The notes beneath the pieces are model-generated. The model had not been told where the DNA came from. It made no database searches and worked only from the letters and a program-made list of their open reading frames with translations. This document shows positions 1 through 64,000 of a stretch of DNA of 64,000 nucleotides, one piece after another. The stretch's first letter is position 1, and every line of letters begins with the position of its first letter. Source of the DNA: Lachnospiraceae bacterium (GTDB lineage Bacteria; Bacillota; Clostridia; Lachnospirales; Lachnospiraceae); NCBI GenBank assembly GCA_029219245.1, contig JAQXTA010000050.1, positions 1 to 64,000 on the forward strand. The letters are read 5' to 3'. The translations under genes and the position numbers were made by a program.

Positions 1-87
1 CTTCATAACAAAACCCTCCATACCTTATTATAGCATAAATACACACAAATAGCCACAATAAAATGAAGAAAATTTGACAAAAAAATA

Positions 88-118
88 CAGGCCTTTCAAG
101 GCCTGCAAAGATTTTTCT
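88..118. terminator. Palindromic hairpin, possible terminator
   Basis: CAGGCCTT and AAGGCCTG form a tight hairpin at 88-105. The plus strand continues with only a modest T-rich run, while the minus strand has a seven-T run directly after the stem. No minus-strand gene lies to its right, so the likeliest role is ending transcription from a plus-strand gene left of the window. Nothing else is recognised in the first 188 bases. Confidence 0.45.
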
Positions 119-188
119 CTTATTCCACTGTCAAACTACCGTGACTGTTTTTATAGTATCATATCAAATGAGGGGATTCAAGTAACGC

Positions 189-226
189 CGAAAACGGTTG
201 CGAAGAAACGAAAACGTTTATATACT
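189..226 (+). promoter_or_regulatory. Promoter with two LacI/CcpA-type operator-like sites
   Basis: A TTGCGA -35 (198-203) and a TATACT -10 (221-226) are separated by 17 bases. Two related motifs with an AAAACG core, CGAAAACGGTTGCG (189-202) and CGAAAACGTTTATA (209-222), lie 20 bp apart, one over the -35 and one over the spacer and -10. This placement suits repression by a LacI- or CcpA-family protein. The identity of the protein is inference. Confidence 0.5.
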
Positions 227-271
227 GAAAAGAGAGAGTTTTCAAATGTTTGGAAGGAGGAGGAAAACAGG

Positions 272-1117
272 ATGAAAAGGACAAGTCCGGAAAAAGAAAT
301 TCCAAAGAAAATTCCGGAAGTAAATCAGGATAGAGACCAAATTTTAAAAGATATCCGCTGCTTTGCACTGGATATGGATGGCACTATTTATTTAGGAGAA
401 AAATGGATTGAGGGCGCGAAGGATTTCCTGCGGAAAATAGAGCAGTCCGGGCGCAACTATGTTTTTTTAACCAATAATTCTTCTAAAAATGCGGCGGTTT
501 ATGTAGAGAAGCTGCATCGGATGGGACTGGATGTGGGGAAAGATAAAATTATTACATCCGGACAGGCTACAATTGCGTATCTGCAGCAGCATTATCCGGA
601 GAAAAAGGTCTTTTTATTAGGAAATCCGTTGCTGCAGGCAGAATTTGAACAGGCAGGGATTGTGTTGGATTCCGAAAGACCGGATGTTGTAGTAACAGCA
701 TTTGATACGACTTTGGATTATCGGAAGATGTGTAAGGTGTGCGATTTTGTCAGAGCGGGACTGCCTTATCTTGCAACCCACCCGGATTATAATTGCCCGA
801 CGGAAAACGGGTTTGTCCCAGATGCGGGTGCTATTCATGCCTTTATCCATGCTTCGGCATTCCGTTATCCGGACAGGATTATTGGCAAGCCAAATAAGGA
901 TATTGTGGATTATCTGCTGAAAAGAGTGGGAGCAGAAAAAGAGCAGATTGCCATGGTAGGGGACCGGCTTTATACCGATGTGGCAACCGGTGTGAATCAT
1001 GGACTGAAGGGTGTTTTGGTTTTAAGTGGAGAAGCAACCATGGAGGATGTGAAGCAATCTGAAGTGGTTCCACATCTTATTTTTGATTCGGTACGGGATA
1101 TCATACCTTTTTTATAA
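272..1117 (+). CDS. HAD-IIA family hydrolase (NagD/p-nitrophenylphosphatase-like)
   Basis: Predicted cytoplasmic phosphatase of the HAD superfamily, subclass IIA, 281 residues, the usual size. The frame is open upstream to 74, but ATG 272 is chosen because it follows a strong GGAGGAGG ribosome binding site and puts the nucleophile motif DMDGT at residues 34-38, near the N-terminus as usual. Motif II (FLTNNSS), the lysine motif (IGKPNKD) and the metal-binding motif (MVGDRLYTD) occur in order, with the C2-type cap between motifs II and III. HAD-IIA enzymes dephosphorylate sugar phosphates, nucleotides or phosphoglycolate; the substrate cannot be read from sequence. The promoter in front carries operator-like sites, suggesting sugar-linked control. 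Confidence 0.88.
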   Translation: MKRTSPEKEIPKKIPEVNQDRDQILKDIRCFALDMDGTIYLGEKWIEGAKDFLRKIEQSGRNYVFLTNNSSKNAAVYVEKLHRMGLDVGKDKIITSGQATIAYLQQHYPEKKVFLLGNPLLQAEFEQAGIVLDSERPDVVVTAFDTTLDYRKMCKVCDFVRAGLPYLATHPDYNCPTENGFVPDAGAIHAFIHASAFRYPDRIIGKPNKDIVDYLLKRVGAEKEQIAMVGDRLYTDVATGVNHGLKGVLVLSGEATMEDVKQSEVVPHLIFDSVRDIIPFL

Positions 1118-1127
1118 AATAGAAATA

Positions 1128-1194
1128 ACACAAGGAAAGATTTGTGTCTTCGCGCACATGACACAAACTCGACATGTGTAAAAAACGTGCGCAG
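1128..1194 (+). promoter_or_regulatory. Leader with mutually exclusive inverted repeats
   Basis: The 91-base gap before the cupin gene has several overlapping complementary segments. TTTGTGTC (1141-1148) pairs with GACACAAA (1160-1167), and also with ACACAA (1128-1133). The loop of the first hairpin contains GCGCAC (1152-1157), which pairs with GTGCGC (1187-1192), and CACATG, which pairs with CATGTG (1173-1178). The pairings nest like a pseudoknot and exclude one another. It could be an RNA switch or a set of DNA operators; no known riboswitch class was recognised. Confidence 0.4.
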
Positions 1195-1208
1195 AAAAGA
1201 GGATTTGT

Positions 1209-1631
1209 ATGGAAAATTTAAAAAGAGAGTTATTAGAGGTATTAGAATATGAAGGAATCGGCTATCAGCCGATGCTTTCCTGTCGGGGATTTCGTGTTGC
1301 CATTTTGAATTATCATCCGGAGCTTCTGACGGAAAATATCGGTAATTTCCAGAAACATGATCAGACGGATGAGGCGTTTATTTTATTGCGGGGGAAATGT
1401 ATGCTTTTTCTGGCTGAGGATGAAACATTAGAGAAAATTCATGGAGTGGAGTTGGAACCTTGTAAAATATTTAATGTGAAAGCCGGAACCTATCATACCC
1501 ATACGCTGTCAGAAGATGCAATGGTATTGATTGTGGAAGCCGATGATACCTGTGACGACAATTCGCCAAGTATCTATATTGATGATGCAGTGAGAGGACG
1601 TCTTGCAGAAATTGCAGGACTAAAAAAATGA
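1209..1631 (+). CDS. Small cupin-like protein of unknown function
   Basis: A 140-residue soluble protein with a single cupin-type beta-barrel pattern: a stretch with paired acidic and histidine residues (KHDQTDEAFILLRGK, about 49-63), a central hydrophobic strand region, and a second motif with GTYHTHTLSEDAMVLIVE near residues 97-114. The histidines in YHTHT are the likely metal or ligand contacts. Similar small cupins are found beside carbohydrate genes, but no substrate can be named. It lies 69 bases before a large glycoside phosphorylase gene in the same direction and is preceded by a structured leader. A GAGGA sits upstream of the ATG, but the site is not strong. Confidence 0.6.
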   Translation: MENLKRELLEVLEYEGIGYQPMLSCRGFRVAILNYHPELLTENIGNFQKHDQTDEAFILLRGKCMLFLAEDETLEKIHGVELEPCKIFNVKAGTYHTHTLSEDAMVLIVEADDTCDDNSPSIYIDDAVRGRLAEIAGLKK

Positions 1632-1748
1632 CACCAGTACTGAAAAAAGAATACTTTTTTTGCAGAAAAAATTTTTTATGATATAAAAAGAAAAATCACT
1701 TTGACGACCAGTATGGAAAGGCTGGAGATGAAGAAAAAGGAGAAAGTT

Positions 1749-4700
1749 ATGTGTAATCAGAAGGAAGCGTTTGTAATTGAAAATTATGGGAAAAAGTCTA
1801 CATTTGCAAGTTTCTTGCCGGGAATCGCCGGTATTCATGGGACACCGGGATGGTGTTATTATGTAAACCGAGGACAGTGCGTATCCTCTTTTGGTGTGGA
1901 AAATAAGGATCATGCCATTATGGAATTTTATCCGGCACATCAGGCTTGTCAGAATGTAAAAAGAACCGGTTTTCGTACTTTTATAAGAATAGATGGAGAA
2001 TACTTTGAAGCGTTTGCGAAGGAAGAAGAAACGCATCGTATGATGATTTTTCAGAATGGTCTGGAAATTGAAGAGGAGAATCAAGCAAAAAAGCTTCGCA
2101 CGCATGTTACCTATTTTACCTTACCGGAAGAAAAAGCCGGAGCACTGGTACGGAAGGTAACGGTAAAAAATATGGCGCAGAAAGCGGTGGAACTGGAAAT
2201 TTTAGATGGCATGCCGGCATGTATTCCTTATGGAGTAAGCAACGATGATTTGAAGACGATGGGAAACCTCGTAAAAGCATGGATGCAGGTAGAGCATGTG
2301 GAAACAAAGGTGCCGTACTACCGGGTAAGGGCAAGCATTGTGGATACGGCATCGGTGACGGAAGTAGTCAGCGGTAATTTTTCTTTTGGCTGTCTGTCCG
2401 ACGGAAGCAAACTGTCGGCAATCGTAGACCCTGATGTTGTTTTTTCGTATGATACAACACTGACTAATGCGGTCATTTTTAAAGAAGGAGGACTGGATGC
2501 GGTACAGCAGGCAGAACAGGTTACCCAGAACCAGTTCCCATGCAGCTTTTACGGAACAAAGAAAACACTGGCTCCAGCAGAAGAATTGACAATTTATGAG
2601 ATGATAGGCCAGGTAGAAAGCTATGAAGTCTTGCAGAAATTTTTAGAGAAAAAAATGGATGGAGCCTATTTTGAAGAGAAGCTATATTTGACAAGAAAAA
2701 TTGTAAATGATTTATGTGGTCACATTGATACTCATACAGCCTCTGCGGATTTCGATGCCTACTGTCGTTATACATATATGGACAATGTGCTGCGTGGAGG
2801 TTATCCGATTACACTTGGTAAGGATAAGATTTTCTATATTTATTCCAGAAAGCATGGTGATTTGGAACGAGAATATAATTATTTCAGTATGCTGCCGGAA
2901 TTTTATTCCCAGGGAAACGGAAGCTATCGGGACGTGAACCAGAACCGGAGATGCGACAATTTCTTTACCCCCTATGTTGGGACAGAAAATATACGAACCT
3001 TCTATAACTTTATCCAGTTAGATGGTTACAATCCTCTTTCGATTGAAAAGGTAACTTACATACTGCCCAAAGAAGCAGGAGAGCGTATTTTTGCAACGCT
3101 TCCAACAGCGGAAAAGGAGCAGATTGTGGAAACGTTACAGAAGCCTTTTACGCCGGGAGCATTCTTCCGCGTGGCAGGAGCGATGGAAGAAGAACAGGCG
3201 CAGCAGTATTTTGAACAGGTTATGGTAGAAGCTGTCAGCCAGATGAATGGCAGTTTTGGAGAAGGCTATTGGTCTGACCATTGGACCTATAATCTGGACC
3301 TGATTGAAAGTTATTTGAAAATATATCCGGAAAAGGAACAGGAACTTCTGATGGATGAAAGCTATACCTGGTTTTTATCTCAGGTAGCCATCAACAAGAG
3401 AAAGAAACGTTATACGAAAACAGCAAACGGTATCCGCCAGTATTATGCTCTGAACGAAGAAAGCAGACGTGATACGGAAGAAAAGCTGGTATGTGGCAGT
3501 TTTGGTAAAGGAGAAGTTGTAAAATCGACCTTGCTTGAAAAACTGCTGACACTCTGTACAACGAAATTTGCTGCTCTGGACGCTTACGGTATGGGGGTTG
3601 AAATGGAAGGCGGTAAGCCGGGCTGGTATGATGCGTTAAATGGGCTACCGGGGCTATTTGGTTCCTCTATGGCAGAAACCTATGAGCTTGGACGTATGTT
3701 GGAGTATACGATTGCTGTCCTGAAAAAATATCCGGGTAAAATCAAAATGCTGGAAGAAACAGCAGATTTTATGGAACAGGTAGTTTCCTTGGCCGATGAA
3801 TACAAAGAGGTTTTGCTGAAAGAACAGGAAGTAACCGAATATTGGAATCAGATAAATGATAGAAAAGAAGCATACTGGGAAAAGGTCTATAGCGGTATTT
3901 CCGGTAAGAAGACTGAGCTTGACTGTATGAGACTGACGGAGATTATGGAATTTTTCCATGAGATTGTAGAAACCGGTATCCGTAAGGCATGTGCAATGGA
4001 GAATGGTATCTGTCCGACGTATTTCAGCTTTGATGTGACCGAATATGAAGAAGATGAGGAAGGCATTCTTCCTAAACATTTTGCAGTAAAGAAAATTCCG
4101 CTTTTCTTGGAGGGACCGGTACGCTATTTGAAGCTGGATAATAGCATTGATGAAAAAAAGAAGCTGTATGAAAATGTAAAAGACAGCAGTCTTTTTGATA
4201 CGAAATTATCCATGTATAAGGTAAACGCTTCCTTAAAAGATGCTTCTTATGAAATCGGACGCTGTAAGGCATTTACTCCGGGATGGCTGGAAAATGAGTC
4301 CATATGGCTTCACATGGAATACAAATATTTGCTGGAGGTGTTAAAATCCGGCTTGTATAAAGAATTTATCGGGGATTTCCAGAAAGCAGCAATTCCATTC
4401 CTTGACCCGGAAGTATACGGCAGAAGCATTTATGAAAATTCTTCCTTTATTGCAAGCAGTGATAATCCGAATCAGAAGATTCATGGCAAGGGCTTTGTTG
4501 CAAGACTGAGCGGTTCGACGGTAGAATTTATCCATATGTGGTTCATTATGATGTTTGGGGAAAAACCTTTTGCAGTAGAGGAGGGAAAATTAAGTCTGTC
4601 CTTTACACCACTTATGCCGGCATATTTAATTGGTGAAGAAAGAAAGGTAGAGGCAATGTTCCTTGGACATACACCGGTTATCTATCATTTCGAGGAACAG

Positions 4701-4856
4701 AAAGATTATATTCCCGGAGAGTATCAGGTAACTGGTATGGAACTCACTTTTGCGGATGGAAATATAGAAAAAACAGGAGGAGCTGTTCTTTCTGAAAAAG
4801 AAGCAGAAGCAGTAAGAAATGATAAAGTGAAACAAATCCATGTTTTTGTAAAATAA
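1749..4856 (+). CDS. Glycoside phosphorylase of the GH94/GH149/GH161 type
   Basis: A 1035-residue cytoplasmic protein of the kind often labelled cellobiose phosphorylase. These enzymes use phosphate to cleave beta-linked gluco-oligosaccharides, releasing a sugar 1-phosphate. It is clearly longer than classical GH94 enzymes (about 800 residues) and nearer to the GH149/GH161 beta-1,3-glucan phosphorylases. An N-terminal beta-sandwich (about 1-300) is followed by an (alpha/alpha)6-barrel region. SYRDVNQNRRCDNFF is a conserved-looking substrate-pocket segment, and Asp628 in GWYDALNGLPG is the likely catalytic acid by analogy with the GH94 DWND motif. ATG 1749 is chosen over TTG 1701 because AAGGAGA lies just upstream. 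There is no signal peptide, so the substrate is imported. The exact family is inference. Confidence 0.72.
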   Translation: MCNQKEAFVIENYGKKSTFASFLPGIAGIHGTPGWCYYVNRGQCVSSFGVENKDHAIMEFYPAHQACQNVKRTGFRTFIRIDGEYFEAFAKEEETHRMMIFQNGLEIEEENQAKKLRTHVTYFTLPEEKAGALVRKVTVKNMAQKAVELEILDGMPACIPYGVSNDDLKTMGNLVKAWMQVEHVETKVPYYRVRASIVDTASVTEVVSGNFSFGCLSDGSKLSAIVDPDVVFSYDTTLTNAVIFKEGGLDAVQQAEQVTQNQFPCSFYGTKKTLAPAEELTIYEMIGQVESYEVLQKFLEKKMDGAYFEEKLYLTRKIVNDLCGHIDTHTASADFDAYCRYTYMDNVLRGGYPITLGKDKIFYIYSRKHGDLEREYNYFSMLPEFYSQGNGSYRDVNQNRRCDNFFTPYVGTENIRTFYNFIQLDGYNPLSIEKVTYILPKEAGERIFATLPTAEKEQIVETLQKPFTPGAFFRVAGAMEEEQAQQYFEQVMVEAVSQMNGSFGEGYWSDHWTYNLDLIESYLKIYPEKEQELLMDESYTWFLSQVAINKRKKRYTKTANGIRQYYALNEESRRDTEEKLVCGSFGKGEVVKSTLLEKLLTLCTTKFAALDAYGMGVEMEGGKPGWYDALNGLPGLFGSSMAETYELGRMLEYTIAVLKKYPGKIKMLEETADFMEQVVSLADEYKEVLLKEQEVTEYWNQINDRKEAYWEKVYSGISGKKTELDCMRLTEIMEFFHEIVETGIRKACAMENGICPTYFSFDVTEYEEDEEGILPKHFAVKKIPLFLEGPVRYLKLDNSIDEKKKLYENVKDSSLFDTKLSMYKVNASLKDASYEIGRCKAFTPGWLENESIWLHMEYKYLLEVLKSGLYKEFIGDFQKAAIPFLDPEVYGRSIYENSSFIASSDNPNQKIHGKGFVARLSGSTVEFIHMWFIMMFGEKPFAVEEGKLSLSFTPLMPAYLIGEERKVEAMFLGHTPVIYHFEEQKDYIPGEYQVTGMELTFADGNIEKTGGAVLSEKEAEAVRNDKVKQIHVFVK

Positions 4857-4870
4857 GATAGAACCAGTAA

Positions 4871-4907
4871 AAAAGAACCGGATGGAATCCAAACATCCGG
4901 TTCTTTT
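4871..4907 (+). terminator. Rho-independent terminator
   Basis: AAAAGAACCGGATG and CATCCGGTTCTTTT form a 14-bp perfect stem with a 9-base loop, 14 bases after the phosphorylase stop codon. It separates that gene from the maltodextrin locus. Confidence 0.85.
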
Positions 4908-4991
4908 GCTTCACATGTATATTTTTTGTGTAAAATGTACAAAATGAAAGGTATAATTTCGACTATTACTACCAAAGTTGCAAAAAGGGTA

Positions 4992-5020
4992 TTGAAAAAA
5001 TAATTGGCAGATGATATGCT
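4992..5020 (+). promoter_or_regulatory. Promoter of the maltodextrin transport genes
   Basis: A TTGAAA -35 (4992-4997) and a TATGCT -10 (5015-5020) have 17-base spacing. The predicted start near 5027 falls just before the operator ladder. An alternative upstream -10, TATAAT at 4952-4957, lacks a good -35 box. Confidence 0.5.
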
Positions 5021-5033
5021 TAGTCCAACACAT

Positions 5034-5083
5034 CGGAAACGTTACCGGAAATGTTACCGAAACCGTTACCGTAAACGATACCG
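5034..5083. promoter_or_regulatory. Ladder of four overlapping LacI-type operators
   Basis: Four 14-base near-palindromes follow one another at an exact 12-base period: CGGAAACGTTACCG (5034), CGGAAATGTTACCG (5046), CGAAACCGTTACCG (5058) and CGTAAACGATACCG (5070). Each shares its terminal CG with the next. The consensus CGNAAACGTTACCG, with a central CG, is typical of LacI/GalR-family operators. The array lies at about +7 to +57 of the predicted transcript of the binding-protein gene. The LacI-family protein encoded at 9915-10955 is the likely ligand. Confidence 0.7.
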
Positions 5084-5149
5084 GTCAGGGGATTTTCAGA
5101 CGCGGACGATAAATCATTTTATTTTCATTGGAAAGGGAGAGGTACTTAT

Positions 5150-6544
5150 ATGAAAAAGAAACTTGTAAGCGTTTTACTTTGTGCATCCATGATTTCTACC
5201 GTATTGGTAGGATGTGGTTCTGGTGAAACATCTACAACAGACAATGCAGCAGCAACAGAAGATACGGCTGCAGAAGAAACAACAGATGATGCAGCAACTG
5301 AAACAGCAACAGCTGGTGACGGTGCAGTTTATTACTTAAACTTCAAACCGGAACAGGATGAGCAGTGGCAGACATTAGCAAAAACTTATACAGAAGAAAC
5401 AGGAACTCCTGTAACTGTTATCACAGCAGCTTCCGGTACTTATGAGCAGACACTGAAATCTGAAATTGCTAAGACAGAAGCTCCTACTTTATTCCAGGTA
5501 AATGGTCCTGTAGGTCTTGCAAACTGGAAAGATTACTGCTATGACTTAAAAGACAGCGAGTTATACACATATGTAAAGAGTGATGACTTCGTATTAAAAG
5601 AAGGCGATGCAGTAGATGGTATTGCTTACTGTATTGAAACTTATGGTATCATTTACAACAAGACTTTACTTACTGATTATTGTGCATTAGATGGAGCCGT
5701 TATCTCTGATGCATCCGAAATCAACAATTTTGAAACATTAAAAGCAGTAGCTGATGACATTCAGGCTCGTAAAGATGAATTAGGTGTAGCAGGTGCATTT
5801 GCTTCCGCAGGTATGGATTCTTCCTCTGACTGGAGATTCAAAACTCACCTTGCAAACCTTCCTATCTACTATGAGTACAAAGATAAAGGTATCGGTTCTA
5901 CAGATGCAATCGAAGGAACTTATTTAGACAACTACAAACAGATTTGGGATTTATATATCACAGATTCTACTTGTGCACCTGCATTACTTTCCAGCAAGAC
6001 TGGTGAAGATGCAGCAGCTGAATTCGCAACAGGTATGGCAGTATTCTATCAGAATGGTACATGGGCATACGGCGATATCACATCCGATGGTCTTACAGAT
6101 GATGATTTAGGAATGCTTCCTATCTACATTGGTGCTGAAGGCGAAGAAAATCAGGGACTTTGTACAGGTTCTGAGAACTACTGGTGTGTAAATAAGAATG
6201 CTTCCGAAGCTGATATTCAGGCAACACTTGATTTCTTAGCTTGGGTAGTAACCTCTGACACAGGTAGAAACTCTCTTGCAAATGATATGGGATTTGTAAC
6301 ACCTTTCACAACCTTTGATGATGGTTACAAAGCAAGCAATCCTTTAATCAATGCAGCAGATGAATACATTGCAGCAGGCAAAACAGCAGTATCATGGAAC
6401 TTCTCATCTATTCCGTCTGAAACATGGAAAGATAATGTAGGTAATGCATTACTTGAATATGCTCAGGGAACAGGCGAATGGAGCGCAGTTGAAACAGCAT
6501 TCGTTGATGGATGGAAGACAGAATACGAAGCAGCAAATCAGTAA
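5150..6544 (+). CDS. Maltodextrin-type ABC transporter, substrate-binding lipoprotein
   Basis: Extracellular solute-binding protein of 464 residues that would capture malto-oligosaccharides for import. A lipoprotein signal peptide ends in a VLVGC lipobox with Cys22, followed by an Ala/Thr/Glu-rich linker to about residue 60 and then a family 1 (MalE-like) binding fold. AGGGAGAGG lies upstream of the ATG. Codon use favours GCA, ACA and GTA, suggesting high expression. Two permease genes follow, MalQ and a LacI regulator come next, and an operator ladder precedes it, so the maltodextrin assignment rests largely on context. A terminator directly after the gene should make its transcript more abundant than that of the permeases. 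No ATPase is encoded nearby; a shared MsmK-type ATPase elsewhere is expected. Confidence 0.85.
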   Translation: MKKKLVSVLLCASMISTVLVGCGSGETSTTDNAAATEDTAAEETTDDAATETATAGDGAVYYLNFKPEQDEQWQTLAKTYTEETGTPVTVITAASGTYEQTLKSEIAKTEAPTLFQVNGPVGLANWKDYCYDLKDSELYTYVKSDDFVLKEGDAVDGIAYCIETYGIIYNKTLLTDYCALDGAVISDASEINNFETLKAVADDIQARKDELGVAGAFASAGMDSSSDWRFKTHLANLPIYYEYKDKGIGSTDAIEGTYLDNYKQIWDLYITDSTCAPALLSSKTGEDAAAEFATGMAVFYQNGTWAYGDITSDGLTDDDLGMLPIYIGAEGEENQGLCTGSENYWCVNKNASEADIQATLDFLAWVVTSDTGRNSLANDMGFVTPFTTFDDGYKASNPLINAADEYIAAGKTAVSWNFSSIPSETWKDNVGNALLEYAQGTGEWSAVETAFVDGWKTEYEAANQ

Positions 6545-6560
6545 TTATAAGAAGTAGCTG

Positions 6561-6594
6561 ATGGGGTGAGTGCTTATCACTCACCCCATTTTTA
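6561..6594 (+). terminator. Terminator-like hairpin between binding-protein and permease genes
   Basis: ATGGGGTGAGTG and CACTCACCCCAT form a 12-bp stem with a 5-base loop followed by TTTTT. Such partial terminators allow more binding protein than permease to be made. Confidence 0.8.
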
Positions 6595-6656
6595 TCGAAA
6601 AGTTATGTGGTTAATGGAATAAGATTAAGTGGGTATAGTTAGAAAGGATAAGTCAT

Positions 6657-7499
6657 ATGGAGAAGTCAATCAAAAAATATTTTCCGATTTTTGCATTACC
6701 AACCCTGATTGCATTTACAATCGGATTTATCATTCCGTTTGCACTGGGTGTTTATTTATCATTTTGTAAATTTACAACAATTAATGATGCAAAATTTGTA
6801 GGCATTGTTAATTACCAGAAGATTTTTACAGATCCGACCTTTATTCATGCACTTTGGTATACAACATTGTTTACGATTGTGTCGGTCATTACGATTAACG
6901 TTCTTGCCTTTACAATTGCGATGCTTTTGACAAAGGGTATCAGAGGCACCAATATTTTCAGAACCGTATTTTTCATGCCAAACTTAATTGGTGGTATCGT
7001 ACTTGGTTATATCTGGCAGTTAATCTTAAATGGTATTTTATTATATTTTGAACGTACATTGACTTTCTCAGCAACATATGGATTCTGGGGATTGATTATT
7101 CTGATGAACTGGCAGCAGATAGGTTATATGATGATTATTTATATCGCCGGCATTCAGAATATTCCAACCGATTTAATTGAAGCGGCCAAAATTGATGGTG
7201 CTACCAATGGACAGATTCTGAGAAAAGTAACCATTCCGATGGTTATGCCTTCCATTACCATTTGTTCCTTCCTTACCTTGACAAACTCCTTCAAGTTATT
7301 TGACCAGAACCTTGCTTTGACAGCAGGTGCGCCATCCAACAATTCACAGATGTTAGCACTTAACATTTTTGATACCTTCTACGGCAGAACCGGATGGGAA
7401 GGTGTAGGTCAGGCTAAGGCAGTTGTATTCTTTATCATGGTAGCGCTGATTGCAGTTATTCAGTTAGGAGTAACAAGAAAGAAGGAGGTACAGCAATAA
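6657..7499 (+). CDS. Sugar ABC transporter permease, MalF type
   Basis: Integral membrane permease of 280 residues with about six transmembrane helices. Together with the next gene product it forms the channel of the maltodextrin importer. The cytoplasmic EAA loop that docks on the ATPase reads EAAKIDGATNGQILRKVTIP at about 180-199. The short form, lacking the large periplasmic P2 loop of Escherichia coli MalF, is usual for Firmicutes. An AAAGGA site precedes the ATG. The stop codon overlaps the start codon of the next gene by one base (TAATG), so translation is probably coupled. Confidence 0.88.
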   Translation: MEKSIKKYFPIFALPTLIAFTIGFIIPFALGVYLSFCKFTTINDAKFVGIVNYQKIFTDPTFIHALWYTTLFTIVSVITINVLAFTIAMLLTKGIRGTNIFRTVFFMPNLIGGIVLGYIWQLILNGILLYFERTLTFSATYGFWGLIILMNWQQIGYMMIIYIAGIQNIPTDLIEAAKIDGATNGQILRKVTIPMVMPSITICSFLTLTNSFKLFDQNLALTAGAPSNNSQMLALNIFDTFYGRTGWEGVGQAKAVVFFIMVALIAVIQLGVTRKKEVQQ

Positions 7500-8338
7500 T
7501 GGGTGTTAGAAAAGCAAAACATGGTGGTATTTTAACAGTTGTTTTCTCTTTGATTTCTATTATTTGGGTTTGTCCGATTTTTGTTGTATTACTGAATTCT
7601 TTTAAAAAGAAATCTTTTATCAGTATGCAGCCGTTCAAAATACCGACTGGTAAAGCATATGTAGGTCTTGAGAACTATATAAACGGTATTGAGAAAATTG
7701 ACTTTTTCTCAGCATTTTTGAATTCGTTATTTATTACAGTTTGTTCTGTTTTTGTTATTGTTTTATGTACATCCATGTGTGGATGGTATTTAACACGTGT
7801 GAAAAATAAATTTACTTCTGCAATTTACTATTTGTGTGTTTTTTCCATGATTGTTCCATTCCAGATGGTTATGTTTACCTTATCGAAAATTGCAGATATG
7901 TTACGCTTGGATAATCCGGTCGGCATTATCCTGGTATACTTAGGTTTTGGTGCCGGACTTGCAGTGTTCATGTTCTGTGGTTTCGTGAAGTCGATTCCGC
8001 TTGAAATTGAAGAAGCAGCTATGATTGACGGCTGCACACCGATTCAGACTTATTTCCAGATTGTATTGCCAATCTTGAAACCAACCTGTATTACAGTTGC
8101 TATTTTGCAGGCAATGTGGATTTGGAACGATTATCTGTTACCATACCTTGTATTGGATTTGAAAAAATATAAAACCATTCCGATTGCCATTCAGTATTTG
8201 AAAGGCGGATATGGTGCTATTGATATGGGTGCTATGATGGCAATGCTGATTTTAGCCATTATCCCGATTGTTATTTTCTACTTGTGCTGCCAGAAATATA
8301 TCATCGAAGGCGTTATTGCCGGAGCGGTTAAGGGTTGA
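7499..8338 (+). CDS. Sugar ABC transporter permease, MalG type
   Basis: Second membrane permease of the importer, 279 residues, with about six transmembrane helices. The EAA loop EEAAMIDGCTPIQTYFQIVLP lies near residues 170-190. AAGGAGG lies within the end of the preceding permease gene, and the ATG overlaps that gene's stop codon. MalG-type subunits pair with MalF-type subunits one to one. The next gene, malQ, starts 67 bases on without an obvious terminator and probably belongs to the same transcript. Confidence 0.88.
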   Translation: MGVRKAKHGGILTVVFSLISIIWVCPIFVVLLNSFKKKSFISMQPFKIPTGKAYVGLENYINGIEKIDFFSAFLNSLFITVCSVFVIVLCTSMCGWYLTRVKNKFTSAIYYLCVFSMIVPFQMVMFTLSKIADMLRLDNPVGIILVYLGFGAGLAVFMFCGFVKSIPLEIEEAAMIDGCTPIQTYFQIVLPILKPTCITVAILQAMWIWNDYLLPYLVLDLKKYKTIPIAIQYLKGGYGAIDMGAMMAMLILAIIPIVIFYLCCQKYIIEGVIAGAVKG

Positions 8339-8405
8339 TTTTTTTGGTCGAAAATTGTAGAATTAAGAAATGAAAAAAATACCTGATTTGCAGGGGGATA
8401 TTGAA

Positions 8406-9881
8406 ATGAGAAAAAGTGGTATTTTATTACCCGTTTCCAGTATTCCGTCCAAGTACGGAATTGGAACATTTTCCAAAAAGGCATATGAATTTATTGATTT
8501 ACTGGCACAGGCAGGACAGACTTATTGGCAGATTCTGCCGCTTGGACCGACAGGCTATGGAGATTCGCCATATCAGTCTTTTTCCACCTTTGCCGGAAAT
8601 CCTTACTATATTGATTTGGAAGAACTAATCGAAGAAGGCTATCTGACAAAAGATGATTGTGACCAGTATGATTTTGGTGACAATGCAGAGTATGTGGATT
8701 ATGAAAAGATATACCTGTCCAGATTCAAAGTACTTCGCAAAGCTTTCAAAAATAGTAAAATAGAGCAAAAAGAAGAATTCCGGAAATTTACTCAGGAGAA
8801 CAGCTACTGGCTTGATGATTACGCACTTTACATGGCTGTTAAAAATTCCTTTGATGGAATCAGCTGGATTTCCTGGGATGAAGATATTAAGCTGCGTAAA
8901 GAAAGCGCAATGAAGGCTTATCGAGAAAAGTTTGCTGAAGAAATTGCATTTTACCAGTTCCAGCAGTTCCTTTTTGCAAAACAGTGGAAAGCCTTAAAAG
9001 CATACGCAAATTCCAAAAAGATTCAGATTATCGGTGATATTCCGATTTATGTGGCATTTGACAGTGCAGATACATGGGCAAATCCGGAATTATTCCAGTT
9101 GGATGATACCTGTACACCGATTGCGGTTGCAGGCTGTCCGCCGGATGCGTTTTCCGCAACAGGACAGTTGTGGGGAAACCCGCTGTACCGTTGGGACTAT
9201 CATAAAAAGACAGAATATGCATGGTGGATGAAGCGTATTGCATATTGCTATGAACTATATGATGTTGTAAGAATTGACCACTTCAGAGGTTTTGATGAGT
9301 ATTATGCGATTCCATTCGGTGATCCGACGGCTGAGTTTGGTCATTGGGAACAGGGACCGGGATATGATATCTTTAAGACTATGAAAGAGAAGCTTGGTAA
9401 AAAGGCAGTTATCGCAGAAGATTTAGGATTTTTAACGGATTCTGTATTGAAACTTGTGAAGAAAACCGGTTATCCCGGAATGAAGATATTACAATTTGCT
9501 TTTGATTCCAGAGAAGAGAGTGATTATCTGCCACATAATTATACATCAAACAGTGTCGTTTATACAGGTACACATGATAATGATACGGTGCTTGGCTGGT
9601 ATCAGTCTTTGAACAGACGCGATAAGGCTTTTGCAAAGAGATATTTGAATATCCGTTCCAATAAGGATGTTCAGTGGGAATTCATTCGCGCGGCTATGGC
9701 GAGTGTATCCGATACCTGCATTATTCCGATGCAGGATTATCTGGGGCTTGGTGCCGAGGCAAGAATCAATGTGCCATCTACACTGGGTACAAACTGGAAG
9801 TGGCGGATGCTTCCGGATGCTTTTGACGAAGAACTGGCAGAACGCATCCGAAACATGACAAAGCTTTACGGAAGACTTTAG
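8406..9881 (+). CDS. malQ: 4-alpha-glucanotransferase (amylomaltase)
   Basis: Cytoplasmic GH77 enzyme of 491 residues that transfers maltosyl and longer glucan chains between maltodextrins, releasing glucose and making long chains available to phosphorylase. The family signatures are present: VRIDHFRGFDEYYAIP with the nucleophile Asp near 291, IAEDLGF with the acid/base Glu near 337, and GTHDNDTVLGWY with the third carboxylate near 389. The N-terminal SGILLPVSSIPSKYGIGTF is typical of MalQ. ATG 8406 is preferred over ATG 8370 because AGGGGG lies just upstream and the family start aligns there. It acts on the sugars imported by the adjoining transporter. Confidence 0.93.
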   Translation: MRKSGILLPVSSIPSKYGIGTFSKKAYEFIDLLAQAGQTYWQILPLGPTGYGDSPYQSFSTFAGNPYYIDLEELIEEGYLTKDDCDQYDFGDNAEYVDYEKIYLSRFKVLRKAFKNSKIEQKEEFRKFTQENSYWLDDYALYMAVKNSFDGISWISWDEDIKLRKESAMKAYREKFAEEIAFYQFQQFLFAKQWKALKAYANSKKIQIIGDIPIYVAFDSADTWANPELFQLDDTCTPIAVAGCPPDAFSATGQLWGNPLYRWDYHKKTEYAWWMKRIAYCYELYDVVRIDHFRGFDEYYAIPFGDPTAEFGHWEQGPGYDIFKTMKEKLGKKAVIAEDLGFLTDSVLKLVKKTGYPGMKILQFAFDSREESDYLPHNYTSNSVVYTGTHDNDTVLGWYQSLNRRDKAFAKRYLNIRSNKDVQWEFIRAAMASVSDTCIIPMQDYLGLGAEARINVPSTLGTNWKWRMLPDAFDEELAERIRNMTKLYGRL

Positions 9882-9914
9882 GGGAGCTTTAATGAGCTGT
9901 AATCGAGGTAGAAA

Positions 9915-10955
9915 ATGTCTGAAATTACCATAAAGGATATTGCGAAACAGTGCGGCGTTGGAGTAAGTACCGTTTCGAGAGCAATCAATAATCATCCTGA
10001 TATCAATCCGGAAACCCGGAAAATGATTATGGATACCATTGAAAAAACAGGTTTTATTCCTAATAACAGTGCAAGAAATTTAAAAAGAACAGATGCAAAA
10101 TGCATTGCCGTACTGGTAAAAGGAATTTCAAACCCCTTTTTCAGCAATATGATTCAGATTATTGAAGAAGAAACCCAGAAGCATAGATATGCACTTGTGC
10201 TGCGGCATGTAGAGGCACATGAAGACGAAGTTGATGTGGCTTTGGAACTTGTAAAAGAGAAAAGGCTTCGAGGTATTATCTTTCTGGGTGGCGGTTTTTA
10301 CCATTCAGAAGAAAAACTTTCCAAAATGACAGTTCCTTTTGTATTCAGTACAATAGGAGTGGGTAAGCCGGATAATGAAAATAAGAGAAGCTATTCTAAC
10401 ATTGCAGTTGATGATAAGTTGGAAAGCAAGAAAATGACCGATTATCTACTGGGGTTGGGACATCGTAAGATTGCCATAATCACCGAAGATCCCAAAGAAC
10501 CGTTGGGAGAGCTTCGTCTGACAGGATATAAGGAAGCATTTTTGGAACATAACCTTACGGTTGATCCTAAAATGATATGCTGTGTGGAAGAAGATATTGA
10601 ACATTATTCTATGGAAAATGGCTATATCACTGCCAAAAGGCTATTAGAATCCGGTGAAAAGGTAACAGCCATTTATGCAACAGCCGATTCTCTTGCAATC
10701 GGGGCCTGCAGAGCAATTTTGGAAGCGGGCAAAAGGATTCCGGAGGATATTTCCGTAGCCGGTTATGATGGAATTGCACTTGGTGAATATTACAATCCAA
10801 AGCTGACCACTATTAAACAGCCCGTAGAGGATATGGCACTGACTACCATACATCTGATGCTGGAAATCATTGCCGGACGGGAAGAACATAAACAGATTGT
10901 CTTTGAAGCAGAACTTGTGGAGAGGGAATCGACAGCGAGAATAGAAAAAAAGTAA
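9915..10955 (+). CDS. LacI/GalR-family regulator of the maltodextrin locus (MalR-like)
   Basis: A 346-residue repressor-type protein. The N-terminal helix-turn-helix and hinge (ITIKDIAKQCGVGVSTVSRA, then PETRKMIMDTIEKTGFIPN) is followed by a periplasmic-binding-protein-like effector domain from about residue 60, including the TSIYATADSLAIGA-like segment and the C-terminal DISVAGYDGIALGEY. It sits 33 bases after malQ and was probably recruited to that locus. The four operator-like palindromes upstream of the binding-protein gene are the best candidate targets, and maltose or a maltodextrin is the best candidate inducer. Both are inference from position. Confidence 0.88.
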   Translation: MSEITIKDIAKQCGVGVSTVSRAINNHPDINPETRKMIMDTIEKTGFIPNNSARNLKRTDAKCIAVLVKGISNPFFSNMIQIIEEETQKHRYALVLRHVEAHEDEVDVALELVKEKRLRGIIFLGGGFYHSEEKLSKMTVPFVFSTIGVGKPDNENKRSYSNIAVDDKLESKKMTDYLLGLGHRKIAIITEDPKEPLGELRLTGYKEAFLEHNLTVDPKMICCVEEDIEHYSMENGYITAKRLLESGEKVTAIYATADSLAIGACRAILEAGKRIPEDISVAGYDGIALGEYYNPKLTTIKQPVEDMALTTIHLMLEIIAGREEHKQIVFEAELVERESTARIEKK

Positions 10956-10985
10956 CTTGACCGAGAGGTTAAGTTACTTTTTTGT
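10941..10985. terminator. Bidirectional terminator between LacI and CYTH genes
   Basis: AAGTAACTT and AAGTTACTT form a 9-bp stem, with a T run on the plus side and an A run on the 5' side that serves the minus strand. It ends both convergent genes. Confidence 0.8.
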
Positions 10986-11477
10986 TTAAAACTGTCTTTT
11001 ACTAAGATTAGAATTATGATATTCTGGATTGTTAGTTACATCCTCATCAAACCAGTTAACAGGTAGGAACGCTTCTGCCATTTCCTTATCAGGAAACTCA
11101 ACTTCGGCAATGATTAAACCATCAAAAGGTTTATCAAAAATATCCAATTCAATCTTTAGACTCATTTGGTCAACATTTTTTTGGTAATCTGATACGAATG
11201 TCGGGTGTTCCAATGGAATCAGATAACGTTTTTTTGCAATGATATTTCCGTCTGCTTTTTCTCGCAGATGATAGTAGGAAGTCTTATTTAATGGGAGATT
11301 GTATTCCTCTCGTGCCAGTAGTCCTTTCCCTTTGTATGTTAAATAGTATTCTTCGTCCTGTTTACGGATTCTGACAACAGGGTCGGTATTCAAATATGCC
11401 TGTTCAATGACATGGAAAGGATATTGCTCCAGATTGACCGGCAGGGTTTTAACTGTAAATTTACGTTCGATTTCCAT
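10986..11477 (-). CDS. CYTH domain protein (triphosphate tunnel metalloenzyme)
   Basis: A 163-residue protein of the CYTH superfamily, whose members hydrolyse inorganic triphosphate or thiamine triphosphate, or form cyclic AMP. The signature ExExK motif is MEIERKF at the N-terminus. Alternating basic and acidic strand residues that line the tunnel follow (VRIRKQ, YLTYKGKG, KKRYLIPL, KIELDIFD, IIAEVEFP). Prokaryotic stand-alone CYTH proteins of this size are usually triphosphatases; the substrate here is not known. It is transcribed alone, convergent with the LacI gene, and AAAGGAG lies upstream of the ATG. Confidence 0.82.
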   Translation of the reverse strand: MEIERKFTVKTLPVNLEQYPFHVIEQAYLNTDPVVRIRKQDEEYYLTYKGKGLLAREEYNLPLNKTSYYHLREKADGNIIAKKRYLIPLEHPTFVSDYQKNVDQMSLKIELDIFDKPFDGLIIAEVEFPDKEMAEAFLPVNWFDEDVTNNPEYHNSNLSKRQF

Positions 11478-11921
11478 GAGTGACTCCTTTGGTGCTTATA
11501 TGATAGAAGATGTTTATTTTATATCTTTCTTGTAAAACTTATTATATAGGAAAAGTGAAATAATAGCAATTTATTAAGGAATCATAATAATAGTGAAATG
11601 TAAATATATTTCTTGACGTTTCCTGACATTGTTGCTATGATACTTTTATAGCAATGAAATTCTAACGGAAATTCGTCTGAAAAATTATTTCTTTATTAGT
11701 AAAATGCTCATGTGTAGCGAGAAGCCAACAAGAATCGACGCAGGAGATTCTTGCAAGGTTCGCTGCCGAGCGAAACTTTTTCTATAGGAGTACCGGAATG
11801 GTATTTTATCTGTTTTAGAATCCTTGCTAACAATCCAATCAATCAACAGCAGGGAAGCGAAACAGACCTTTTGATACGAGCAGCATTCCCTGCACCCGTA
11901 TACGAAAGGAGAAAAAAGAAT
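11478..11921. other. Intergenic region with probable decayed coding sequence
   Basis: The first 170 bases are AT-rich and should hold the CYTH promoter. From about 11750 a frame ending ...RAAFPAPVYERRKKN runs directly into the MINVTEMC start of the Rpn-like remnant, suggesting this part is also old coding sequence of that gene, now broken by stops. No intact gene, RNA gene or insertion-sequence end was recognised. Confidence 0.4.
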
Positions 11922-12316
11922 ATGATAAACGTTACGGAAATGTGTTATAGGATTTCCTGCTGGAGCAGAAAGCGGAGGTAATCGCAATGGGAATCTACGA
12001 GTGCAATGAGGAATATGTGAGGAAAACTCTGTATGAGGATGGCTATGAGAGTGGCAAAGCCGCAGGATATGAAGATGGCAAAGTAGCAGGATATGAAGAT
12101 GGAAAAGTAGCCGGATATGAAGATGGTAAAGCCGCAGGATATGAAGATGGCAAAACAGCAGAGAGAAATAAAATGATTTTAGTAACTGTCAACTCTGCCA
12201 TGAGAAACTTCAATCTAAGTCTGGAAGAAGCATGTAAAGGACTTGGTGTAGAGATTGAAGCTTATGACCATGCGAAAGCTGCACTGGAGGCAGATTGCCA
12301 GAAGGAAAACTCATAA
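11922..12316 (+). pseudogene. Remnant of an Rpn/PD-(D/E)XK transposase-like protein, with 24-bp repeats
   Basis: C-terminal piece of the Rpn-type recombination-promoting nuclease family common in Lachnospiraceae. One frame gives MINVTEMC (from 11922), and a shifted frame continues FLLEQKAEVIAMGIYECNEE, so a frameshift lies near 11945-11950, with an in-frame TAG at 11948. The nuclease domain is missing. From ATG 11987, which has GGAGG upstream, a 109-residue product could still be made. It contains about five tandem copies (12041-12160) of a 24-base unit encoding AGYEDGKV, the usual charged repeat tail of this family, then a short helical C-terminus. A truncated protein may be expressed, but nuclease function is lost. 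Confidence 0.65.
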
Positions 12317-12368
12317 CCGATAGGTGGAAACAATACATATAGAAAAGTACACAGAAATAAGGGATAAA

Positions 12369-12773
12369 ATGAAAGAAAGACAGGAAATATTAAATTATGC
12401 TTTAAGTTTTCCTAATACGTATCTGGACAAACCGTTTCATGATGATAACTGGGTGCTGGTACGGAGTGCTTTAAATAAAAAGGCTTTTGTATGGACTTAT
12501 GAGCGTAATGGCTTGATGTGTGTGAATGTGAAAGTAGACCCACAGTGGCGCGATTTCTGGCGAAATGCATATGAGGCTGTTTTGCCGGGCTATCATCAGA
12601 ACAAGGAACACTGGAATACCATTCTCTTAGACGGAACGATTCCGGATGATGATATTAAGAGGATGATTGGTGAAAGCTATGATTTAATCATGAGCAGGAA
12701 AAATAAGAGGGATTTTTATGCGGAAAGAAAAAGAAATGTTCGATTTGATTCTGAATACAGCCAGGGAGGATGA
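12369..12773 (+). CDS. MmcQ/YjbR family protein
   Basis: A 134-residue small protein of the MmcQ/YjbR family, whose fold resembles a double-wing DNA-binding domain. The conserved pattern is seen: ILNYALSFPNTYLDKPFHDDNW near the start, KAFVWTYERNGLMCVNVKVDPQ in the middle, and HWNTILLDGTIPDDDIKRMIGESYDLI at the end. Its biochemical role is not established. ATG 12369, with AAGGG at suitable spacing, is preferred over the GTG at 12324, but the choice is not certain. Its end overlaps the next gene by 56 bases in another frame, so the two are probably co-translated. Confidence 0.75.
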   Translation: MKERQEILNYALSFPNTYLDKPFHDDNWVLVRSALNKKAFVWTYERNGLMCVNVKVDPQWRDFWRNAYEAVLPGYHQNKEHWNTILLDGTIPDDDIKRMIGESYDLIMSRKNKRDFYAERKRNVRFDSEYSQGG

Positions 12774-13608
12774 GCGCATTTTAGCTGTTTATATGAATGG
12801 TTCCAGAACCAATCCGAATGCACCAAAGGATATATTTCAGGATTATGATATTGTATATGTGGTAAAGGAAACGAAGTCTTTCCGGGAAGACAGAGCATGG
12901 ATTGACCAGTTTGGACAACGGTTGTTTATGCAGTATCCGGACGAAGGTATCTGGGTATCGGACAGAATAGATGAGTCTTATGCCTGGCTGATGCAGTTTG
13001 CAGACGGCAACCGGATAGATCTGACTGTCAAAACGGTAGAAACCGCTTGCCGGGAGATTAAAACGGATAGCTTATGCGAGATTTTATTGGATAAGCAGGG
13101 CATTTTGCCAAAGATACCGGAATCATCCGATAAGTCACATTGGGTAAAAAAGCCGTCAGAAGCAGAATTTCAGGCAGTGTGCAATGAATTCTGGTGGTGT
13201 CTGAATAACGTAGGAAAAGGAATTTGGCGGGAAGAGATTCCATATGCGCAGGATATGATTAATCAATGTATACGACCAGAATTAGTCAAAGTATTGGCAT
13301 GGAAAGCCGGGATTTTACACGATTTTCAGTGCAGTGTCGGTAAAGCCGGAAAATATCTTTATCGCTTTTTAAGTCGGGAAGAATGGCAACAATTCTTACG
13401 AACCTATGCAGGCTGGCAGATTGAGGATGTCTGGAATGCGACGGAAGAAATGTGTGATTTGATGGATAAAACCGCTAAGTGGGTAGCAAAAGAACTCGGA
13501 TTTCGTTATAATGAGGAAGAAGCAGTGAATTGTAGGAAGTATCTGGCATATGTAAGAACACTTCCTAAAGACGTTACCTATGAAACATTTCAAATTCCAA
13601 ATAAGTAA
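12718..13608 (+). CDS. Aminoglycoside 6-adenylyltransferase-like protein (ANT(6)/AadK family)
   Basis: Predicted nucleotidyltransferase of 296 residues related to streptomycin 6-adenylyltransferases (AadE, AadK). The polymerase-beta-like active site reads YMNGSRTNPN...IFQDYDIVYVV with acidic residues around 42-45, and GNRIDLTVKTVE supplies the third carboxylate near 98. The C-terminal helical domain is full length. ATG 12718 follows AGAGGGA and lies inside the preceding gene. Base composition matches the neighbours and no mobile element is adjacent, which points to a chromosomal AadK-type gene. Whether it confers resistance cannot be said; many such homologues have unknown natural substrates. 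Confidence 0.82.
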   Translation: MRKEKEMFDLILNTAREDERILAVYMNGSRTNPNAPKDIFQDYDIVYVVKETKSFREDRAWIDQFGQRLFMQYPDEGIWVSDRIDESYAWLMQFADGNRIDLTVKTVETACREIKTDSLCEILLDKQGILPKIPESSDKSHWVKKPSEAEFQAVCNEFWWCLNNVGKGIWREEIPYAQDMINQCIRPELVKVLAWKAGILHDFQCSVGKAGKYLYRFLSREEWQQFLRTYAGWQIEDVWNATEEMCDLMDKTAKWVAKELGFRYNEEEAVNCRKYLAYVRTLPKDVTYETFQIPNK

Positions 13609-13695
13609 TTTTAGAAGATGAAATGAAATTATGTGGTGCAAAGAAATTGAAAAGAAATACAAAAATTAAATTTTGATTTAAGAAAGGACAATGAG

Positions 13696-14241
13696 ATGAG
13701 TAAGGTATGTGTTTTTTTTGCAACAGGGTTTGAAGAAATTGAAGCATTGACCGTTGTAGACATTCTGCGGAGAGCAGGAATTGAGGTAGATATGGTTTCT
13801 GTTACCGGCGAGAGAAAAGTAACCGGTTCCCATAAGATTACGGTAGAAATGGATAAACTGTTTGATGAAGTAGATTTTGACCAGACCGATATGATTGTTT
13901 TGCCGGGTGGTATGCCGGGAACGAAGAATCTGGAAGCATTCGAGCCGTTAATGAAACAGGTGGAAGACTTTTATGCCAAAGAAAAAAGGATTGCTGCAAT
14001 CTGTGCAGCTCCAAGTATTTTCGGACACAGAGGTATGTTAAAGGGAAGAAATGCCTGTGCGAATCCGGGATTTGAAGATCATCTGGAAGGTGCAGAAGTA
14101 AAAAAAGAACCGGCAGTGGTTGACGGTCATGTGATTACAAGCCGTGGTATGGGAACAGCGATTCCTTTCGGACTGGCTATTTTGGAACAGTTTAAGGGAA
14201 AAGAAGCTGCAGAAGAAATGAAAAAGAAACTGGTTTATTAA
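13696..14241 (+). CDS. DJ-1/PfpI family protein
   Basis: A 181-residue cytoplasmic protein of the DJ-1 branch (YajL/ThiJ-like). The nucleophile elbow AAICAAPSIFG places the reactive cysteine near residue 101. The conserved glutamate lies in FATGFEEIEALT near residue 15, and PGGMPGTKNLE is the family segment preceding the elbow. Family members have been linked to protein or glyoxal deglycation and oxidative-stress protection; which applies here is unknown. AGAAAGGA lies upstream of the ATG. It appears to be a single-gene unit. Confidence 0.88.
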   Translation: MSKVCVFFATGFEEIEALTVVDILRRAGIEVDMVSVTGERKVTGSHKITVEMDKLFDEVDFDQTDMIVLPGGMPGTKNLEAFEPLMKQVEDFYAKEKRIAAICAAPSIFGHRGMLKGRNACANPGFEDHLEGAEVKKEPAVVDGHVITSRGMGTAIPFGLAILEQFKGKEAAEEMKKKLVY

Positions 14242-14371
14242 AAAGATTTTTTGTATAGAAAAACTTACCAAAATATTTTTTTTCAATCCGCTTATACTAA
14301 CATCAAGATAAGTGATAAAACACGCTTAAACAGATAACGCCATCCGGTTTCGGATAAAAGGTAATGATTCT

Positions 14372-14399
14372 GGGATAAGCGGTGCGAAATCGCTTATCT
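14372..14399 (+). other. Hairpin in the spore-protein leader
   Basis: GGATAAGCG and CGCTTATCT form a 9-bp stem, including one wobble pair, with a 9-base loop. It lies about 45 bases before the SASP start. It lacks a T run, so it is not a terminator, and may stabilise the messenger or act as an operator. No confident forespore sigma-G promoter was identified in 14242-14444. Confidence 0.4.
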
Positions 14400-14444
14400 C
14401 AAATATAGATAAAAGATGAAATGTATTTTCGGAGGTGAAAGAAA

Positions 14445-14645
14445 ATGGCAAGTAACAAAACAAATAGAGTAGAAGTGCCAGAAGCAAAAGCTGCAATGGA
14501 TCGTTTCAAGACAGAGGTTGCATCTGAATTAGGTGTTAACTTAAAAGAAGGTTACAATGGTGACCTGACATCCAAAGAAGCCGGTTCTATCGGTGGTGAA
14601 ATGGTTCGTAGAATGATCAAGAAACAGGAAGAACAGATGAAATAA
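14445..14645 (+). CDS. Alpha/beta-type small acid-soluble spore protein
   Basis: A 66-residue SASP that coats DNA in the dormant spore and protects it from UV, heat and chemicals. The two family signatures are present: KTEVASELGVNL at about 22-33, preceded by the germination-protease-like acidic region, and LTSKEAGSIGGEMVRRMI at about 43-60. It is slightly basic and lacks cysteine, as usual. A GGAGGTG ribosome binding site precedes the ATG. Expression in the forespore under sigma G is expected from family knowledge. Its presence shows that the organism has a sporulation pathway. Confidence 0.95.
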   Translation: MASNKTNRVEVPEAKAAMDRFKTEVASELGVNLKEGYNGDLTSKEAGSIGGEMVRRMIKKQEEQMK

Positions 14646-14650
14646 GAATG

Positions 14651-14682
14651 ACCCGCCTGGAAACAGGCGGGTTGTTTTTTTT
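14651..14682 (+). terminator. Rho-independent terminator after the spore-protein gene
   Basis: ACCCGCCT and AGGCGGGT form an 8-bp stem with a short loop, followed by a run of ten Ts broken by one G. Confidence 0.92.
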
Positions 14683-14699
14683 AATAAAGTATAGTAAAA

Positions 14700-14840
14700 T
14701 AAAAGTGATAACTCGAAAGGTTTGTCCTGACGAAGCATCCGAAAAAAATTCTGACACTCGAAGATTCGTTCTGAGAGGAAAGGCCGCTTAAACTATATTT
14801 TTCATAGGGTAGTGCGCCTTTTGGTGTGCTTTTTTCTTTT
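14700..14840 (+). promoter_or_regulatory. Unclassified leader with terminator-like hairpin before an ABC operon
   Basis: The leader before the NMT1-type binding-protein gene ends in AGTGCGCC (14811-14818) pairing through several wobbles with GGTGTGCT (14823-14830), then a T-rich run. It lies only about 45 bases before the gene, which fits attenuation. Upstream are short repeats of CTGAC/CTGAG with CGAAG or TTCG that could form alternative stems. It does not match the TPP, guanidine-I or other riboswitch consensus sequences that I can recall. Confidence 0.35.
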
Positions 14841-14883
14841 TAAAGGCAGCCTCGAGCAAAATATTGGAAGGAGAACTATCGTT

Positions 14884-15993
14884 ATGAAAAAGAAAGCAAC
14901 AGCGATAATGATGAGTCTTGCGCTTTGTTCCGCGCTTTTTATGGGATGCGGCAATGAGCAAAAGGCAGAAGAAACAGAGGAAACAGTAGCAACAGAGGAA
15001 ACCGTAGCAACAGAGGAGAGCGCTGGGACAGAAAAAGAGGCAGCGGATGAAACCGTAAAGGAAGAAACAGCCGAAGCAGAGAATACATCCTACGAAGCCG
15101 TAGATATCAACGTAGGCTCTTTGAAGGGACCTACCTCTATGGGACTTGTATATCTGATGAATCAGGCAAAAAATGGGGAAGCGGCTAATAATTACACCTT
15201 TACGATGGCAACAGCAGCCGATGAACTGCTTCCGAAAATGGTATCTGGTGAAATGGATATCGTACTGGTACCCGCTAATGTCGCAAGTGTTTTGTACAAC
15301 AAGACAGAAGGCGATGTTTCTGTTATTGATATTAATACGCTGGGTGTTCTTTACATGGTATCCGGAGATACTTCCATCCAGTCGATGGAGGATTTGAAAG
15401 GTAAAACAGTTTATTTAACCGGGAAAGGAACAACGCCGGATTACGTTTTGCAATATCTTTTGACACAAAATGGTATGACAACGGAAGATGTAACTTTGGA
15501 ATATAAATCAGAAGCAACGGAGGTAGCAGCGGTGCTTGCAGAGAATCCGGAAGCAATCGGTGTATTACCGCAGCCTTTTGTAACTGCAGCATGCATCCAG
15601 AACGAATCATTATCTGTTGTGATGGATCTGAATGAGCAGTGGAACGCTGTTCAGGGTGAGAATGGAAGCAGTTTGGTAACAGGGGTTACTGTGGTCAGAA
15701 ATGAATTTTTACAGGAAAATCCCGAAGCAGTTGCCAAATTCATGGAAGAACATAAAGCAAGTGCTGCTTATGCAAATGAAAATGTAGAAGAAGCCGCTGA
15801 ATTAGTGGCAGCCGAAGGTATCATCGAAAAAGCACCGGTGGCAGCTAAGGCAATGCCGAAATGTAACATTACTTATATAGATGGAGAGGATATGAAAACG
15901 GCGCTTTCCGGTTATCTGGAGGTTTTATTTAATCAGGATGCGACTTCCGTAGGCGGCAGCCTTCCGGCAGAGGATTTTTATTTTATTCCATAG
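14884..15993 (+). CDS. NMT1/SsuA-type ABC transporter, substrate-binding lipoprotein
   Basis: Exported binding protein of 369 residues for a small organic solute. The signal peptide ends in ALFMGC with Cys22 as lipid anchor, followed by a Glu/Thr-rich linker to about residue 75. The mature domain follows the nitrate/sulfonate/taurine/HMP-precursor pattern: VDINVGSLKGPTSMGLVYLM, GEMDIVLVPANVASVLYNK, and DLKGKTVYLTGKGTTPDYVL. ATG 14884 with GGAAGGAG upstream is chosen; the open frame back to 14812 would place extra residues before the signal peptide. The partner permease-ATPase fusion follows after 22 bases. The ligand is unknown. Confidence 0.85.
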   Translation: MKKKATAIMMSLALCSALFMGCGNEQKAEETEETVATEETVATEESAGTEKEAADETVKEETAEAENTSYEAVDINVGSLKGPTSMGLVYLMNQAKNGEAANNYTFTMATAADELLPKMVSGEMDIVLVPANVASVLYNKTEGDVSVIDINTLGVLYMVSGDTSIQSMEDLKGKTVYLTGKGTTPDYVLQYLLTQNGMTTEDVTLEYKSEATEVAAVLAENPEAIGVLPQPFVTAACIQNESLSVVMDLNEQWNAVQGENGSSLVTGVTVVRNEFLQENPEAVAKFMEEHKASAAYANENVEEAAELVAAEGIIEKAPVAAKAMPKCNITYIDGEDMKTALSGYLEVLFNQDATSVGGSLPAEDFYFIP

Positions 15994-16015
15994 TAGGGAA
16001 ATATCGGGGTGGATT

Positions 16016-17377
16016 GTGAACCATAAAAAGAAAAGCATATTCCGAAAAAGTATCATAATTGTTTTCTGGCTGTGTATCTGGCAGTTTGTGGCATATTGGA
16101 TGGATAATCATATCCTTCTGGTAGGCCCCTGGCAGGTGTGCAAGGCTTTTTTTGAGAATCTTTTCCGACCCGATTTTTTTAAAATTGTATTTTGTTCTTT
16201 AGGCAGAATAGGGCTGGGATTTTTCCTGGCCCTTTTTGGCGGTATTCTATTTGGGGCTTTCAGCTATCGTTATTCTCTTCTGGAGGAAATATTGGCTCCG
16301 GTTATGGTAACACTCAAATCCATTCCGGTGGCATCCTTTGTCGTGCTTTTGCTGATATGGTTCGGTTCTGCCAGATTGTCCTTTTTTATCAGCTTTCTGA
16401 TTGTATTTCCAAATGTTTATGTCAATACAATTGCCGGACTGAAAAGTACGGATAAAAAATTGTTGGAAATGGCAGGTGTCTTTGGAGTAAAGGGATGGAA
16501 CCGGTTCCTATTTATTTACCGGCCTGCATTAATGCCGTATCTGACAAGCTGCTTGAAAATTTCCCTTGGCATGAGCTGGAAGTCCGGTGTTGCGGCTGAG
16601 GTTATCGGCATGCCGGAATATTCGCTGGGAGAACGACTGTATATGTCTAAAATCTATCTGGATACGGCCGGACTCTTTGCATGGACACTGACCGTAATCC
16701 TTTTAAGCTTTTTGTTTGAAAAAGTGATTTTGTATCTGGTAAAAAAGATGGAAGCATGGAAACCGTATCCGGATGGTGTATATAGTGCAAACGACAATCC
16801 TGTAGAAGAAATTCATATTTGTAATGTTGCTAAGGCATATGATAATTTGAAAGTGCTGGAAGAATTTTCCATGACACTGAAAAAGGGGCAAAGATACTGC
16901 CTGATGGCACCTTCCGGCAGTGGCAAAACGACTTTACTTCGTCTGCTTAACCGGATAGAACAGGTAGATAGTGGAAGTATAGAGGGAATCCCAAAACGCG
17001 TGGGTATGGTTTTTCAAGAGGACAGACTGTGTGAAGGATACGACACTGTTAAAAATATTATGTTAACCATGCGCAAAAAGGAGATTTCGAGGAATCATGT
17101 GCAGGAAGAAGCGATGCGTATCTTGCCGGAGAATTGTCTGGATAAGCCGGTAAAGGAACTCAGCGGTGGAATGAGAAGAAGATGCGCTATCCTGCGAGCC
17201 ATGCTTTCCGGTGCAGAGCTTATAATAATGGATGAACCTTTTACCGGATTGGATGAAGAAAATCGGAAGAAGACAGCGTTATATATTTTGGAAAAATTGG
17301 AAGGAAGAACCCTGCTTGTAACAACCCATAGAGAAGAAGATGTGGAACTTTTACAGGGAGTTAAGATAGAATTATAG
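16016..17377 (+). CDS. ABC importer permease fused to its ATPase (SsuC-SsuB-like)
   Basis: A 453-residue single chain combining two normally separate subunits. Residues 1-240 form a SsuC/TauC-type permease with about six helices and an EAA-type loop (LEMAGVFGVKGWNRFLFIYRP). From about 260 there is a compact ATPase: Walker A APSGSGKTTLL near 296, Q-loop GMVFQEDRL, signature ELSGGMRRRCAI, Walker B LIIMDEPFTGLD, and H-loop TTHREED. All catalytic motifs look intact. The start is GTG 16016. It pairs with the lipoprotein encoded just upstream. The ATPase is shorter than usual (about 195 residues) and lacks a C-terminal extension. Two copies would be needed to make a complete importer. Confidence 0.85.
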   Translation: MNHKKKSIFRKSIIIVFWLCIWQFVAYWMDNHILLVGPWQVCKAFFENLFRPDFFKIVFCSLGRIGLGFFLALFGGILFGAFSYRYSLLEEILAPVMVTLKSIPVASFVVLLLIWFGSARLSFFISFLIVFPNVYVNTIAGLKSTDKKLLEMAGVFGVKGWNRFLFIYRPALMPYLTSCLKISLGMSWKSGVAAEVIGMPEYSLGERLYMSKIYLDTAGLFAWTLTVILLSFLFEKVILYLVKKMEAWKPYPDGVYSANDNPVEEIHICNVAKAYDNLKVLEEFSMTLKKGQRYCLMAPSGSGKTTLLRLLNRIEQVDSGSIEGIPKRVGMVFQEDRLCEGYDTVKNIMLTMRKKEISRNHVQEEAMRILPENCLDKPVKELSGGMRRRCAILRAMLSGAELIIMDEPFTGLDEENRKKTALYILEKLEGRTLLVTTHREEDVELLQGVKIEL

Positions 17378-17496
17378 TAAATGGATATAGTGTGGGCATA
17401 ATGCCTTCAGAGGGAAAGTTTTGTTCGACGGCAGACGGAGCAGTGACCATAGTATTCCCCAAAGGGCATGCTGTTGTTAAGACAGGAGGTGTTTAC

Positions 17497-19110
17497 TTGA
17501 AAAGATATACCGGAAAAAGTGTAGTAAAAGGAATTGCAGTAGGAAGGATTTACTGGTATAAGAAACAAAACTATAAAGTAGTTAAGACGGAAGTTTCGGA
17601 AGTAAATGCTGAAAGAGAACGCTTTGAAAGAGCTGTTGAAACCGCCAAAAAACAACTTGCAGTATTATATGAGGATGCGCTGAGAGATTTGGGTGAAGAT
17701 CATGCTATGATTTTTGAAATCCATAGGATGCTGCTTGAAGATAAGGATTATCTGAATGCGGTCAAAAATGTTATAGAAGAAGGCTTCAGCGGAGAATATG
17801 CTGTCGATGTTGCAGAAGAACAGTTTGCTAAAATGTTTGCCTCTATGGATGATGAATATATGAAAGCAAGAGCGGCGGATATCAAGGATATATCAAAAAG
17901 ACTTATCAATATTCTGGCAGGGATTGGTGAAGATGGCATACATACAGATAAACCTGTGATTGTGGTCGCAGAGGATCTGACACCAAGTGAAACGGTAAAA
18001 ATGGACAAGGATAAGATCTTAGCATTTGTTACGGTAAAAGGATCTTCCAATTCCCATACAGCAATCCTGGCAAGAAGCATGAATCTTCCTTCTCTGGTAA
18101 ATACACAGATGGAACTGACGGAAGAGATGAATGGAAAAATGGCTGTGGTAGATGGCTTTAACGGCGAATTTATGATTGAACCGGAAGCAGAAATTCTGGA
18201 AGAAATGCGCACACGTCAAAATCAATGGATTGCAGATTTGAAAGGATTAGAATTGCTAAAGGGAAAAGAAAACGTTACAAGTGACGGCAGGAGGATTAAT
18301 TTATATGCTAATATCGGAAATGTAAATGATGTAGATGCTGCCCTTGAAGCGGATGCGGGTGGAATCGGTCTGCTTCGAAGTGAATTTTTATATTTGGGTC
18401 GAAAGGATTATCCTTCGGAAGAAGAACAGTTTGAAAGTTATAAAACCGTACTGGAAAAGATGAACGGGAAAAAGGTTATTATTAGAACGCTAGACATCGG
18501 TGCTGACAAAAAAGTCGATTATTTCAAATTGGAACCGGAGGAAAATCCGGCTATGGGATATAGGGCAATCAGAATCTGTCTGGATCGTCCTGAAATACTT
18601 ATCACTCAGCTACGTGCCATATACCGGGCATCTTCCTATGGAACAGTGGCAATTATGTTTCCGATGATTGTATCGGTGAATGAAATCATAAGGTTAAAAG
18701 AAATTGTCGGGCAGGTCAAAGAAAAACTGCGGACAGAAGGTTTTCAGATGGGGGAAGTGGAAATTGGAATTATGATAGAAACACCGGCAGCAGCTGTTAT
18801 TTCAGATGTACTGGCAAAAGAAGTGGATTTTTTCAGTATCGGAACCAATGATCTGACACAATATACTTTGGCGGTTGACAGGCAGAACCAAAAGCTTGAA
18901 AGTTCTTGGGACACTCATCATCCGGCAGTACTTCGGCTGATAAAAATGACTGTTGACAATGGACATAGAGAAGGAATTTGGGTAGGAATCTGTGGAGAAC
19001 TGGCAGCGGATACAGAATTGACACACACTTTTCTTGATATGGGAGTGGATGAGCTCAGCGTAGCAGCTGCTAATGTTTTGAAGGTACGAAAAGCAATACG
19101 CGATATTTAA
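17497..19110 (+). CDS. ptsI: Phosphoenolpyruvate-protein phosphotransferase (PTS enzyme I)
   Basis: General PTS component that takes phosphate from phosphoenolpyruvate and passes it to HPr. 537 residues, cytoplasmic. The phosphohistidine domain carries KGSSNSHTAILARS with His near 187. The PEP-binding barrel has GIGLLRSEFLY, IMIETPAAA, FFSIGTNDLTQYTLA, and the active-site cysteine in GICGELAAD near 500. TTG 17497 is taken as the start because AGGAGG lies seven bases upstream and family homology begins there (KRYTGKSVVKGIAVG). The open frame runs back to GTG 17392 but encodes 35 residues unlike enzyme I. No HPr gene is adjacent; the HPr-like gene at 45788 lacks the phosphorylatable histidine, so true HPr must lie elsewhere. 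Confidence 0.92.
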   Translation: MKRYTGKSVVKGIAVGRIYWYKKQNYKVVKTEVSEVNAERERFERAVETAKKQLAVLYEDALRDLGEDHAMIFEIHRMLLEDKDYLNAVKNVIEEGFSGEYAVDVAEEQFAKMFASMDDEYMKARAADIKDISKRLINILAGIGEDGIHTDKPVIVVAEDLTPSETVKMDKDKILAFVTVKGSSNSHTAILARSMNLPSLVNTQMELTEEMNGKMAVVDGFNGEFMIEPEAEILEEMRTRQNQWIADLKGLELLKGKENVTSDGRRINLYANIGNVNDVDAALEADAGGIGLLRSEFLYLGRKDYPSEEEQFESYKTVLEKMNGKKVIIRTLDIGADKKVDYFKLEPEENPAMGYRAIRICLDRPEILITQLRAIYRASSYGTVAIMFPMIVSVNEIIRLKEIVGQVKEKLRTEGFQMGEVEIGIMIETPAAAVISDVLAKEVDFFSIGTNDLTQYTLAVDRQNQKLESSWDTHHPAVLRLIKMTVDNGHREGIWVGICGELAADTELTHTFLDMGVDELSVAAANVLKVRKAIRDI

Positions 19111-19150
19111 AAATGGGAATACCATATTAGTGCGTAAGGAGGAATGTGGA

Positions 19151-19405
19151 ATGGAAGCAGAAACTAGGGTGGCACTGCTTGGAATTATTGTAGAAAATCC
19201 GGAAGAGGTTGAAAAACTGAATCAGATATTACATGAGTATGCGGAATATATTATCGGAAGAATGGGTATTCCTTATAGCAAAAAGAAAATGAATGTGATA
19301 AGCATTGTGCTGGATGCACCGGAAAATAAAATCAGTGCTCTATCCGGAAAGATTGGAATGTTAAAAGGAATCAGTTCAAAAGTGATTTACGGAAAGAAAT
19401 GCTAG
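19151..19405 (+). CDS. TM1266-family iron-only hydrogenase system putative regulator
   Basis: An 84-residue ACT-like protein matching the TM1266 family, named for its co-occurrence with [FeFe]-hydrogenase maturation genes. Typical segments are TRVALLGIIVENPEEVEKLN, LHEYAEYIIGRMGIPY, and ISIVLDAPENKISALSGKIGMLKGI. The ligand and mechanism are not established. ATG 19151 with AAGGAGG upstream is preferred over GTG 19130. It lies 40 bases after ptsI and may share its transcript. It implies that the organism has an [FeFe]-hydrogenase, in keeping with fermentative hydrogen production. Confidence 0.88.
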   Translation: MEAETRVALLGIIVENPEEVEKLNQILHEYAEYIIGRMGIPYSKKKMNVISIVLDAPENKISALSGKIGMLKGISSKVIYGKKC

Positions 19406-19423
19406 TAATTTCCTAAGGTTTGT

Positions 19424-19431
19424 GCTATAAT
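19424..19431 (+). promoter_or_regulatory. Extended -10 promoter of tig
   Basis: TATAAT at 19426-19431 is preceded by TG one base upstream (TGCTATAAT), an extended -10 element that can act without a strong -35. It lies about 90 bases before the tig start. Confidence 0.6.
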
Positions 19432-19519
19432 CTTAAAATGACTGTGACTAGGGACTATATTGGGAGTTCCTGATGAAATGATATATGTTGCAGAGGTAAT
19501 TGAAGGAGGAAACCGTTTT

Positions 19520-20806
19520 ATGAGTTTACAGGTGGAGAAATTAGAAAAGAACATGGCAAAGCTTACCATTGAGGCAAGTGCAGAAGAATTGGAAAAAGCA
19601 ATCGAGGCAGCTTACCAGAAACAGAAAAAGCAGATTAGCATTCCTGGTTTCAGAAAAGGTAAAGTACCGCGTCAGATGGTTGAGAAAATGTACGGAAAAG
19701 AAGTTTTCTATGAAGATGCAGCAAATAATCTGATTCCGACAGCTTATGAGAAAGCATTGGAGGAGTGTGAGGAGGATATCGTATCTTCCCCGAAGATTGA
19801 AGTAACACAGATTGAAGCCGGAAAACCTTTTATTTTTACAGCAACCGTTGCATTAAAGCCGGAAGTAAAATTAGGAAAATACAAGGGTGTTAAAGTAGAT
19901 AAAGTCGATGTGGAAGTAACCGAAGAGGAAGTAAATGAAGCAATCGACAAAGAAAGAGAAAACAATGCAAGAAACATTACCGTAGAAGACAGACCGGTAA
20001 AAGATGGCGATATGACAGTTATTGACTTTGAAGGATTTGTTGACGGTGTTGCTTTTGAAGGCGGTAAAGGAGAAAACTATCCTCTTACTATCGGCTCCGG
20101 TGCATTTATTCCGGGTTTTGAAGAGCAGTTAGTCGGTGCAGAGATTGGCAAAGAAGTAGACGTAAACGTTACATTTCCGGAAGACTATCATGCCGAAGAT
20201 CTGAAAGGCAAAGCAGCTGTTTTCAAATGTACCGTAAAGGAAATCAAGGAAAAAGAGCTTCCTGAATTAGATGACGAGTTTGCAAGCGAAGTATCGGAAT
20301 TTGAAACCTTGGCAGAATACAAAGAAGACGTTAAGAAGAATCTGGAAGAAAAGAAAGCAAAAGATGCTAAAAATGCCAAAGAAGAAGCCGTTATCAGTGC
20401 TATCGTAGAGGCATCGGAAATGGAAATTCCGGAAGCCATGTTAGAAACACAGCAGCGCCAGATGGTAGATGAATTTGCACAGAGAATTACGATGCAGGGT
20501 CTTTCCATGGAACAGTATTTCCAGTTTACCGGTACCAACTATCAGCAGATGGTAGAACAGGTAAAACCGCAGGCAGAAGAAAGAATCAAATCCAGATTAG
20601 TTCTTGAGGCAGTTGTTGCAGCGGAGAAGATTGAAGCAACTGAAGAAGATTATGAAAAAGAAATGGAAACCATGGCAGAAACCTACCAGATGGAAGTGGA
20701 TAAGGTAAAAGAACTGCTTGGCGAAAAAGAAAAGAAAAACATTATGCAGGATTTAGCGGTAAGAAAAGCTGTTGAATTCGTCGTTGAAAATGCAAAAGAA
20801 AAATAA
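19520..20806 (+). CDS. tig: Trigger factor (ribosome-associated chaperone and prolyl isomerase)
   Basis: A 428-residue chaperone that binds the ribosome exit tunnel and shields nascent chains. The N-terminal ribosome-binding domain has the signature IPGFRKGKVPRQM (about 39-51). The FKBP-type isomerase domain begins near 150 (DGDMTVIDFEGFVDGVAFEGG, PGFEEQLVGAEIG), and the C-terminal helical arms complete the protein. ATG 19520 follows GAAGGAGG; the frame is open back to 19460 but homology begins at MSLQVEKLEKN. It heads the protein quality-control cluster tig-clpP-clpX-lon. Confidence 0.97.
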   Translation: MSLQVEKLEKNMAKLTIEASAEELEKAIEAAYQKQKKQISIPGFRKGKVPRQMVEKMYGKEVFYEDAANNLIPTAYEKALEECEEDIVSSPKIEVTQIEAGKPFIFTATVALKPEVKLGKYKGVKVDKVDVEVTEEEVNEAIDKERENNARNITVEDRPVKDGDMTVIDFEGFVDGVAFEGGKGENYPLTIGSGAFIPGFEEQLVGAEIGKEVDVNVTFPEDYHAEDLKGKAAVFKCTVKEIKEKELPELDDEFASEVSEFETLAEYKEDVKKNLEEKKAKDAKNAKEEAVISAIVEASEMEIPEAMLETQQRQMVDEFAQRITMQGLSMEQYFQFTGTNYQQMVEQVKPQAEERIKSRLVLEAVVAAEKIEATEEDYEKEMETMAETYQMEVDKVKELLGEKEKKNIMQDLAVRKAVEFVVENAKEK

Positions 20807-20865
20807 ATAGTATTAAGTTTTTCTTAAATGTGAATTTGATTCGTGCAGAATTATTTCAATGGAGC

Positions 20866-20871
20866 TATAAT
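20866..20871 (+). promoter_or_regulatory. -10 element upstream of clpP
   Basis: TATAAT lies 44 bases before the clpP start. No convincing -35 is seen at the proper distance, and no CtsR operator was recognised. Confidence 0.4.
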
Positions 20872-20914
20872 AAGAAAAAGAAAAGCAACATTGGAATAAA
20901 ATGGAGGAATTAGT

Positions 20915-21511
20915 ATGGCATTAGTACCTTATGTCATTGAGCAGACCTCAAAAGGGGAACGTTCTTATGACATTTATTCAAGACTTTTAAAAGAAAGAAT
21001 CATTTTCTTAGGAGAAGAAGTAAACGAAACAACGGCAAGTCTGGTAGTTGCCCAGATGCTGTTCTTAGAATCAGAGGACCCGGAGAAAGATATTCATCTT
21101 TATATTAACAGTCCGGGTGGTTCTGTTACGGCAGGTATGGCGATTTATGATACGATGCAGTTCATCAAATGTGATGTTTCTACAGTTTGTATCGGCATGG
21201 CTGCCAGCATGGGTGCATTTTTACTTGCAGGCGGTGCCAAAGGAAAGCGTATGGCACTTCCCAATGCAGAGATTATGATTCATCAGCCGCTTGGCGGAGC
21301 ACAGGGACAGGCAACTGAAATTGAGATTGCAGCAAAACATATTTTACAGACAAAGGAGAAGTTAAATCGTATTTTGTCTGAGAATACAGGACAGGATTAT
21401 GAGGTAATTGCAGCGGATACAGAGCGTGACAACTGGAAATCCGCAGAAGAAGCTCTTGCTTACGGTTTGATTGACCGCGTTATTACCAATCATGTTGAAG
21501 CTGCGAAATAA
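20915..21511 (+). CDS. clpP: ATP-dependent Clp protease proteolytic subunit
   Basis: Serine peptidase that assembles into a 14-subunit chamber and degrades proteins unfolded by ClpX and related ATPases. 198 residues, the usual size. The catalytic Ser98 is in [11 protein letters not shown] and His123 in [11 protein letters not shown], with the Asp near 172 in the DTERDNW region. ATGGAGGAAT precedes the ATG. clpX follows after 25 bases, so the protease and its unfoldase are co-transcribed. Confidence 0.97.
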
Positions 21512-21536
21512 TTAAGAAAGGCATGGCTATTGAACA

Positions 21537-22799
21537 ATGGCAGGAAGAAATTCCGATGACAAAGTAAGATGTTCTTTTTGTAATAAGACACAGGACCAGG
21601 TAAGAAAATTGATTGCCGGTCCGGCGGGTGTCTATATCTGCGATGAATGTGTAGACATCTGTGCCGATATCATCGAGGAAGAATACGAGGAAGAACCGGC
21701 GGTAGAAGAAATGGAAATCAATCTTTTAAAGCCGGTAGAAATCAAAAAATTTCTGGATGATTATGTGATTGGGCAGGAAGAAGCCAAAAAGGTTCTGGCG
21801 GTTTCCGTATACAATCATTATAAAAGAGTAACGGCTCCTCAGGATGATGACGGAGTGGAATTACAGAAGAGCAATATTATTATGGTTGGACCGACAGGTT
21901 CCGGTAAAACCTATCTGGCACAGACTTTGGCGAAAATCATCAATGTACCTTTTGCGATTGCCGATGCCACAACATTGACGGAAGCCGGTTATGTCGGAGA
22001 AGATGTAGAGAATATTTTATTAAAACTGATTCAGGCAGCAGATTATGATATCGAGCGTGCGCAGTACGGAATCATTTATATTGATGAAATCGATAAGATT
22101 ACCAAGAAAAGTGAGAATGTTTCTATCACAAGAGATGTTTCCGGTGAAGGTGTTCAGCAGGCACTGTTAAAAATTATTGAAGGAACGGTTGCAAGTGTAC
22201 CTCCGCAGGGTGGTAGAAAGCATCCACATCAGGAGCTAATTCAGATTGATACATCCAATATTCTGTTTATCTGCGGTGGTGCATTTGATGGTCTGGAGAA
22301 GATTGTAGAAGAAAGACTGGATAGGAATTCCATTGGCTTTAATGCACAGATTACCGAGAAGAGCAGCAAAGATATCGGTTCTGTTTTAAAGGAAGTATCT
22401 TCTCAGGATTTAATGAAGTTTGGCCTGATTCCGGAGTTTATCGGACGTGTACCGATTACGGTGACGTTGGAAGGACTGGATAAGGACGCTTTAATCCGGA
22501 TTCTGAAAGAGCCTAAAAACGCGTTGATTAAGCAGTATCGCAAGCTGTTTGAATTTGATGAAGTCAAGTTAAGAGTGGAAGACGATGCGATAGATGCCAT
22601 TGCAGAACTGGCATATGAACGCAAAACAGGTGCGAGAGGACTTCGCTCCATTATGGAAAATGTTATGATGGATGTCATGTATGAGATTCCATCAGATGAT
22701 AATATTGCAGAATGTATTATCACAAAGGATGCGGTAGAGGGTAAAAGTGAGCCGCTTGTCCGTTATCGTGACAGAACTTTACAGGCACAAGGAATGTAA
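21537..22799 (+). CDS. clpX: ATP-dependent Clp protease ATP-binding subunit ClpX
   Basis: AAA+ unfoldase of 420 residues that recognises tagged substrates and feeds them to ClpP. An N-terminal zinc-binding domain has four cysteines (CSFCNKTQ and [10 protein letters not shown]). The AAA+ core has Walker [13 protein letters not shown], Walker [11 protein letters not shown], pore loop GYVGED and sensor segments. The IGF loop that docks on ClpP corresponds to the [11 protein letters not shown] segment. AGAAAGG lies about 20 bases upstream of ATG 21537. A terminator follows the gene. Confidence 0.97.
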
Positions 22800-22827
22800 T
22801 CTGTAAAGAACTGTGAACAAGGGTATC

Positions 22828-22862
22828 AAAACGCCGCCAGATGTATGGGCGGCGTTTTTTCA
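22828..22862 (+). terminator. Terminator between clpX and lon
   Basis: AACGCCGCC and GGCGGCGTT form a 9-bp GC-rich stem with a loop of about nine bases, then six Ts. It lies 28 bases after clpX. Its presence rules out the GTG at 22813 as the lon start. Confidence 0.88.
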
Positions 22863-22941
22863 CAAGTCAGGATTGAAAACGACAAGATATATTCTGATAC
22901 AAACACTTTTAGATTTAGGAAAGAGTGAAAGAACAGAAAAA

Positions 22942-25278
22942 ATGGAAGAAATATTAAACCAAGAATTAACAAATGGAATACCAACGGTAGCTCTGCGTGG
23001 ATTGACCGTTTTGCCGGACATGATTATTCACTTTGATTTGAGCAGGGAAAAATCTATTCTTGCAGTGGAGCAGGCCATGATGGGGAATCAACAGCTTGTT
23101 GTAGTAACCCAAAAAGATCCGAATGACAATGATCCTGTTTATGAGCAGGTTTATTCAATTGGAACATTAGCCATAGTTAAGCAGGTAACCAAATTACCGA
23201 AGCAGATGGTTCGTGTGCTGATTGAAGGCATAAAGAGAGTAGAAATCAAGTCTTTTCCGGAAGAAACCAGATATTTGACCTCGGAAGTCAACGAAGTAGA
23301 AGAAGATAACGGGCAATTGGATGAAACACAGAAAGAAGCGATGCTGCGAACAGTAAAGGATATTTTTGCAGAATATACAGCTTGTTTCCCGAAAATTGGC
23401 TCAACGATCAGCAGACAGGTAGAGGAAAGCACGAATCTTGGAAAACTGTTAGACCAGATTACCATTAACATTCCGCTTTCTTTCTCCAAAAAGCAACAGG
23501 TATTGAGTGCGTATGAATTATCGGACCGATTCGATGTTCTGACCGGTATTCTGGCAAATGAAATTGAAATCAGCCGGGTAAAAATTAAACTGACTACACA
23601 GGTCAAATCCAGAGTGGATAAAAACCAGCGGGATTATATCTTGCGGGAACAGATGCGTTATATCCGTCAGGAACTTGGAGAGGATGATAGTTTTTCTGAT
23701 AGCGAACAGTTTGAGGAAGCACTTGGTAAGCTCAAAGCATCCAAAGAGGTAAAAGAAAAAATCAAAAAGGAAATTTCACGTTTTAAAAGTGTAGCGGGAA
23801 GCAGTTCCGAAAGTGCGGTAGAACGAGCTTATATCGAAACCTTATTGGAATTGCCCTGGGATAAAGCATCAAAGGACAATACGGATATCAACCGGGCGGA
23901 GAAGATTCTGGAAGAGGAACACTATGGTCTTGAGAAAGTGAAAGAACGAGTGCTTGAGTTTCTGGCAGTGCGTGCCATGACGAAAAAAGGGGACAGCCCG
24001 ATTATCTGTCTGGTGGGACCGCCAGGAACCGGAAAGACTTCTATTGCCAGAAGTATTGCAGAAGCATTGAATAAGAAATACGTGCGTATCTGTCTGGGTG
24101 GCGTAAGGGATGAAGCAGAAATCCGCGGACATCGTAAAACTTATGTAGGAGCTATGCCGGGAAGAATTGTAACCGGTTTAAAACAGGCCGGTGTAAAAAA
24201 TCCACTGATGCTGTTGGATGAAATTGACAAAGTAAGCAGTGATTATAAAGGAGATACGTCTTCTGCATTGCTGGAGGTACTGGATAGCGAACAGAACAGT
24301 CATTTCCGCGACCACTATATAGAAATTCCGGTAGACTTATCGGAGATACTGTTTGTTGCCACAGCGAATACTACGGAAACAATACCAAGACCTCTTCTGG
24401 ATCGTATGGAGATTATTGAAGTCAACAGTTATACGGCAAATGAAAAATTCCATATTGCAAAAGAGCATTTGTGGGAAAAACAGCTATCGAAAAATGGATT
24501 GACTAAAGAAGTCATACAGATTACAGACAATGCTCTGAAAGATATCATTGATTTTTATACGAAGGAAGCGGGAGCTCGTGGACTGGAGCGTAAGCTTGGT
24601 GAAATCTGTAGAAAATCGGCGCGAGCTATTTTGCAGAGCGGAAAGAAAAATATAAAAGTTACTTCTTCGAATCTGTCCAGATTTCTGGGCAAACCGAAAT
24701 ATGACAGAAATCCTGCGAATGAAAAGGATGAAGTCGGTATTGTACGAGGACTGGCATGGACCAGTGTAGGCGGTGAGACCTTACAGATTGAGGTCAATAA
24801 GATGCCGGGTAAAGGAGAAATCGATTTAACAGGTCAGATGGGAGATGTTATGAAGGAATCTGCCATCATTGCTTTGAACTATGTACGCTCAATCAGCAAA
24901 GAGTATGGTATTGCAGATGAATTTTTCAAAGAAACCGATTTCCATCTGCATATTCCGGAGGGTGCTGTTCCCAAGGATGGCCCGTCTGCCGGTATTACGA
25001 TGGCAACGGCAATTTTATCGGCAGTAGCGGAGATTCCGGTGTATGCCAAGGTGGCGATGACCGGAGAAATTACGCTGCGTGGTAAGGTACTCCCAATCGG
25101 AGGACTGAAAGAAAAGATTCTTGCGGCGAAGCAGGCAGGAATAGAGACGGTATTAGTTCCGAAAAGGAATGAAAAAGACATTGAAGAAATTCCCGATGAA
25201 ATTACAAAAGGATTACAAATCTGCTATGTTGAAACGATGGAGGATGTGTTAAAATATTCTTTACATAGAGAAGCCTGA
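22942..25278 (+). CDS. lon: ATP-dependent protease Lon
   Basis: Hexameric AAA+ serine protease of 778 residues that degrades damaged and regulatory proteins. It has an N-terminal LON substrate-binding domain ([17 protein letters not shown]), a coiled-coil linker, an AAA+ module with Walker [14 protein letters not shown] and Walker [12 protein letters not shown], and a C-terminal peptidase domain with Ser682 in [12 protein letters not shown] and Lys725 in [14 protein letters not shown] 22942 is chosen because the open frame back to GTG 22813 runs through a terminator and lacks homology. No strong ribosome binding site is seen before this ATG. engB follows closely, as in Bacillus subtilis. Confidence 0.96.
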
Positions 25279-25287
25279 TAGAAAGAA

Positions 25288-25896
25288 ATGGAGAAGCGTA
25301 TGGTCATTAAGAGTGTGAATCTGGAAACCGTTTGTGGTATTACCAGTAAATTGCCGGAAAATAAGTATATGGAGATTGCCTTTGCCGGAAAAAGTAATGT
25401 AGGAAAATCTTCGCTTATCAATGGTCTTATGAATCGGAAGTCTTTGGCAAGAACAAGCTCTCAGCCGGGAAAAACACAGACCATCAATTATTATAATGTC
25501 AACAACCAGATGTATTTTGTGGATTTGCCCGGATATGGTTATGCAACAGCCAATGAAAAGGTAAAGGCGCAGTGGGGCAAATTGATTGAAGATTATCTGC
25601 ATCAATCCAAAATGATCAGGGCAGTTTTTCTTCTTATTGATATCCGCCATGCGCCTTCCGAGAATGATTGCATTATGTATGACTGGATTCTGGAACGGGG
25701 ATATAAGCCGATTATTATTGCTACGAAATTGGATAAAATCAAACGCAGCCAGATTTCCAAACAAATAAAGTTAATTTGTGACACACTGCAGGTAGTGGAG
25801 GACACGATAGTCATACCTTATTCCTCTTTATCCAAACAGGGAAGAGAGGAAATATATGATTTGCTTGACCAAATGCTGGAAAAAGAAGAAGGATAG
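25288..25896 (+). CDS. engB: Ribosome biogenesis GTP-binding protein EngB/YsxC
   Basis: Essential small GTPase of 202 residues that assists assembly of the large ribosomal subunit. The G motifs are present: G1 GKSNVGKSSLI, G2 TSSQPGKTQT, G3 DLPGYGYA, G4 ATKLDK and G5-like YSSLSKQG. The start may be ATG 25288 or ATG 25300. It follows lon by 9 bases and precedes ytvI by 3 bases, so these genes form one transcript. Confidence 0.95.
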   Translation: MEKRMVIKSVNLETVCGITSKLPENKYMEIAFAGKSNVGKSSLINGLMNRKSLARTSSQPGKTQTINYYNVNNQMYFVDLPGYGYATANEKVKAQWGKLIEDYLHQSKMIRAVFLLIDIRHAPSENDCIMYDWILERGYKPIIIATKLDKIKRSQISKQIKLICDTLQVVEDTIVIPYSSLSKQGREEIYDLLDQMLEKEEG

Positions 25897-25899
25897 TAT

Positions 25900-27132
25900 A
25901 TGAAACAGGCAATGAAAACCTATTTAAAAGTAACCATCAATTTGATAACCATGTTAGTGACGGTATTGTTATGCATTTTCCTTCTGCCAAAGATAATCGT
26001 TTTCTTTATGCCTTTTATCATCGGATGGATTATTGCATGGATTGCATCTCCGCTGGTGCGTTTTCTGGAAGAAAAATTGAAAATCAGACGTAAAGCAGTA
26101 TCTGCTTTTGTTATCATTGCCGTTTTGGCAGGTGTTGTATTGCTGGTATATGGTATAGGAGCCAAGCTGGTAAGAGAGACGATTTCCTTTATCAATGAAT
26201 TGCCGGTGCTGTGGCAGAACATAGAAAGAGAATTTAACCAGATAGGAGCAAATCTGGAAGTCGTATTTAGAAGATTACCACAGAATGTACAGGAACAACT
26301 GTGGAATTTTGGCAATGGACTGGGCAATTACCTTTCCGATGTTATTGGCAGTATCAATCTTGGCTCGTCAACGGTCAATGTGGTCGGGAGTATTGCAAAA
26401 CAGCTGCCGGATATTTTTATTGCAGTTATTATGAGCCTGCTTTCAGCCTATTTCTTTGTAGCGGATAAAGCTTATTTATCCGATTTTGCGAAAAAACATG
26501 TCCCGGAAGCGATTTATTATCGTTTTGATATGATAAGACGCAGCTTCCGGAAGGCCGTTGGTGGCTATTTTAAGGCACAGTTCAAAATCGAAGTGTGGAT
26601 ATATCTGGAGGTCTTTGTCGGTCTGTTGATTCTGGGAATCGATTATGCATTTTTGATTGCTTTTGGAATTGCATTGTTGGATTTACTTCCGGTTTTTGGT
26701 ACCGGAACGGTCATGATTCCATGGGCAATTATTGAAATATTAAGCGGCGAATACAAGCGTGCCATTGGACTGCTGATTATCTGGTGTGTGGGACAATTGT
26801 TACGGCAGATTATTCAGCCGAAAATTGTTGGAGATTCTATCGGATTAGATGCGATTCCTACCATTTTCCTGCTTTATATCGGCTATCATGTTGCCGGCGT
26901 CGCAGGTATGATTTTTGCGGTACCGATTGGTATCATCGTTCTGAATCTATATGAGGAAGGTGTTTTTGATACCACCAAGAAAAGCATGAAAATACTTTTT
27001 GCCGGTTTTAATAAGTTCCGCAGAATACGGGATGAGGACATGGCAGTTGTTTTCAGCTATGAAGAAGAAATAAAAGAGTCTTATCAGGAGGAAATCCTGA
27101 AACAGAAAAAAGAAGAAAAAAAGGAAAAATAG
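25900..27132 (+). CDS. AI-2E family membrane protein, sporulation protein YtvI-like
   Basis: Polytopic membrane protein of 410 residues with about seven to eight transmembrane helices and the AI-2E (formerly UPF0118/PerM) pattern: an N-terminal pair of helices, an amphipathic middle region (about 100-150), and the C-terminal GIDYAFLIAFGIALLDLLPVFGTGTVMIP segment. The best match by eye is YtvI, a mother-cell sporulation protein of unknown function in Bacillus. Other AI-2E members export autoinducers or drive Na+/H+ exchange. The acidic and lysine-rich tail (EILKQKKEEKKEK) is cytoplasmic. It lies in the engB-ytvI-dehydrogenase-truA gene string with very short gaps. Confidence 0.78.
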   Translation: MKQAMKTYLKVTINLITMLVTVLLCIFLLPKIIVFFMPFIIGWIIAWIASPLVRFLEEKLKIRRKAVSAFVIIAVLAGVVLLVYGIGAKLVRETISFINELPVLWQNIEREFNQIGANLEVVFRRLPQNVQEQLWNFGNGLGNYLSDVIGSINLGSSTVNVVGSIAKQLPDIFIAVIMSLLSAYFFVADKAYLSDFAKKHVPEAIYYRFDMIRRSFRKAVGGYFKAQFKIEVWIYLEVFVGLLILGIDYAFLIAFGIALLDLLPVFGTGTVMIPWAIIEILSGEYKRAIGLLIIWCVGQLLRQIIQPKIVGDSIGLDAIPTIFLLYIGYHVAGVAGMIFAVPIGIIVLNLYEEGVFDTTKKSMKILFAGFNKFRRIRDEDMAVVFSYEEEIKESYQEEILKQKKEEKKEK

Positions 27133-27144
27133 AGGAAAAGTGCT

Positions 27145-28128
27145 ATGAAAATTGCCGTTTATAATTGCAGAGAATTTGATGAAAAAGAATTATTTTTAAG
27201 ATATGAGAAAGAATTAGGGATAGAGCTTGTTTTATGCGCAGATGCACCATGCTTGGAAAATATACATCTGACTAAAGGATGCGAATGTGTAGATATTATT
27301 ACTTCCAAAATTACAAGGGAACTGATGGAAGCCTTTCATAAGAACGGCGTAAGATATCTGACAACCAGAACAATCGGTTATGACCATATCGACCTGGAAG
27401 CTGCAAAAGAGTTTGGAATTAAAGTCGGCAATGCGCCATATGGTCCCAATGGTGTGGCAGATTATACGGTTATGCTGATTCTGATGTCAATACGAAAAAT
27501 GAAACGAATTCTGGAGCGTACGAATATTCAGGATTATACGCTTGCTGGTATACAGGGCAGGGAGTTAAAAGATTTGACCGTTGGAGTCATTGGAACCGGA
27601 AGAATCGGAAGAACCGTTATAAAGAATTTGTCCGGTTTTGGCTGTAAAATGCTTGCCTATGATTTGTACGAGCAGGAGGAAGTAAAACAGTATGCAGAAT
27701 ATGTAAGTCTGGAAGAACTTTATGCGCAGGCTGATGTGATTACCTTGCACACTCCATTAACTGAGCAGAATTATCATTTGGTTGATGAGAAAAGTATTTC
27801 TAAAATGAAAGATGGAGTTGTACTGATTAATACAGCAAGAGGGGCTTTGATTGATTCGGAAGCATTGATTTCGGCGATTGAGTCAGGGAAAGTTGGAGCA
27901 GCCGGTCTGGATGTTGTAGAAAATGAGTTTGGATTATACTATTATGACCATAAATCGGATATATTAGATAATAGAGAGCTGGCAATCTTGCGTGGCTTTC
28001 CGAATGTGACCGTTTCACATCATATGGCTTTTTATACAGATAATTGCGTAGAAACGGTAGTAAGAGACTCTCTGCTTAGCTGTAAGCTTTTTGTAGAAGG
28101 ACAGCCAAATCCATGGGAGGTTGCCTGA
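27145..28128 (+). CDS. NAD-dependent D-2-hydroxyacid dehydrogenase (D-lactate dehydrogenase-like)
   Basis: A 327-residue Rossmann-fold enzyme that reduces a 2-keto acid such as pyruvate to the D-hydroxyacid. The NAD-binding motif is GVIGTGRIGRTVIKN (about 149-163). Catalytic residues are in NTARGALID (Arg about 233), GLDVVENE (Glu about 262) and SHHMAFYT (His about 295). The TRTIGYDHIDLEAAKEFGIKVGNAPYGPNGVADYT segment is typical of D-lactate, D-hydroxyisocaproate and VanH-type enzymes; a fermentative role is most likely. The GAGGAAAAG upstream is a good ribosome binding site. The stop codon abuts the GTG start of truA. Confidence 0.88.
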   Translation: MKIAVYNCREFDEKELFLRYEKELGIELVLCADAPCLENIHLTKGCECVDIITSKITRELMEAFHKNGVRYLTTRTIGYDHIDLEAAKEFGIKVGNAPYGPNGVADYTVMLILMSIRKMKRILERTNIQDYTLAGIQGRELKDLTVGVIGTGRIGRTVIKNLSGFGCKMLAYDLYEQEEVKQYAEYVSLEELYAQADVITLHTPLTEQNYHLVDEKSISKMKDGVVLINTARGALIDSEALISAIESGKVGAAGLDVVENEFGLYYYDHKSDILDNRELAILRGFPNVTVSHHMAFYTDNCVETVVRDSLLSCKLFVEGQPNPWEVA

Positions 28129-28893
28129 GTGCGGAATTTTAAGCTGACTTTACAATATGAGGGAGCCCGTTATCAAGGATGGCAGCGGCAGGAGAGTACA
28201 GATAACACTATTCAGGGAAAGCTGGAGCTTCTGCTTTCTAAAATGTGCGGGCAGAAGATAGAAATTCAAGGCTCCGGCAGAACGGATGCAGGAGTGCATG
28301 CAATGGCACAGATTGCAAATTTCCATGCGGATACAGATAAAACAACGGAAGAAATTCTGGATTATATGAATCAATATCTGCCGGAAGATATTGTTGTATG
28401 TGCAGTGGAAGAAGTACCTGAACGTTTCCATAGCCGATTAAATGCCAAAGGGAAAGTGTATCGCTATCAGATTATCAATAGCAAGATTCCCTCCGTTTTT
28501 GATAGAAGATACGCTTATCAGATAGAAGAAAAACTGGACATTGAAGCTATGAGAAGGGCAGCAGACTATCTGGAAGGCACTCATGATTTTCAATCGTTTA
28601 CTTCGGCAAAAAAAGGGAAAAAATCAACGATAAGAACGATTGAATCCATTCAGATAGAGGAGCAGGGCGAAAAACTGGTACTTACTTATACCGGGAATGG
28701 TTTTCTGTATCATATGGTGCGAATTTTAACAGGTACCTTAATAGAAGTAGGACTCGATAAACGTAAACCGGAGGATATGGCGGCAATTCTGGATGCAAAA
28801 GATAGAAAAGAAGCAGGTTGTCTGGTGCCAGCCAAGGGGTTAACATTAATGCAGGTTCAATATGAAGGAGAAAACAAGTGCAAAAAAAGATAA
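28129..28893 (+). CDS. truA: tRNA pseudouridine(38-40) synthase TruA
   Basis: A 254-residue enzyme that converts uridines 38, 39 and 40 of the anticodon arm to pseudouridine. The catalytic aspartate lies in GSGRTDAGVHA near residue 53. YEGARYQGWQRQ near the N-terminus and NGFLYHMVRILTGTLIEVG in the second half are characteristic. The start is GTG 28129, directly after the dehydrogenase stop, with GGGAGG upstream inside that gene. The 3' end overlaps the next gene by 16 bases. Confidence 0.95.
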   Translation: MRNFKLTLQYEGARYQGWQRQESTDNTIQGKLELLLSKMCGQKIEIQGSGRTDAGVHAMAQIANFHADTDKTTEEILDYMNQYLPEDIVVCAVEEVPERFHSRLNAKGKVYRYQIINSKIPSVFDRRYAYQIEEKLDIEAMRRAADYLEGTHDFQSFTSAKKGKKSTIRTIESIQIEEQGEKLVLTYTGNGFLYHMVRILTGTLIEVGLDKRKPEDMAAILDAKDRKEAGCLVPAKGLTLMQVQYEGENKCKKR

Positions 28894-29375
28894 GAATCTT
28901 TTTTGCTATTTACATTCTATTTGTATTAAAAGTAATTATTTTTAAATATCCTTTTGAGCAGCTTTATGCAATTGCACAGACGTGGCGCAGGAATGTCGTG
29001 CTGGAAGGACTCGAGACAGCAAACTTTATTCCTTTTAAAACAATTAAAATGTATATAGATTATGCTTATAAATTAAATAGCTTTGAAAATCTCGCCGGAA
29101 ATATCCTTGTTTTTGTTCCGTTTGGAATCCTGTTTCCGATGCTTGGAAGAAAGCAGACTAATTTTTGGGATGTGTTCCTGAATGCTTTTGCTTTTGTGCT
29201 GGAGATTGAGATTTTTCAGCTTTTCAGTGCATTCGGAGCATTCGATGTAGATGATATTATTTTAAACTGCTTTGGTGCTGTATTGGGTTATATTATATAT
29301 CGAAAGTGTCGGGAGTGTGTGGGGATATACCGGAAGAAAAACAGAATGGAGGAAGAATATGGAAACAATTCTTAA
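28878..29375 (+). CDS. VanZ family membrane protein
   Basis: A 165-residue membrane protein with about four to five helices and the VanZ-like pattern: NFIPFKTIKMYID, then ENLAGNILVFVPFGILFPML, and FDVDDIILNCFGAVLGYIIY. VanZ itself gives low-level teicoplanin resistance in enterococci, but most genomic VanZ-domain proteins have unknown roles and this one is not in a glycopeptide-resistance cluster. The start is GTG 28878, inside truA, with AAGGAG upstream. It also overlaps the next gene by 17 bases, so the string is translationally coupled. Confidence 0.85.
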   Translation: MQKKIRIFFAIYILFVLKVIIFKYPFEQLYAIAQTWRRNVVLEGLETANFIPFKTIKMYIDYAYKLNSFENLAGNILVFVPFGILFPMLGRKQTNFWDVFLNAFAFVLEIEIFQLFSAFGAFDVDDIILNCFGAVLGYIIYRKCRECVGIYRKKNRMEEEYGNNS

Positions 29376-29949
29376 AAAAATCAAGGCAAACGTAGTCGTA
29401 TCAGCATTTTTGTGCATTGCGCTCGGGGTTGTGCTTATTGTCTGGCCCGGAATGTCGGTGCAGATAGCGTGTCGCGCTATCGGGGTGGTTCTGATTATTA
29501 TGGGTGTCAGCAGACTGCTACAGTTTATTTTTTACAGGGATGGAAGTCTTTTTTCTCAGATAAATCTCATTTTTGGAATTGTTATTACCATAATCGGTGT
29601 CTGGATTGTTTTGCAGCCGGAGAAAATTATTGCATTGATTCCAATTTTGATGGGAATCATTATTGTAATTCATGGAATCAATAATTTGCAGCAGGCTGTG
29701 AAGCTCTGTCAGGACAAATATGATAAATGGTGGATTGCACTTATTCTCGCGTTAGTAACGGCTGGATTGGGTATTGTGTTAATTTGTAATCCCTTTGAGG
29801 CTGTTGAAACATTAGTTCGTGTAATCGGCATCTTTTTAGTTTATGATGGTGCTTCCGATATCTGGATTATCTCCAGGGTTGCGCATACGGCAAAGGTGTT
29901 GAAACAGGAAGCAGAGGCATTGGACGTAGAAGCACAGGATATAGAATAA
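29359..29949 (+). CDS. DUF308/HdeD-like membrane protein
   Basis: A 196-residue protein with six closely spaced hydrophobic helices, such as FLCIALGVVLIVWPGMSV, LIFGIVITIIGVWIVLQPE and LIPILMGIIIVIHGI, matching the DUF308 (HdeD) pattern of repeated helix hairpins with GI-rich turns. HdeD contributes to acid resistance in Escherichia coli, but the role of these proteins in Firmicutes is unknown. ATG 29359 follows GGAGGAAG; the frame is open further back only as a shadow of the VanZ gene. Confidence 0.82.
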   Translation: METILKKIKANVVVSAFLCIALGVVLIVWPGMSVQIACRAIGVVLIIMGVSRLLQFIFYRDGSLFSQINLIFGIVITIIGVWIVLQPEKIIALIPILMGIIIVIHGINNLQQAVKLCQDKYDKWWIALILALVTAGLGIVLICNPFEAVETLVRVIGIFLVYDGASDIWIISRVAHTAKVLKQEAEALDVEAQDIE

Positions 29950-29953
29950 TTGC

Positions 29954-29982
29954 TTGCTTTTTGACGGGAAAATGTATATAAT
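29954..29982 (+). promoter_or_regulatory. Promoter of the small unknown gene
   Basis: TTGCTT (29954-29959) and TATAAT (29977-29982) are 17 bases apart, 33 bases before the start codon. A closer TTGACG (29961) lies too near the -10 to serve. Confidence 0.6.
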
Positions 29983-30015
29983 GAAACTAATCGGTAACAG
30001 GAGAGGAGTAATCGC

Positions 30016-30435
30016 ATGAGAATTGGTGGTATTGGCAATTATTACGGTACATATGTTTATAATCCCAATATTCTGAGTTCAAACAGTATGCAGAAGTTAT
30101 CCAGAATTTCGGATGATGTTCTGGATAAGAAAATAGATTATTCCGGACTTGTACAGCAAGAAAATGAAAATCCTCTGGAAATTGGTGAAACATCGGACTT
30201 TGAAAGTGTTCTGGCAAAACAGTTCAGCGAGGGTTATCAGCGTGCAGCGAAGATTTTTCCGGAGGGAATTACTCCGATAGAAGGTGGTTCTTCTCAAAAA
30301 GAAGATGTTTTGTCGATAGAAGAGAAAGTGCCTGGAGAAGGAAATGGCACGACAGATGCACTGTCGGAAAGCCGTAACATAAGCTACCAGATGCAAAGAG
30401 CAATTCAGGCATATGAAATGACAATGTCAGCATAA
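30016..30435 (+). CDS. Uncharacterised 139-residue protein
   Basis: Not recognised. It is soluble, without signal peptide or membrane segment, and acidic in the middle. The N-terminus is Gly/Tyr/Asn-rich (MRIGGIGNYYGTYVYNPN). It contains a low-complexity Glu/Gly/Ser stretch at about 85-115 and ends in a helix (SYQMQRAIQAYEMTMSA). AGGAGAGGAG lies upstream of the ATG and the promoter is good, so the gene is very likely real. The general shape recalls small secreted or filament-associated proteins of Clostridia, but no family can be named. Confidence 0.6.
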   Translation: MRIGGIGNYYGTYVYNPNILSSNSMQKLSRISDDVLDKKIDYSGLVQQENENPLEIGETSDFESVLAKQFSEGYQRAAKIFPEGITPIEGGSSQKEDVLSIEEKVPGEGNGTTDALSESRNISYQMQRAIQAYEMTMSA

Positions 30436-30450
30436 AAAGAAAGAACGAAA

Positions 30451-30481
30451 AATCCTCATTTGATTTTCAAGTGGGGATTTA
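30451..30481 (+). terminator. Possible weak terminator
   Basis: AATCCTCA and TGGGGATT can form an 8-bp stem with one wobble, followed by an AT-rich rather than pure-T run, just after the unknown gene. Confidence 0.4.
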
Positions 30482-30519
30482 TTTATATAAGAGAAAAAAT
30501 TTTTTGGTGTGAGAAAGAA

Positions 30520-31140
30520 ATGAAACGGGAAGAATTAGTATTACAACTGGAAAGAGAAAAATATACTGAAATCATGGAACGATATCATTTTAGTGAGAGC
30601 GATTTACCGATGCTGGAGATGGTCGGAAATTATTTGTTACAAGAGATTAAACCGGAGATGTTCTATGAATGCGCAGCAATGGTTTATGTGGTTGTGTCGT
30701 TGGGTGAGTCGGTCGACAAGCTGCAAAACCGGTATACCGAAGAAGGAAATCTTTTGGAAGCATATATGGTAGAGTGTATCAGTATGGAACTTTTAACGCA
30801 GGCATATGAACGGACCGGAGAAATCATTTATCGGGATACGGGAAAATGGCTGTCCGGATTTGATTTTTTGGGAGAAAAATATCCGCTGTCTTTGATGGAG
30901 GATATTTTTGAGGTTTTACAGCCGGAAGGGATTTGCTTTAATCATGCCTATATGCTGACACCAAAAAAAACAGTTGTTTTTGTAAGTCAATTGCAAAAAG
31001 AACGAAAAAATAGCATGTGTTATATTTGCAGTCAATGTTCTAACTATAATTGTATAAATAGACTAAATGAGTCAACAAAAAATGTAAATAGAAACATGAC
31101 ATATGGATATCAGCGAATTTTCGGAAAAAAGGAGCGGTAA
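30520..31140 (+). CDS. MetH activation-domain-like protein (corrinoid reactivation)
   Basis: A 206-residue protein resembling stand-alone versions of the vitamin B12-dependent methionine synthase activation domain. It shows the order AAMVYVVVSLGESVDKL, EAYMVECISMELLTQAYE, FLGEKYPLSLMEDIFEVL, and ICFNHAYMLTPKKTVVFVSQL, in which the last two match the SAM-binding face. It ends with a cysteine cluster CYICSQCSNYNCINR, as in related corrinoid proteins. Such proteins help reduce and remethylate inactive cob(II)alamin. ATG 30520 with AGAAAG upstream is preferred over 30460. The next gene encodes a corrinoid adenosyltransferase, which supports the assignment. The exact partner methyltransferase is not in the window. 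Confidence 0.6.
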   Translation: MKREELVLQLEREKYTEIMERYHFSESDLPMLEMVGNYLLQEIKPEMFYECAAMVYVVVSLGESVDKLQNRYTEEGNLLEAYMVECISMELLTQAYERTGEIIYRDTGKWLSGFDFLGEKYPLSLMEDIFEVLQPEGICFNHAYMLTPKKTVVFVSQLQKERKNSMCYICSQCSNYNCINRLNESTKNVNRNMTYGYQRIFGKKER

Positions 31141-31141
31141 A

Positions 31142-31672
31142 ATGCAGGAAAAGGGATTGGTGCATCTATATCATGGCAATGGAAAAGGAAAAACCACTGC
31201 TGCAATCGGACTGGCTGTTCGTGCAGCGGGAGCGGGCAGGAAAATAGCCTTTATGCAGTTTATGAAAGGGAATGATACTTCCGAACTGGAAGTCTTACGC
31301 CGGATAGAAGGGATTACTATTTTCCGGAGCGATAAAAATTTCGGGTTCTATGGACAAATGCGTGAAGAAGAAAAAAGGGAATTGAAACAGATTCATGAGC
31401 GATTGTTTGAACAGATAATCGAAGAGGTACAGCTTCGGAAATATGATATGGTTATTCTTGATGAAATAACCTATGCGTATCAGTGGAACCTTCTTGAACC
31501 CAAAAAGTTGGAGGAATGGCTGCAAAAAAGGCCGGGGCATGTGGAAATTGTTATGACAGGACGAAATCCTGCACCCTTTTTATTGGAGCAGTCAGATTAT
31601 ATTTCCAATATCGTATGCGAACGGCATCCCTTTGAGAAGGGAATTGCCGCCAGAAAAGGAATTGAATTCTAA
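31142..31672 (+). CDS. Cob(I)alamin/cob(I)yrinic acid adenosyltransferase, CobO/BtuR type
   Basis: A 176-residue P-loop enzyme that transfers the adenosyl group of ATP to the reduced cobalt of corrinoids. The variant P-loop is GNGKGKTTAAIGLAVRA at about 11-27. AFMQFMKGND, DMVILDEITYAY and HVEIVMTGRNPAPFLL are family landmarks. ATG 31142 follows AAAGGAG inside the upstream gene's last codons, so the genes are coupled. Full cobalamin synthesis genes are absent here; the enzyme probably serves corrinoid salvage. It converges on the LysR gene with overlapping stop codons. Confidence 0.9.
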   Translation: MQEKGLVHLYHGNGKGKTTAAIGLAVRAAGAGRKIAFMQFMKGNDTSELEVLRRIEGITIFRSDKNFGFYGQMREEEKRELKQIHERLFEQIIEEVQLRKYDMVILDEITYAYQWNLLEPKKLEEWLQKRPGHVEIVMTGRNPAPFLLEQSDYISNIVCERHPFEKGIAARKGIEF

Positions 31673-32487
31673 GCTTTCCTTGTAATACGATAGCAGTTGA
31701 TTTTGGGGGCTTCAAAATCCAGTAAGGAAATCTGTTTTAGCTGCTTGGAAGCAATATAAGGTGCAGCAATGCTTTCCGGTACAAAGCTGATGCCATGAAA
31801 AGCAATCAGGTAAGGAATCAGCTTTGTGCTGTTATCAATTTCAAATCCGAACTGATGGTGCGGCGGGAATAATTCTTTGATAAAAAGCCCCACTTCCTGC
31901 AAGGCAAAGTTACAATACAAATAATTCGTCTGTACGAGCATATCCTGAGAAATTCCATCATTATAGGAATTGTTATCATAGCTGGTAACGAGTGCCAGAT
32001 TATCGGTAGCAAACAGTTGACAGTCGTAACCCGCATGGTAAAACGGAATATAAGAATAAACCACATCCAACAGGTTATCCTGAATGGCCTGTAACAAATC
32101 ATTGGAGTGGCCGATGGTAATTTTGACAGCGGATTCGGGATGACTTGTCATATAGTCTTTGATAATTGGGAAAAGATGACATTCATAAATTGTATTAGTG
32201 GATCCGATGCGCATCGTGTTGGTATATTTTTGGATGGAGTTGATGTCTTTCAGTCCTGCTTCGGATAATTCGATGATTCTTTTTGCATAAGTAAGGAAAA
32301 TTTCACCTTCTTCCGTTAGTGTAACTTTTCTGCGGTTTCTCGCAAAAAGCGGTTTCCCAATTTCCTTTTCTAATTCTGCAATACGGTTTGTTACCGTAGA
32401 CTGTGCAATAAACAGGGAATCGGCGGTTTTGGTAAAATTGCGGTATTGCGCCAGAGCAATAAAAGTCTGTAATGACTGGGTATCCAT
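31669..32487 (-). CDS. LysR-family transcriptional regulator
   Basis: A 272-residue regulator with an N-terminal winged helix-turn-helix (LQTFIALAQYRNFTKTADSLFIAQSTVTNRIAELEKEIG, about 5-43) and a C-terminal co-inducer domain from about residue 88 (TMRIGSTNTIYECHLFPIIKDYM). It is somewhat shorter than the usual 290-300 residues. AAAAGGAG precedes the ATG. It is divergent from a GNAT gene across a 220-base AT-rich gap that contains an 18-base tandem repeat, a plausible binding region. Ligand and targets are unknown. Confidence 0.88.
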   Translation of the reverse strand: MDTQSLQTFIALAQYRNFTKTADSLFIAQSTVTNRIAELEKEIGKPLFARNRRKVTLTEEGEIFLTYAKRIIELSEAGLKDINSIQKYTNTMRIGSTNTIYECHLFPIIKDYMTSHPESAVKITIGHSNDLLQAIQDNLLDVVYSYIPFYHAGYDCQLFATDNLALVTSYDNNSYNDGISQDMLVQTNYLYCNFALQEVGLFIKELFPPHHQFGFEIDNSTKLIPYLIAFHGISFVPESIAAPYIASKQLKQISLLDFEAPKINCYRITRKA

Positions 32488-32633
32488 AAAAAAACTCCTT
32501 TTTTGGTACCGCGCGGCTGATTGCGCAGGGAATTTGTATACAGTAGAATAAAAATATAATCAGGAAAATGAATTACTGATATTTCAATAATTATATTTAC
32601 AAATATAATAGCATGGAGATATGATATATGCAA

Positions 32634-32667
32634 GCAATAGTATAGATACTTGCAATAGTATAGATAC
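32634..32667. repeat. Tandem 16-base direct repeat in divergent intergenic region
   Basis: GCAATAGTATAGATAC occurs at 32634-32649 and again at 32652-32667, an 18-base period. It lies between divergent LysR and GNAT genes, so it may be a regulator-binding element or a small duplication. Confidence 0.6.
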
Positions 32668-32711
32668 CAGTTTGTAAGACCGTTGGAATGGACAGAAAGA
32701 GGAGAAAAGGG

Positions 32712-33248
32712 ATGGAACAGGTAAAAAGCGTGGATATGGATCGGCAAATGATAGCGATAAAACAGGTGGGCTATGACAATGGTGACTTTATCATGTTATG
32801 CGAAGAATTAGATGCGTTCTTAAATGTGGCAATCGGTGGAGAGAGTAAACGGGAAAAATACAAAAAATTTAATCACTTGGATACGATGGATGTTGTGCTT
32901 ATTGCTTATGATAAAGAGAATCCGGTTGGCTGTGCTGCTCTTCGGAAATATTCTACAGAGAAAATCGAAGTCAAGAGAGTCTTTGTACGGGAAGAATACC
33001 GAGGACAAAATGTTGGAGGACAATTATTGGAGCAATTAATTTTGCAGGCAGAGAAAATGGGTTATTCCAGGATGATACTCGAAACAGGTGCTTTCCTGGC
33101 AGCATCAGTAAGACTGTATCAGCGCTGTGGTTTTGAACAGATAGAGAATTATGGTGCCTATAAGGATATGCCGGAATCTCTGTGTATGGGGAGAAAGATA
33201 GGAAAAGAGGTCAAGCCACATGGTCTGACCTCTTGCTTTCAATCATGA
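32712..33248 (+). CDS. GNAT-family N-acetyltransferase
   Basis: A 178-residue acetyltransferase with the GNAT core. The acetyl-CoA loop is VKRVFVREEYRGQNVGGQLLEQLI (Q/R-x-x-G-x-G/A type) at about 86-109, and the downstream strand and helix are GYSRMILETGAFLAASVRLYQRCGFEQIENY. The acceptor is unknown. ATG 32712 with GAGGAGAAAAGG upstream is preferred over ATG 32688. The stop codon lies within a hairpin that also serves the convergent thiT gene. Confidence 0.85.
   Translation: MEQVKSVDMDRQMIAIKQVGYDNGDFIMLCEELDAFLNVAIGGESKREKYKKFNHLDTMDVVLIAYDKENPVGCAALRKYSTEKIEVKRVFVREEYRGQNVGGQLLEQLILQAEKMGYSRMILETGAFLAASVRLYQRCGFEQIENYGAYKDMPESLCMGRKIGKEVKPHGLTSCFQS
33205..33236. terminator. Bidirectional terminator between GNAT and thiT
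   Basis: AAGAGGTCA and TGACCTCTT form a 9-bp stem overlapping the last codons of the GNAT gene, with an A-rich 5' flank and a T-containing 3' flank. Confidence 0.6.
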
Positions 33249-33944
33249 TTATTCCGTTGCCAGCTTTTTCACTCTTGCCATAGCATTCTTGACAGGTGGT
33301 AACAGTAGAAGAATAACGGTTATCAAACCCTCTGCCAGAATATAGGAATAATTATAGGCAATCGGGTATATGATGGCAAGTGACTGCGGAAAGGATTCCG
33401 GCATGTAATCCATCCAATATAAGTAGCCGCCGATGGTATGTAAAAGACCCCGAATCAGGATTGCAAAGAGATATCCCTTAATTAAGCCATTAGCTTTCTT
33501 ATAGAAGAAACCGGATAATCCAAGTGCAGCAAATGCCAGAATATAGTCCAGACATGCCTGAAGTGGAGAAAGAATGTAGCTTCCGCCATCCTGGACAAAT
33601 TGCAGCAGACCGTAAGCAAAGCCTGCAATCAGACCAATTTTCGGACCATAACAGTAGCCGATTAAGGTAACAAAAAGCATGGAGCAGAGTGTTATGGAGC
33701 CGCCCCAGGGCATTGGTACGATTTTGATATACGAGGTAGCAAAACCGAGTGCAATAGCAGCAGCGGAAAAGACAAGCTGTTTTGTGGAAAAGGTTTTTGT
33801 ATTTTTTGGGGTTTCATCTGCGTTGCCCTTACTTTTCAGAAAAGCAGTTAAAGCAACTAAAAGAATGATGATGGCAACGAATATAACGATGCCGGTGGTG
33901 GTCAGGGAATAGTATCCATCCTCCTGATTAAGAAATAGTGACAT
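33249..33944 (-). CDS. thiT: Energy-coupled thiamine transporter ThiT
   Basis: S-component of an ECF transporter, 231 residues with six to seven helices, which binds thiamine with high affinity and uses a shared EcfAAT module for import. ThiT-like segments are IKIVPMPWGGSITLCSMLFVTLIGYCYGPKIGLIAGFAYGLLQF and YILSPLQACLDYILAFAALGLSGFF, in which the W, Y and Q residues line the thiamine pocket. A long N-terminal helix (TGIVIFVAIIILLVALTAFL) precedes the conserved core, as in clostridial forms. AAGGAGG lies before the ATG but inside a hairpin. An upstream TPP riboswitch confirms the assignment. Confidence 0.94.
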   Translation of the reverse strand: MSLFLNQEDGYYSLTTTGIVIFVAIIILLVALTAFLKSKGNADETPKNTKTFSTKQLVFSAAAIALGFATSYIKIVPMPWGGSITLCSMLFVTLIGYCYGPKIGLIAGFAYGLLQFVQDGGSYILSPLQACLDYILAFAALGLSGFFYKKANGLIKGYLFAILIRGLLHTIGGYLYWMDYMPESFPQSLAIIYPIAYNYSYILAEGLITVILLLLPPVKNAMARVKKLATE

Positions 33945-33951
33945 AAAAAAT

Positions 33952-33974
33952 CCTCCTTCGTATACGCGAGGAGG
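33952..33974 (-). promoter_or_regulatory. Hairpin sequestering the thiT ribosome binding site
   Basis: On the minus strand CCTCCT (33974-33969) pairs with AGGAGG (33957-33952), which is the thiT Shine-Dalgarno sequence; the pairing extends by CG around a TATACG core. It follows the TPP aptamer, so it is the likely expression platform and acts on translation initiation. Confidence 0.75.
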
Positions 33975-34023
33975 GACAACATCGTATTGCAGAAAAGAAC
34001 AGATGAACTTTTCTGTAAATCTT

Positions 34024-34118
34024 ATGCTTCCTTACGCCGGTATTATCCGGTTCAAGTAGTGAGGGTTAGGAGTATGAATCAATCATCCTCCAATCTCAGC
34101 GATGCGCTCCCCTAGCGA
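34024..34118 (-). promoter_or_regulatory. TPP (THI-box) riboswitch
   Basis: Read on the minus strand, the conserved thiamine pyrophosphate aptamer is present: GGGGAGCGC at the 5' end, GCTGAGA, a variable stem, ACCCTC, CTTGAACCGGATAATACCGG, and GCGTAAGGAAGC at the 3' end. When TPP binds, thiT expression should fall. The platform that follows (33950-34020) holds a second hairpin (AGAAAAG with CTTTTCT) and the stem over the ribosome binding site. Confidence 0.96.
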
Positions 34119-34234
34119 ATTTTATTTTTAATAACTATAGGTCTTTTTGAGATAATTGTCAAGCATAATAAGGATTGAAAGTGCCTGAAAAGTAGATTAC
34201 AATAAAGAAATATAGATAAAATGGGAGAAAAAAT

Positions 34235-34933
34235 ATGAATTATCAGGGTAAAGAGGACGGATTTCATTATTTGCTGTTTGATTTGGACGGGACACTGACT
34301 GATCCGAAGGTTGGTATTACAAGCTGCGTGCAATATGCCTTGCGCAAAATGGGAATTGAGGAACCGGATCTGGATAAACTGGAGCCTTTTATCGGACCGC
34401 CGTTAATAGATAGTTTTGAGGAGTTTTATGGATTTGACGAAGAACAGGCATTGCAGGCAGTGGAGTTTTACCGGGAAAGATTCCGAACGATTGGTCTGTT
34501 CGAGAACGAAGTGTATCCGGGTATCCCCAGGATGCTTGCAAAACTGAAACGGGCAGGGAAGAGGCTGGCGATTGCATCCAGCAAACCCACAGTGTTCGTG
34601 CTTCGTATTTTGCAGCATTTTGAAATGGAACAGTACTTTGATATTATCGTAGGAAGTGAACTGGATGGTACCCGTTCCCGGAAAGAAGAAGTGGTGGAAG
34701 AAGCTTTACGACAGCTGTTACAGGGTCAAAAGAACGAATATGACAGAACTGTCATGATAGGTGACAGAAAGTTCGATATTCTGGGAGCCAAAGAATTTGG
34801 GTTGACCGGAGTGGGCGTTTCCTTTGGCTATGCGAAGGAAGGAGAACTGGAGGCTGCAGGCGCAGACTATATTGTCGATACGGTGGAACAATTGGAAGCT
34901 TTGCTGTTGCAACAAGAGGAGAATGTCAGATGA
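34235..34933 (+). CDS. HAD-IA family hydrolase (phosphoglycolate phosphatase-like)
   Basis: A 232-residue phosphatase. Motif I LFDLDGTLTD places the nucleophile Asp near residue 14, with the acid/base Asp two positions on. A helical cap (about 20-85) follows, then motif II LAIASSKP, the motif III lysine in GTRSRKEEVV, and motif IV MIGDRKFDILGA. The order and spacing match Gph/PgmB-type HAD-IA enzymes; phosphoglycolate, pyrophosphate or a sugar phosphate could be the substrate. A GGGAGAAAA site precedes the ATG. Its stop codon overlaps the start of the next gene (ATGA), indicating coupling. Confidence 0.86.
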   Translation: MNYQGKEDGFHYLLFDLDGTLTDPKVGITSCVQYALRKMGIEEPDLDKLEPFIGPPLIDSFEEFYGFDEEQALQAVEFYRERFRTIGLFENEVYPGIPRMLAKLKRAGKRLAIASSKPTVFVLRILQHFEMEQYFDIIVGSELDGTRSRKEEVVEEALRQLLQGQKNEYDRTVMIGDRKFDILGAKEFGLTGVGVSFGYAKEGELEAAGADYIVDTVEQLEALLLQQEENVR

Positions 34934-35790
34934 AAAAAGAATCTTCCATTTTTTCTGTCTTCAGAAAAGAACTGGAGCGGCTTGGAAATGCTATTATGCC
35001 TTTTTTGGTTTACTATATCAGCTATTTTGTTGCAGCTATCATATTGACTTTTGTAGTTGGTAGTTTACTGCAAAATATTACTGGGATGGAGCAGAGCTTT
35101 CTGCTCAAATATGAGGCGCTAATCAATGGTGTTATTGGCGGTGCCGCCATGCTCATTGGCATCCTGCCATTATGGAAAAGCTTCCGGCAAGAAGTCATTT
35201 TGCCTCAGAAGTCAGGAGAGGGAACTGCTGATGGACTGGGCGATTTAGAAAGAAAAGGAACTATCTGCCACTATTACAGAGGTTTCGTAACGATTTTGTT
35301 AGCAATAGCATCTGCTCTTTCAATCAATATCCTTTTTATCCTGCTGCATCTGGCAGAAAACTCGGAAACCTATAAAGAGGTAGCAGCCAATCAGTATGGG
35401 GTTCCTTTTGGACTGGGGATTTTTCTGTATGGTATGATTTCTCCGTTAGCAGAGGAAGTGGTGTTTAGGGGACTGCTTTATAACCGGATGAAAAAAATAT
35501 ATTCCGTTACGGTAGCAATTGTTTTATCAGCATTTTTGTTTGGTCTGTATCATGGGAATCTGGTGCAGGGAATTTATGGATTTTTCATGGGCTGTCTGAT
35601 TGCATATACTTATGAGCGGTTTGAAAATTTCTTATATGCTTTTTTGTTTCATGCCATAGCCAATATAACCGTCTATATAGTTACCGGGGCAGAAGCGGTG
35701 TACCGGATGGTTGTCACTCCCTCCAATTATATCATTTTTACTGTCATTTCCGTAATCCTGATTTTTATGATGGAGAAAAGAAAAAAATAA
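34930..35790 (+). CDS. CPBP-family intramembrane metalloprotease
   Basis: A 286-residue membrane protein with about eight helices and the three CPBP (Abi) motifs: EEVVFRGLLYNRM (the glutamate pair and arginine, about 176-188), FGLYHGNLVQGIYGFFMG (His about 209) and FHAIANI (His about 240). These residues coordinate the metal and activate water in Rce1-like proteases. Possible roles include processing of peptides or membrane proteins, or immunity to a self-made bacteriocin; no bacteriocin gene is adjacent. It begins with a 4-base overlap with the HAD gene. Confidence 0.88.
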   Translation: MKKESSIFSVFRKELERLGNAIMPFLVYYISYFVAAIILTFVVGSLLQNITGMEQSFLLKYEALINGVIGGAAMLIGILPLWKSFRQEVILPQKSGEGTADGLGDLERKGTICHYYRGFVTILLAIASALSINILFILLHLAENSETYKEVAANQYGVPFGLGIFLYGMISPLAEEVVFRGLLYNRMKKIYSVTVAIVLSAFLFGLYHGNLVQGIYGFFMGCLIAYTYERFENFLYAFLFHAIANITVYIVTGAEAVYRMVVTPSNYIIFTVISVILIFMMEKRKK

Positions 35791-35940
35791 TGTCATTTTT
35801 TGAATTGTAAATTCTGGTATTATGACCGAAATTGTTTCCTATTGCATTAAAATATAAAGCATAATTTGAGATAAATTCTGATAAATTAACAAAAATAAAT
35901 AAAAAGTCAAATAATCTGACAATTTATTAAAAAATCTATA

Positions 35941-35969
35941 TTTACAAATTGAAAAAACGGGTGTATAGT
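35941..35969 (+). promoter_or_regulatory. Promoter of gltBD
   Basis: TTTACA (35941-35946) and TATAGT (35964-35969) are 17 bases apart. The 100 bases upstream are extremely AT-rich and could act as an UP element. The predicted start near 35976 coincides with the foot of a strong hairpin. The rest of 35791-35940 holds nothing recognisable. Confidence 0.65.
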
Positions 35970-35977
35970 AAAAACAC

Positions 35978-36023
35978 AAGTCGCAAAGGTGCGCTGTAAA
36001 ACAGGCACTTTGCGACTTTTTTT
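35978..36023 (+). terminator. Strong terminator-like hairpin at the start of the gltB transcript
   Basis: AAGTCGCAAAGGTGC (35978-35992) pairs with GCACTTTGCGACTT (36005-36018), and CTGT with ACAG closes the loop, followed by an eight-T run. It has all features of an intrinsic terminator yet lies between the promoter and gltB, about 25 bases before the gltB start codon. Confidence 0.75.
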
Positions 36024-36047
36024 GTTGTTTGGGAAGGAGAGAAAACT

Positions 36048-39000
36048 ATGTTTGATGCAAAAATGACTGTACCGGAGGCACCGCTTCACAGCATGGAGTT
36101 TGAACATGATAACTGTGGTATCGGAGCCTGCGTTAATATCAAAGGTCAGAAGAGTCGTGCAACGGTAGAAAATGCGTTGAAGATTGTAGAGAATCTGGAG
36201 CACAGAGCCGGTAAAGATGCAGAAGGCAAAACTGGTGATGGTGTTGGTATTCTGACACAGATTCCACATAAATTTATGGTAAAGGTTACGAAGCCGCTTG
36301 GGATTGATATCGGTGGCGAGAGAGAATATGGTGTAGGAACCTTTTTCTTCCCACAGGATGAATTACAGCGTAATCAGGCCAAGAAGATGTTTGAAATCAT
36401 TGCGAAGAAGGAAGAACTGGAATTTCTTGGATGGAGAGTTGTGCCGACGGTTCCTTCCGTACTCGGACATAAAGCTGTTGAATGTATGCCTTATATTATG
36501 CAGGCATTTGTGAAAAAGCCGGCAAATATTGCCAAAGGACTTGATTTTGACAGGAAATTATATATTTTAAGAAGAACTTTTGAACAGTCAACGGATGTGA
36601 CGTATGTCGTTTCCTTATCAAGCAGAACGATTGTATATAAAGGTATGTTCTTAGTTGGACAGCTTCGTACTTTCTTCTCGGATTTACAGGATAAGGATTA
36701 TGAATCTGCCATTGCCATGGTACATTCCCGTTTCTCAACCAATACGAATCCAAGCTGGGAACGTGCCCATCCGAATCGCTTTATCGTACATAATGGTGAA
36801 ATTAACACCATTCGCGGTAATGCCGATAAGATGTTAGCGCGTGAGGAAACAATGGAATCCGAGCATCTGGAGGGACATTTATATAAAGTACTTCCGGCAA
36901 TCAATGCATCCGGTTCCGATTCTGCGATGTTGGATAACACGTTGGAATTCCTTGTTATGAGTGGAATGCCGTTACCGTTGGCAGTTATGATTACCATTCC
37001 GGAACCATGGGAAAATAATAAGACAATGAGCCAGAAGAAAAAAGACTTTTATCAGTATTATGCAACGATGATGGAGCCTTGGGATGGACCGGCTTCCATC
37101 TTGTTCTCAGATGGTGATATTATGGGAGCTGTGCTTGATCGAAATGGTCTGCGCCCATCAAGATATATGATTACCGATGACGATACCTTGATTCTTTCCT
37201 CCGAAGTCGGTGTACTGGATATTGACCCGACCAAGGTCGTTGTGAAAGAAAGGCTGCATCCGGGTAAAATGCTTCTTGTGGATACCGTTCAGGGAAGAGT
37301 CATTGATGATGATGAATTAAAGGAACAATATGCTTCCGCACAGCCTTATGGCGAATGGCTGGACAATAATCTGGTTTCTTTAAAGGATTTAAAGATTCCG
37401 AATCAGAGAGTACCGGAATATACCTATGAAGAACGGCAGCGTATGCAGAAAGCATTCGGTTACACCTACGAGGAATTGAAAACAAGTATTCTGCCGATGG
37501 CAAAAAATGGTGCCGAGGCAATTGCGGCAATGGGTGTGGATACACCCCTTCCGGTGTTGTCCAAGTCCCATCATCCGCTGTTTCATTATTTCAAACAGCT
37601 TTTTGCACAGGTTACGAATCCGCCAATCGATGCGATTCGTGAGGAAGTGGTAACTTCTACGACAGTATATCTGGGCAAAGACGGTAACTTATTGGAAGAA
37701 AAGCCGGAAAACTGCAATATGTTAAAAGTGCACAACCCGATTTTGACCAGTACAGACCTGTTAAAAATTAAGAATATGAAATCGGAAGGGTTCAAGGTAG
37801 AAGTGGTACCGATTACTTATTATAAGAATACCAGTCTGGAGAAAGCAATTGACAGGTTGTTTGTAGAAGTGGACAAAGCTTTCCGTGACGGTGTAAACAT
37901 TCTGATTCTTTCCGACAGGGGTGTGGATGAAAATCGTGTAGCAATTCCGTCCCTGTTAGCGGTTTCTGCTTTGCAGCAGCATCTGGTAAACACCAAGAAA
38001 AGAACCAGTGTTGCGATTGTTCTGGAATCCGCAGAACCGAGAGAGGTACATCATTTTGCGACCCTGCTTGGTTTTGGTGCTTCTGCCATTAACCCGTATC
38101 TGGCACAGGAAAGCATCAAAGAGCTGATTGACAATCATATGTTGGACAAAGATTACTATGCGGCAGTCAATGATTACAATGATGCGATTCTGCATGGTAT
38201 TGTGAAGATTGCTTCCAAAATGGGTATTTCTACTATCCAGTCCTATCAGGGTTCCAAGATTTTTGAAGCAATCGGTATTGACAAAGAAGTGATTAATAAA
38301 TATTTTACCAATACGGTATGCCGCGTAGGAGGTATTACCTTAAAGGATATTGAAAAAGAAGTTGATACTCTTCATTCCATGGCTTTTGACCCACTTGGTC
38401 TGGCTACCGATTTGACTTTGGACAGTGCAGGACATCACCAGATGAGAAGCGGTGCGGATGAACACCTTTACAATCCGGAAACCATTCATCTGCTTCAGGA
38501 ATCCACCAAACGTGGTGATTATGAGATGTTCAAACAATATACCAAAGCAGTCAATAATGAGGAAAGTATTAAAAATCTGCGTGGTCTGATGGATTTCAAT
38601 TATGCCAAGAAGCCGGTTCCACTTGATGAGGTGGAAAGCGTTGAGAACATTGTAACAAGATTTAAAACAGGTGCGATGTCTTATGGTTCGATTTCCAAGG
38701 AAGCACATGAAACGATGGCAATTGCCATGAACCGCCTGCATGGTAAATCCAATTCTGGCGAAGGCGGTGAAGATGATGAAAGATTGACCATCGGTGCGGA
38801 TGGAATAAACCGGTGTTCTGCCATTAAACAGGTGGCAAGCGGACGTTTTGGCGTTACCAGCAAATATTTAATCAGTGCCCAGGAAATTCAGATTAAGATG
38901 GCTCAGGGTGCGAAACCGGGTGAAGGCGGTCATTTGCCGGGTGGAAAAGTATATCCATGGATTGCAAAAACAAGACATTCCACACCGGGTGTCAGCCTGA

Positions 39001-40598
39001 TTTCTCCACCGCCGCATCATGATATTTATTCAATAGAGGATTTGGCGCAGTTAATTTATGATTTAAAAAATGCAAATACGAGAGCCCGTATTTCTGTTAA
39101 ATTAGTTTCCGAGGCCGGTGTCGGTACGGTAGCGGCAGGCGTTGCCAAGGCGGGCGCACAGGTTATTCTGGTATCCGGCTATGACGGTGGTACCGGTGCA
39201 GCACCGCGGAATTCCATTCACAATGCAGGTCTTCCTTGGGAACTTGGCCTTGCTGAAACACACCAGACTTTGATTCAGAATGGTCTTCGTAATAAAGTCC
39301 GCATTGAAACGGACGGTAAGCTGATGAGTGGCCGGGATGTTGCGATTGCTGCTATCTTAGGGGCAGAGGAATTTGGTTTTGCAACAGCGCCGCTTGTAAC
39401 GATGGGCTGTGTCATGATGAGAGTCTGCAACCTGGATACCTGTCCGGTTGGTGTGGCAACCCAGAATCCGGAACTGCGCAAACGTTTCAAGGGCAAACCG
39501 GAGTATGTGGAAAACTTTATGAAATTTATTGCACAGGAACTGCGGGAATATATGTCATTGTTAGGTGTACGGACCGTAGATGAACTGGTGGGAAGAACGG
39601 ATTTGCTGAAAATAAAGGATAATCTGACCGAGAAACAGAAGAAGGTAGATTTAAGCCTGATTCTGGCAAATCCATATGAAGGAAGCAAACAGAAAGTTAT
39701 TTTTGACCCCAAACAGGTTTATGACTTCCAGTTAGAGAAGACACTGGATGAAAGAGTTCTCTTAAAACAGCTTTCCAAAGCAATGGAAACCGGACAGAAG
39801 AGAAGTCTGGAGGTAGATGTAAAAAATACAGACCGTACCTTTGGTACCATTTTAGGTTCTGAAATTACGAGAAAATTCGGCGATACGTTGGAAGAAGATA
39901 CTTACCGTATTCTTTGTAACGGTGCCGGCGGACAGAGCTTCGGTGCTTTTATCCCGAAAGGCTTAACCTTAGAGCTTGTAGGCGATTCCAACGATTATTT
40001 CGGCAAAGGATTATCCGGTGGTAAGCTGATTGTTTATCCGCCAAAGGGCTCCAAATTCAAACAGGATGAAAATATTATCATCGGTAACGTTGCCCTGTAT
40101 GGAGCAACCTCCGGTAAAGCTTTTATCAACGGTGTGGCAGGAGAACGCTTCTGTGTCAGAAACTCCGGTGCAAGTGCCGTAGTAGAAGGTGTGGGCGACC
40201 ATGGCTGTGAATATATGACCGGTGGACGTGTGGTAGTGCTTGGAACAACCGGCAAGAACTTTGCAGCCGGTATGAGTGGCGGGGTTGCTTACGTTCTGGA
40301 TGAAAACAACGATTTGTATACAAAGATTAACAAAGAAATGGTTTCTTCTTATGAAATTACTTCTAAATATGATGTTCTTGAGCTGAAAGAAATGATTAAG
40401 GAGCATGTTGCCTATACCAATTCCGTAAAAGGCAAAGAGATTCTGGATAATTTCGGAGAGTATTTACCGAAGTTCAAGAAGATTATTCCTCATGATTATG
40501 AGCGTATGTTGAAGCTGATTGTGCAGATGGAAGAAAAGGGCTTGAGTGCGGAACAGGCACAGATTGAAGCTTTTTATGCGAACAAGACAGCAAAATAG
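36048..40598 (+). CDS. gltB: Glutamate synthase, large subunit
   Basis: A 1516-residue enzyme that releases ammonia from glutamine and channels it to 2-oxoglutarate to make glutamate. The N-terminal glutaminase begins at Cys23 in HDNCGIGACVN, so a 22-residue propeptide is probably removed. The central domain and FMN-binding synthase domain follow (AKPGEGGHLPGGKVYPWIAK, GYDGGTGAAPRNSIHNAGLPWELGL). The 3Fe-4S cysteines are in CVMMRVCNLDTCPVGVATQ, and the C-terminal beta-helix has the GXXGG repeats. GGGAAGGAG precedes the ATG. gltD follows after 18 bases. Confidence 0.97.
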   Translation: MFDAKMTVPEAPLHSMEFEHDNCGIGACVNIKGQKSRATVENALKIVENLEHRAGKDAEGKTGDGVGILTQIPHKFMVKVTKPLGIDIGGEREYGVGTFFFPQDELQRNQAKKMFEIIAKKEELEFLGWRVVPTVPSVLGHKAVECMPYIMQAFVKKPANIAKGLDFDRKLYILRRTFEQSTDVTYVVSLSSRTIVYKGMFLVGQLRTFFSDLQDKDYESAIAMVHSRFSTNTNPSWERAHPNRFIVHNGEINTIRGNADKMLAREETMESEHLEGHLYKVLPAINASGSDSAMLDNTLEFLVMSGMPLPLAVMITIPEPWENNKTMSQKKKDFYQYYATMMEPWDGPASILFSDGDIMGAVLDRNGLRPSRYMITDDDTLILSSEVGVLDIDPTKVVVKERLHPGKMLLVDTVQGRVIDDDELKEQYASAQPYGEWLDNNLVSLKDLKIPNQRVPEYTYEERQRMQKAFGYTYEELKTSILPMAKNGAEAIAAMGVDTPLPVLSKSHHPLFHYFKQLFAQVTNPPIDAIREEVVTSTTVYLGKDGNLLEEKPENCNMLKVHNPILTSTDLLKIKNMKSEGFKVEVVPITYYKNTSLEKAIDRLFVEVDKAFRDGVNILILSDRGVDENRVAIPSLLAVSALQQHLVNTKKRTSVAIVLESAEPREVHHFATLLGFGASAINPYLAQESIKELIDNHMLDKDYYAAVNDYNDAILHGIVKIASKMGISTIQSYQGSKIFEAIGIDKEVINKYFTNTVCRVGGITLKDIEKEVDTLHSMAFDPLGLATDLTLDSAGHHQMRSGADEHLYNPETIHLLQESTKRGDYEMFKQYTKAVNNEESIKNLRGLMDFNYAKKPVPLDEVESVENIVTRFKTGAMSYGSISKEAHETMAIAMNRLHGKSNSGEGGEDDERLTIGADGINRCSAIKQVASGRFGVTSKYLISAQEIQIKMAQGAKPGEGGHLPGGKVYPWIAKTRHSTPGVSLISPPPHHDIYSIEDLAQLIYDLKNANTRARISVKLVSEAGVGTVAAGVAKAGAQVILVSGYDGGTGAAPRNSIHNAGLPWELGLAETHQTLIQNGLRNKVRIETDGKLMSGRDVAIAAILGAEEFGFATAPLVTMGCVMMRVCNLDTCPVGVATQNPELRKRFKGKPEYVENFMKFIAQELREYMSLLGVRTVDELVGRTDLLKIKDNLTEKQKKVDLSLILANPYEGSKQKVIFDPKQVYDFQLEKTLDERVLLKQLSKAMETGQKRSLEVDVKNTDRTFGTILGSEITRKFGDTLEEDTYRILCNGAGGQSFGAFIPKGLTLELVGDSNDYFGKGLSGGKLIVYPPKGSKFKQDENIIIGNVALYGATSGKAFINGVAGERFCVRNSGASAVVEGVGDHGCEYMTGGRVVVLGTTGKNFAAGMSGGVAYVLDENNDLYTKINKEMVSSYEITSKYDVLELKEMIKEHVAYTNSVKGKEILDNFGEYLPKFKKIIPHDYERMLKLIVQMEEKGLSAEQAQIEAFYANKTAK

Positions 40599-40616
40599 AG
40601 AAAGGAAGTAGAAAAA

Positions 40617-42110
40617 ATGGGAAAACCAACTGGATTTTTGGATTATGAACGCAAAGTTTCCAAGGATGTTAGTCCGAAACAGCGTATTAAAAATTTTAAG
40701 GAATTTCATGAACATCTTTCCATGGAAGAACAACAGCTACAGGGTGCCCGCTGTATGGACTGCGGCGTACCGTTCTGCCAGTCAGGAATGACCTTATGCG
40801 GTATGACTTCCGGTTGTCCGCTTCATAACCTGGTACCGGAGTGGAACGACTTAGTGTATACCGGTAACTGGGAACAGGCTTATAAACGTCTGCATAAGAC
40901 GAATAACTTTCCGGAATTTACTTCCAGAGTATGTCCGGCGCTTTGTGAGGCAGCCTGTACCTGTGGATTGACAGGAGATCCTGTTTCTACCAAAGAAAAT
41001 GAATATGCTATTATTGAAAATGCTTATGAAAAAGGTTATGCAGCCGCAAAACCGCCGAAGGTAAGAACCGGCAAAACCGTTGCCGTTGTCGGAAGCGGTC
41101 CATCCGGTCTGGCAGTGGCAGACCAGTTAAACAAGAGAGGTCATCTGGTTACGGTATTTGAACGTTCTGACAGGGTGGGTGGTCTTCTGATGTATGGCAT
41201 TCCGAATATGAAACTGGAAAAACAGATTATTGACCGGAAAATCAAAGTGATGGAAGAAGAAGGCATTACGTTTGTAACCGGTGCGGATATTGGCAAGGAT
41301 ATCAAACCGGAGAAGTTACTGAAAGAGTTTGACCGCGTAGTACTTGCCTGCGGCTCTTCCAACCCGCGTGATATTAACGCTCCGGGCAGAGATGCGAAAG
41401 GTATTTATTTTGCAGTGGATTTCCTGACAAGAAACACCAAGAGCCTTCTGGATTCAGATTTTGCCGATAAAAAATATGTAGAAACCAAAGATAAAAATGT
41501 GGTTATTATCGGTGGCGGTGATACCGGAAATGACTGTGTCGGTACGGCAATCCGTCATGGCGCCAAATCGGTAACGCAGATTGAAATGATGCCGAAAGCA
41601 CCGGATACCAGAGCGGAGAACAATCCATGGCCGGAATGGCCGAAGGTCTGCAAGACAGACTATGGTCAGGAGGAAGCGATTGCCGTATATGGACACGATC
41701 CCCGCATTTACGAATCTACCGTAAAAGAGTTCATTAAGGACAAAAACGGAAACTTAAAAGGGGTAAAAATCGTGAAGCTGGCATGGGAGAAGGATAAGGA
41801 AACCGGAAGAATGAATATGAAAGAGGTTCCGGGCTCCGAAAAAGTGCTGGATGCCGAGATTGTTTTGATTGCAGCAGGATTTTTGGGAAGTCAGAAATAT
41901 GTTACCGATGCTTTTCAAGTAGAGCTTGATCCAAGAACCAATGTAAAAACGGCAGCAGGCGGTTTCAAAACAAGTGTGGAGAATGTTTTTGTAACCGGCG
42001 ATATGCACACCGGACAGTCGCTTGTCGTTAAAGCTATCCGTCAGGGACGGGAATGCGCAAGAGAAGTGGACGAAAGTCTGATGGGATATTCCAATCTGTA
42101 TGTACAATAA
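40617..42110 (+). CDS. gltD: Glutamate synthase, small subunit
   Basis: A 497-residue NADPH-dependent partner that feeds electrons through FAD and 4Fe-4S centres to the large subunit. N-terminal cysteines for the iron-sulphur clusters are in ARCMDCGVPFCQSG and CPLHN, then CPALCEAACTCG. The FAD motif VAVVGSGPSGLAVADQL lies at about 145-161 and the NADPH motif VVIIGGGDTGNDCVGTA at about 294-310. GAAAGGAAG precedes the ATG. Together with gltB it gives the main ammonia-assimilation route with glutamine synthetase. Confidence 0.97.
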   Translation: MGKPTGFLDYERKVSKDVSPKQRIKNFKEFHEHLSMEEQQLQGARCMDCGVPFCQSGMTLCGMTSGCPLHNLVPEWNDLVYTGNWEQAYKRLHKTNNFPEFTSRVCPALCEAACTCGLTGDPVSTKENEYAIIENAYEKGYAAAKPPKVRTGKTVAVVGSGPSGLAVADQLNKRGHLVTVFERSDRVGGLLMYGIPNMKLEKQIIDRKIKVMEEEGITFVTGADIGKDIKPEKLLKEFDRVVLACGSSNPRDINAPGRDAKGIYFAVDFLTRNTKSLLDSDFADKKYVETKDKNVVIIGGGDTGNDCVGTAIRHGAKSVTQIEMMPKAPDTRAENNPWPEWPKVCKTDYGQEEAIAVYGHDPRIYESTVKEFIKDKNGNLKGVKIVKLAWEKDKETGRMNMKEVPGSEKVLDAEIVLIAAGFLGSQKYVTDAFQVELDPRTNVKTAAGGFKTSVENVFVTGDMHTGQSLVVKAIRQGRECAREVDESLMGYSNLYVQ

Positions 42111-42160
42111 TTTGTAGATGGAACAAAGATTGGAAGTATATGAACGGATAAAATAAAAAG

Positions 42161-42203
42161 AACAGCCGGAAAGGAGCGATGCAACCTGACCGGCTGTTTT
42201 TCT
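42161..42203 (+). terminator. Terminator after gltD
   Basis: AACAGCCGG (42161-42169) and CCGGCTGTT (42190-42198) form a 9-bp stem followed by Ts. It may also help separate gltD from the convergent asnA. Confidence 0.85.
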
Positions 42204-42238
42204 GTAGGATTAGAAATTCGTTGCTGGGCGAACCTTTT

Positions 42239-43249
42239 TTATAGTAATTGGATTCCGTTTGCCAACGCTTCTTTCGTAACCGCTTCCGGCCAGAGAGAGC
42301 ATTGTACCTCGCCGATATGGGCTTTCCGTAAGAAAAACATACAGATACGGGACTGGCCGATACCGCCGCCGATGGATAAGGGCAGTTTGTCTTCCAGAAT
42401 GGCTTTCTGGAAAGGCAGATTTGCACGTTCCGGGCAGCCTGCTTTTGCAAGCTGGCTCTTTAAGGATTCTTTGTCAACACGAATGCCCATAGAAGATAAT
42501 TCCAGTGCGATATCCAGAACCGGATAATAAACAACGATGTCAGCATTTAAAGCCCAGTCATCGTAGTCCGGGGCACGCCCATCATGCTTTTCACCGGATT
42601 CCAGTAAATCGCCAATCTGCATAATGCAGACAGCACCTTTGGCTTTGGCAATATAATATTCCCGCTCCTTCGGACTATAATCCGGGAACATATCTTCCAG
42701 CTCCTGCGTAGTGATAAAGAAAATATCGTGGGGCAAAATTTCTTCTATGTAATCATATTGGATTGCCATGTATTTTTCTGTTTTGCGCAACACTTTGTAT
42801 ACAGTGCGCACCGTATCCTTGAGATAATCCAGGGTACGTTCTTCTTTGGAGATAATCTTTTCCCAATCCCATTGGTCAACGTAAATCGAATGAATGTTAT
42901 CCGTGGTTTCATCCCGGCGGATGGCACTCATATCGGTATAGAGACCTTCCCCATGAGCAAAGCCGTATCTTCCGAGAGCATAGCGTTTCCATTTTGCCAG
43001 AGAATGAACGATTTCCGCTTCTGCCTCGTCCTGTTCCTTAATTCCGAATACAACAGGGCGCTCCACACCGTTTAAGTTGTCGTTCAGACCGGAATTCGGG
43101 TCAACGAATAAAGGCGCGGATACACGCAGAAGGTTTAAACGTTCTGCCAATAAATTTTGAAAAAAGTCTTTGACTGTCTTAATGCCAATCTGCGTATCAT
43201 GAAGGTTCAAAGCAGAATGGTAGTCTTTTGGGATAATCAAGTTTTCCAT
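42239..43249 (-). CDS. asnA: Aspartate--ammonia ligase (asparagine synthetase A)
   Basis: A 336-residue enzyme, close to the 330 residues of Escherichia coli AsnA, that makes asparagine from aspartate, ammonia and ATP. It has the class II aminoacyl-tRNA-synthetase-like fold with the segments LNLLRVSAPLFVDPNSGLND, VDQWDWEKII, PALG-like DIVVYYPVLDIALELSSMGIRVD and, at the C-terminus, LPLSIGGGIGQSRICMFFLR. Minus-strand ATG 43249 is taken as start because AGGA lies seven bases before it; an earlier in-frame ATG at 43261 lacks a site. It is divergent from the radical-SAM gene and convergent with gltBD, grouping nitrogen assimilation functions. Confidence 0.95.
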   Translation of the reverse strand: MENLIIPKDYHSALNLHDTQIGIKTVKDFFQNLLAERLNLLRVSAPLFVDPNSGLNDNLNGVERPVVFGIKEQDEAEAEIVHSLAKWKRYALGRYGFAHGEGLYTDMSAIRRDETTDNIHSIYVDQWDWEKIISKEERTLDYLKDTVRTVYKVLRKTEKYMAIQYDYIEEILPHDIFFITTQELEDMFPDYSPKEREYYIAKAKGAVCIMQIGDLLESGEKHDGRAPDYDDWALNADIVVYYPVLDIALELSSMGIRVDKESLKSQLAKAGCPERANLPFQKAILEDKLPLSIGGGIGQSRICMFFLRKAHIGEVQCSLWPEAVTKEALANGIQLL

Positions 43250-43376
43250 AAAAATCCTCATTTCTGTTTCGATAGTTTCCTATTCTATTTAACTGCTTTT
43301 TTACTAGGAAATCAAGAGAAAAATTCGTATCTATTCTTGAGAATGGTTTTACCGGATATCCTATAAAAATATATAA

Positions 43377-43390
43377 CGAACAAATGTTTG
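43377..43390. promoter_or_regulatory. LexA (SOS) box 1
   Basis: CGAACAAATGTTTG fits the Gram-positive LexA/DinR operator CGAACNNNNGTTCG with one changed position in the right arm. It lies just upstream of the -35 of the radical-SAM gene. Confidence 0.78.
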
Positions 43391-43398
43391 CAAAAGTC

Positions 43399-43427
43399 TT
43401 GCTATAAAGCAAAGGCTGTGATATGAT
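43399..43427 (+). promoter_or_regulatory. Promoter of the radical-SAM repair genes
   Basis: TTGCTA (43399-43404) and TATGAT (43422-43427) are 17 bases apart. LexA boxes lie on both sides, 8 bases before the -35 and 5 bases after the -10. Confidence 0.65.
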
Positions 43428-43432
43428 GGATG

Positions 43433-43446
43433 CAAACAAATGTTCG
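43433..43446. promoter_or_regulatory. LexA (SOS) box 2
   Basis: CAAACAAATGTTCG fits the LexA/DinR operator with one change in the left arm, and is nearly the inverted copy of box 1. It covers the expected transcription start and sits just upstream of the ribosome binding site. Confidence 0.78.
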
Positions 43447-43456
43447 AGGTACGATT

Positions 43457-44743
43457 ATGGAAGTACGCATTTCACCACAGATGTCGCTTATGGAAAAACT
43501 GAATATTCTGGCGGATGCTGCAAAATATGATGTATCCTGCAGCTCCAGCGGTTCTTCACGCAAAGGAGACGGAACCGGTATCGGCAATACCGTAAAGGCG
43601 GGACTATGCCATAGTTTTGCGGCGGACGGCAGATGCATTTCCTTATTGAAGATACTTTTTACCAATGAATGTATCTATGACTGTAAATATTGCCTGAACC
43701 GTAAGTCCAATGACGTACCGAGAGCTTCTTTTACACCGGATGAAGTATGCGAGCTGACGATGGAATTTTATCGCCGTAATTATATAGAAGGTTTGTTTCT
43801 AAGCTCCGGTATTTTGTACAGTCCGGATTATACAATGGAACTGTTGTGTCAGACCTTGTATAAGCTTCGGACCGTTCACAATTTTCAGGGCTATATTCAT
43901 GTGAAAGCAATTCCGGGTGCTGACCCGGAACTGATTCGTAAGGCCGGCTTTCTGGCAGACAGAATGAGCGTGAATATGGAACTGCCGACAGCAGAAAGCT
44001 TACAGAAGTTAGCACCGAATAAGCATCGGAAGAATATTCTGAAGCCTATGAGGCTGATTCAGAATGGGATTAGTGCGAATAAGAATGAACTGGCTCTTTA
44101 TCGGAATGCACCGCATTTTTGCGAAGCAGGACAGTCTACCCAGATGATTGTCGGGGCTACACCGGAGAGCGATTATCAGATTATGTCAGTGGCAGAGGGC
44201 TTGTATCAGAAATTTGATTTGAAAAGAGTCTATTACTCTGCGTATGTCAACGTGAATGAAGACAAAGATTTACCGGCACTTCCGGGTGGACCGCCGCTTC
44301 TTCGGGAACACAGATTATATCAGGCAGACTGGTTGCTGCGTTTCTATGAATTTACGGTAGATGAACTGCTGACAGAAGACCGTCCCAATTTTAATATGAT
44401 GATTGATCCGAAAGCGGATTGGGCTGTCAGACATCTGGAAATGTTCCCTGTGGAAATCAATCGGGCAGATTATCAACTGCTTCTGCGGATTCCGGGAATT
44501 GGTGTAAAAAGTGCCAGAAGAATTCTTGCGGCAAGACGTTTTGGAAATCTGACCTTTGAGGATTTGAAGAAGATAGGCGTTGTGTTGAAAAGGGCCTTAT
44601 ATTTTATTACCTGCAACGGAAGGATGATGTACCCTACGAAGATAGAAGAAAACTATATTGTCAGAAATCTGACTTATCAGAAGGAACGTTATCCTTTTTC
44701 TATGGATGGAATGCAGTATGAACAGATGTCGCTGTTTTCCTAG
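43457..44743 (+). CDS. Radical SAM protein with helix-hairpin-helix domain, putative DNA modification/repair (TIGR03916 type)
   Basis: A 428-residue protein with the radical SAM cluster motif CIYDCKYC (Cys72, Cys76, Cys79) and a conserved Ser-rich N-terminus (YDVSCSSSGSSRKGDGTGIG, about 24-43). A SAM barrel runs to about residue 310. A helix-hairpin-helix (LLLRIPGIGVKSARRILAARR, starting near 341) would bind DNA. The family is defined by its link with the DUF4130/TIGR03915 protein, which is the next gene. Its reaction is unknown. ATG 43457 with GAGGTACG upstream is preferred over ATG 43430, which would place the LexA box inside the gene. Two LexA boxes indicate induction by DNA damage. Confidence 0.88.
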   Translation: MEVRISPQMSLMEKLNILADAAKYDVSCSSSGSSRKGDGTGIGNTVKAGLCHSFAADGRCISLLKILFTNECIYDCKYCLNRKSNDVPRASFTPDEVCELTMEFYRRNYIEGLFLSSGILYSPDYTMELLCQTLYKLRTVHNFQGYIHVKAIPGADPELIRKAGFLADRMSVNMELPTAESLQKLAPNKHRKNILKPMRLIQNGISANKNELALYRNAPHFCEAGQSTQMIVGATPESDYQIMSVAEGLYQKFDLKRVYYSAYVNVNEDKDLPALPGGPPLLREHRLYQADWLLRFYEFTVDELLTEDRPNFNMMIDPKADWAVRHLEMFPVEINRADYQLLLRIPGIGVKSARRILAARRFGNLTFEDLKKIGVVLKRALYFITCNGRMMYPTKIEENYIVRNLTYQKERYPFSMDGMQYEQMSLFS

Positions 44744-44756
44744 AGGAGAAATTACT

Positions 44757-45530
44757 ATGGAAGAAAAATATTTAGTCTGCGAAGATTCGCTGGAAGGAAT
44801 TTTTACCGGGATATATGATGCGTATGCTTTCAGGGAGGGGCATGAGCATATCCATATACAGATTGGGGAAGAAGAAAATTTAAAATTATTTGCAACCTAT
44901 CGGTATATTTTTCCGGATGATGTCAAGACTGGAAAGGTAATCGGTACGATTCAGCGAAGACTTGGAATGGACATCTATGTGGCATTATGCAAAGCACTTG
45001 CAACGGATGATGCAGATAAAGGACAGGCAGTTTACCAGACGATTGTAGATGCATTAACGAGAGGAAGCGGAAGAAGAGTACTGGAAAATGTATCTAATCC
45101 ATATGTTGAGAAAACTTTCAATTTATGCAGAAAAACAGGAAATGAGATTCATCGTCTGATGGAATTTGTGCGGTTTCAGGAGTTGGAACAGGGAATTCTT
45201 TTTTCGAAAATCGGTCCGGTTTGTAATGTGGTATCCTTTTTGATGCCGCATTTTTCTGACAGGCTTCCTTTGGAAGATTTTATTATTTATGATGAAAAAA
45301 GAGGTATTTTCGGAGTTCATCCGGCAAGAAAGGAATGGTATCTGGTAACCGGACAGGAACTGAAATTGGATGAGAGATTGCCGTATTCGGAAAAAGAGGA
45401 ATCTTATCGAGATTTATTTACCCATTTTTGTCGGACAATCGCTATAAAAGAGCGTAAAAACTTAAAATTGCAACAGCAAATGCTACCGTTAAGGTTCCAA
45501 GATTATATGGTCGAATTTGCCGAAAAATAA
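44757..45530 (+). CDS. TIGR03915/DUF4130 family putative DNA repair protein
   Basis: A 257-residue soluble protein that accompanies the radical-SAM/HhH protein in many Firmicutes and proteobacteria and is fused to a uracil-DNA-glycosylase-like domain in some. Here it is the stand-alone form. Recognisable segments are EDSLEGIFTGIYDAYAFREGHEHI near the start, SRI-like TIQRRLG, HRLMEFVRFQELEQGILFSKIGPVCNVV in the middle, and FSDRLPLEDFIIYDEKRGIFGVHPARKEW. It begins 13 bases after the radical-SAM gene with AGAGGAG upstream, so both are made together under LexA control. The activity is not known. Confidence 0.85.
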   Translation: MEEKYLVCEDSLEGIFTGIYDAYAFREGHEHIHIQIGEEENLKLFATYRYIFPDDVKTGKVIGTIQRRLGMDIYVALCKALATDDADKGQAVYQTIVDALTRGSGRRVLENVSNPYVEKTFNLCRKTGNEIHRLMEFVRFQELEQGILFSKIGPVCNVVSFLMPHFSDRLPLEDFIIYDEKRGIFGVHPARKEWYLVTGQELKLDERLPYSEKEESYRDLFTHFCRTIAIKERKNLKLQQQMLPLRFQDYMVEFAEK

Positions 45531-45653
45531 AAAAAATGTGCTTTGATGATTTAATGTGATAAAGCAGGAATTGTGCATAATGACAAAAGAAAAATGCCAG
45601 AAACTTCCAAGATTGCTTTAGATGTAAAAAAATGGAAAATTGTTTTTATTAAA

Positions 45654-45697
45654 GTGCAAAAATTGGCACTTTACAAATGATTTCATTGGAGTATAAT
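45654..45697 (+). promoter_or_regulatory. Promoter with inverted repeat before the HPr-like gene
   Basis: TTTACA (45670-45675) and TATAAT (45692-45697) are 16 bases apart. AAAGTGC and GCACTTT form an inverted repeat ending in the -35, an operator-like position. The rest of 45531-45650 shows nothing recognisable. Confidence 0.55.
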
Positions 45698-45787
45698 CAT
45701 CTCAAACAAGAGGAAAACGGTTTCTAAATACCATATATAGTGGAACTGATAATATTGATACACATTTCATTAGAAAGGATGATATTT

Positions 45788-46015
45788 ATGATGCAGCATA
45801 GAATTAAACTCAGACCGGATGAGGTAAAAGAGTTTGTGGCAGCAGCAACAAAGTGTGCATATGATGTAGATATTTCTTATAATAGTTTTATCGTAGATGC
45901 GAAGTCCATTATTGGAGTTCTTGGACTGAATTTTAATCAGGTATTGACCGTTTCCTACAATGGCTATGATGAAAATTTTGAGAAATATCTTAGAAAATTC
46001 GCAGTTGCCTGCTAA
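45788..46015 (+). CDS. HPr-like protein lacking the phosphorylatable histidine
   Basis: A 75-residue protein that aligns without gaps to HPr over its second half: TKCAYDVDISYN, then VDAKSIIGVLGL, where Ser40 matches the regulatory Ser46 of HPr, and a final VSYNGYDENFEKYLRKF. The region where HPr has GIHARPA reads RIKLRPDEV, so the active-site histidine is absent and the N-terminus is about six residues shorter. This is the situation of Crh in Bacillus, which keeps Ser46 but not His15 and acts only as a CcpA co-regulator. A Crh-like role is inference. ATG 45788 follows GAAAGGATG. The gene has its own promoter and terminator. Confidence 0.72.
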   Translation: MMQHRIKLRPDEVKEFVAAATKCAYDVDISYNSFIVDAKSIIGVLGLNFNQVLTVSYNGYDENFEKYLRKFAVAC

Positions 46016-46034
46016 AACAAAAAGATAAAAATTG

Positions 46035-46078
46035 ACTCCCTGCACAAGTTATATTACGATACTTGTGTGGGGAGTTTT
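46035..46078 (+). terminator. Terminator after the HPr-like gene
   Basis: CTCCCTGCACAAG (46035-46047) pairs with CTTGTGTGGGGAG (46061-46073), 13 positions with one mismatch or wobble, followed by five Ts. Confidence 0.88.
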
Positions 46079-46124
46079 TGCTTTCGCACAAAATTAGGTA
46101 ACAGAGAGGAATGACGGCAGGGGA

Positions 46125-48581
46125 ATGGAAATTCGTATTTCAGTCAGAGGACTGGTAGAATTTATTCTGCGTTCCGGCAATATCGATAATCGTAAAGCAG
46201 CTTCTCCGGAGAATGCCATGCAGGAGGGCGGAAGGATTCATAGAATGATTCAGCGCCGCATGGGAGCAGAGTATCATGCCGAGGTAGGGCTATCCTTCTG
46301 TTATCCGACACCGGATTATGACATTATCATAGAAGGGCGTGCCGATGGTATTATTATAGAAAACAGTGGTGAGAGAAGTGCGGTACCGGAGCTTACGGAT
46401 ACGGAAATACCGGCGGATATGGCACAGCTTATAACGGCGACGATTGACGAAATTAAGGGAACTTATCATGACCTTACGAAAATAAAGGAAGCGGTTCCGG
46501 TGCATCTTGCACAGGCAAAGTGTTATGCTTATTTTTTTGCTTCGCAAAATCACTTAAAATCGATTCGTGTCAGAATGACTTATTGCCATTTAGAAACGGA
46601 AGAAATTCGCTATTTTCATCATGACTACGCATATGCAGAACTAAAAGAGTGGTTTGAAGAGGTCATGGAGAAATACCGGAAGTGGGCAGATTATAGCTTT
46701 ACATGGCAGAAAATAAGGCAAAGCTCTATCAAAGAGCTGAAATTCCCGTTTGCATACCGGGAAGGACAAAAGGAACTCGTGACATATGTTTATCAAACTA
46801 TTTACCATAAAAGAAAATTGTTTATCGAGGCACCAACCGGAGTCGGGAAAACTATTTCTACCATTTTTCCGGCGGTAAAGGCAGTCGGAGAGGGGATGGG
46901 AGAAAAAATTTTTTATCTGACGGCAAAAACGATTACCCGGACGGTGGCGGAGGATACGTTCCAGTTATTACGGGATAAGGGATTGGAGTTTAAAACCGTT
47001 ATTCTGACGGCCAAAGAGAAAATCTGCTTCTTAGAAGAAATGGAATGCAATCCGGAAGCTTGCCCATATGCCAAAGGGCATTATGACAGAGTCAATGAAG
47101 CTATGTATGATTTGCTGACACAGGAAGACAGTTTTCATCGGGAAAAAATTGAAGAGTATGCAAAGAAACATAGGGTCTGCCCGTTTGAAATGTGCCTGGA
47201 TATGAGTCTGTTCTCCGATGCAGTCATCTGTGACTATAACTATGTTTTTGATCCACATGTCTATTTACGGCGTTTTTTCGCAGAAGGAAATAAAGGAGAA
47301 TATTTATTCTTGATTGATGAGGCACATAATCTGGTGGAGCGGGGCAGGGATATGTACAGTGCTCTGCTGCGGAAGGAAGATTTCCTGAAGTTAAAGAAAA
47401 CCGTGAAAGAATATTCACCCAAAATGGAGAAGCAACTTGAAAAATGCAATAAGGAGTTGCTTGCTTTAAAACGGGAATGCATCAATTATAAAATAGAAGA
47501 GTATATTGCACCGTTTGTTATGGCATTGAACCGCTTAAGCAGCACAATGGAAGATTATCTGGAAGACCATGAAGATAGTCCGGTTAGGAAAGAAATCCTG
47601 GAGTTTTACTTTGAAGTATCACATTTTCTGGGGATTTATGAACTGGTGGATGAAAATTATGTTACTTATTCTCAGATGGAGGATGACGGCAGTTTTATTT
47701 TGAAGCTTTTTTGTGTCAATCCTGCCAAAAATCTGCTGGAATGTATGATGAAAGGCAGAAGTACGATTCTTTTTTCGGCCACGTTGCTTCCAATTCAATA
47801 TTATAAAACACTGCTTGGGGCTAAAGAAGGGGATTATGAGGTTTATGCGAAGTCCGTATTCCGACCGGAAAAGAGAGGATTGTATATCGGAAGTGATGTA
47901 ACAAGTAAATATACAAGAAGAAGCGAGATGGAATATTATAACATTGCTTCTTATATCTATGAAATTGTAAAAAACAGACATGGTAATTATATGATTTTCT
48001 TCCCGTCACATGCATTTCTTAGAAATGTGTATGATGTTTTTATGGAGCATTTTGCCGAAGAACAACTGGAGTGCATTGTACAGGAAGATTATATGAATGA
48101 ACGATCCAGAGAAGAATTCCTGAACCGGTTTACCGGAAACGAAAGCTGTGATTTATCAAAAGTCATTCAAATGGATATTGAAATCGAGGAGGAAAGAAGC
48201 CTGCTTGGTTTCTGTGTCCTGGGTGGCATTTTCAGTGAGGGTATTGATTTGAAAAATGACAGCTTAATCGGGGCGATTATTGTCGGAACCGGATTGCCGC
48301 AGGTCTGCAATGAAAGAGAAATTCTGAAAAAATATTTTGATGGATGGGGCGAAAATGGTTTTGACTATGCCTATCGTTATCCGGGCATGAACAAAGTGCT
48401 TCAGGCAGCAGGCAGAGTCATCAGGACAGCAGAGGATGTGGGAATTGTTGCCTTGTTAGATGAACGCTTTTTGAATCCGTCCTACCAACGGCTTTTCCCG
48501 CGGGAATGGAATAACTATGAAGTCGTAACAACCACCCGGGTTGCAAAGAGGGTGGAACGTTTCTGGAATGAGTGGCTTTAA
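46125..48581 (+). CDS. PD-(D/E)XK nuclease-XPD/DinG-type helicase fusion
   Basis: An 818-residue protein with two parts. Residues 1-200 form a RecB/Cas4-like nuclease domain with His40, Asp74 in GRADG, Glu109 and Lys111 in DEIKG, and QAKCYAY (130-136). The helicase part has Walker [11 protein letters not shown] (about 235-244), four cysteines likely to hold a 4Fe-4S cluster (Cys301, 308, 313, 352), DEAH in FLIDEAHNL (about 395), and a C-terminal motor domain ending with [10 protein letters not shown]. It belongs to superfamily 2, XPD-like, 5'-3' helicases. All key residues look intact. It sits between the LexA-controlled gene pair and endonuclease IV, with which it shares overlapping stop codons. 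Confidence 0.9.
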
Positions 48582-49432
48582 CGTAACATCTGGATTTCCT
48601 CTTTGTATGGGGCAATCTTTTTGTCCGGGTTGTTATCAGATGGAATATAGGGTGTTTCCAGAATTTTGGGCAGGTCCATAAAATCGGGATGGTGTACCAC
48701 TTGGCGGATTGCCTGCAGACCAATGGTACCCTTTCCGATGTTTTCATGTCTGTCTTTGGCAGCACCCAATATATTTTTGCTGTCATTGATATGAATGACA
48801 GCTACATTCTTCTTTCCAATCAATTTATCAAATCGGTCAATGACACCGTCAAAATCATTTGCTACATCATAGCCGGCATCGTTTAAATGGCATAAATCCA
48901 GACAGACCCTAAGCTTATCGCTATATTTTACCCCATCGAAAATCGTTGCCAGCTCTTCAAAATTTCTTCCGATTTCGGAACCTTTTCCAGCCATGGTTTC
49001 CAGAGCAATACAGCAGGGAGTATCTGCAGTTAAGACCTTATTGATTCCTTGAACAATCCGGTCAATACCTGCTTTAACACCGGCTCCTACATGGGCACCC
49101 GGATGGAGAATCAAAGTCTTGCTGCCCATTGCAATGGTACGTTCCAGTTCCAGTGCCAGAAAATCCACAGCAAGAGTATAGGTATCCGGATTGACCGAAT
49201 TAGCCAAATTGATGATATAGGGGGCATGTACGACGAATTCTTCTATATTATGTGAATGCATATATTCCCATGCGGCAGGAATATTGAGTTCGGAAATGTC
49301 TTTTCGCTTCGTGTTCTGGGGAGCTCCGGTATAGACCATAAAGGTATTGGCATTATAAGAAACAGCTTCTTTTACGGAAGCAAGCAACATTTCTTTGCCA
49401 CCCATACTGACATGAGAACCAATCTTAATCAT
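48578..49432 (-). CDS. nfo: Deoxyribonuclease IV (AP endonuclease)
   Basis: A 284-residue zinc enzyme that cuts DNA 5' of abasic sites and removes 3' blocking groups in base excision repair. Metal ligands lie in the family motifs: [65 protein letters not shown] and [11 protein letters not shown]. The start is the minus-strand ATG at 49432, with AAAGGA before it; the frame is open to 49510 but without homology. It is convergent with the nuclease-helicase gene and the two stop codons overlap in complementary TTAA. Confidence 0.95.
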
Positions 49433-49871
49433 AGGGTAAAATCCTTTCTTAATTGAAGTATTCTTTGAAAGCAAATGCATGCTAATCCATATTATAAAGG
49501 AAAATCTCAAAAGAGGAAATACAAAGTTCAGAAAGAATAGACAGAAAGGAGGTGGAAAAGGATTCCAGACTAAAAAAAGGAATACGAGTCACAATAATAT
49601 GACGCACTTGTCAAATGTGGATAACTATGTGGAAATTGGGGATTTCTAACTCTTTACTTTAATTTTTTTGATAAATGTGTCAAAATAGCTGTGGAAAAGT
49701 CGGTCAATAGGATGTTTTATAATAAAAATAGTACTAAACCGGTCAATCATTAAAATGACATTGTAACTGATTTTACCATTTTTTTAAATATTTCTATGTG
49801 CTTCTATGTAAATTTCTCTTTTTATGGTATACTACAACAAGAATAAAAAACGACAACGGAGGAATAAGAAA
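49433..49871. other. 439-base intergenic region with DnaA-box-like sites
   Basis: A TATAAT on the minus strand (49491-49496) probably serves nfo, and TATACT on the plus strand (49828-49833) probably serves the GH13 gene. Between them is AT-rich DNA with TGTGGATAA (49616-49624), a perfect DnaA-box complement, plus TGTGGAAAT (49628-49636) and TGTGGAAAA (49690-49698) in the same orientation. No gene was found; the only short frame with an ATG encodes 16 residues and lacks a ribosome binding site. Confidence 0.45.
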
Positions 49872-51182
49872 ATGTGGGCTTATGAGAGTGTTTTTTATCA
49901 GATATATCCGCTTGGATTCTGCGGAGCACCTTTTGAGAATGACGGTGTATCTGAATCCAGAATATTAAAGGTAAACGACTGGATTCCGCATATGAAGAAA
50001 CTGGGAATCAATGCGATTTATTTTTCCCCGGTATTTGAATCCGATACACATGGCTATAATACGAGAGATTATCATAAGATTGACTGTCGTCTTGGAACGA
50101 ATGAAGATTTTAAGCAGGTATGTAAGAACTTACATGATAACGGTATTAAAGTAATTCTGGATGGTGTTTTCAATCATGTCGGAAGAGGATTCTGGGCATT
50201 TCAGGATGTTCTTGAGAAGCGTTGGGATTCTCCGTATAAGGACTGGTTTCATATTAACTTTGACGGTAATTCTAATTATAATGATGGATTATGGTATGAA
50301 GGCTGGGAAGGCAATTATGATTTGGTAAAACTTAATCTGCGCCATCCTGATGTGGTCAACCACATTCTTGACAGTGTAAAAGGCTGGGTAGAAGAATTTG
50401 ATATTGATGGACTTCGTCTGGATGTAGCATACTGTCTGGACCATGATTTTTTGCGGAGACTGCGCCAGTTCTGTGATGGACTGAAACCGGATTTCTATCT
50501 GCTCGGGGAAACGCTGCATGGCGATTATAACCAGTGGATGAACGACTCTATGTTGCATTCCGTTACGAATTATGAATGTTATAAAGGGTTGTTCTCCAGC
50601 TTTAACAGCATGAATATGTTTGAAATCAACCACTCTCTGTTACGTCAGTTTGGACCGGAGAACTGGACCTTATACCGCGGTAAGCATCTGCTTTCTTTTG
50701 TGGACAATCATGATGTGACACGAATTGCAAGCAATCTGACCAATGAAAAACATCTGCCACTGATTTATGCGCTTTGTTTTGGTATGCCGGGCATTCCCTG
50801 TGTATACTATGGAAGTGAATGGGGAGCAAAGGCCCACAAGAGCGAAGGGGATCCTGCTTTAAGAGCTTGCTTTGAAAAACCGGAATGGAATGAATTATGT
50901 GATTTCATCAGTGCGTTAGCGGAGGCTAAGAAAAATTCCAAAGCTTTGAATTACGGAGATTTCCGTTCCGTTGTTTTAACGAACAAGCAGTGCATCTTTG
51001 AAAGAAAAACGGAAGACGAAAGAGTACTGGTTGCTATCAATGCGGATGCAGAATGCTATACGGCACATTTTGATGCCGGCTGTGGCAAGGCAGTTGATTT
51101 GCTTACCGGCAAAGAACATGACTTCGGCGGTGGCAGTGAATTGCCGCCTTATAGTGCACAGTTCTGGAAGATGGAGCATTAG
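49872..51182 (+). CDS. GH13 alpha-amylase family enzyme (cytoplasmic maltodextrin hydrolase-like)
   Basis: A 436-residue (beta/alpha)8 enzyme acting on alpha-glucans. Conserved regions are DGVFNHVG (region I), GLRLDVAYC with nucleophile Asp184 (II), LLGETLHG with acid/base Glu213 (III), and FVDNHDVTR with Asp281 (IV). There is no signal peptide and no N-terminal starch-binding domain, so it works in the cytoplasm on imported maltodextrin or cyclodextrin. It is shorter than typical neopullulanases, which have an extra N-terminal domain. ATG 49872 follows ACGGAGGAA. It is a single gene, away from the malQ locus. Confidence 0.88.
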   Translation: MWAYESVFYQIYPLGFCGAPFENDGVSESRILKVNDWIPHMKKLGINAIYFSPVFESDTHGYNTRDYHKIDCRLGTNEDFKQVCKNLHDNGIKVILDGVFNHVGRGFWAFQDVLEKRWDSPYKDWFHINFDGNSNYNDGLWYEGWEGNYDLVKLNLRHPDVVNHILDSVKGWVEEFDIDGLRLDVAYCLDHDFLRRLRQFCDGLKPDFYLLGETLHGDYNQWMNDSMLHSVTNYECYKGLFSSFNSMNMFEINHSLLRQFGPENWTLYRGKHLLSFVDNHDVTRIASNLTNEKHLPLIYALCFGMPGIPCVYYGSEWGAKAHKSEGDPALRACFEKPEWNELCDFISALAEAKKNSKALNYGDFRSVVLTNKQCIFERKTEDERVLVAINADAECYTAHFDAGCGKAVDLLTGKEHDFGGGSELPPYSAQFWKMEH

Positions 51183-51219
51183 TTAAAAAATATAGGCAAC
51201 ATAAAATCAAAAATTATAG

Positions 51220-51248
51220 TTGACATTTACAGAGAAATCCCTTAACAT
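51220..51248 (+). promoter_or_regulatory. Promoter of the exporter operon leader
   Basis: TTGACA (51220-51225) and TAACAT (51243-51248) are 17 bases apart. The implied transcript begins about 300 bases before the first exporter gene. Confidence 0.5.
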
Positions 51249-51301
51249 AACAATTACGTTGCACATGTAACAGGAAAAATAAGGAAAAGGAGGTAAACAA
51301 T

Positions 51302-51385
51302 ATGTTTTTAATGGATTTTAATCAGAATTTTGTATGTAACAGAATAATAAGACATGAAATTACCTCCGCATATATTCTGAGATAA
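51302..51385 (+). CDS. 27-residue leader peptide of an attenuator
   Basis: A short frame, MFLMDFNQNFVCNRIIRHE then ITSAYILR, preceded by a very strong AAGGAGG ribosome binding site. It has no protein family and its length and position suggest regulation by translation. Codons 19-25 are written with bases that pair with two downstream segments: GAAATTACC (51356-51364) with GGTAATTTC in the terminator, and CTCCGCATATA (51364-51374) with TATATGCGGAG next to the exporter start. Ribosome position on this frame would therefore decide which structure forms, as with BmrB upstream of bmrCD in Bacillus subtilis. Confidence 0.7.
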   Translation: MFLMDFNQNFVCNRIIRHEITSAYILR

Positions 51386-51440
51386 TGATAATGCCAACAG
51401 CCGCTTAAACGGCTAAATTGTGCATTGTGGACAGAAACAG

Positions 51441-51478
51441 AGACAGTTGTGGTAATTTCCGCCACGACTGTCTTTTTT
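51441..51478 (+). terminator. Attenuator terminator before the exporter genes
   Basis: AGACAGTTGTGG (51441-51452) pairs with CCACGACTGTCT (51462-51473), including one T-G pair, followed by seven Ts. Its 5' arm and loop contain the GGTAATTTC that can pair instead with the leader-peptide region. Another hairpin (GTGTGGT with ACCACAC, 51480-51510) follows. These lie upstream of, not after, the exporter genes. Confidence 0.85.
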
Positions 51479-51557
51479 TGTGTGGTGTGTCCGGTGAAGA
51501 TGGACCACACTTTCTATATGCGGAGAGGAATGACAGAGGGAAGGTAAGTGGAAGTTT

Positions 51558-53309
51558 ATGAAAAGTAAGAAAGGAATAAAAAGGCTATCGGATTATATAT
51601 GGGAAAACAGGCTGCCCTACTTATGTGCGGTTGCAGCGCTCTTGATTGCGGTAACGCTTGATATGCTGGCACCGCGATTGACGGCACATGTGGTTGATGA
51701 TGTTATTGTCGGCGGCAATATGGGAGAATTGAAGTATTTACTGCTTGGATTTCTGGGGATTGGAGTAGGAAGATGCATTTTTCAATATATCAAGGAATAT
51801 ACTTTTGACCGGATTGGCTCCAAGATTGCATCGCAGATGCGTAAGGATCTGTTTGTGCATATCCAGTCTTTAAGTGCAGATTTTTTTGACCGGACCAATA
51901 CCGGCGAATTGATGTCCAGAGTAAAGGATGATATTGACCATATCTGGGATGCTTTAAGCTTCGTTGGAATGTTGATTATTGAGGTGGTGTATCACACAAG
52001 TATTATTTTGGTCTGTATGTATATGCTGAACTGGAAACTGGCGCTGATTCCGACCGCGGCCATGCTTTTTTGCGGTACCGTTGCGATTGTCATGGAGCGG
52101 AAGCTGGGAAGTGTTTATGAAGAAATCAGTGAAGAGAATGCTACGTTAAATACGGTGGCAGAAGAAAATCTGGCTGGTGTACGAACCGTAAAGGCTTTTG
52201 CAAGAGAAAAATATGAGATTACTAAATTTTTATCACATAATCAGAGATATTATGACCTGAATATGACACAGTCCAAGGTTTTTGTGAAGTTTTATCCGTA
52301 TTTTTCTGTAGTAACGAAGGTTCTGCCGCTTTTGACGATTCTGATTGGCGGAAAATTTGTCATTGCAGGAGAAATGAGTCTGGGTGAAATGACAGCATTT
52401 GTGGAGTATTCAAACAATATTGTATGGCCGATGGAAATGTTGGGGTGGCTGACGAACAGTTTTTCTTCCGCAGTGGCTTCCAACAAAAAAATACGGAAGA
52501 TTTATCAGGAAACTTCCAGCATTAAAGAAGTGGAGCATCCGGTAATCTTAGAAAAGATGAAAGGAAAAATACAGTTTGACCATGTATCGTTCCATAAGGC
52601 AGATTTGCATGAAATCCTGCATGATATTTCTTTCACTTTGGAACCGGGGAAGACACTTGGAATTATGGGAGCAACCGGTGCGGGGAAGACATCGATTATA
52701 CAGCTTTTGCAACGTATGTATGATGCAACGGATGGTACCATTTTGGTGGATGACGTAGATATCAGGGAGCTTTCCCTAGAACAGCTTCGGACCAATATCA
52801 GCTATGTCATGCAGGATGTATTCCTGTTTTCGGATACCATTAATGAAAACATTAAGCTGGGTAAGAAACAAGCAGTGGATTTTAATATGGTAAAAAAAGC
52901 ATCGACGGATGCACAGGCAAGTGAATTCATTGAGAAAATGGAAAAGAAATACGATACGGTTATCGGAGAAAGAGGCGTAGGTTTATCCGGAGGACAGAAA
53001 CAGCGAATCAGCATCGCAAGAGCATTATCCAAAAACGATCCGATTCTGGTAATGGACGATTCGACTTCGGCGCTGGATATGGAAACCGAGCATTTGATAC
53101 AGGAAACCTTGCGGAATTTACAAAGTACAACCAAAATTATCATTGCTCATCGTATCAGTGCGGTGCGAAATGCAGATGAAATTCTGGTGTTGGAAAACGG
53201 CAGCATTGCAGAACGCGGAACACATGAAAGTCTGCTTGCGGCAAAAGGTCTGTATTATGAAACGTATCTTGCCCAGTATGGCGATTTCTTAGAGGGGAAG
53301 GAGGCGTAG
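51558..53309 (+). CDS. Heterodimeric ABC multidrug exporter, BmrC-like half
   Basis: A 583-residue half-transporter with six helices (about 1-320) and a nucleotide-binding domain. Walker A is GATGAGKTSII near 373, the signature GLSGGQKQRISIARAL is canonical, and Walker B reads ILVMDDSTSALD, in which residue 501 is Asp where the catalytic Glu is expected. BmrC (YheI, 585 residues) of Bacillus subtilis has the same substitution, creating the degenerate ATP site of the heterodimer. The partner follows after 3 bases. Substrates are probably hydrophobic drugs or peptides. The gene is preceded by an attenuator leader. Confidence 0.9.
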   Translation: MKSKKGIKRLSDYIWENRLPYLCAVAALLIAVTLDMLAPRLTAHVVDDVIVGGNMGELKYLLLGFLGIGVGRCIFQYIKEYTFDRIGSKIASQMRKDLFVHIQSLSADFFDRTNTGELMSRVKDDIDHIWDALSFVGMLIIEVVYHTSIILVCMYMLNWKLALIPTAAMLFCGTVAIVMERKLGSVYEEISEENATLNTVAEENLAGVRTVKAFAREKYEITKFLSHNQRYYDLNMTQSKVFVKFYPYFSVVTKVLPLLTILIGGKFVIAGEMSLGEMTAFVEYSNNIVWPMEMLGWLTNSFSSAVASNKKIRKIYQETSSIKEVEHPVILEKMKGKIQFDHVSFHKADLHEILHDISFTLEPGKTLGIMGATGAGKTSIIQLLQRMYDATDGTILVDDVDIRELSLEQLRTNISYVMQDVFLFSDTINENIKLGKKQAVDFNMVKKASTDAQASEFIEKMEKKYDTVIGERGVGLSGGQKQRISIARALSKNDPILVMDDSTSALDMETEHLIQETLRNLQSTTKIIIAHRISAVRNADEILVLENGSIAERGTHESLLAAKGLYYETYLAQYGDFLEGKEA

Positions 53310-53312
53310 ACT

Positions 53313-55085
53313 ATGGCAGTCAATTCTTATAAAGATGATGAATTAAGTGTAGAACGCAGTAAACTGCAGACGTTAAAAAGGTTGTTTGCTTATCTGCTCG
53401 CCTATAAATGGCAGATTGTTCTGGTACTGCTGATTATGGGGTACGGTGTGGTCATCAGTCTGGTTAACCCGTTAATTATGGAAGCTGCGATTGATAACCA
53501 TATTACAACAAAGGACTGGAGCGGTTTATATCGATTGTTACTATTGGCACTGTTTCTGAACCTGCTTTTGGTTTTTACGGTGAAGTTAAGAATGTATATT
53601 ATGGCGAAGGTATGCAACAGCATCTTACTGACCATCCGGCAGGAGCTGTATACGCATATCCAGAAACTGGATTTTCACTTTTTTGACAGCAGACCGACCG
53701 GTAAGATTTTATCCAGAATTATCGGAGATATCAATTCGCTGAAGGATGTACTTTCCAATTGTGTAACGACATTGATACCGGATGGGTTGACGGTTGTTGC
53801 GGTTGTTGTGATTATGATTTGTAAAAATCCGAAACTGGCGTTAGCTTCCATGCTGACGATTCCGTTTATGGCAGTTGCCACAACATGGATTGAAGTAAAA
53901 GCTCATCCGCGCTGGCAGGTATTCCGGAAAAAATCAGCGAATCTGAATGCTTTCGTGCATGAGGATATGGCGGGAATCCGGATTATCCAGAGTTTCCATG
54001 CACAGGAGGAGACAAGAGATACCTTTGATACGTTGATTGAAGAACATCGGGGAGCGTTCCTGCATGCGGTACGGATGAGTGATGCGTTTGGCTCCGTTAT
54101 TGACTTTTCCTGGGGAATCGGTTGTATCTTATTATACTTTACCGGAATTGTGATTCTGGGAGTGGATGAGGTGTCGGTAGGTACCTTCATTGCCTTTGGA
54201 ACATACTTAAATATGTTCTGGCAGCCAATTCATAATATCAGTAACTTTTATAATCAGCTTGTTACCAACATTGCTGGGGCAGAACGGATCTTTGAGATTA
54301 TGGATACGCCACCGGCAATTTCGGATGCTGCAGATGTGGAAGAAATGCCGGAAATTACGGGAGAAGTAATTTTTGAACATGTAAGCTTTTCTTACGATGA
54401 GCAGACGAAGGTATTGGATGATGTCAGTTTCCGGATTAAGCCGGGAGAAACCATTGCGCTGGTAGGTCCTACGGGAGCCGGTAAGTCTACAATTGTCAAT
54501 TTAATAAGCCGGTTTTACGATGTGCAGCAGGGAAGGGTATTGATTGACGGCAAAGATGTTAAGAAAGTTTCCATTGAAAGTCTGCGTAAGCAGATGGGTA
54601 TTATGACACAGGATAATTTCCTGTTTTCAGGCACAATCAGGGATAACATACGCTATGGAAGACTGGATGCAACCGATGAGGAAATTATAGCGGCTGCGAA
54701 AGCAGTCAATGCCCATGAATTTATTATGAAACTGGAGAAGGGCTATGATACGGAGCTTTCGGAACGTGGTGGTGGACTTTCCATCGGACAAAAGCAGCTT
54801 CTTGCTTTTGCCAGAACTATGGTTTCCATGCCGAAAATATTGATCTTGGATGAAGCGACTTCCAGTATTGATACCAAAACGGAACTTCTGGTACAAAGCG
54901 GTATTGAACATTTGTTGCAGGGCAGAACCTCTTTTGTCATTGCCCACAGACTTTCTACCATTCAGAAAGCAGACCGCATTTTTGTAGTGGATGACGGCAG
55001 AATTGTAGAGGAAGGCAGTGCAGGAGAATTGCTGGCTAAAAAGGGTATTTATTATCAGCTCTATATGGCGCAGTTTTCGGCATAG
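53313..55085 (+). CDS. Heterodimeric ABC multidrug exporter, BmrD-like half
   Basis: A 590-residue half-transporter and partner of the preceding gene product. Six helices are followed by an ATPase with Walker A GPTGAGKSTIVN and Walker B ILILDEATSSID, with the catalytic Glu514 kept. The signature reads LSIGQ (489-493) rather than LSGGQ. Paired with the BmrC-like half this gives one complete ATP site (this Walker set with the partner's LSGGQ) and one degenerate site, the known arrangement of BmrCD-type and TM287/288-type exporters. It is shorter than BmrD (673 residues), lacking the extra N-terminal part. Confidence 0.9.
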   Translation: MAVNSYKDDELSVERSKLQTLKRLFAYLLAYKWQIVLVLLIMGYGVVISLVNPLIMEAAIDNHITTKDWSGLYRLLLLALFLNLLLVFTVKLRMYIMAKVCNSILLTIRQELYTHIQKLDFHFFDSRPTGKILSRIIGDINSLKDVLSNCVTTLIPDGLTVVAVVVIMICKNPKLALASMLTIPFMAVATTWIEVKAHPRWQVFRKKSANLNAFVHEDMAGIRIIQSFHAQEETRDTFDTLIEEHRGAFLHAVRMSDAFGSVIDFSWGIGCILLYFTGIVILGVDEVSVGTFIAFGTYLNMFWQPIHNISNFYNQLVTNIAGAERIFEIMDTPPAISDAADVEEMPEITGEVIFEHVSFSYDEQTKVLDDVSFRIKPGETIALVGPTGAGKSTIVNLISRFYDVQQGRVLIDGKDVKKVSIESLRKQMGIMTQDNFLFSGTIRDNIRYGRLDATDEEIIAAAKAVNAHEFIMKLEKGYDTELSERGGGLSIGQKQLLAFARTMVSMPKILILDEATSSIDTKTELLVQSGIEHLLQGRTSFVIAHRLSTIQKADRIFVVDDGRIVEEGSAGELLAKKGIYYQLYMAQFSA

Positions 55086-55112
55086 AATATAGGATTTATC
55101 TGTGCACAGTTA

Positions 55113-55988
55113 TCATCTGCGTTGTTGTAGCCGGTACTGTCCCGGTGTGATATTTTTCCACTTCCGAAATGTTTTGATGAAGTGGCTGCAGTCGGAAAAG
55201 CCGGTTTCCTGGCTGATTTCAGAGAGGGAAGAATCTGTGAAAAGAAGCAGTTCTTCCCCTTTTTGTATTTTAATCAGTTCGATGTAGTCTTTGCAGGAAC
55301 GGCCATAAAGCTCCTTGAAGCATTTCGCAAAGTGAGAGTAGCTCAAATGACACATGGCAGCGAGGTCTTCCACTTTCAGTAATTCATTGGAGTGGTTATC
55401 AATATATTCCGTTATATTCTGAAGAGAAGCTTCCGTTTCTGCGTATACAGAAAAAAGCTCTTTGATATCGAGTCCTTCTGACTGCCAGATGCGAATCATT
55501 TCAATTAACAGGGAGCTGATTTCTCCATGAATCCGGACATCATACCCATATTTTTTTTCATCGATTTCCCGGATACAGGTCCGGAAACGTTCTTCAATCG
55601 GTAAATCCTTTATCATTTCCGCAGGAAAAAGGATATCTGCCTGTCTGGATTTGCGTGCATATTGTAAGATGGCAGATAGTTTCGGTGTGTAACTGCTGTT
55701 AATGGAAAGACGATTAATGTCAAATTTCAGAGCCAGACATTTTATGGGGGCTGCAGCAGCCGCATAAATAGCGTGTACGTCTCTTGCGTGGAATAAAATC
55801 AAATCGCCTTCGGATACATAGTATTCTTTCTGATTGCTTTCGATGAAAGCAGTTCCTTCCAGCATATACAGAATTTCCACAAAATAGTGCCAATGAGGCT
55901 TGACCGGAAAAATCCCCTGTGTGGCATCAAATAGGAATGCCTCATAGGGGGCATTTAAGATATCGGCATTTTCATACAAATAGTTCAT
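55113..55988 (-). CDS. AraC-family transcriptional regulator
   Basis: A 291-residue regulator with an N-terminal cupin-type sugar-sensing domain (HWHYFVEILYMLEGTAFIE, GDLILFHARDVHAIY) and a C-terminal pair of helix-turn-helix motifs (VEDLAAMCHLSYSHFAKCFKE, then LSEISQETGFSDCSHFIKTFRKW, ending ITPGQYR). Minus-strand ATG 55988 with AAAGGA upstream is chosen over GTG 56006. It is divergent from the GH113 gene across a 154-base region and is the likely activator of it. The inducer is unknown. Confidence 0.9.
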   Translation of the reverse strand: MNYLYENADILNAPYEAFLFDATQGIFPVKPHWHYFVEILYMLEGTAFIESNQKEYYVSEGDLILFHARDVHAIYAAAAAPIKCLALKFDINRLSINSSYTPKLSAILQYARKSRQADILFPAEMIKDLPIEERFRTCIREIDEKKYGYDVRIHGEISSLLIEMIRIWQSEGLDIKELFSVYAETEASLQNITEYIDNHSNELLKVEDLAAMCHLSYSHFAKCFKELYGRSCKDYIELIKIQKGEELLLFTDSSLSEISQETGFSDCSHFIKTFRKWKNITPGQYRLQQRR

Positions 55989-56142
55989 TTGATAATCCTT
56001 TCGCACTTTATAATAAGAGATTTATACAATTTTTTTGCACTTTCATTATAGCATTGGAAAAGCAGAGTTGCTATATTGTTTTTAGTAAAAGCTGGCAATG
56101 AATATCAGTAACAGACAATGCATGGTAAAGGAGAAGATACAA

Positions 56143-57072
56143 ATGGAATATATAAAAGGAATTACCTTTGGAGCATTTGCGGGAAGAGGGTGCTTTGACA
56201 GCAAAGAAGCGTATAAAAGCATGGATAATCTGGTAGAAAGGACCGGTGCAAATTTTATTATACTGGTACCAAACGGTGTGCAGGATACCCCACAGTCAGA
56301 GACGATTGACTATACGACTCCGGCTACTATGACCGATGTGGAATTGATTAAAATGATTGATTACATCCATAGGAAAGGACTTCGGGTGGCACTCAAACCT
56401 ACAGCGAATTGCAAAAATGGAACGTGGCGTGCACATATCAGTTTCTTTGATAAAGATGTACCTTGTGAACCTAAGTGGTCTAATTGGTTTGCAAGCTATA
56501 CAAAGTTTCAGACACATTATGCGAAGATTGCCAGGCAGACGGGGTGTGAGATGTTCCTTGCCGGCTGTGAAATGGTCATGTCGGAGCATAGAGAAGAAGA
56601 ATGGAGAAAGCTGATTGAGGATATCCGAACCGTATATGATGGCTTGGTTTCCTATAATACCGATAAATATCAGGAGGATAACGTAACCTGGTGGGATTGC
56701 GTGGATGTGATATCTTCCAGTGGTTATTATCCAATTGATGACTGGGATAGTCAATTAGACAGGATTGAAGCCGTTGTGAAGAAATTTAAAAAACCATTCT
56801 TTTTTGCGGAAGCAGGGTGTATGTCCACGTTGGGTTCTGCACAAGTGCCGAATGACTGGACGGTGCGGGGCGATTTGAATCTGGAAGAACAGGCGGCCTG
56901 GTACCGTGAGATGTTTGACAAAGCAGGAAAGAGGGATTTTGTGGAAGGTTTCTGCCTGTGGGACTGGGCATGGAAACAGCATTCTTTACAGGCGGCCTTG
57001 AAGGACAGAGGCTATGACTTCTATGGAAAACCGGCAGAAGCGGTTATAAGAGATTTTTACCAAAAACAGTAG
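56143..57072 (+). CDS. GH113 family glycoside hydrolase (beta-1,4-mannanase-like)
   Basis: A 309-residue (beta/alpha)8 enzyme. The acid/base Glu143 lies in LAGCEMVM and the nucleophile Glu223 in FFAEAGCM. Their spacing of 80 equals that reported for the Alicyclobacillus GH113 mannanase (Glu151 and Glu231). Other landmarks are VALKPTANCKNGTWRAHISF and VISSSGYYPIDDW. There is no signal peptide, so it acts on imported manno-oligosaccharides. ATG 56143 follows AAAGGAGAAG. An AraC regulator is divergent and an ABC exporter-type gene follows after 39 bases. Confidence 0.85.
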   Translation: MEYIKGITFGAFAGRGCFDSKEAYKSMDNLVERTGANFIILVPNGVQDTPQSETIDYTTPATMTDVELIKMIDYIHRKGLRVALKPTANCKNGTWRAHISFFDKDVPCEPKWSNWFASYTKFQTHYAKIARQTGCEMFLAGCEMVMSEHREEEWRKLIEDIRTVYDGLVSYNTDKYQEDNVTWWDCVDVISSSGYYPIDDWDSQLDRIEAVVKKFKKPFFFAEAGCMSTLGSAQVPNDWTVRGDLNLEEQAAWYREMFDKAGKRDFVEGFCLWDWAWKQHSLQAALKDRGYDFYGKPAEAVIRDFYQKQ

Positions 57073-57111
57073 CCTTTAGGTGGAACGGAAGGAAAAAAGA
57101 GGATATATATT

Positions 57112-58935
57112 ATGGAAAAGAAAAAAGAAAAATATGATTATCGGTTGGGACAGCAGGAGATAGACTTAAATGAAACAGAAAAGCAACTGTTAGATACCTT
57201 CAAAAGAAACCAGAATAAGTCCATGGGGACCTTGTTTGGAATTTATAAGGGACATTATCTGGAACTATTTTTATCCATTGTATTTTTTGTACTGAAGCAT
57301 TCTCCTGTATGGGCGCTGCCGATTGTTACATCCAATATTATTAATATTGCAACGAATCCGGGAGCGGATGCGGGCAGAAGAATTTTTCTAAATGTGGCAT
57401 TTATGGTGGTCATGCTGGTCCAGAATATCCTGACAAATTATTTTCATACCCTGTTTTATGCGAGAGCAATCCGGAATGTGGAAAGGGATTTGCGCAGTGC
57501 ACTGGTACGAAAACTGCAGCAGCTTTCCATTACCTATCATAATGAAATGCAGTCCGGAAGATTACAGTCTAAAATTATGCGTGACGTGGAGCAGATTGAG
57601 ACCTTGTCTTCCCAGATTTTTATTACCGTTTTAAGCATTATTATGAATGTAGTAGTGGCATTGGCTGTTGTTATTACTAAGAGTCTTACGGTATTTCTGT
57701 TCTTTGTCGGAACGATACCGGTAGCGGTTCTTATTATGGTAGCCTTTAAAAGCAAGATTAAACGCTATAACAAAGAGTTCCGTAAAGATATGGAAGAAAC
57801 CTCTGTGCATGTTATGGAAATGATAGAGATGATTCCGGTAACCAGAGCACATGCATTGGAAAAGAAAGAAACCGATAAAATGGATAACCAGCTTCATCAT
57901 GTGGCAAAGTCGGGACTTCGGTTAGATATGGTACAGTCCTATTTTTCCTCTATAAGCTGGGTAGCTTTTCAGGTTTTTCAGGTGCTCTGCTTAGGGTTTA
58001 CCGGATATCTGGCAAGCAAGGGTGCCATCAGCGTCGGCGAAGTGGTTATGTACCAGACCTATTTTAGTTCCATTGTAGCACAGGTATCCGGTGTGATTAC
58101 GCTGTTGCCTACAATTGCCAAAGGTCTGGAATCGGTAGATTCCATTGCGGATGTCTTGCTTTGTCATGATGTGGAGAATAATGATAATAAGAAGAAACTG
58201 CCTTCTTTGCGCGGGGAGATTTTGTTTCAGAACACCGGCTTTCAGTACAGGGACAGTGACCAGCCGGTGTTTGAACATCTGAATCTGAAGATTGAAGCCG
58301 GAAAGACGATTGCTTTTGTCGGAGAATCCGGCGCCGGAAAAACCACGATACTGAATATGGTAATCGGATTTCTTCATGCTACGGAAGGGAAAGTTTTTAT
58401 TGACGGTAATGATATAGAAGAAATTGATTTGCAAAGCTATCGGAGCCATATTGCGGTGGTGCCACAAACACCGATTCTGTTTTCGGGAACAATCCGGGAG
58501 AATATTACTTACGGGAAAGATGATATATCTGAGGAACGGTTACAGGAAGTCATCAAAGCGGCAAATCTGACAGAGGTCATGGAACAGCTTCCGGATGGAG
58601 TGGATACGGCAGTGATGGAACATGGAAGCAACCTTTCCGGCGGACAGCGCCAGAGAATTTCCATTGCCAGAGCTTTTATCCGAGACCCTCAAATCTTGAT
58701 TCTGGATGAAGCGACTTCTGCACTGGACAGTATAGCAGAAGAAAAAATCCGCGTGGCAACCGATAATCTGGTAAAAAATCGTACTACGTTGATTGTTGCA
58801 CATCGGTTATCCACTATTAAAAATGCGGATTATATTGCGGTTATTGGCAGAGGTGGGCTGAAAGAGTTTGGCAGCTATGAGGAACTGATGGAAAAAAAGG
58901 GTGTGTTCTACGAGTTGCGGCAGTTGCAGATGTAA
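57112..58935 (+). CDS. ABC transporter, fused membrane and ATP-binding domains (exporter type)
   Basis: A 607-residue half-transporter. A charged N-terminal stretch (about 1-45) precedes six helices, and the ATPase has Walker A GESGAGKTTILN, Q-loop VVPQTPILFSGTIREN, signature NLSGGQRQRISIARAF, Walker B ILILDEATSALD and H-loop VAHRLSTI. All catalytic residues are present, so it probably works as a homodimer. Position behind the GH113 gene and the N-terminal sequence resemble ABC proteins found in carbohydrate loci of Lachnospiraceae, but the direction and substrate of transport are unknown. A LacI gene with its own promoter follows. Confidence 0.85.
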   Translation: MEKKKEKYDYRLGQQEIDLNETEKQLLDTFKRNQNKSMGTLFGIYKGHYLELFLSIVFFVLKHSPVWALPIVTSNIINIATNPGADAGRRIFLNVAFMVVMLVQNILTNYFHTLFYARAIRNVERDLRSALVRKLQQLSITYHNEMQSGRLQSKIMRDVEQIETLSSQIFITVLSIIMNVVVALAVVITKSLTVFLFFVGTIPVAVLIMVAFKSKIKRYNKEFRKDMEETSVHVMEMIEMIPVTRAHALEKKETDKMDNQLHHVAKSGLRLDMVQSYFSSISWVAFQVFQVLCLGFTGYLASKGAISVGEVVMYQTYFSSIVAQVSGVITLLPTIAKGLESVDSIADVLLCHDVENNDNKKKLPSLRGEILFQNTGFQYRDSDQPVFEHLNLKIEAGKTIAFVGESGAGKTTILNMVIGFLHATEGKVFIDGNDIEEIDLQSYRSHIAVVPQTPILFSGTIRENITYGKDDISEERLQEVIKAANLTEVMEQLPDGVDTAVMEHGSNLSGGQRQRISIARAFIRDPQILILDEATSALDSIAEEKIRVATDNLVKNRTTLIVAHRLSTIKNADYIAVIGRGGLKEFGSYEELMEKKGVFYELRQLQM

Positions 58936-58968
58936 GAGGATTTTGCTGTAAAAATTTTCGTTAAAGTG

Positions 58969-59016
58969 TTGACAACAAATTGAATTACTTTATAATTTAA
59001 GTAGGTTGCTTAAATT
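58969..59016 (+). promoter_or_regulatory. Promoter and overlapping operator of the second LacI gene
   Basis: TTGACA (58969-58974) and TATAAT (58991-58996) are 16 bases apart. AATTTAAG (58994-59001) and CTTAAATT (59009-59016) form an 8-base inverted repeat with a 7-base centre that starts inside the -10, a typical site for autorepression. Confidence 0.75.
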
Positions 59017-59058
59017 ATTAACATGAGATGAATGATTGGGAAATATGAGGGAATGGCA

Positions 59059-60087
59059 ATGGCAAAAGCAGTAAAAATGGCAGATATCGCCAAGGTAATG
59101 GGGGTTAGTACGGTAACGGTATCCAAAGCACTTTCCAACCAGAAGGGTGTGAGTGAAGAATTGCGCATTAAAATTAAGCAGCAAGCTGAAAAGATGGGAT
59201 ATCGGACGAATTCGGCTGTCTATCAGGAAAGAATAAAAAATAGTGTCAGCTATAATATTGGTGTTATTGTTTCTGATGGATTTTTGGACCAGTACCAGTC
59301 TTTTTACTGGAAACTGTATCAGGAAGTGGCTACGGTAGCAGTTCAGAAGGGATGCTTCACAATGCTTGAAGTATTGCAACAAGAAGTAGAAGAGAAGTGC
59401 GAAATGCCGAAACTTTTACAAGAGAAGAGAGTGGACGGGGTAGTCGTAATCGGATTATTGAAAGAAGAATATCTTCAGAAATTAAATGAATATACAGAGA
59501 TTCCGGTCATATATCTGGATTTTTATGATAAAAACAAGGAATGTGACTCTGTGGTATCCAACAATTATTTTGGCATGTACAAACTGACAAATTATCTGTT
59601 CCAGAATGGTCATAGAGAGATTGCTTTTGTCGGCAATGTGCTTTTTACCGGAAGCATAACAGACCGTTACTTTGGTTATGTGAAATCCTTGTATGAACAT
59701 GGAATTGAAGTAAGAAAAGACTGGGTGTTAGATGACAGGGATGCTATAACCGGTGATATGGAAGATGGCCTTGAGATAGTTTTGCCAAAAGAAATGCCCA
59801 CAGCTTTTGTATGTAACTGTGATGTGACCGCAGGTAACCTTATCAGGAAACTGAAGGAGAATGGCTATCGCGTGCCGGAGGATATTTCCGTAGTGGGTTA
59901 TGATAACTATCAGCCGCCGGGATTGTCGGAAGTGGCGATTACAAGCTATGATGTGGATATGCGGGAGATGGCAAAAAGAACTGTTCGCAATATTATCAAA
60001 AAAATCTCCGGTGAACATTACAAACAAGGAGTGGCGGTTGTTACCGGTCATATTGAATATAAAGATAGTGTTGCACCGAGAAAATAA
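59059..60087 (+). CDS. LacI/GalR-family transcriptional regulator
   Basis: A 342-residue regulator. The helix-turn-helix and hinge are VKMADIAKVMGVSTVTVSKALSNQKGVSEE at the N-terminus, and the sugar-binding domain begins near residue 70 (YNIGVIVSDGFLDQYQSFYWKLY) and ends with VVGYDNYQPPGLSEVAITSYDVDMREM. ATG 59059 is preferred because AGGGA lies seven bases before it; ATG 59053 is possible. The palindrome over its own promoter suggests autorepression. Similar CTTAAA/TTTAAG half-sites occur before the binding-protein gene at 63378, a possible second target. Confidence 0.88.
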   Translation: MAKAVKMADIAKVMGVSTVTVSKALSNQKGVSEELRIKIKQQAEKMGYRTNSAVYQERIKNSVSYNIGVIVSDGFLDQYQSFYWKLYQEVATVAVQKGCFTMLEVLQQEVEEKCEMPKLLQEKRVDGVVVIGLLKEEYLQKLNEYTEIPVIYLDFYDKNKECDSVVSNNYFGMYKLTNYLFQNGHREIAFVGNVLFTGSITDRYFGYVKSLYEHGIEVRKDWVLDDRDAITGDMEDGLEIVLPKEMPTAFVCNCDVTAGNLIRKLKENGYRVPEDISVVGYDNYQPPGLSEVAITSYDVDMREMAKRTVRNIIKKISGEHYKQGVAVVTGHIEYKDSVAPRK

Positions 60088-60089
60088 TT

Positions 60090-60430
60090 TCAGTACATAA
60101 TGAAAAGCGGCATTCCGGTAGGGAAAGCCGCTTTTAATGTATAGAAGCAAAGTATGCAGAGATTGCGGTTATACATTCTTTTAAGTGTTGCGGCAGGTAA
60201 GTATCCGGCTGCCACTCCAGATAAACAAAATTGTGGAACAAATGCAAATCCATATCCGGTGCGAAGAAATTCTCTCATCAGGCTCGGATTGTCCAGAATC
60301 ATTGCGGCATTTGGTGAAAAACCAATCTGCTCAAAATATTGTTTGATATTTGCCAACGGAGTCGCAGAAGCGATAATTTTCAAATCGACATCATTTGGAG
60401 CCGGCAGTTTTTATCTGCAAGCTCTTTTTT
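60090..60430 (-). pseudogene. Fragment of a LysR-family regulator
   Basis: The minus strand encodes a piece of a LysR co-inducer domain: LPAPNDVDLKIIASATPL, ANIKQYFEQIGFSPNAAMIL and MREFLRTGYGFAFVPQFC. Upstream, TKKELADK continues the same sequence in another frame, so one base is missing near 60411 in a run of As. The DNA-binding half is gone, and the 3' end runs through the terminator of the convergent LacI gene. It is a remnant with no expected function. Confidence 0.75.
60103..60135 (+). terminator. Terminator after the second LacI gene
   Basis: AAAAGCGGC (60103-60111) and GCCGCTTTT (60127-60135) form a 9-bp stem, active in either direction. It lies inside the open frame of the LysR fragment, showing that the latter's end is not native. 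Confidence 0.8.
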
Positions 60431-60436
60431 GGTAGA

Positions 60437-61087
60437 TTATTTCCAAACCGGTTCCGAAACATAGGTTAACACATCTTCAAGAATAGCACGATAGCCGTCT
60501 TTATTGATATGCATTCCTTCTATTGTATATTCAGCTTTCAAATTACCATCAGAATCTTTTAATGCCCGGTTCACATCAATATATTTTGCATGATGTTTGG
60601 TGGCAAGCTTTTTCACTTCTGTATTTGCCAGGTCAATTTTCTCGTTGTTACGGATTTGCAGGCAGGGTTTCATTTCTTCTGTAGCTGCATCATAGTTGAC
60701 CGGATAATATGCCATAAGATACAGTTCTACATCAGGAAGCCGGTCCTCAATTTCCGATAATATCCTGTCATAATTGCTAATCATCTGTGAGATAGGGATA
60801 GAAGAATCGCTTAAATCGTTGGTTCCGATATTGATAAAAATTCTTCTGGGAGATAACTCATAGATGCAGATGTCCATAGCTTGAAGCAAATCTTCGGTTT
60901 TGTAGCCGCCAACACCTCTGTTATAAATTGTGTAAGACAGATTTTGCTCCTTTATGAACTCTTCAATCGGAAACATTTCCATAAGGGAAGAACCTGCAAA
61001 CAGAATCTGGTGTTTTAAAACGGTTTGATTTTGTTTGTGGTAGTTTTCAAGCTTACGGTCGGTTTCTTTTTTTAATTCAGGTGTCAT
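60437..61087 (-). CDS. SGNH/GDSL-family hydrolase
   Basis: A 216-residue esterase-type protein. The nucleophile serine is in block I, ILFAGSSLMEMF (about 27-38). Block II is NRGVGGYKTED, block III INIGTNDLS with the oxyanion Asn, and block V EGMHINKDGY with the catalytic Asp/Glu-His pair. No signal peptide is seen. Cytoplasmic SGNH enzymes of this size deacetylate oligosaccharides or act as lysophospholipases; deacetylation of mannan fragments would suit the neighbourhood but is inference. GGAGG precedes the ATG. The AEC transporter remnant lies upstream in the same direction. Confidence 0.85.
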   Translation of the reverse strand: MTPELKKETDRKLENYHKQNQTVLKHQILFAGSSLMEMFPIEEFIKEQNLSYTIYNRGVGGYKTEDLLQAMDICIYELSPRRIFINIGTNDLSDSSIPISQMISNYDRILSEIEDRLPDVELYLMAYYPVNYDAATEEMKPCLQIRNNEKIDLANTEVKKLATKHHAKYIDVNRALKDSDGNLKAEYTIEGMHINKDGYRAILEDVLTYVSEPVWK

Positions 61088-61135
61088 AGTATCCTCCGTT
61101 TCTGCGCTGGTTTAGCGCTTTTTTGTTTTTAAGAA

Positions 61136-61987
61136 TTACATATTCCAGATTCCTTGTACAGCCATTACGAACAAAGGAATTGTGAGAACAGATAATAAGG
61201 TAGATATTACAACGGTTTGTGCAGCGTAGCAATAATTTTTTCCATGAAGCTGTGCGTATACGGCTACGTTGGTTCCAAACGGGCAGATGCTTGCGAGAAG
61301 CAGGCACATTTTTACTTCATAAAAGCCGGAGGGTAAAAGACTAAGGAGTCCGGCAGAAAAAATAGGTATCAGTATAAGTCTGACGAAAGATACCTGAAAT
61401 AATGCTTTGGTATGCAGCATGGATTTTATATCCGCCTTAGCCAGATAAACACCGGATACCATCATGGCAATCGGAGTATTTAAACCGGCGGAAGCGTTTA
61501 TAACATCTTTTATGACAGCGGGTAGCGGTATTTGGGTGAAAAACAGCAGAAGACCGACACCGAAGCTGAGTACAAAGGGTGAGGAAAACAGCTTACCAAT
61601 GTTTATAGATATCTTTTCTCCTTTTAAAGATGCAACTCCATAGGTGTTTTGCAAAATATTTAATAACGCGATAAAAGGTGCTGCATAGAGAACCGCAGCA
61701 TCACCAAGCACAGCAGATATCAAAGGAATTCCGAAAAAACCGGGATTGGAAAAAGCGGCTGCAAAGCTGGCGATGGGATCTTTTTGAAAAAACAGTCTTG
61801 CCACTGTAATAGACAGCAACAAAATAAATATCGAGAAACATATGGAAAGAAGCAGAAATTGTATCTGCTGTTTTGTTGGCTCGGTTAAAAAACTTCGTAT
61901 AATTACGCAGGGAAGAATCAGGTTAATCAGAAGGCTTGCAAGACTCTCACTGCCTTTCTCCGTATAACAATCATTTTTGGTTTCATC
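61136..61987 (-). pseudogene. AEC-family transporter lacking its 5' end
   Basis: The minus strand has 283 open codons matching auxin efflux carrier-type transporters, with about nine helices: LLINLILPCVIIRSFLTEPT, AAAFSNPGFFGIPLISAVLG, NTPIAMMVSGVYLAKADI and LLLASICPFGTNVAVYAQL. The first part, TEKGSESLASLLINLILPCV, is homologous to residues after the first helix of the family, but just before it there is a TAG (61988-61990) and no usable start. The first in-frame start, TTG 61822, would delete 55 conserved residues. The first helix of about 25 residues is missing, so the gene is probably inactive. Confidence 0.65.
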
Positions 61988-62077
61988 CTATCAGAAAATT
62001 TTTTGCTTATCCAATATTTTTATACTTATAGGAATATAAGCTTTTACTTATAAAAAAGATGATATATATAAAATTTA

Positions 62078-62977
62078 TTATAAAACAGTATCCCGGTAAA
62101 CGAGTGGTGTAAGTCCGGTCTCTTTTTTAAACAAATTGATAAAATGATTGGTATTTTCAAAGCCAACTTCATTTGCAATTTCATGGATGTGCTTGTCACT
62201 CGACAAAAGCAAATTTCTTGCGATTTCCATACGGCGTTTGTTCAGATATTTAAGCGGTGGCATACCAAAGGCTGCCGAAAATTCCCGGCAGATACGGTAT
62301 TTGCTGATATGATATTTGTTTTCCAAATCCTCCAGACGAAGGGGATTCATGAAAAAAGTATCTAAGGACTGTCTGATTTCCAATAAATAGGAAGAACATT
62401 TTTGTGTATCAGTTTCCAGATGAAACCCTTCGATGAATAATTCGGTAAGAATACTGTTTAAGATACTGGCATCGGTCAGCTTGTTGCGCAACGTGGCACT
62501 GTTACCGGATTGGAGCAGTTTCTCTAAACCGGGAAGAACATCGGAATAGGGATAAACCTTTATAAGAAGCATGTGGGAAAAAGCTACAAAAGATTCATAA
62601 TGGGAAAGCAAATCCCCTTTTATAAAGAAAACGGTATATTTCCATTCGATATCGGATAAGCCGATTTCCCAGAGGGGAGGTGTGCTGCAATTTAAATAGA
62701 GAAGTGTTCCGGGTTCTAGACGATAACTTTTTTTCGGAAGCCTTAGAATACCACTGCCCTGTCTGGTATAAAGCAACATACGGCAGTCAAGCGGCAAAAG
62801 AGAAAACGCAAATTCTTCCTTTGCTTCTATCGTGCCTCCGGATAAAATGGTAAGTAGCTTGTTTTCTGTTTCTTCTAATAGAGAATAGGGATTTCCGAGA
62901 AACATGAAAGGAGATATACCTTCCGGAAGGCGGGGGTTTTCTGTCAGTGCCTGGAAAAAAGAATCTGCAAAATTCAT
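62078..62977 (-). CDS. AraC-family transcriptional regulator
   Basis: A 299-residue regulator with an N-terminal sensing domain (LLYTRQGSGILRLPKKSYRLEPGTLLYL) and a C-terminal double helix-turn-helix (LEDLENKYHISKYRICREFSAAFGMPP, then HIHEIANEVGFENTNHFINLFKKETGLTPLVYR). AAGGAGG precedes the minus-strand ATG. It is divergent from a sugar-binding lipoprotein gene across 400 bases and is the likely regulator of that transporter. The ligand is unknown. Confidence 0.9.
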   Translation of the reverse strand: MNFADSFFQALTENPRLPEGISPFMFLGNPYSLLEETENKLLTILSGGTIEAKEEFAFSLLPLDCRMLLYTRQGSGILRLPKKSYRLEPGTLLYLNCSTPPLWEIGLSDIEWKYTVFFIKGDLLSHYESFVAFSHMLLIKVYPYSDVLPGLEKLLQSGNSATLRNKLTDASILNSILTELFIEGFHLETDTQKCSSYLLEIRQSLDTFFMNPLRLEDLENKYHISKYRICREFSAAFGMPPLKYLNKRRMEIARNLLLSSDKHIHEIANEVGFENTNHFINLFKKETGLTPLVYRDTVL

Positions 62978-63377
62978 GGATTTTCCTCCTTATATTATAG
63001 CATCTTATATTATGGCAAAGCAGTCTGTTATAATGTTATGGTACAATAATGATATTTATAATGCAAGAATGATTCATAAAAAACTAAAAAATAGTTTTGC
63101 AGAATGAGATAAAAGAGAAAAGAAAAACGTTTAACTTAAATGTTTAATTAAAATAAAGGTGCAAAAAAACTAAAAGTAATGGAAAAGGGTGCTAAAATGC
63201 ACAAAAATTGGTAAGTAAAATTAGTAAAATGGTAAAAATAAACAATAAAAACAATAATAATATACAATTAACAAGAATAGTTGATGATTAAAAAATAAAG
63301 TAATGTATACTTAAATTAAGTTAATTGAATTAACTTAAAGCTTAATAACAAGCAAACAAAAAGGAGGAAAATTTATT
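62978..63377. other. 400-base AT-rich divergent control region
   Basis: It holds no gene. Visible elements are GTTTAACTTAAA (63129-63140) and GTTTAATTAAA (63142-63152) in tandem, a TATACT -10 (63306-63311) with a loosely spaced TTGATG (63281-63286), and a perfect 23-base palindrome at 63316-63338 built from TTAAGTTAATT and its complement around one G. The palindrome falls at the expected transcription start of the lipoprotein gene. Confidence 0.55.
63316..63338. promoter_or_regulatory. Perfect 23-base palindrome, probable operator
   Basis: Left arm TTAAGTTAATT, centre G, right arm AATTAACTTAA. It contains CTTAA half-sites like those of the operator at 58994-59016. No T run follows, so it is more likely an operator than a terminator. 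Confidence 0.6.
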
Positions 63378-64000
63378 ATGAAACTGAGAAAAGTTTTAGC
63401 ACTGACTTTAGCAGCAGCAATGACATTCTCTTTAGCAGGATGTGGTTCTTCTGATGACAGTGCAGCAGCAACAGACAACACAGCTACAGATGCAGCAGAG
63501 GAAGAAGCTCCTGCAGAAGATGCAGAAGAAGCTCCTGCAGAAGATGCATCGGAAGCTCCTGCAGAAGATGCAGCGGAAGCTACGGGAGTTCCTACATACT
63601 CTCAGATTACATTGGGTGAAGATTATACAGACTTAACAGCGTCCATCAAATGGATTCACCACAAAACCGACCGCGAAGAAGATGGTACAATCGCAAACTT
63701 AGTTGCAGAATTTAACAAGGTATATCCGGGTATTACTGTTGAAACAGAAGGTGTTACTGATTATGCAGAAGACGCACTGCTTCGTCTTTCCACAGGTGAC
63801 TGGGGTGACATTATGTTTATCCCGGCAGTAGATAAAGCAGAACTTTCTACTTACTTCCAGCCATTGGATACATTGGATAATATGAAGAAAGAAATCAACT
63901 TTGCTGATGCATGGCAGTTTGATGGAACATCTTATGGTGTACCTTATATGGCAAATGCACAGGGTGTTCTTTATAATAAAGCAGTTTTTGAAGCAGCAGG
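63378..64000 (+). CDS. Sugar ABC transporter substrate-binding lipoprotein (3' end beyond window)
   Basis: The first 207 residues of an extracellular binding protein. The signal peptide ends in FSLAGC with Cys22 as lipid anchor. A long acidic linker (about 23-70) contains repeats of APAEDA, encoded by near-identical tandem DNA. The binding domain then begins with ASIKWIHHKTDREEDGTIANLVAEFNKVYPGITVE, typical of family 1 sugar-binding proteins (UgpB/MalE group). AAGGAGG precedes the ATG. It is divergent from an AraC regulator, and permease genes are expected just beyond the window. The sugar is unknown; the nearby GH113 enzyme suggests a manno-oligosaccharide, which is inference. Confidence 0.88.
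   Translation, partial: MKLRKVLALTLAAAMTFSLAGCGSSDDSAAATDNTATDAAEEEAPAEDAEEAPAEDASEAPAEDAAEATGVPTYSQITLGEDYTDLTASIKWIHHKTDREEDGTIANLVAEFNKVYPGITVETEGVTDYAEDALLRLSTGDWGDIMFIPAVDKAELSTYFQPLDTLDNMKKEINFADAWQFDGTSYGVPYMANAQGVLYNKAVFEAA

Follow-up and report, generated by a model that had tools for sequence, protein, structure and literature searches.

The gene pair and its promoter

The window, by which we mean the whole 64,000-nucleotide stretch of DNA that was analysed, carries a radical-SAM/helix-hairpin-helix gene followed by a DUF4130 gene (Table 1). The product of the first matches TIGR03916 with 699.5 bits (cut-off 343.5; positions 1-415 of the 415 in the profile aligned), and that of the second matches TIGR03915 with 210.9 bits (cut-off 112.25). 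With both curated cut-offs far exceeded and the genes adjacent, the initial annotation named the pair correctly, and at the level of these families (rSAM_link_UDG and SAM_7_link_chp) the window pair shows no difference from them. Searches with Pfam matched Radical_SAM, HHH_3 and DUF4130, each above its cut-off. Profile comparison of the helix-hairpin-helix gave an E value of 0.00048 for a ComEA-related chain and of just 0.27-0.7 for topoisomerase V and RuvA. When DUF4130 was compared with solved structures by profile search, no convincing relative was found (best E 0.079); Csx28, at E 0.079, was treated as a chance match. Judging from the sequence, the radical-SAM gene most likely starts at 43457 and not at 43430, because transcription probably begins downstream of the latter.

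Table 1. Features of the locus, in window coordinates.
Feature	Position	Strand	Remarks
LexA box 1, CGAACAAATGTTTG	43377..43390	.	upstream of -35; 19.6 bits, recA-trained matrix
-35 hexamer TTGCTA	43399..43404	+	sequence
-10 hexamer TATGAT	43422..43427	+	sequence; 17-bp spacer from -35
LexA box 2, CAAACAAATGTTCG	43433..43446	.	just 3' of -10; 19.0 bits, recA-trained matrix
TIGR03916 radical-SAM/helix-hairpin-helix protein	43457..44743	+	428 aa
Extra cysteines C28, C51, C60	43538..43636	+	predicted second metal site
CX3CX2C radical-SAM cluster motif (C72, C76, C79)	43670..43693	+	alignment
Putative clamp-binding peptide QMSLF, radical-SAM C-terminus	44723..44737	+	residues 423-427; motif match
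TIGR03915/DUF4130 partner	44757..45530	+	257 aa; adjoins TIGR03916 gene
Rad3/DinG-like helicase	46125..48581	+	scores under the NCBIfam cut-offs; also found downstream in near relatives

The promoter, TTGCTA-17-TATGAT, was described in the initial annotation as flanked by two near-consensus LexA boxes 56 bp apart, and these proved to be the two top LexA-type sites in the 64 kb when scored with a matrix trained on 30 recA loci of the host family (from 60 genomes searched, with the recA of the window genome included). The other five window sites of at least 10 bits peak at 13.3, and no site of at least 10 bits was found with this matrix from box 2 to 52452. Box 2 covers the expected transcription start, while the 16-mer of box 1 starts 23 bp before the start of the -35 hexamer, as in most loci of the same promoter class. 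We used the recA-trained matrix because bare consensus matches mean little; the plain LexA consensus occurs 5 times in the window against 4.62 expected, with no excess over chance or shuffles, and genome-wide GAACNNNNGTTY matched 61 and 54 times, the reversed pattern 78 and 77 times. The strength of the window boxes lies in score, position and conservation, not in a consensus count. The recA gene of this genome carries two LexA boxes, one of which shares the 12-base core of box 2, GAACATTTGTTT, and its lexA gene carries one strict LexA box.

Of 200 host-family genomes sampled, 112 have both proteins above their respective family cut-offs, and the pair occurs in records from four phyla. The 112 genomes above the TIGR03916 cut-off yielded the 109 loci used here. 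G063, G031 and G182, where the gene is partial, were left out, as was a second, partial place in G045. In 108 of these 109 loci, which include the window's own, a DUF4130 gene follows on the same strand. Promoter counts below refer to 108 loci, one with 66 bases upstream (L126) being excluded, and protein counts to 107 host-family loci with a complete frame of at least 380 aa plus the window (n = 108). A further set of 80 named loci, the best 80 of at least 593 listed, may overlap the host-family set in species. Ten records of a phage collection contain a relative; eight are faecal scaffolds without annotation and two are records of Acinetobacter phages, and we did not read them as a sign that the pair is of phage origin. 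The source bacterium is related to gut anaerobes.

LexA boxes in relatives and predicted SOS control

Conservation of the boxes was assessed at homologous loci. At a threshold of 11 bits the recA-trained matrix found a LexA box upstream of the pair in 106 of 108 host-family loci, as against 1/108, 0/107, 1/104 and 1/108 of the control stretches, and 87 of the 108 loci have two or more boxes. At 10 bits a box was found in 72 of the 80 named loci (best 80 of at least 593 listed) and in 0/80 controls; no site of at least 10 bits was seen at 2/108 host-family and 8/80 named loci. All three alphaproteobacterial loci that were read carry GAACN7GAAC, which we take to be the distinct LexA motif of alphaproteobacteria, at the radical-SAM gene. 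At the Spirosoma and Parabacteroides loci the motifs tried matched just weakly or at a distance, and at the Fusobacterium locus not at all.

The marks of a LexA/SOS regulon, namely boxes in the promoter, their conservation in relatives and a lexA gene in the genome, are all present, and LexA control of the pair, as predicted from the conserved sites, is in our judgement nearly certain. LexA bound to the two operators, which flank the promoter or overlap it, would repress the pair, and RecA-driven cleavage of LexA would induce it. The assignment to the SOS response made in the initial annotation holds as far as the conserved LexA-type operators are concerned, but not as a novelty, the link being already in print. 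Passages of PMC3828012 report SOS control of the CAC3343-CAC3344 operon of Clostridium acetobutylicum, passages of PMC8565304 report it for the UDG-linked form of the pair in other phyla, and PMC3765255 is also among the earlier sources. Near-universal LexA control in the host bacterial family suggests a core SOS function there.

Conserved cysteines and the comparison with spore photoproduct lyase

The CX3CX2C motif is invariant in a 79-sequence alignment and in 29 of 29 hand-picked broad sequences (the window, 11 host-family members and 17 others), and is present in 104/108 proteins of the host-family set. (Alignment A1 kept 78 of 90 selected references, and A2 kept 84 of 105.) What is more, C28, C51 and C60 are cysteine in all 29 broad sequences, which span four phyla, and in 103/108 of the host-family set. 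Since these three extra invariant cysteines lie N-terminal to CX3CX2C, we predict a second metal site. Downstream, between C79 and C386, no cysteine is fully conserved in the 29 broad sequences; C98 is cysteine in 15/29, window included, and another column, probably position 320, is alanine in the window and cysteine in 16/29. Both C98 and position 320 are cysteine in at least 90% of the host-family alignment.

The initial annotation compared the radical-SAM protein with spore photoproduct lyase (SPL). One could imagine an SPL-like direct reversal, in which the SOS-controlled protein would undo, without light, a pyrimidine dimer or a lesion like it. SPL uses a downstream cysteine as hydrogen donor, and C98 is conceivable in that role; the radical-SAM core with CX3CX2C, the helix-hairpin-helix and SOS control would all fit, and a passage of PMC3765255 associates SplB-like radical-SAM photolyases with DUF4130. 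However, neither protein of the pair matched SPL in Pfam at E 0.001, and hhalign gave the SPL and radical-SAM family profiles a probability of 0.4%, with alignment at the cluster-motif region alone, so that kinship with SPL (PF20903) was rejected. The likeness comes down to CX3CX2C, common to radical-SAM enzymes generally, and a presumed DNA substrate, whereas the window protein adds the N-terminal cysteine triad, the helix-hairpin-helix and a C-terminal clamp peptide. In 15 SPL-type sequences the invariant cysteines are C88, C92 and C95 alone, with no invariant counterpart to the triad, and no cysteine between C79 and C386 is kept across all 29 broad sequences.

Nor do the two systems replace each other, because they co-occur. 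The pair is found in 14 of 15 host-family genomes with an SPL-type match above 200 bits (odds ratio 12, p 0.002), a figure that depends on the chosen 200-bit threshold, and in 27 of 46 genomes with any SPL match, which against 112/200 overall shows nothing; these co-occurrences were counted by hand from result tables. The named relatives, moreover, appear to live in dark, gut-type habitats, which also speaks against a dimer-reversing enzyme. Taken together, we consider SPL-like reversal improbable.

A candidate clamp-binding peptide and the predicted substrate

A strict clamp motif occurs within the last 60 residues of 98/108 radical-SAM proteins, the window's among them, and in 0.45% of shuffled radical-SAM tails. 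A broader pattern is found in the C-terminal tail of 104/108 host-family radical-SAM proteins; it is missing from 4/108 of these and from 4/80 named proteins (best 80 of at least 593 listed), two of the latter four having QMSLPL and QITLMD. The strict peptide also occurs in radical-SAM proteins from other phyla, and the motif is in 0/108 DUF4130 tails. Entropies inside the peptide are biased, the rows having been picked by motif; Y at -2 and D at +5/+6 were not so picked.

The peptide belongs to the same pentapeptide class as those of the sliding-clamp clients PolC and the Y-family polymerases. Passages of PMC12309361 and PMC13254535 give QL[S/D]LF as the clamp-binding consensus, and the former gives QLSLF as the C-terminus of Bacillus subtilis PolC. 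In the window's genome two Y-family proteins carry a peptide of this kind, one QYDLFD and the other, which is DNA-polymerase-IV-like, QLSLFD among its 70 C-terminal residues; one of the two also has a 19.1-bit LexA box. These clients are polymerases, whereas the window protein is a radical-SAM protein, and no radical-SAM sliding-clamp client came up in our literature search. The search also found the clamp peptide and cysteine triad of the TIGR03916 family unmentioned; as far as searched, both would be new. The canonical QMSLF end leads us to predict docking on DnaN, which we hold to be likely. A radical-SAM enzyme bound to the clamp, if true, would add a new kind of client to the replisome.

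The resemblance to the Y-family peptides, together with the LexA box of one of those genes, is also what would be expected if the pair served mutagenesis or damage tolerance, altering template bases or aiding translesion polymerases instead of repairing; in PMC3765255, DUF4130 is described as a predicted enzyme related to mutagenesis. We find such a role rather unlikely. Another possibility is that during SOS the radical-SAM enzyme modifies RNA or a protein, such as one that is bound to DNA or part of a DNA-protein crosslink. Most known radical-SAM enzymes have non-DNA substrates. However, the helix-hairpin-helix, the clamp peptide, a UDG fusion found in other bacteria and the near-universal LexA control point to DNA, and we give a non-DNA substrate little credence. 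That the pair has a role in DNA damage is very likely, and that its radical chemistry acts on DNA itself is, on balance, probable.

The UDG fusion bears on the type of lesion. In both of the two alphaproteobacterial partners scanned, TIGR03915 and TIGR03914 are fused, and in Thioclava and Leisingera the DUF4130-UdgX fusions adjoin the radical-SAM gene. Both fusions show GEQPGxxED as well as a basic loop that closes with LH, features that resemble UdgX motifs. UdgX is a uracil/abasic-site trap, and the fusion thus favours damage to a base or an abasic site over a UV dimer; a lesion of the base/abasic type is, in our judgement, somewhat less likely than not. We take COG4277 plus COG1573, as named in PMC8565304, to be equivalent to the TIGR03916/TIGR03915 pair. 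In that paper COG1573-COG4277 is considered a putative SOS base-excision operon, which is consistent with a system in which DUF4130, with or without UdgX, would locate the damaged or uracil-like base, whereupon its radical-SAM partner would open or release that base or free a trapped UdgX-DNA adduct.

However, no TIGR03914 protein was matched in the window's genome (~90% complete), and the longest host-family open frame with an above-cut-off TIGR03915 match is at most 335 aa, too short for a fusion of 478-488 aa. UDG-superfamily genes are present in 193 of 200 host-family genomes, and replacement of uracil-DNA glycosylase by the pair was therefore rejected. The uracil link thus rests on another phylum, and we regard the base-excision/abasic-site system as unlikely, though less so than the other alternatives.

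The reading that we favour, with some reserve, is that DUF4130 partners an SOS-induced, clamp-tethered radical-SAM enzyme which processes a lesion in DNA at replication forks. The helix-hairpin-helix would bind DNA and the C-terminal QxSLF peptide would dock on the DnaN sliding clamp. The CX3CX2C cluster would generate a 5'-deoxyadenosyl radical, perhaps with a second metal site at C28/C51/C60, and at stalled forks or in gaps the radical would alter a damaged nucleotide or a crosslink. DUF4130, the near-constant partner, probably recognises or presents the substrate. In its boldest form, which we put forward as speculative, this would be the first replisome radical-SAM enzyme: SOS-induced, clamp-tethered and with two metal clusters, its radical chemistry acting on stalled-fork lesions presented by DUF4130, the latter fused elsewhere to an abasic-site trap. 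Clamp docking, if true, narrows the search for the lesion to fork-stalling damage, and the clamp peptide and cysteine triad sharpen a vague 'putative repair' label into testable predictions.

We do not regard the Rad3/DinG-like helicase as belonging to the pair. It lies downstream on the same strand in 17 of the 80 named loci (best 80 of at least 593 listed); 68 of the 80 had at least 3 kb of downstream sequence.

The gene pair and its LexA boxes

The window locus belongs to a known SOS-linked family, of which it is an ordinary and well-conserved representative. The host draft genome (2.79 Mb, 73 contigs) is 89.95% complete, and the closest named relatives of the radical-SAM protein among the matches listed, Lachnospiraceae and Clostridiales records, are 84-87% identical to it. 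TIGR03916 and TIGR03915 each passed their cut-offs in 112 of 200 Lachnospiraceae genomes (199 genera). From the 112 TIGR03916-positive genomes 109 loci were fetched, and in 108 of these a DUF4130 gene follows 3' of the radical-SAM gene on the same strand; the sole exception, locus L067, stops close to a contig end.

Features of the locus, with positions in the window
Feature	Position	Strand	Remarks
LexA-type box 1	43377-43390		
LexA-type box 2	43433-43446		
TIGR03916 radical-SAM gene	43457-44740	+	699.5 bits (cut-off 343.5); Radical_SAM and HHH_3 domains
TIGR03915/DUF4130 gene	44757-45527	+	210.9 bits (cut-off 112.25)
Small HPr-like protein	45749-46015	+	barely over the Pfam cut-off, under that of NCBIfam
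Rad3/DinG-like helicase	46125-48581	+	below NCBIfam cut-offs
Endonuclease IV gene	48578-49510	-	adjoins the helicase

Both LexA-type boxes and the promoter were confirmed at the positions where the initial annotation had placed them. A loose-consensus count across the window was uninformative (5 matches vs 4.62 expected). A 16-position matrix was built from 39 sites in 30 family recA promoters, that of the window genome included; a strict site is present in 29 of these 30 training promoters. With this matrix the boxes scored 19.6 and 19.0 bits, the top two values in 64,000 bases, and the five sites of at least 10 bits elsewhere in the window reach at most 13.3 bits. The same genome has two boxes at recA, and one good box and two weaker ones at lexA. 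Two more LexA-type sites, scoring 16.4 and 16.3 bits, lie 5' of a DnaD-domain gene (L255, contig C19, ~5201) and of an AAA ATPase gene resembling RarA (L256, contig C26, ~4456), which are possible further SOS genes.

The boxes are conserved in homologous loci. A site of at least 11 bits was found in 106 of 108 family upstream regions, compared with 1/108 gene interiors, 0/107 downstream stretches, 1/104 far-upstream stretches and 1/108 shuffled upstream regions. Strict boxes occur in 95 of the 108, two or more in 48, and no control holds two. At 8 bits, two or more boxes were detected in 87/108 loci; four of 108 gene interiors contain one and none contains two. Among 80 named loci, the best of 593 matches listed, which may overlap the 108-locus set, 72 have a site of at least 10 bits, vs 0/80 gene interiors; the eight with no such site are L208, L210, L212, L217, L223, L224, L233 and L246.

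Box spacing in the family is bimodal, mainly 25-30 and 55-61 bp. In 29 of 34 long-spacing pairs the first box starts 22-25 bp ahead of the best -35 element and the -10 element directly precedes the second box, and the window promoter is typical of this class. In the short-spacing class the first box lies inside the -35/-10 spacer (31 of 37 pairs). Between genera the boxes shift position and change class, yet the arrangement stays, which speaks for selection. Further afield, GAACN7GAAC, which we take to be the alphaproteobacterial LexA motif, lies no more than 91 bases 5' of the approximate start of the radical-SAM gene in all three alphaproteobacterial loci read, as a bare pattern match.

SOS control of the pair is not new and has already been published. 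We take COG4277 to be the TIGR03916 radical-SAM family. Passages on Clostridium acetobutylicum describe the radical-SAM operon CAC3343-CAC3344 as putatively LexA-controlled (PMC3828012), and a COG1573-COG4277 operon is listed among Bacteroidetes SOS networks in a paper that also cites Verrucomicrobia and Alphaproteobacteria (PMC8565304). DUF4130 is linked to SplB-like radical-SAM proteins and UDG (PMC3765255). LexA-controlled radical-SAM proteins whose family is unclear from the text appear in excerpts on the Gram-positive core regulon and Balneolaeota (PMC7739468) and in one table row for Streptomyces (PMC9380542). The term "radical SAM" is absent from the main text of the C. difficile regulon paper PMC4234289.

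A predicted clamp peptide and second metal site

The step forward is mechanistic: the sequence predicts that the radical-SAM protein is a client of the sliding clamp and carries a second metal site. Its C-terminus reads YEQMSLFS. We searched the last 60 residues for a strict clamp pattern, Q[LMIV][SDNGTEPA]L[FLW], which is present in 98 of 108 family proteins, the window protein among them (QLSLF in 64, QMSLF in 21); it occurs in 0.45% of shuffled tails and outside the tail in 1/108 proteins. A broader pattern matched 104/108 tails (3.1% when shuffled). In the best 80 of 593 matches listed, 76 carry the broad and 60 the strict pattern. The DUF4130 tails (n = 108) gave no strict and three broad matches, and among 46 long non-overlapping frames of the window only the radical-SAM gene and a LysR-type regulator (QISLL) match the strict form. 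Distant members end in QLSLF (Spirosoma, Thioclava, Leisingera) or have clamp-type peptides (QLELF in Novosphingobium, QLKLF in Fusobacterium). In 92 of 103 relatives the residue right after the peptide is Asp (D).

According to passages in PMC12309361 and PMC13254535, the clamp-binding consensus is QL[S/D]LF, and B. subtilis PolC carries QLSLF C-terminally. In the window's own genome a Y-family, polymerase-IV-like protein (L282, contig C66) carries QLSLFD in the final 70 residues, the form common among the radical-SAM relatives, and a second Y-family polymerase-type protein (L283, contig C68) has QYDLFD in its tail and a 19.1-bit LexA box upstream. Among the matches listed, we found no open-licence paper joining the clamp-binding motif or sliding clamp with radical SAM.

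Besides the cluster cysteines C72, C76 and C79, residues C28, C51 and C60 are Cys in 29/29 sequences from Bacillota, Bacteroidota, Pseudomonadota and Fusobacteriota, a set that includes one unverified phage scaffold. C98, C131, C222 and C386 are not kept in all 29, and one more column, Ala in the window protein, is Cys in 16. Of the 108 family proteins, 103 retain the triad and 104 the cluster motif. Lipoyl synthase and MiaB hold a second iron-sulphur cluster, and the three extra cysteines right before the radical-SAM motif presumably recall these enzymes.

Partner, neighbours and possible substrate

The partner protein of Thioclava and Leisingera is a fusion of DUF4130 with UdgX (TIGR03914); that of Spirosoma, Parabacteroides and [Eubacterium] eligens carries the annotation TIGR03915 alone. 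No family open frame matching TIGR03915 over the cut-off exceeds 335 aa, so none of these frames is a fusion of this kind. Six residues (R139, F140, P154, R169, R233, P244) are invariant in 28 DUF4130 sequences, which would fit phosphate or nucleic-acid binding. A co-directional Rad3/DinG-like helicase gene comes after the pair in near relatives, as in the window (17 of the best 80 of 593 matches listed), and it may be part of the repair neighbourhood of the pair; the HPr-like gene between DUF4130 and the helicase has a match in just 2 of those 80.

The likeness to spore photoproduct lyase (SPL) suggested in the initial annotation was not borne out as kinship. Profile comparison with 15 SPL-type sequences returned a probability of 0.4%, and the alignment covers 38 columns around the cluster motif. 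Of 200 genomes, 15 have an SPL-type gene scoring over 200 bits, and it is accompanied by the pair in 14 of them (odds ratio of 12 with p 0.002, not adjusted for kinship or for the choice of threshold). When any SPL match is counted, the pair is present in 27/46 genomes, close to the overall 56%; the window genome has no SPL match. We propose that the radical-SAM protein may work at stalled forks, where it would act on DNA lesions that are not UV dimers.

The pair is also carried by an unverified 43.8-kb faecal "Bacteriophage sp." scaffold (L281, MT835514.1), as a phage gene or through bacterial contamination, and there too a LexA-type box lies close to the start of the radical-SAM gene.
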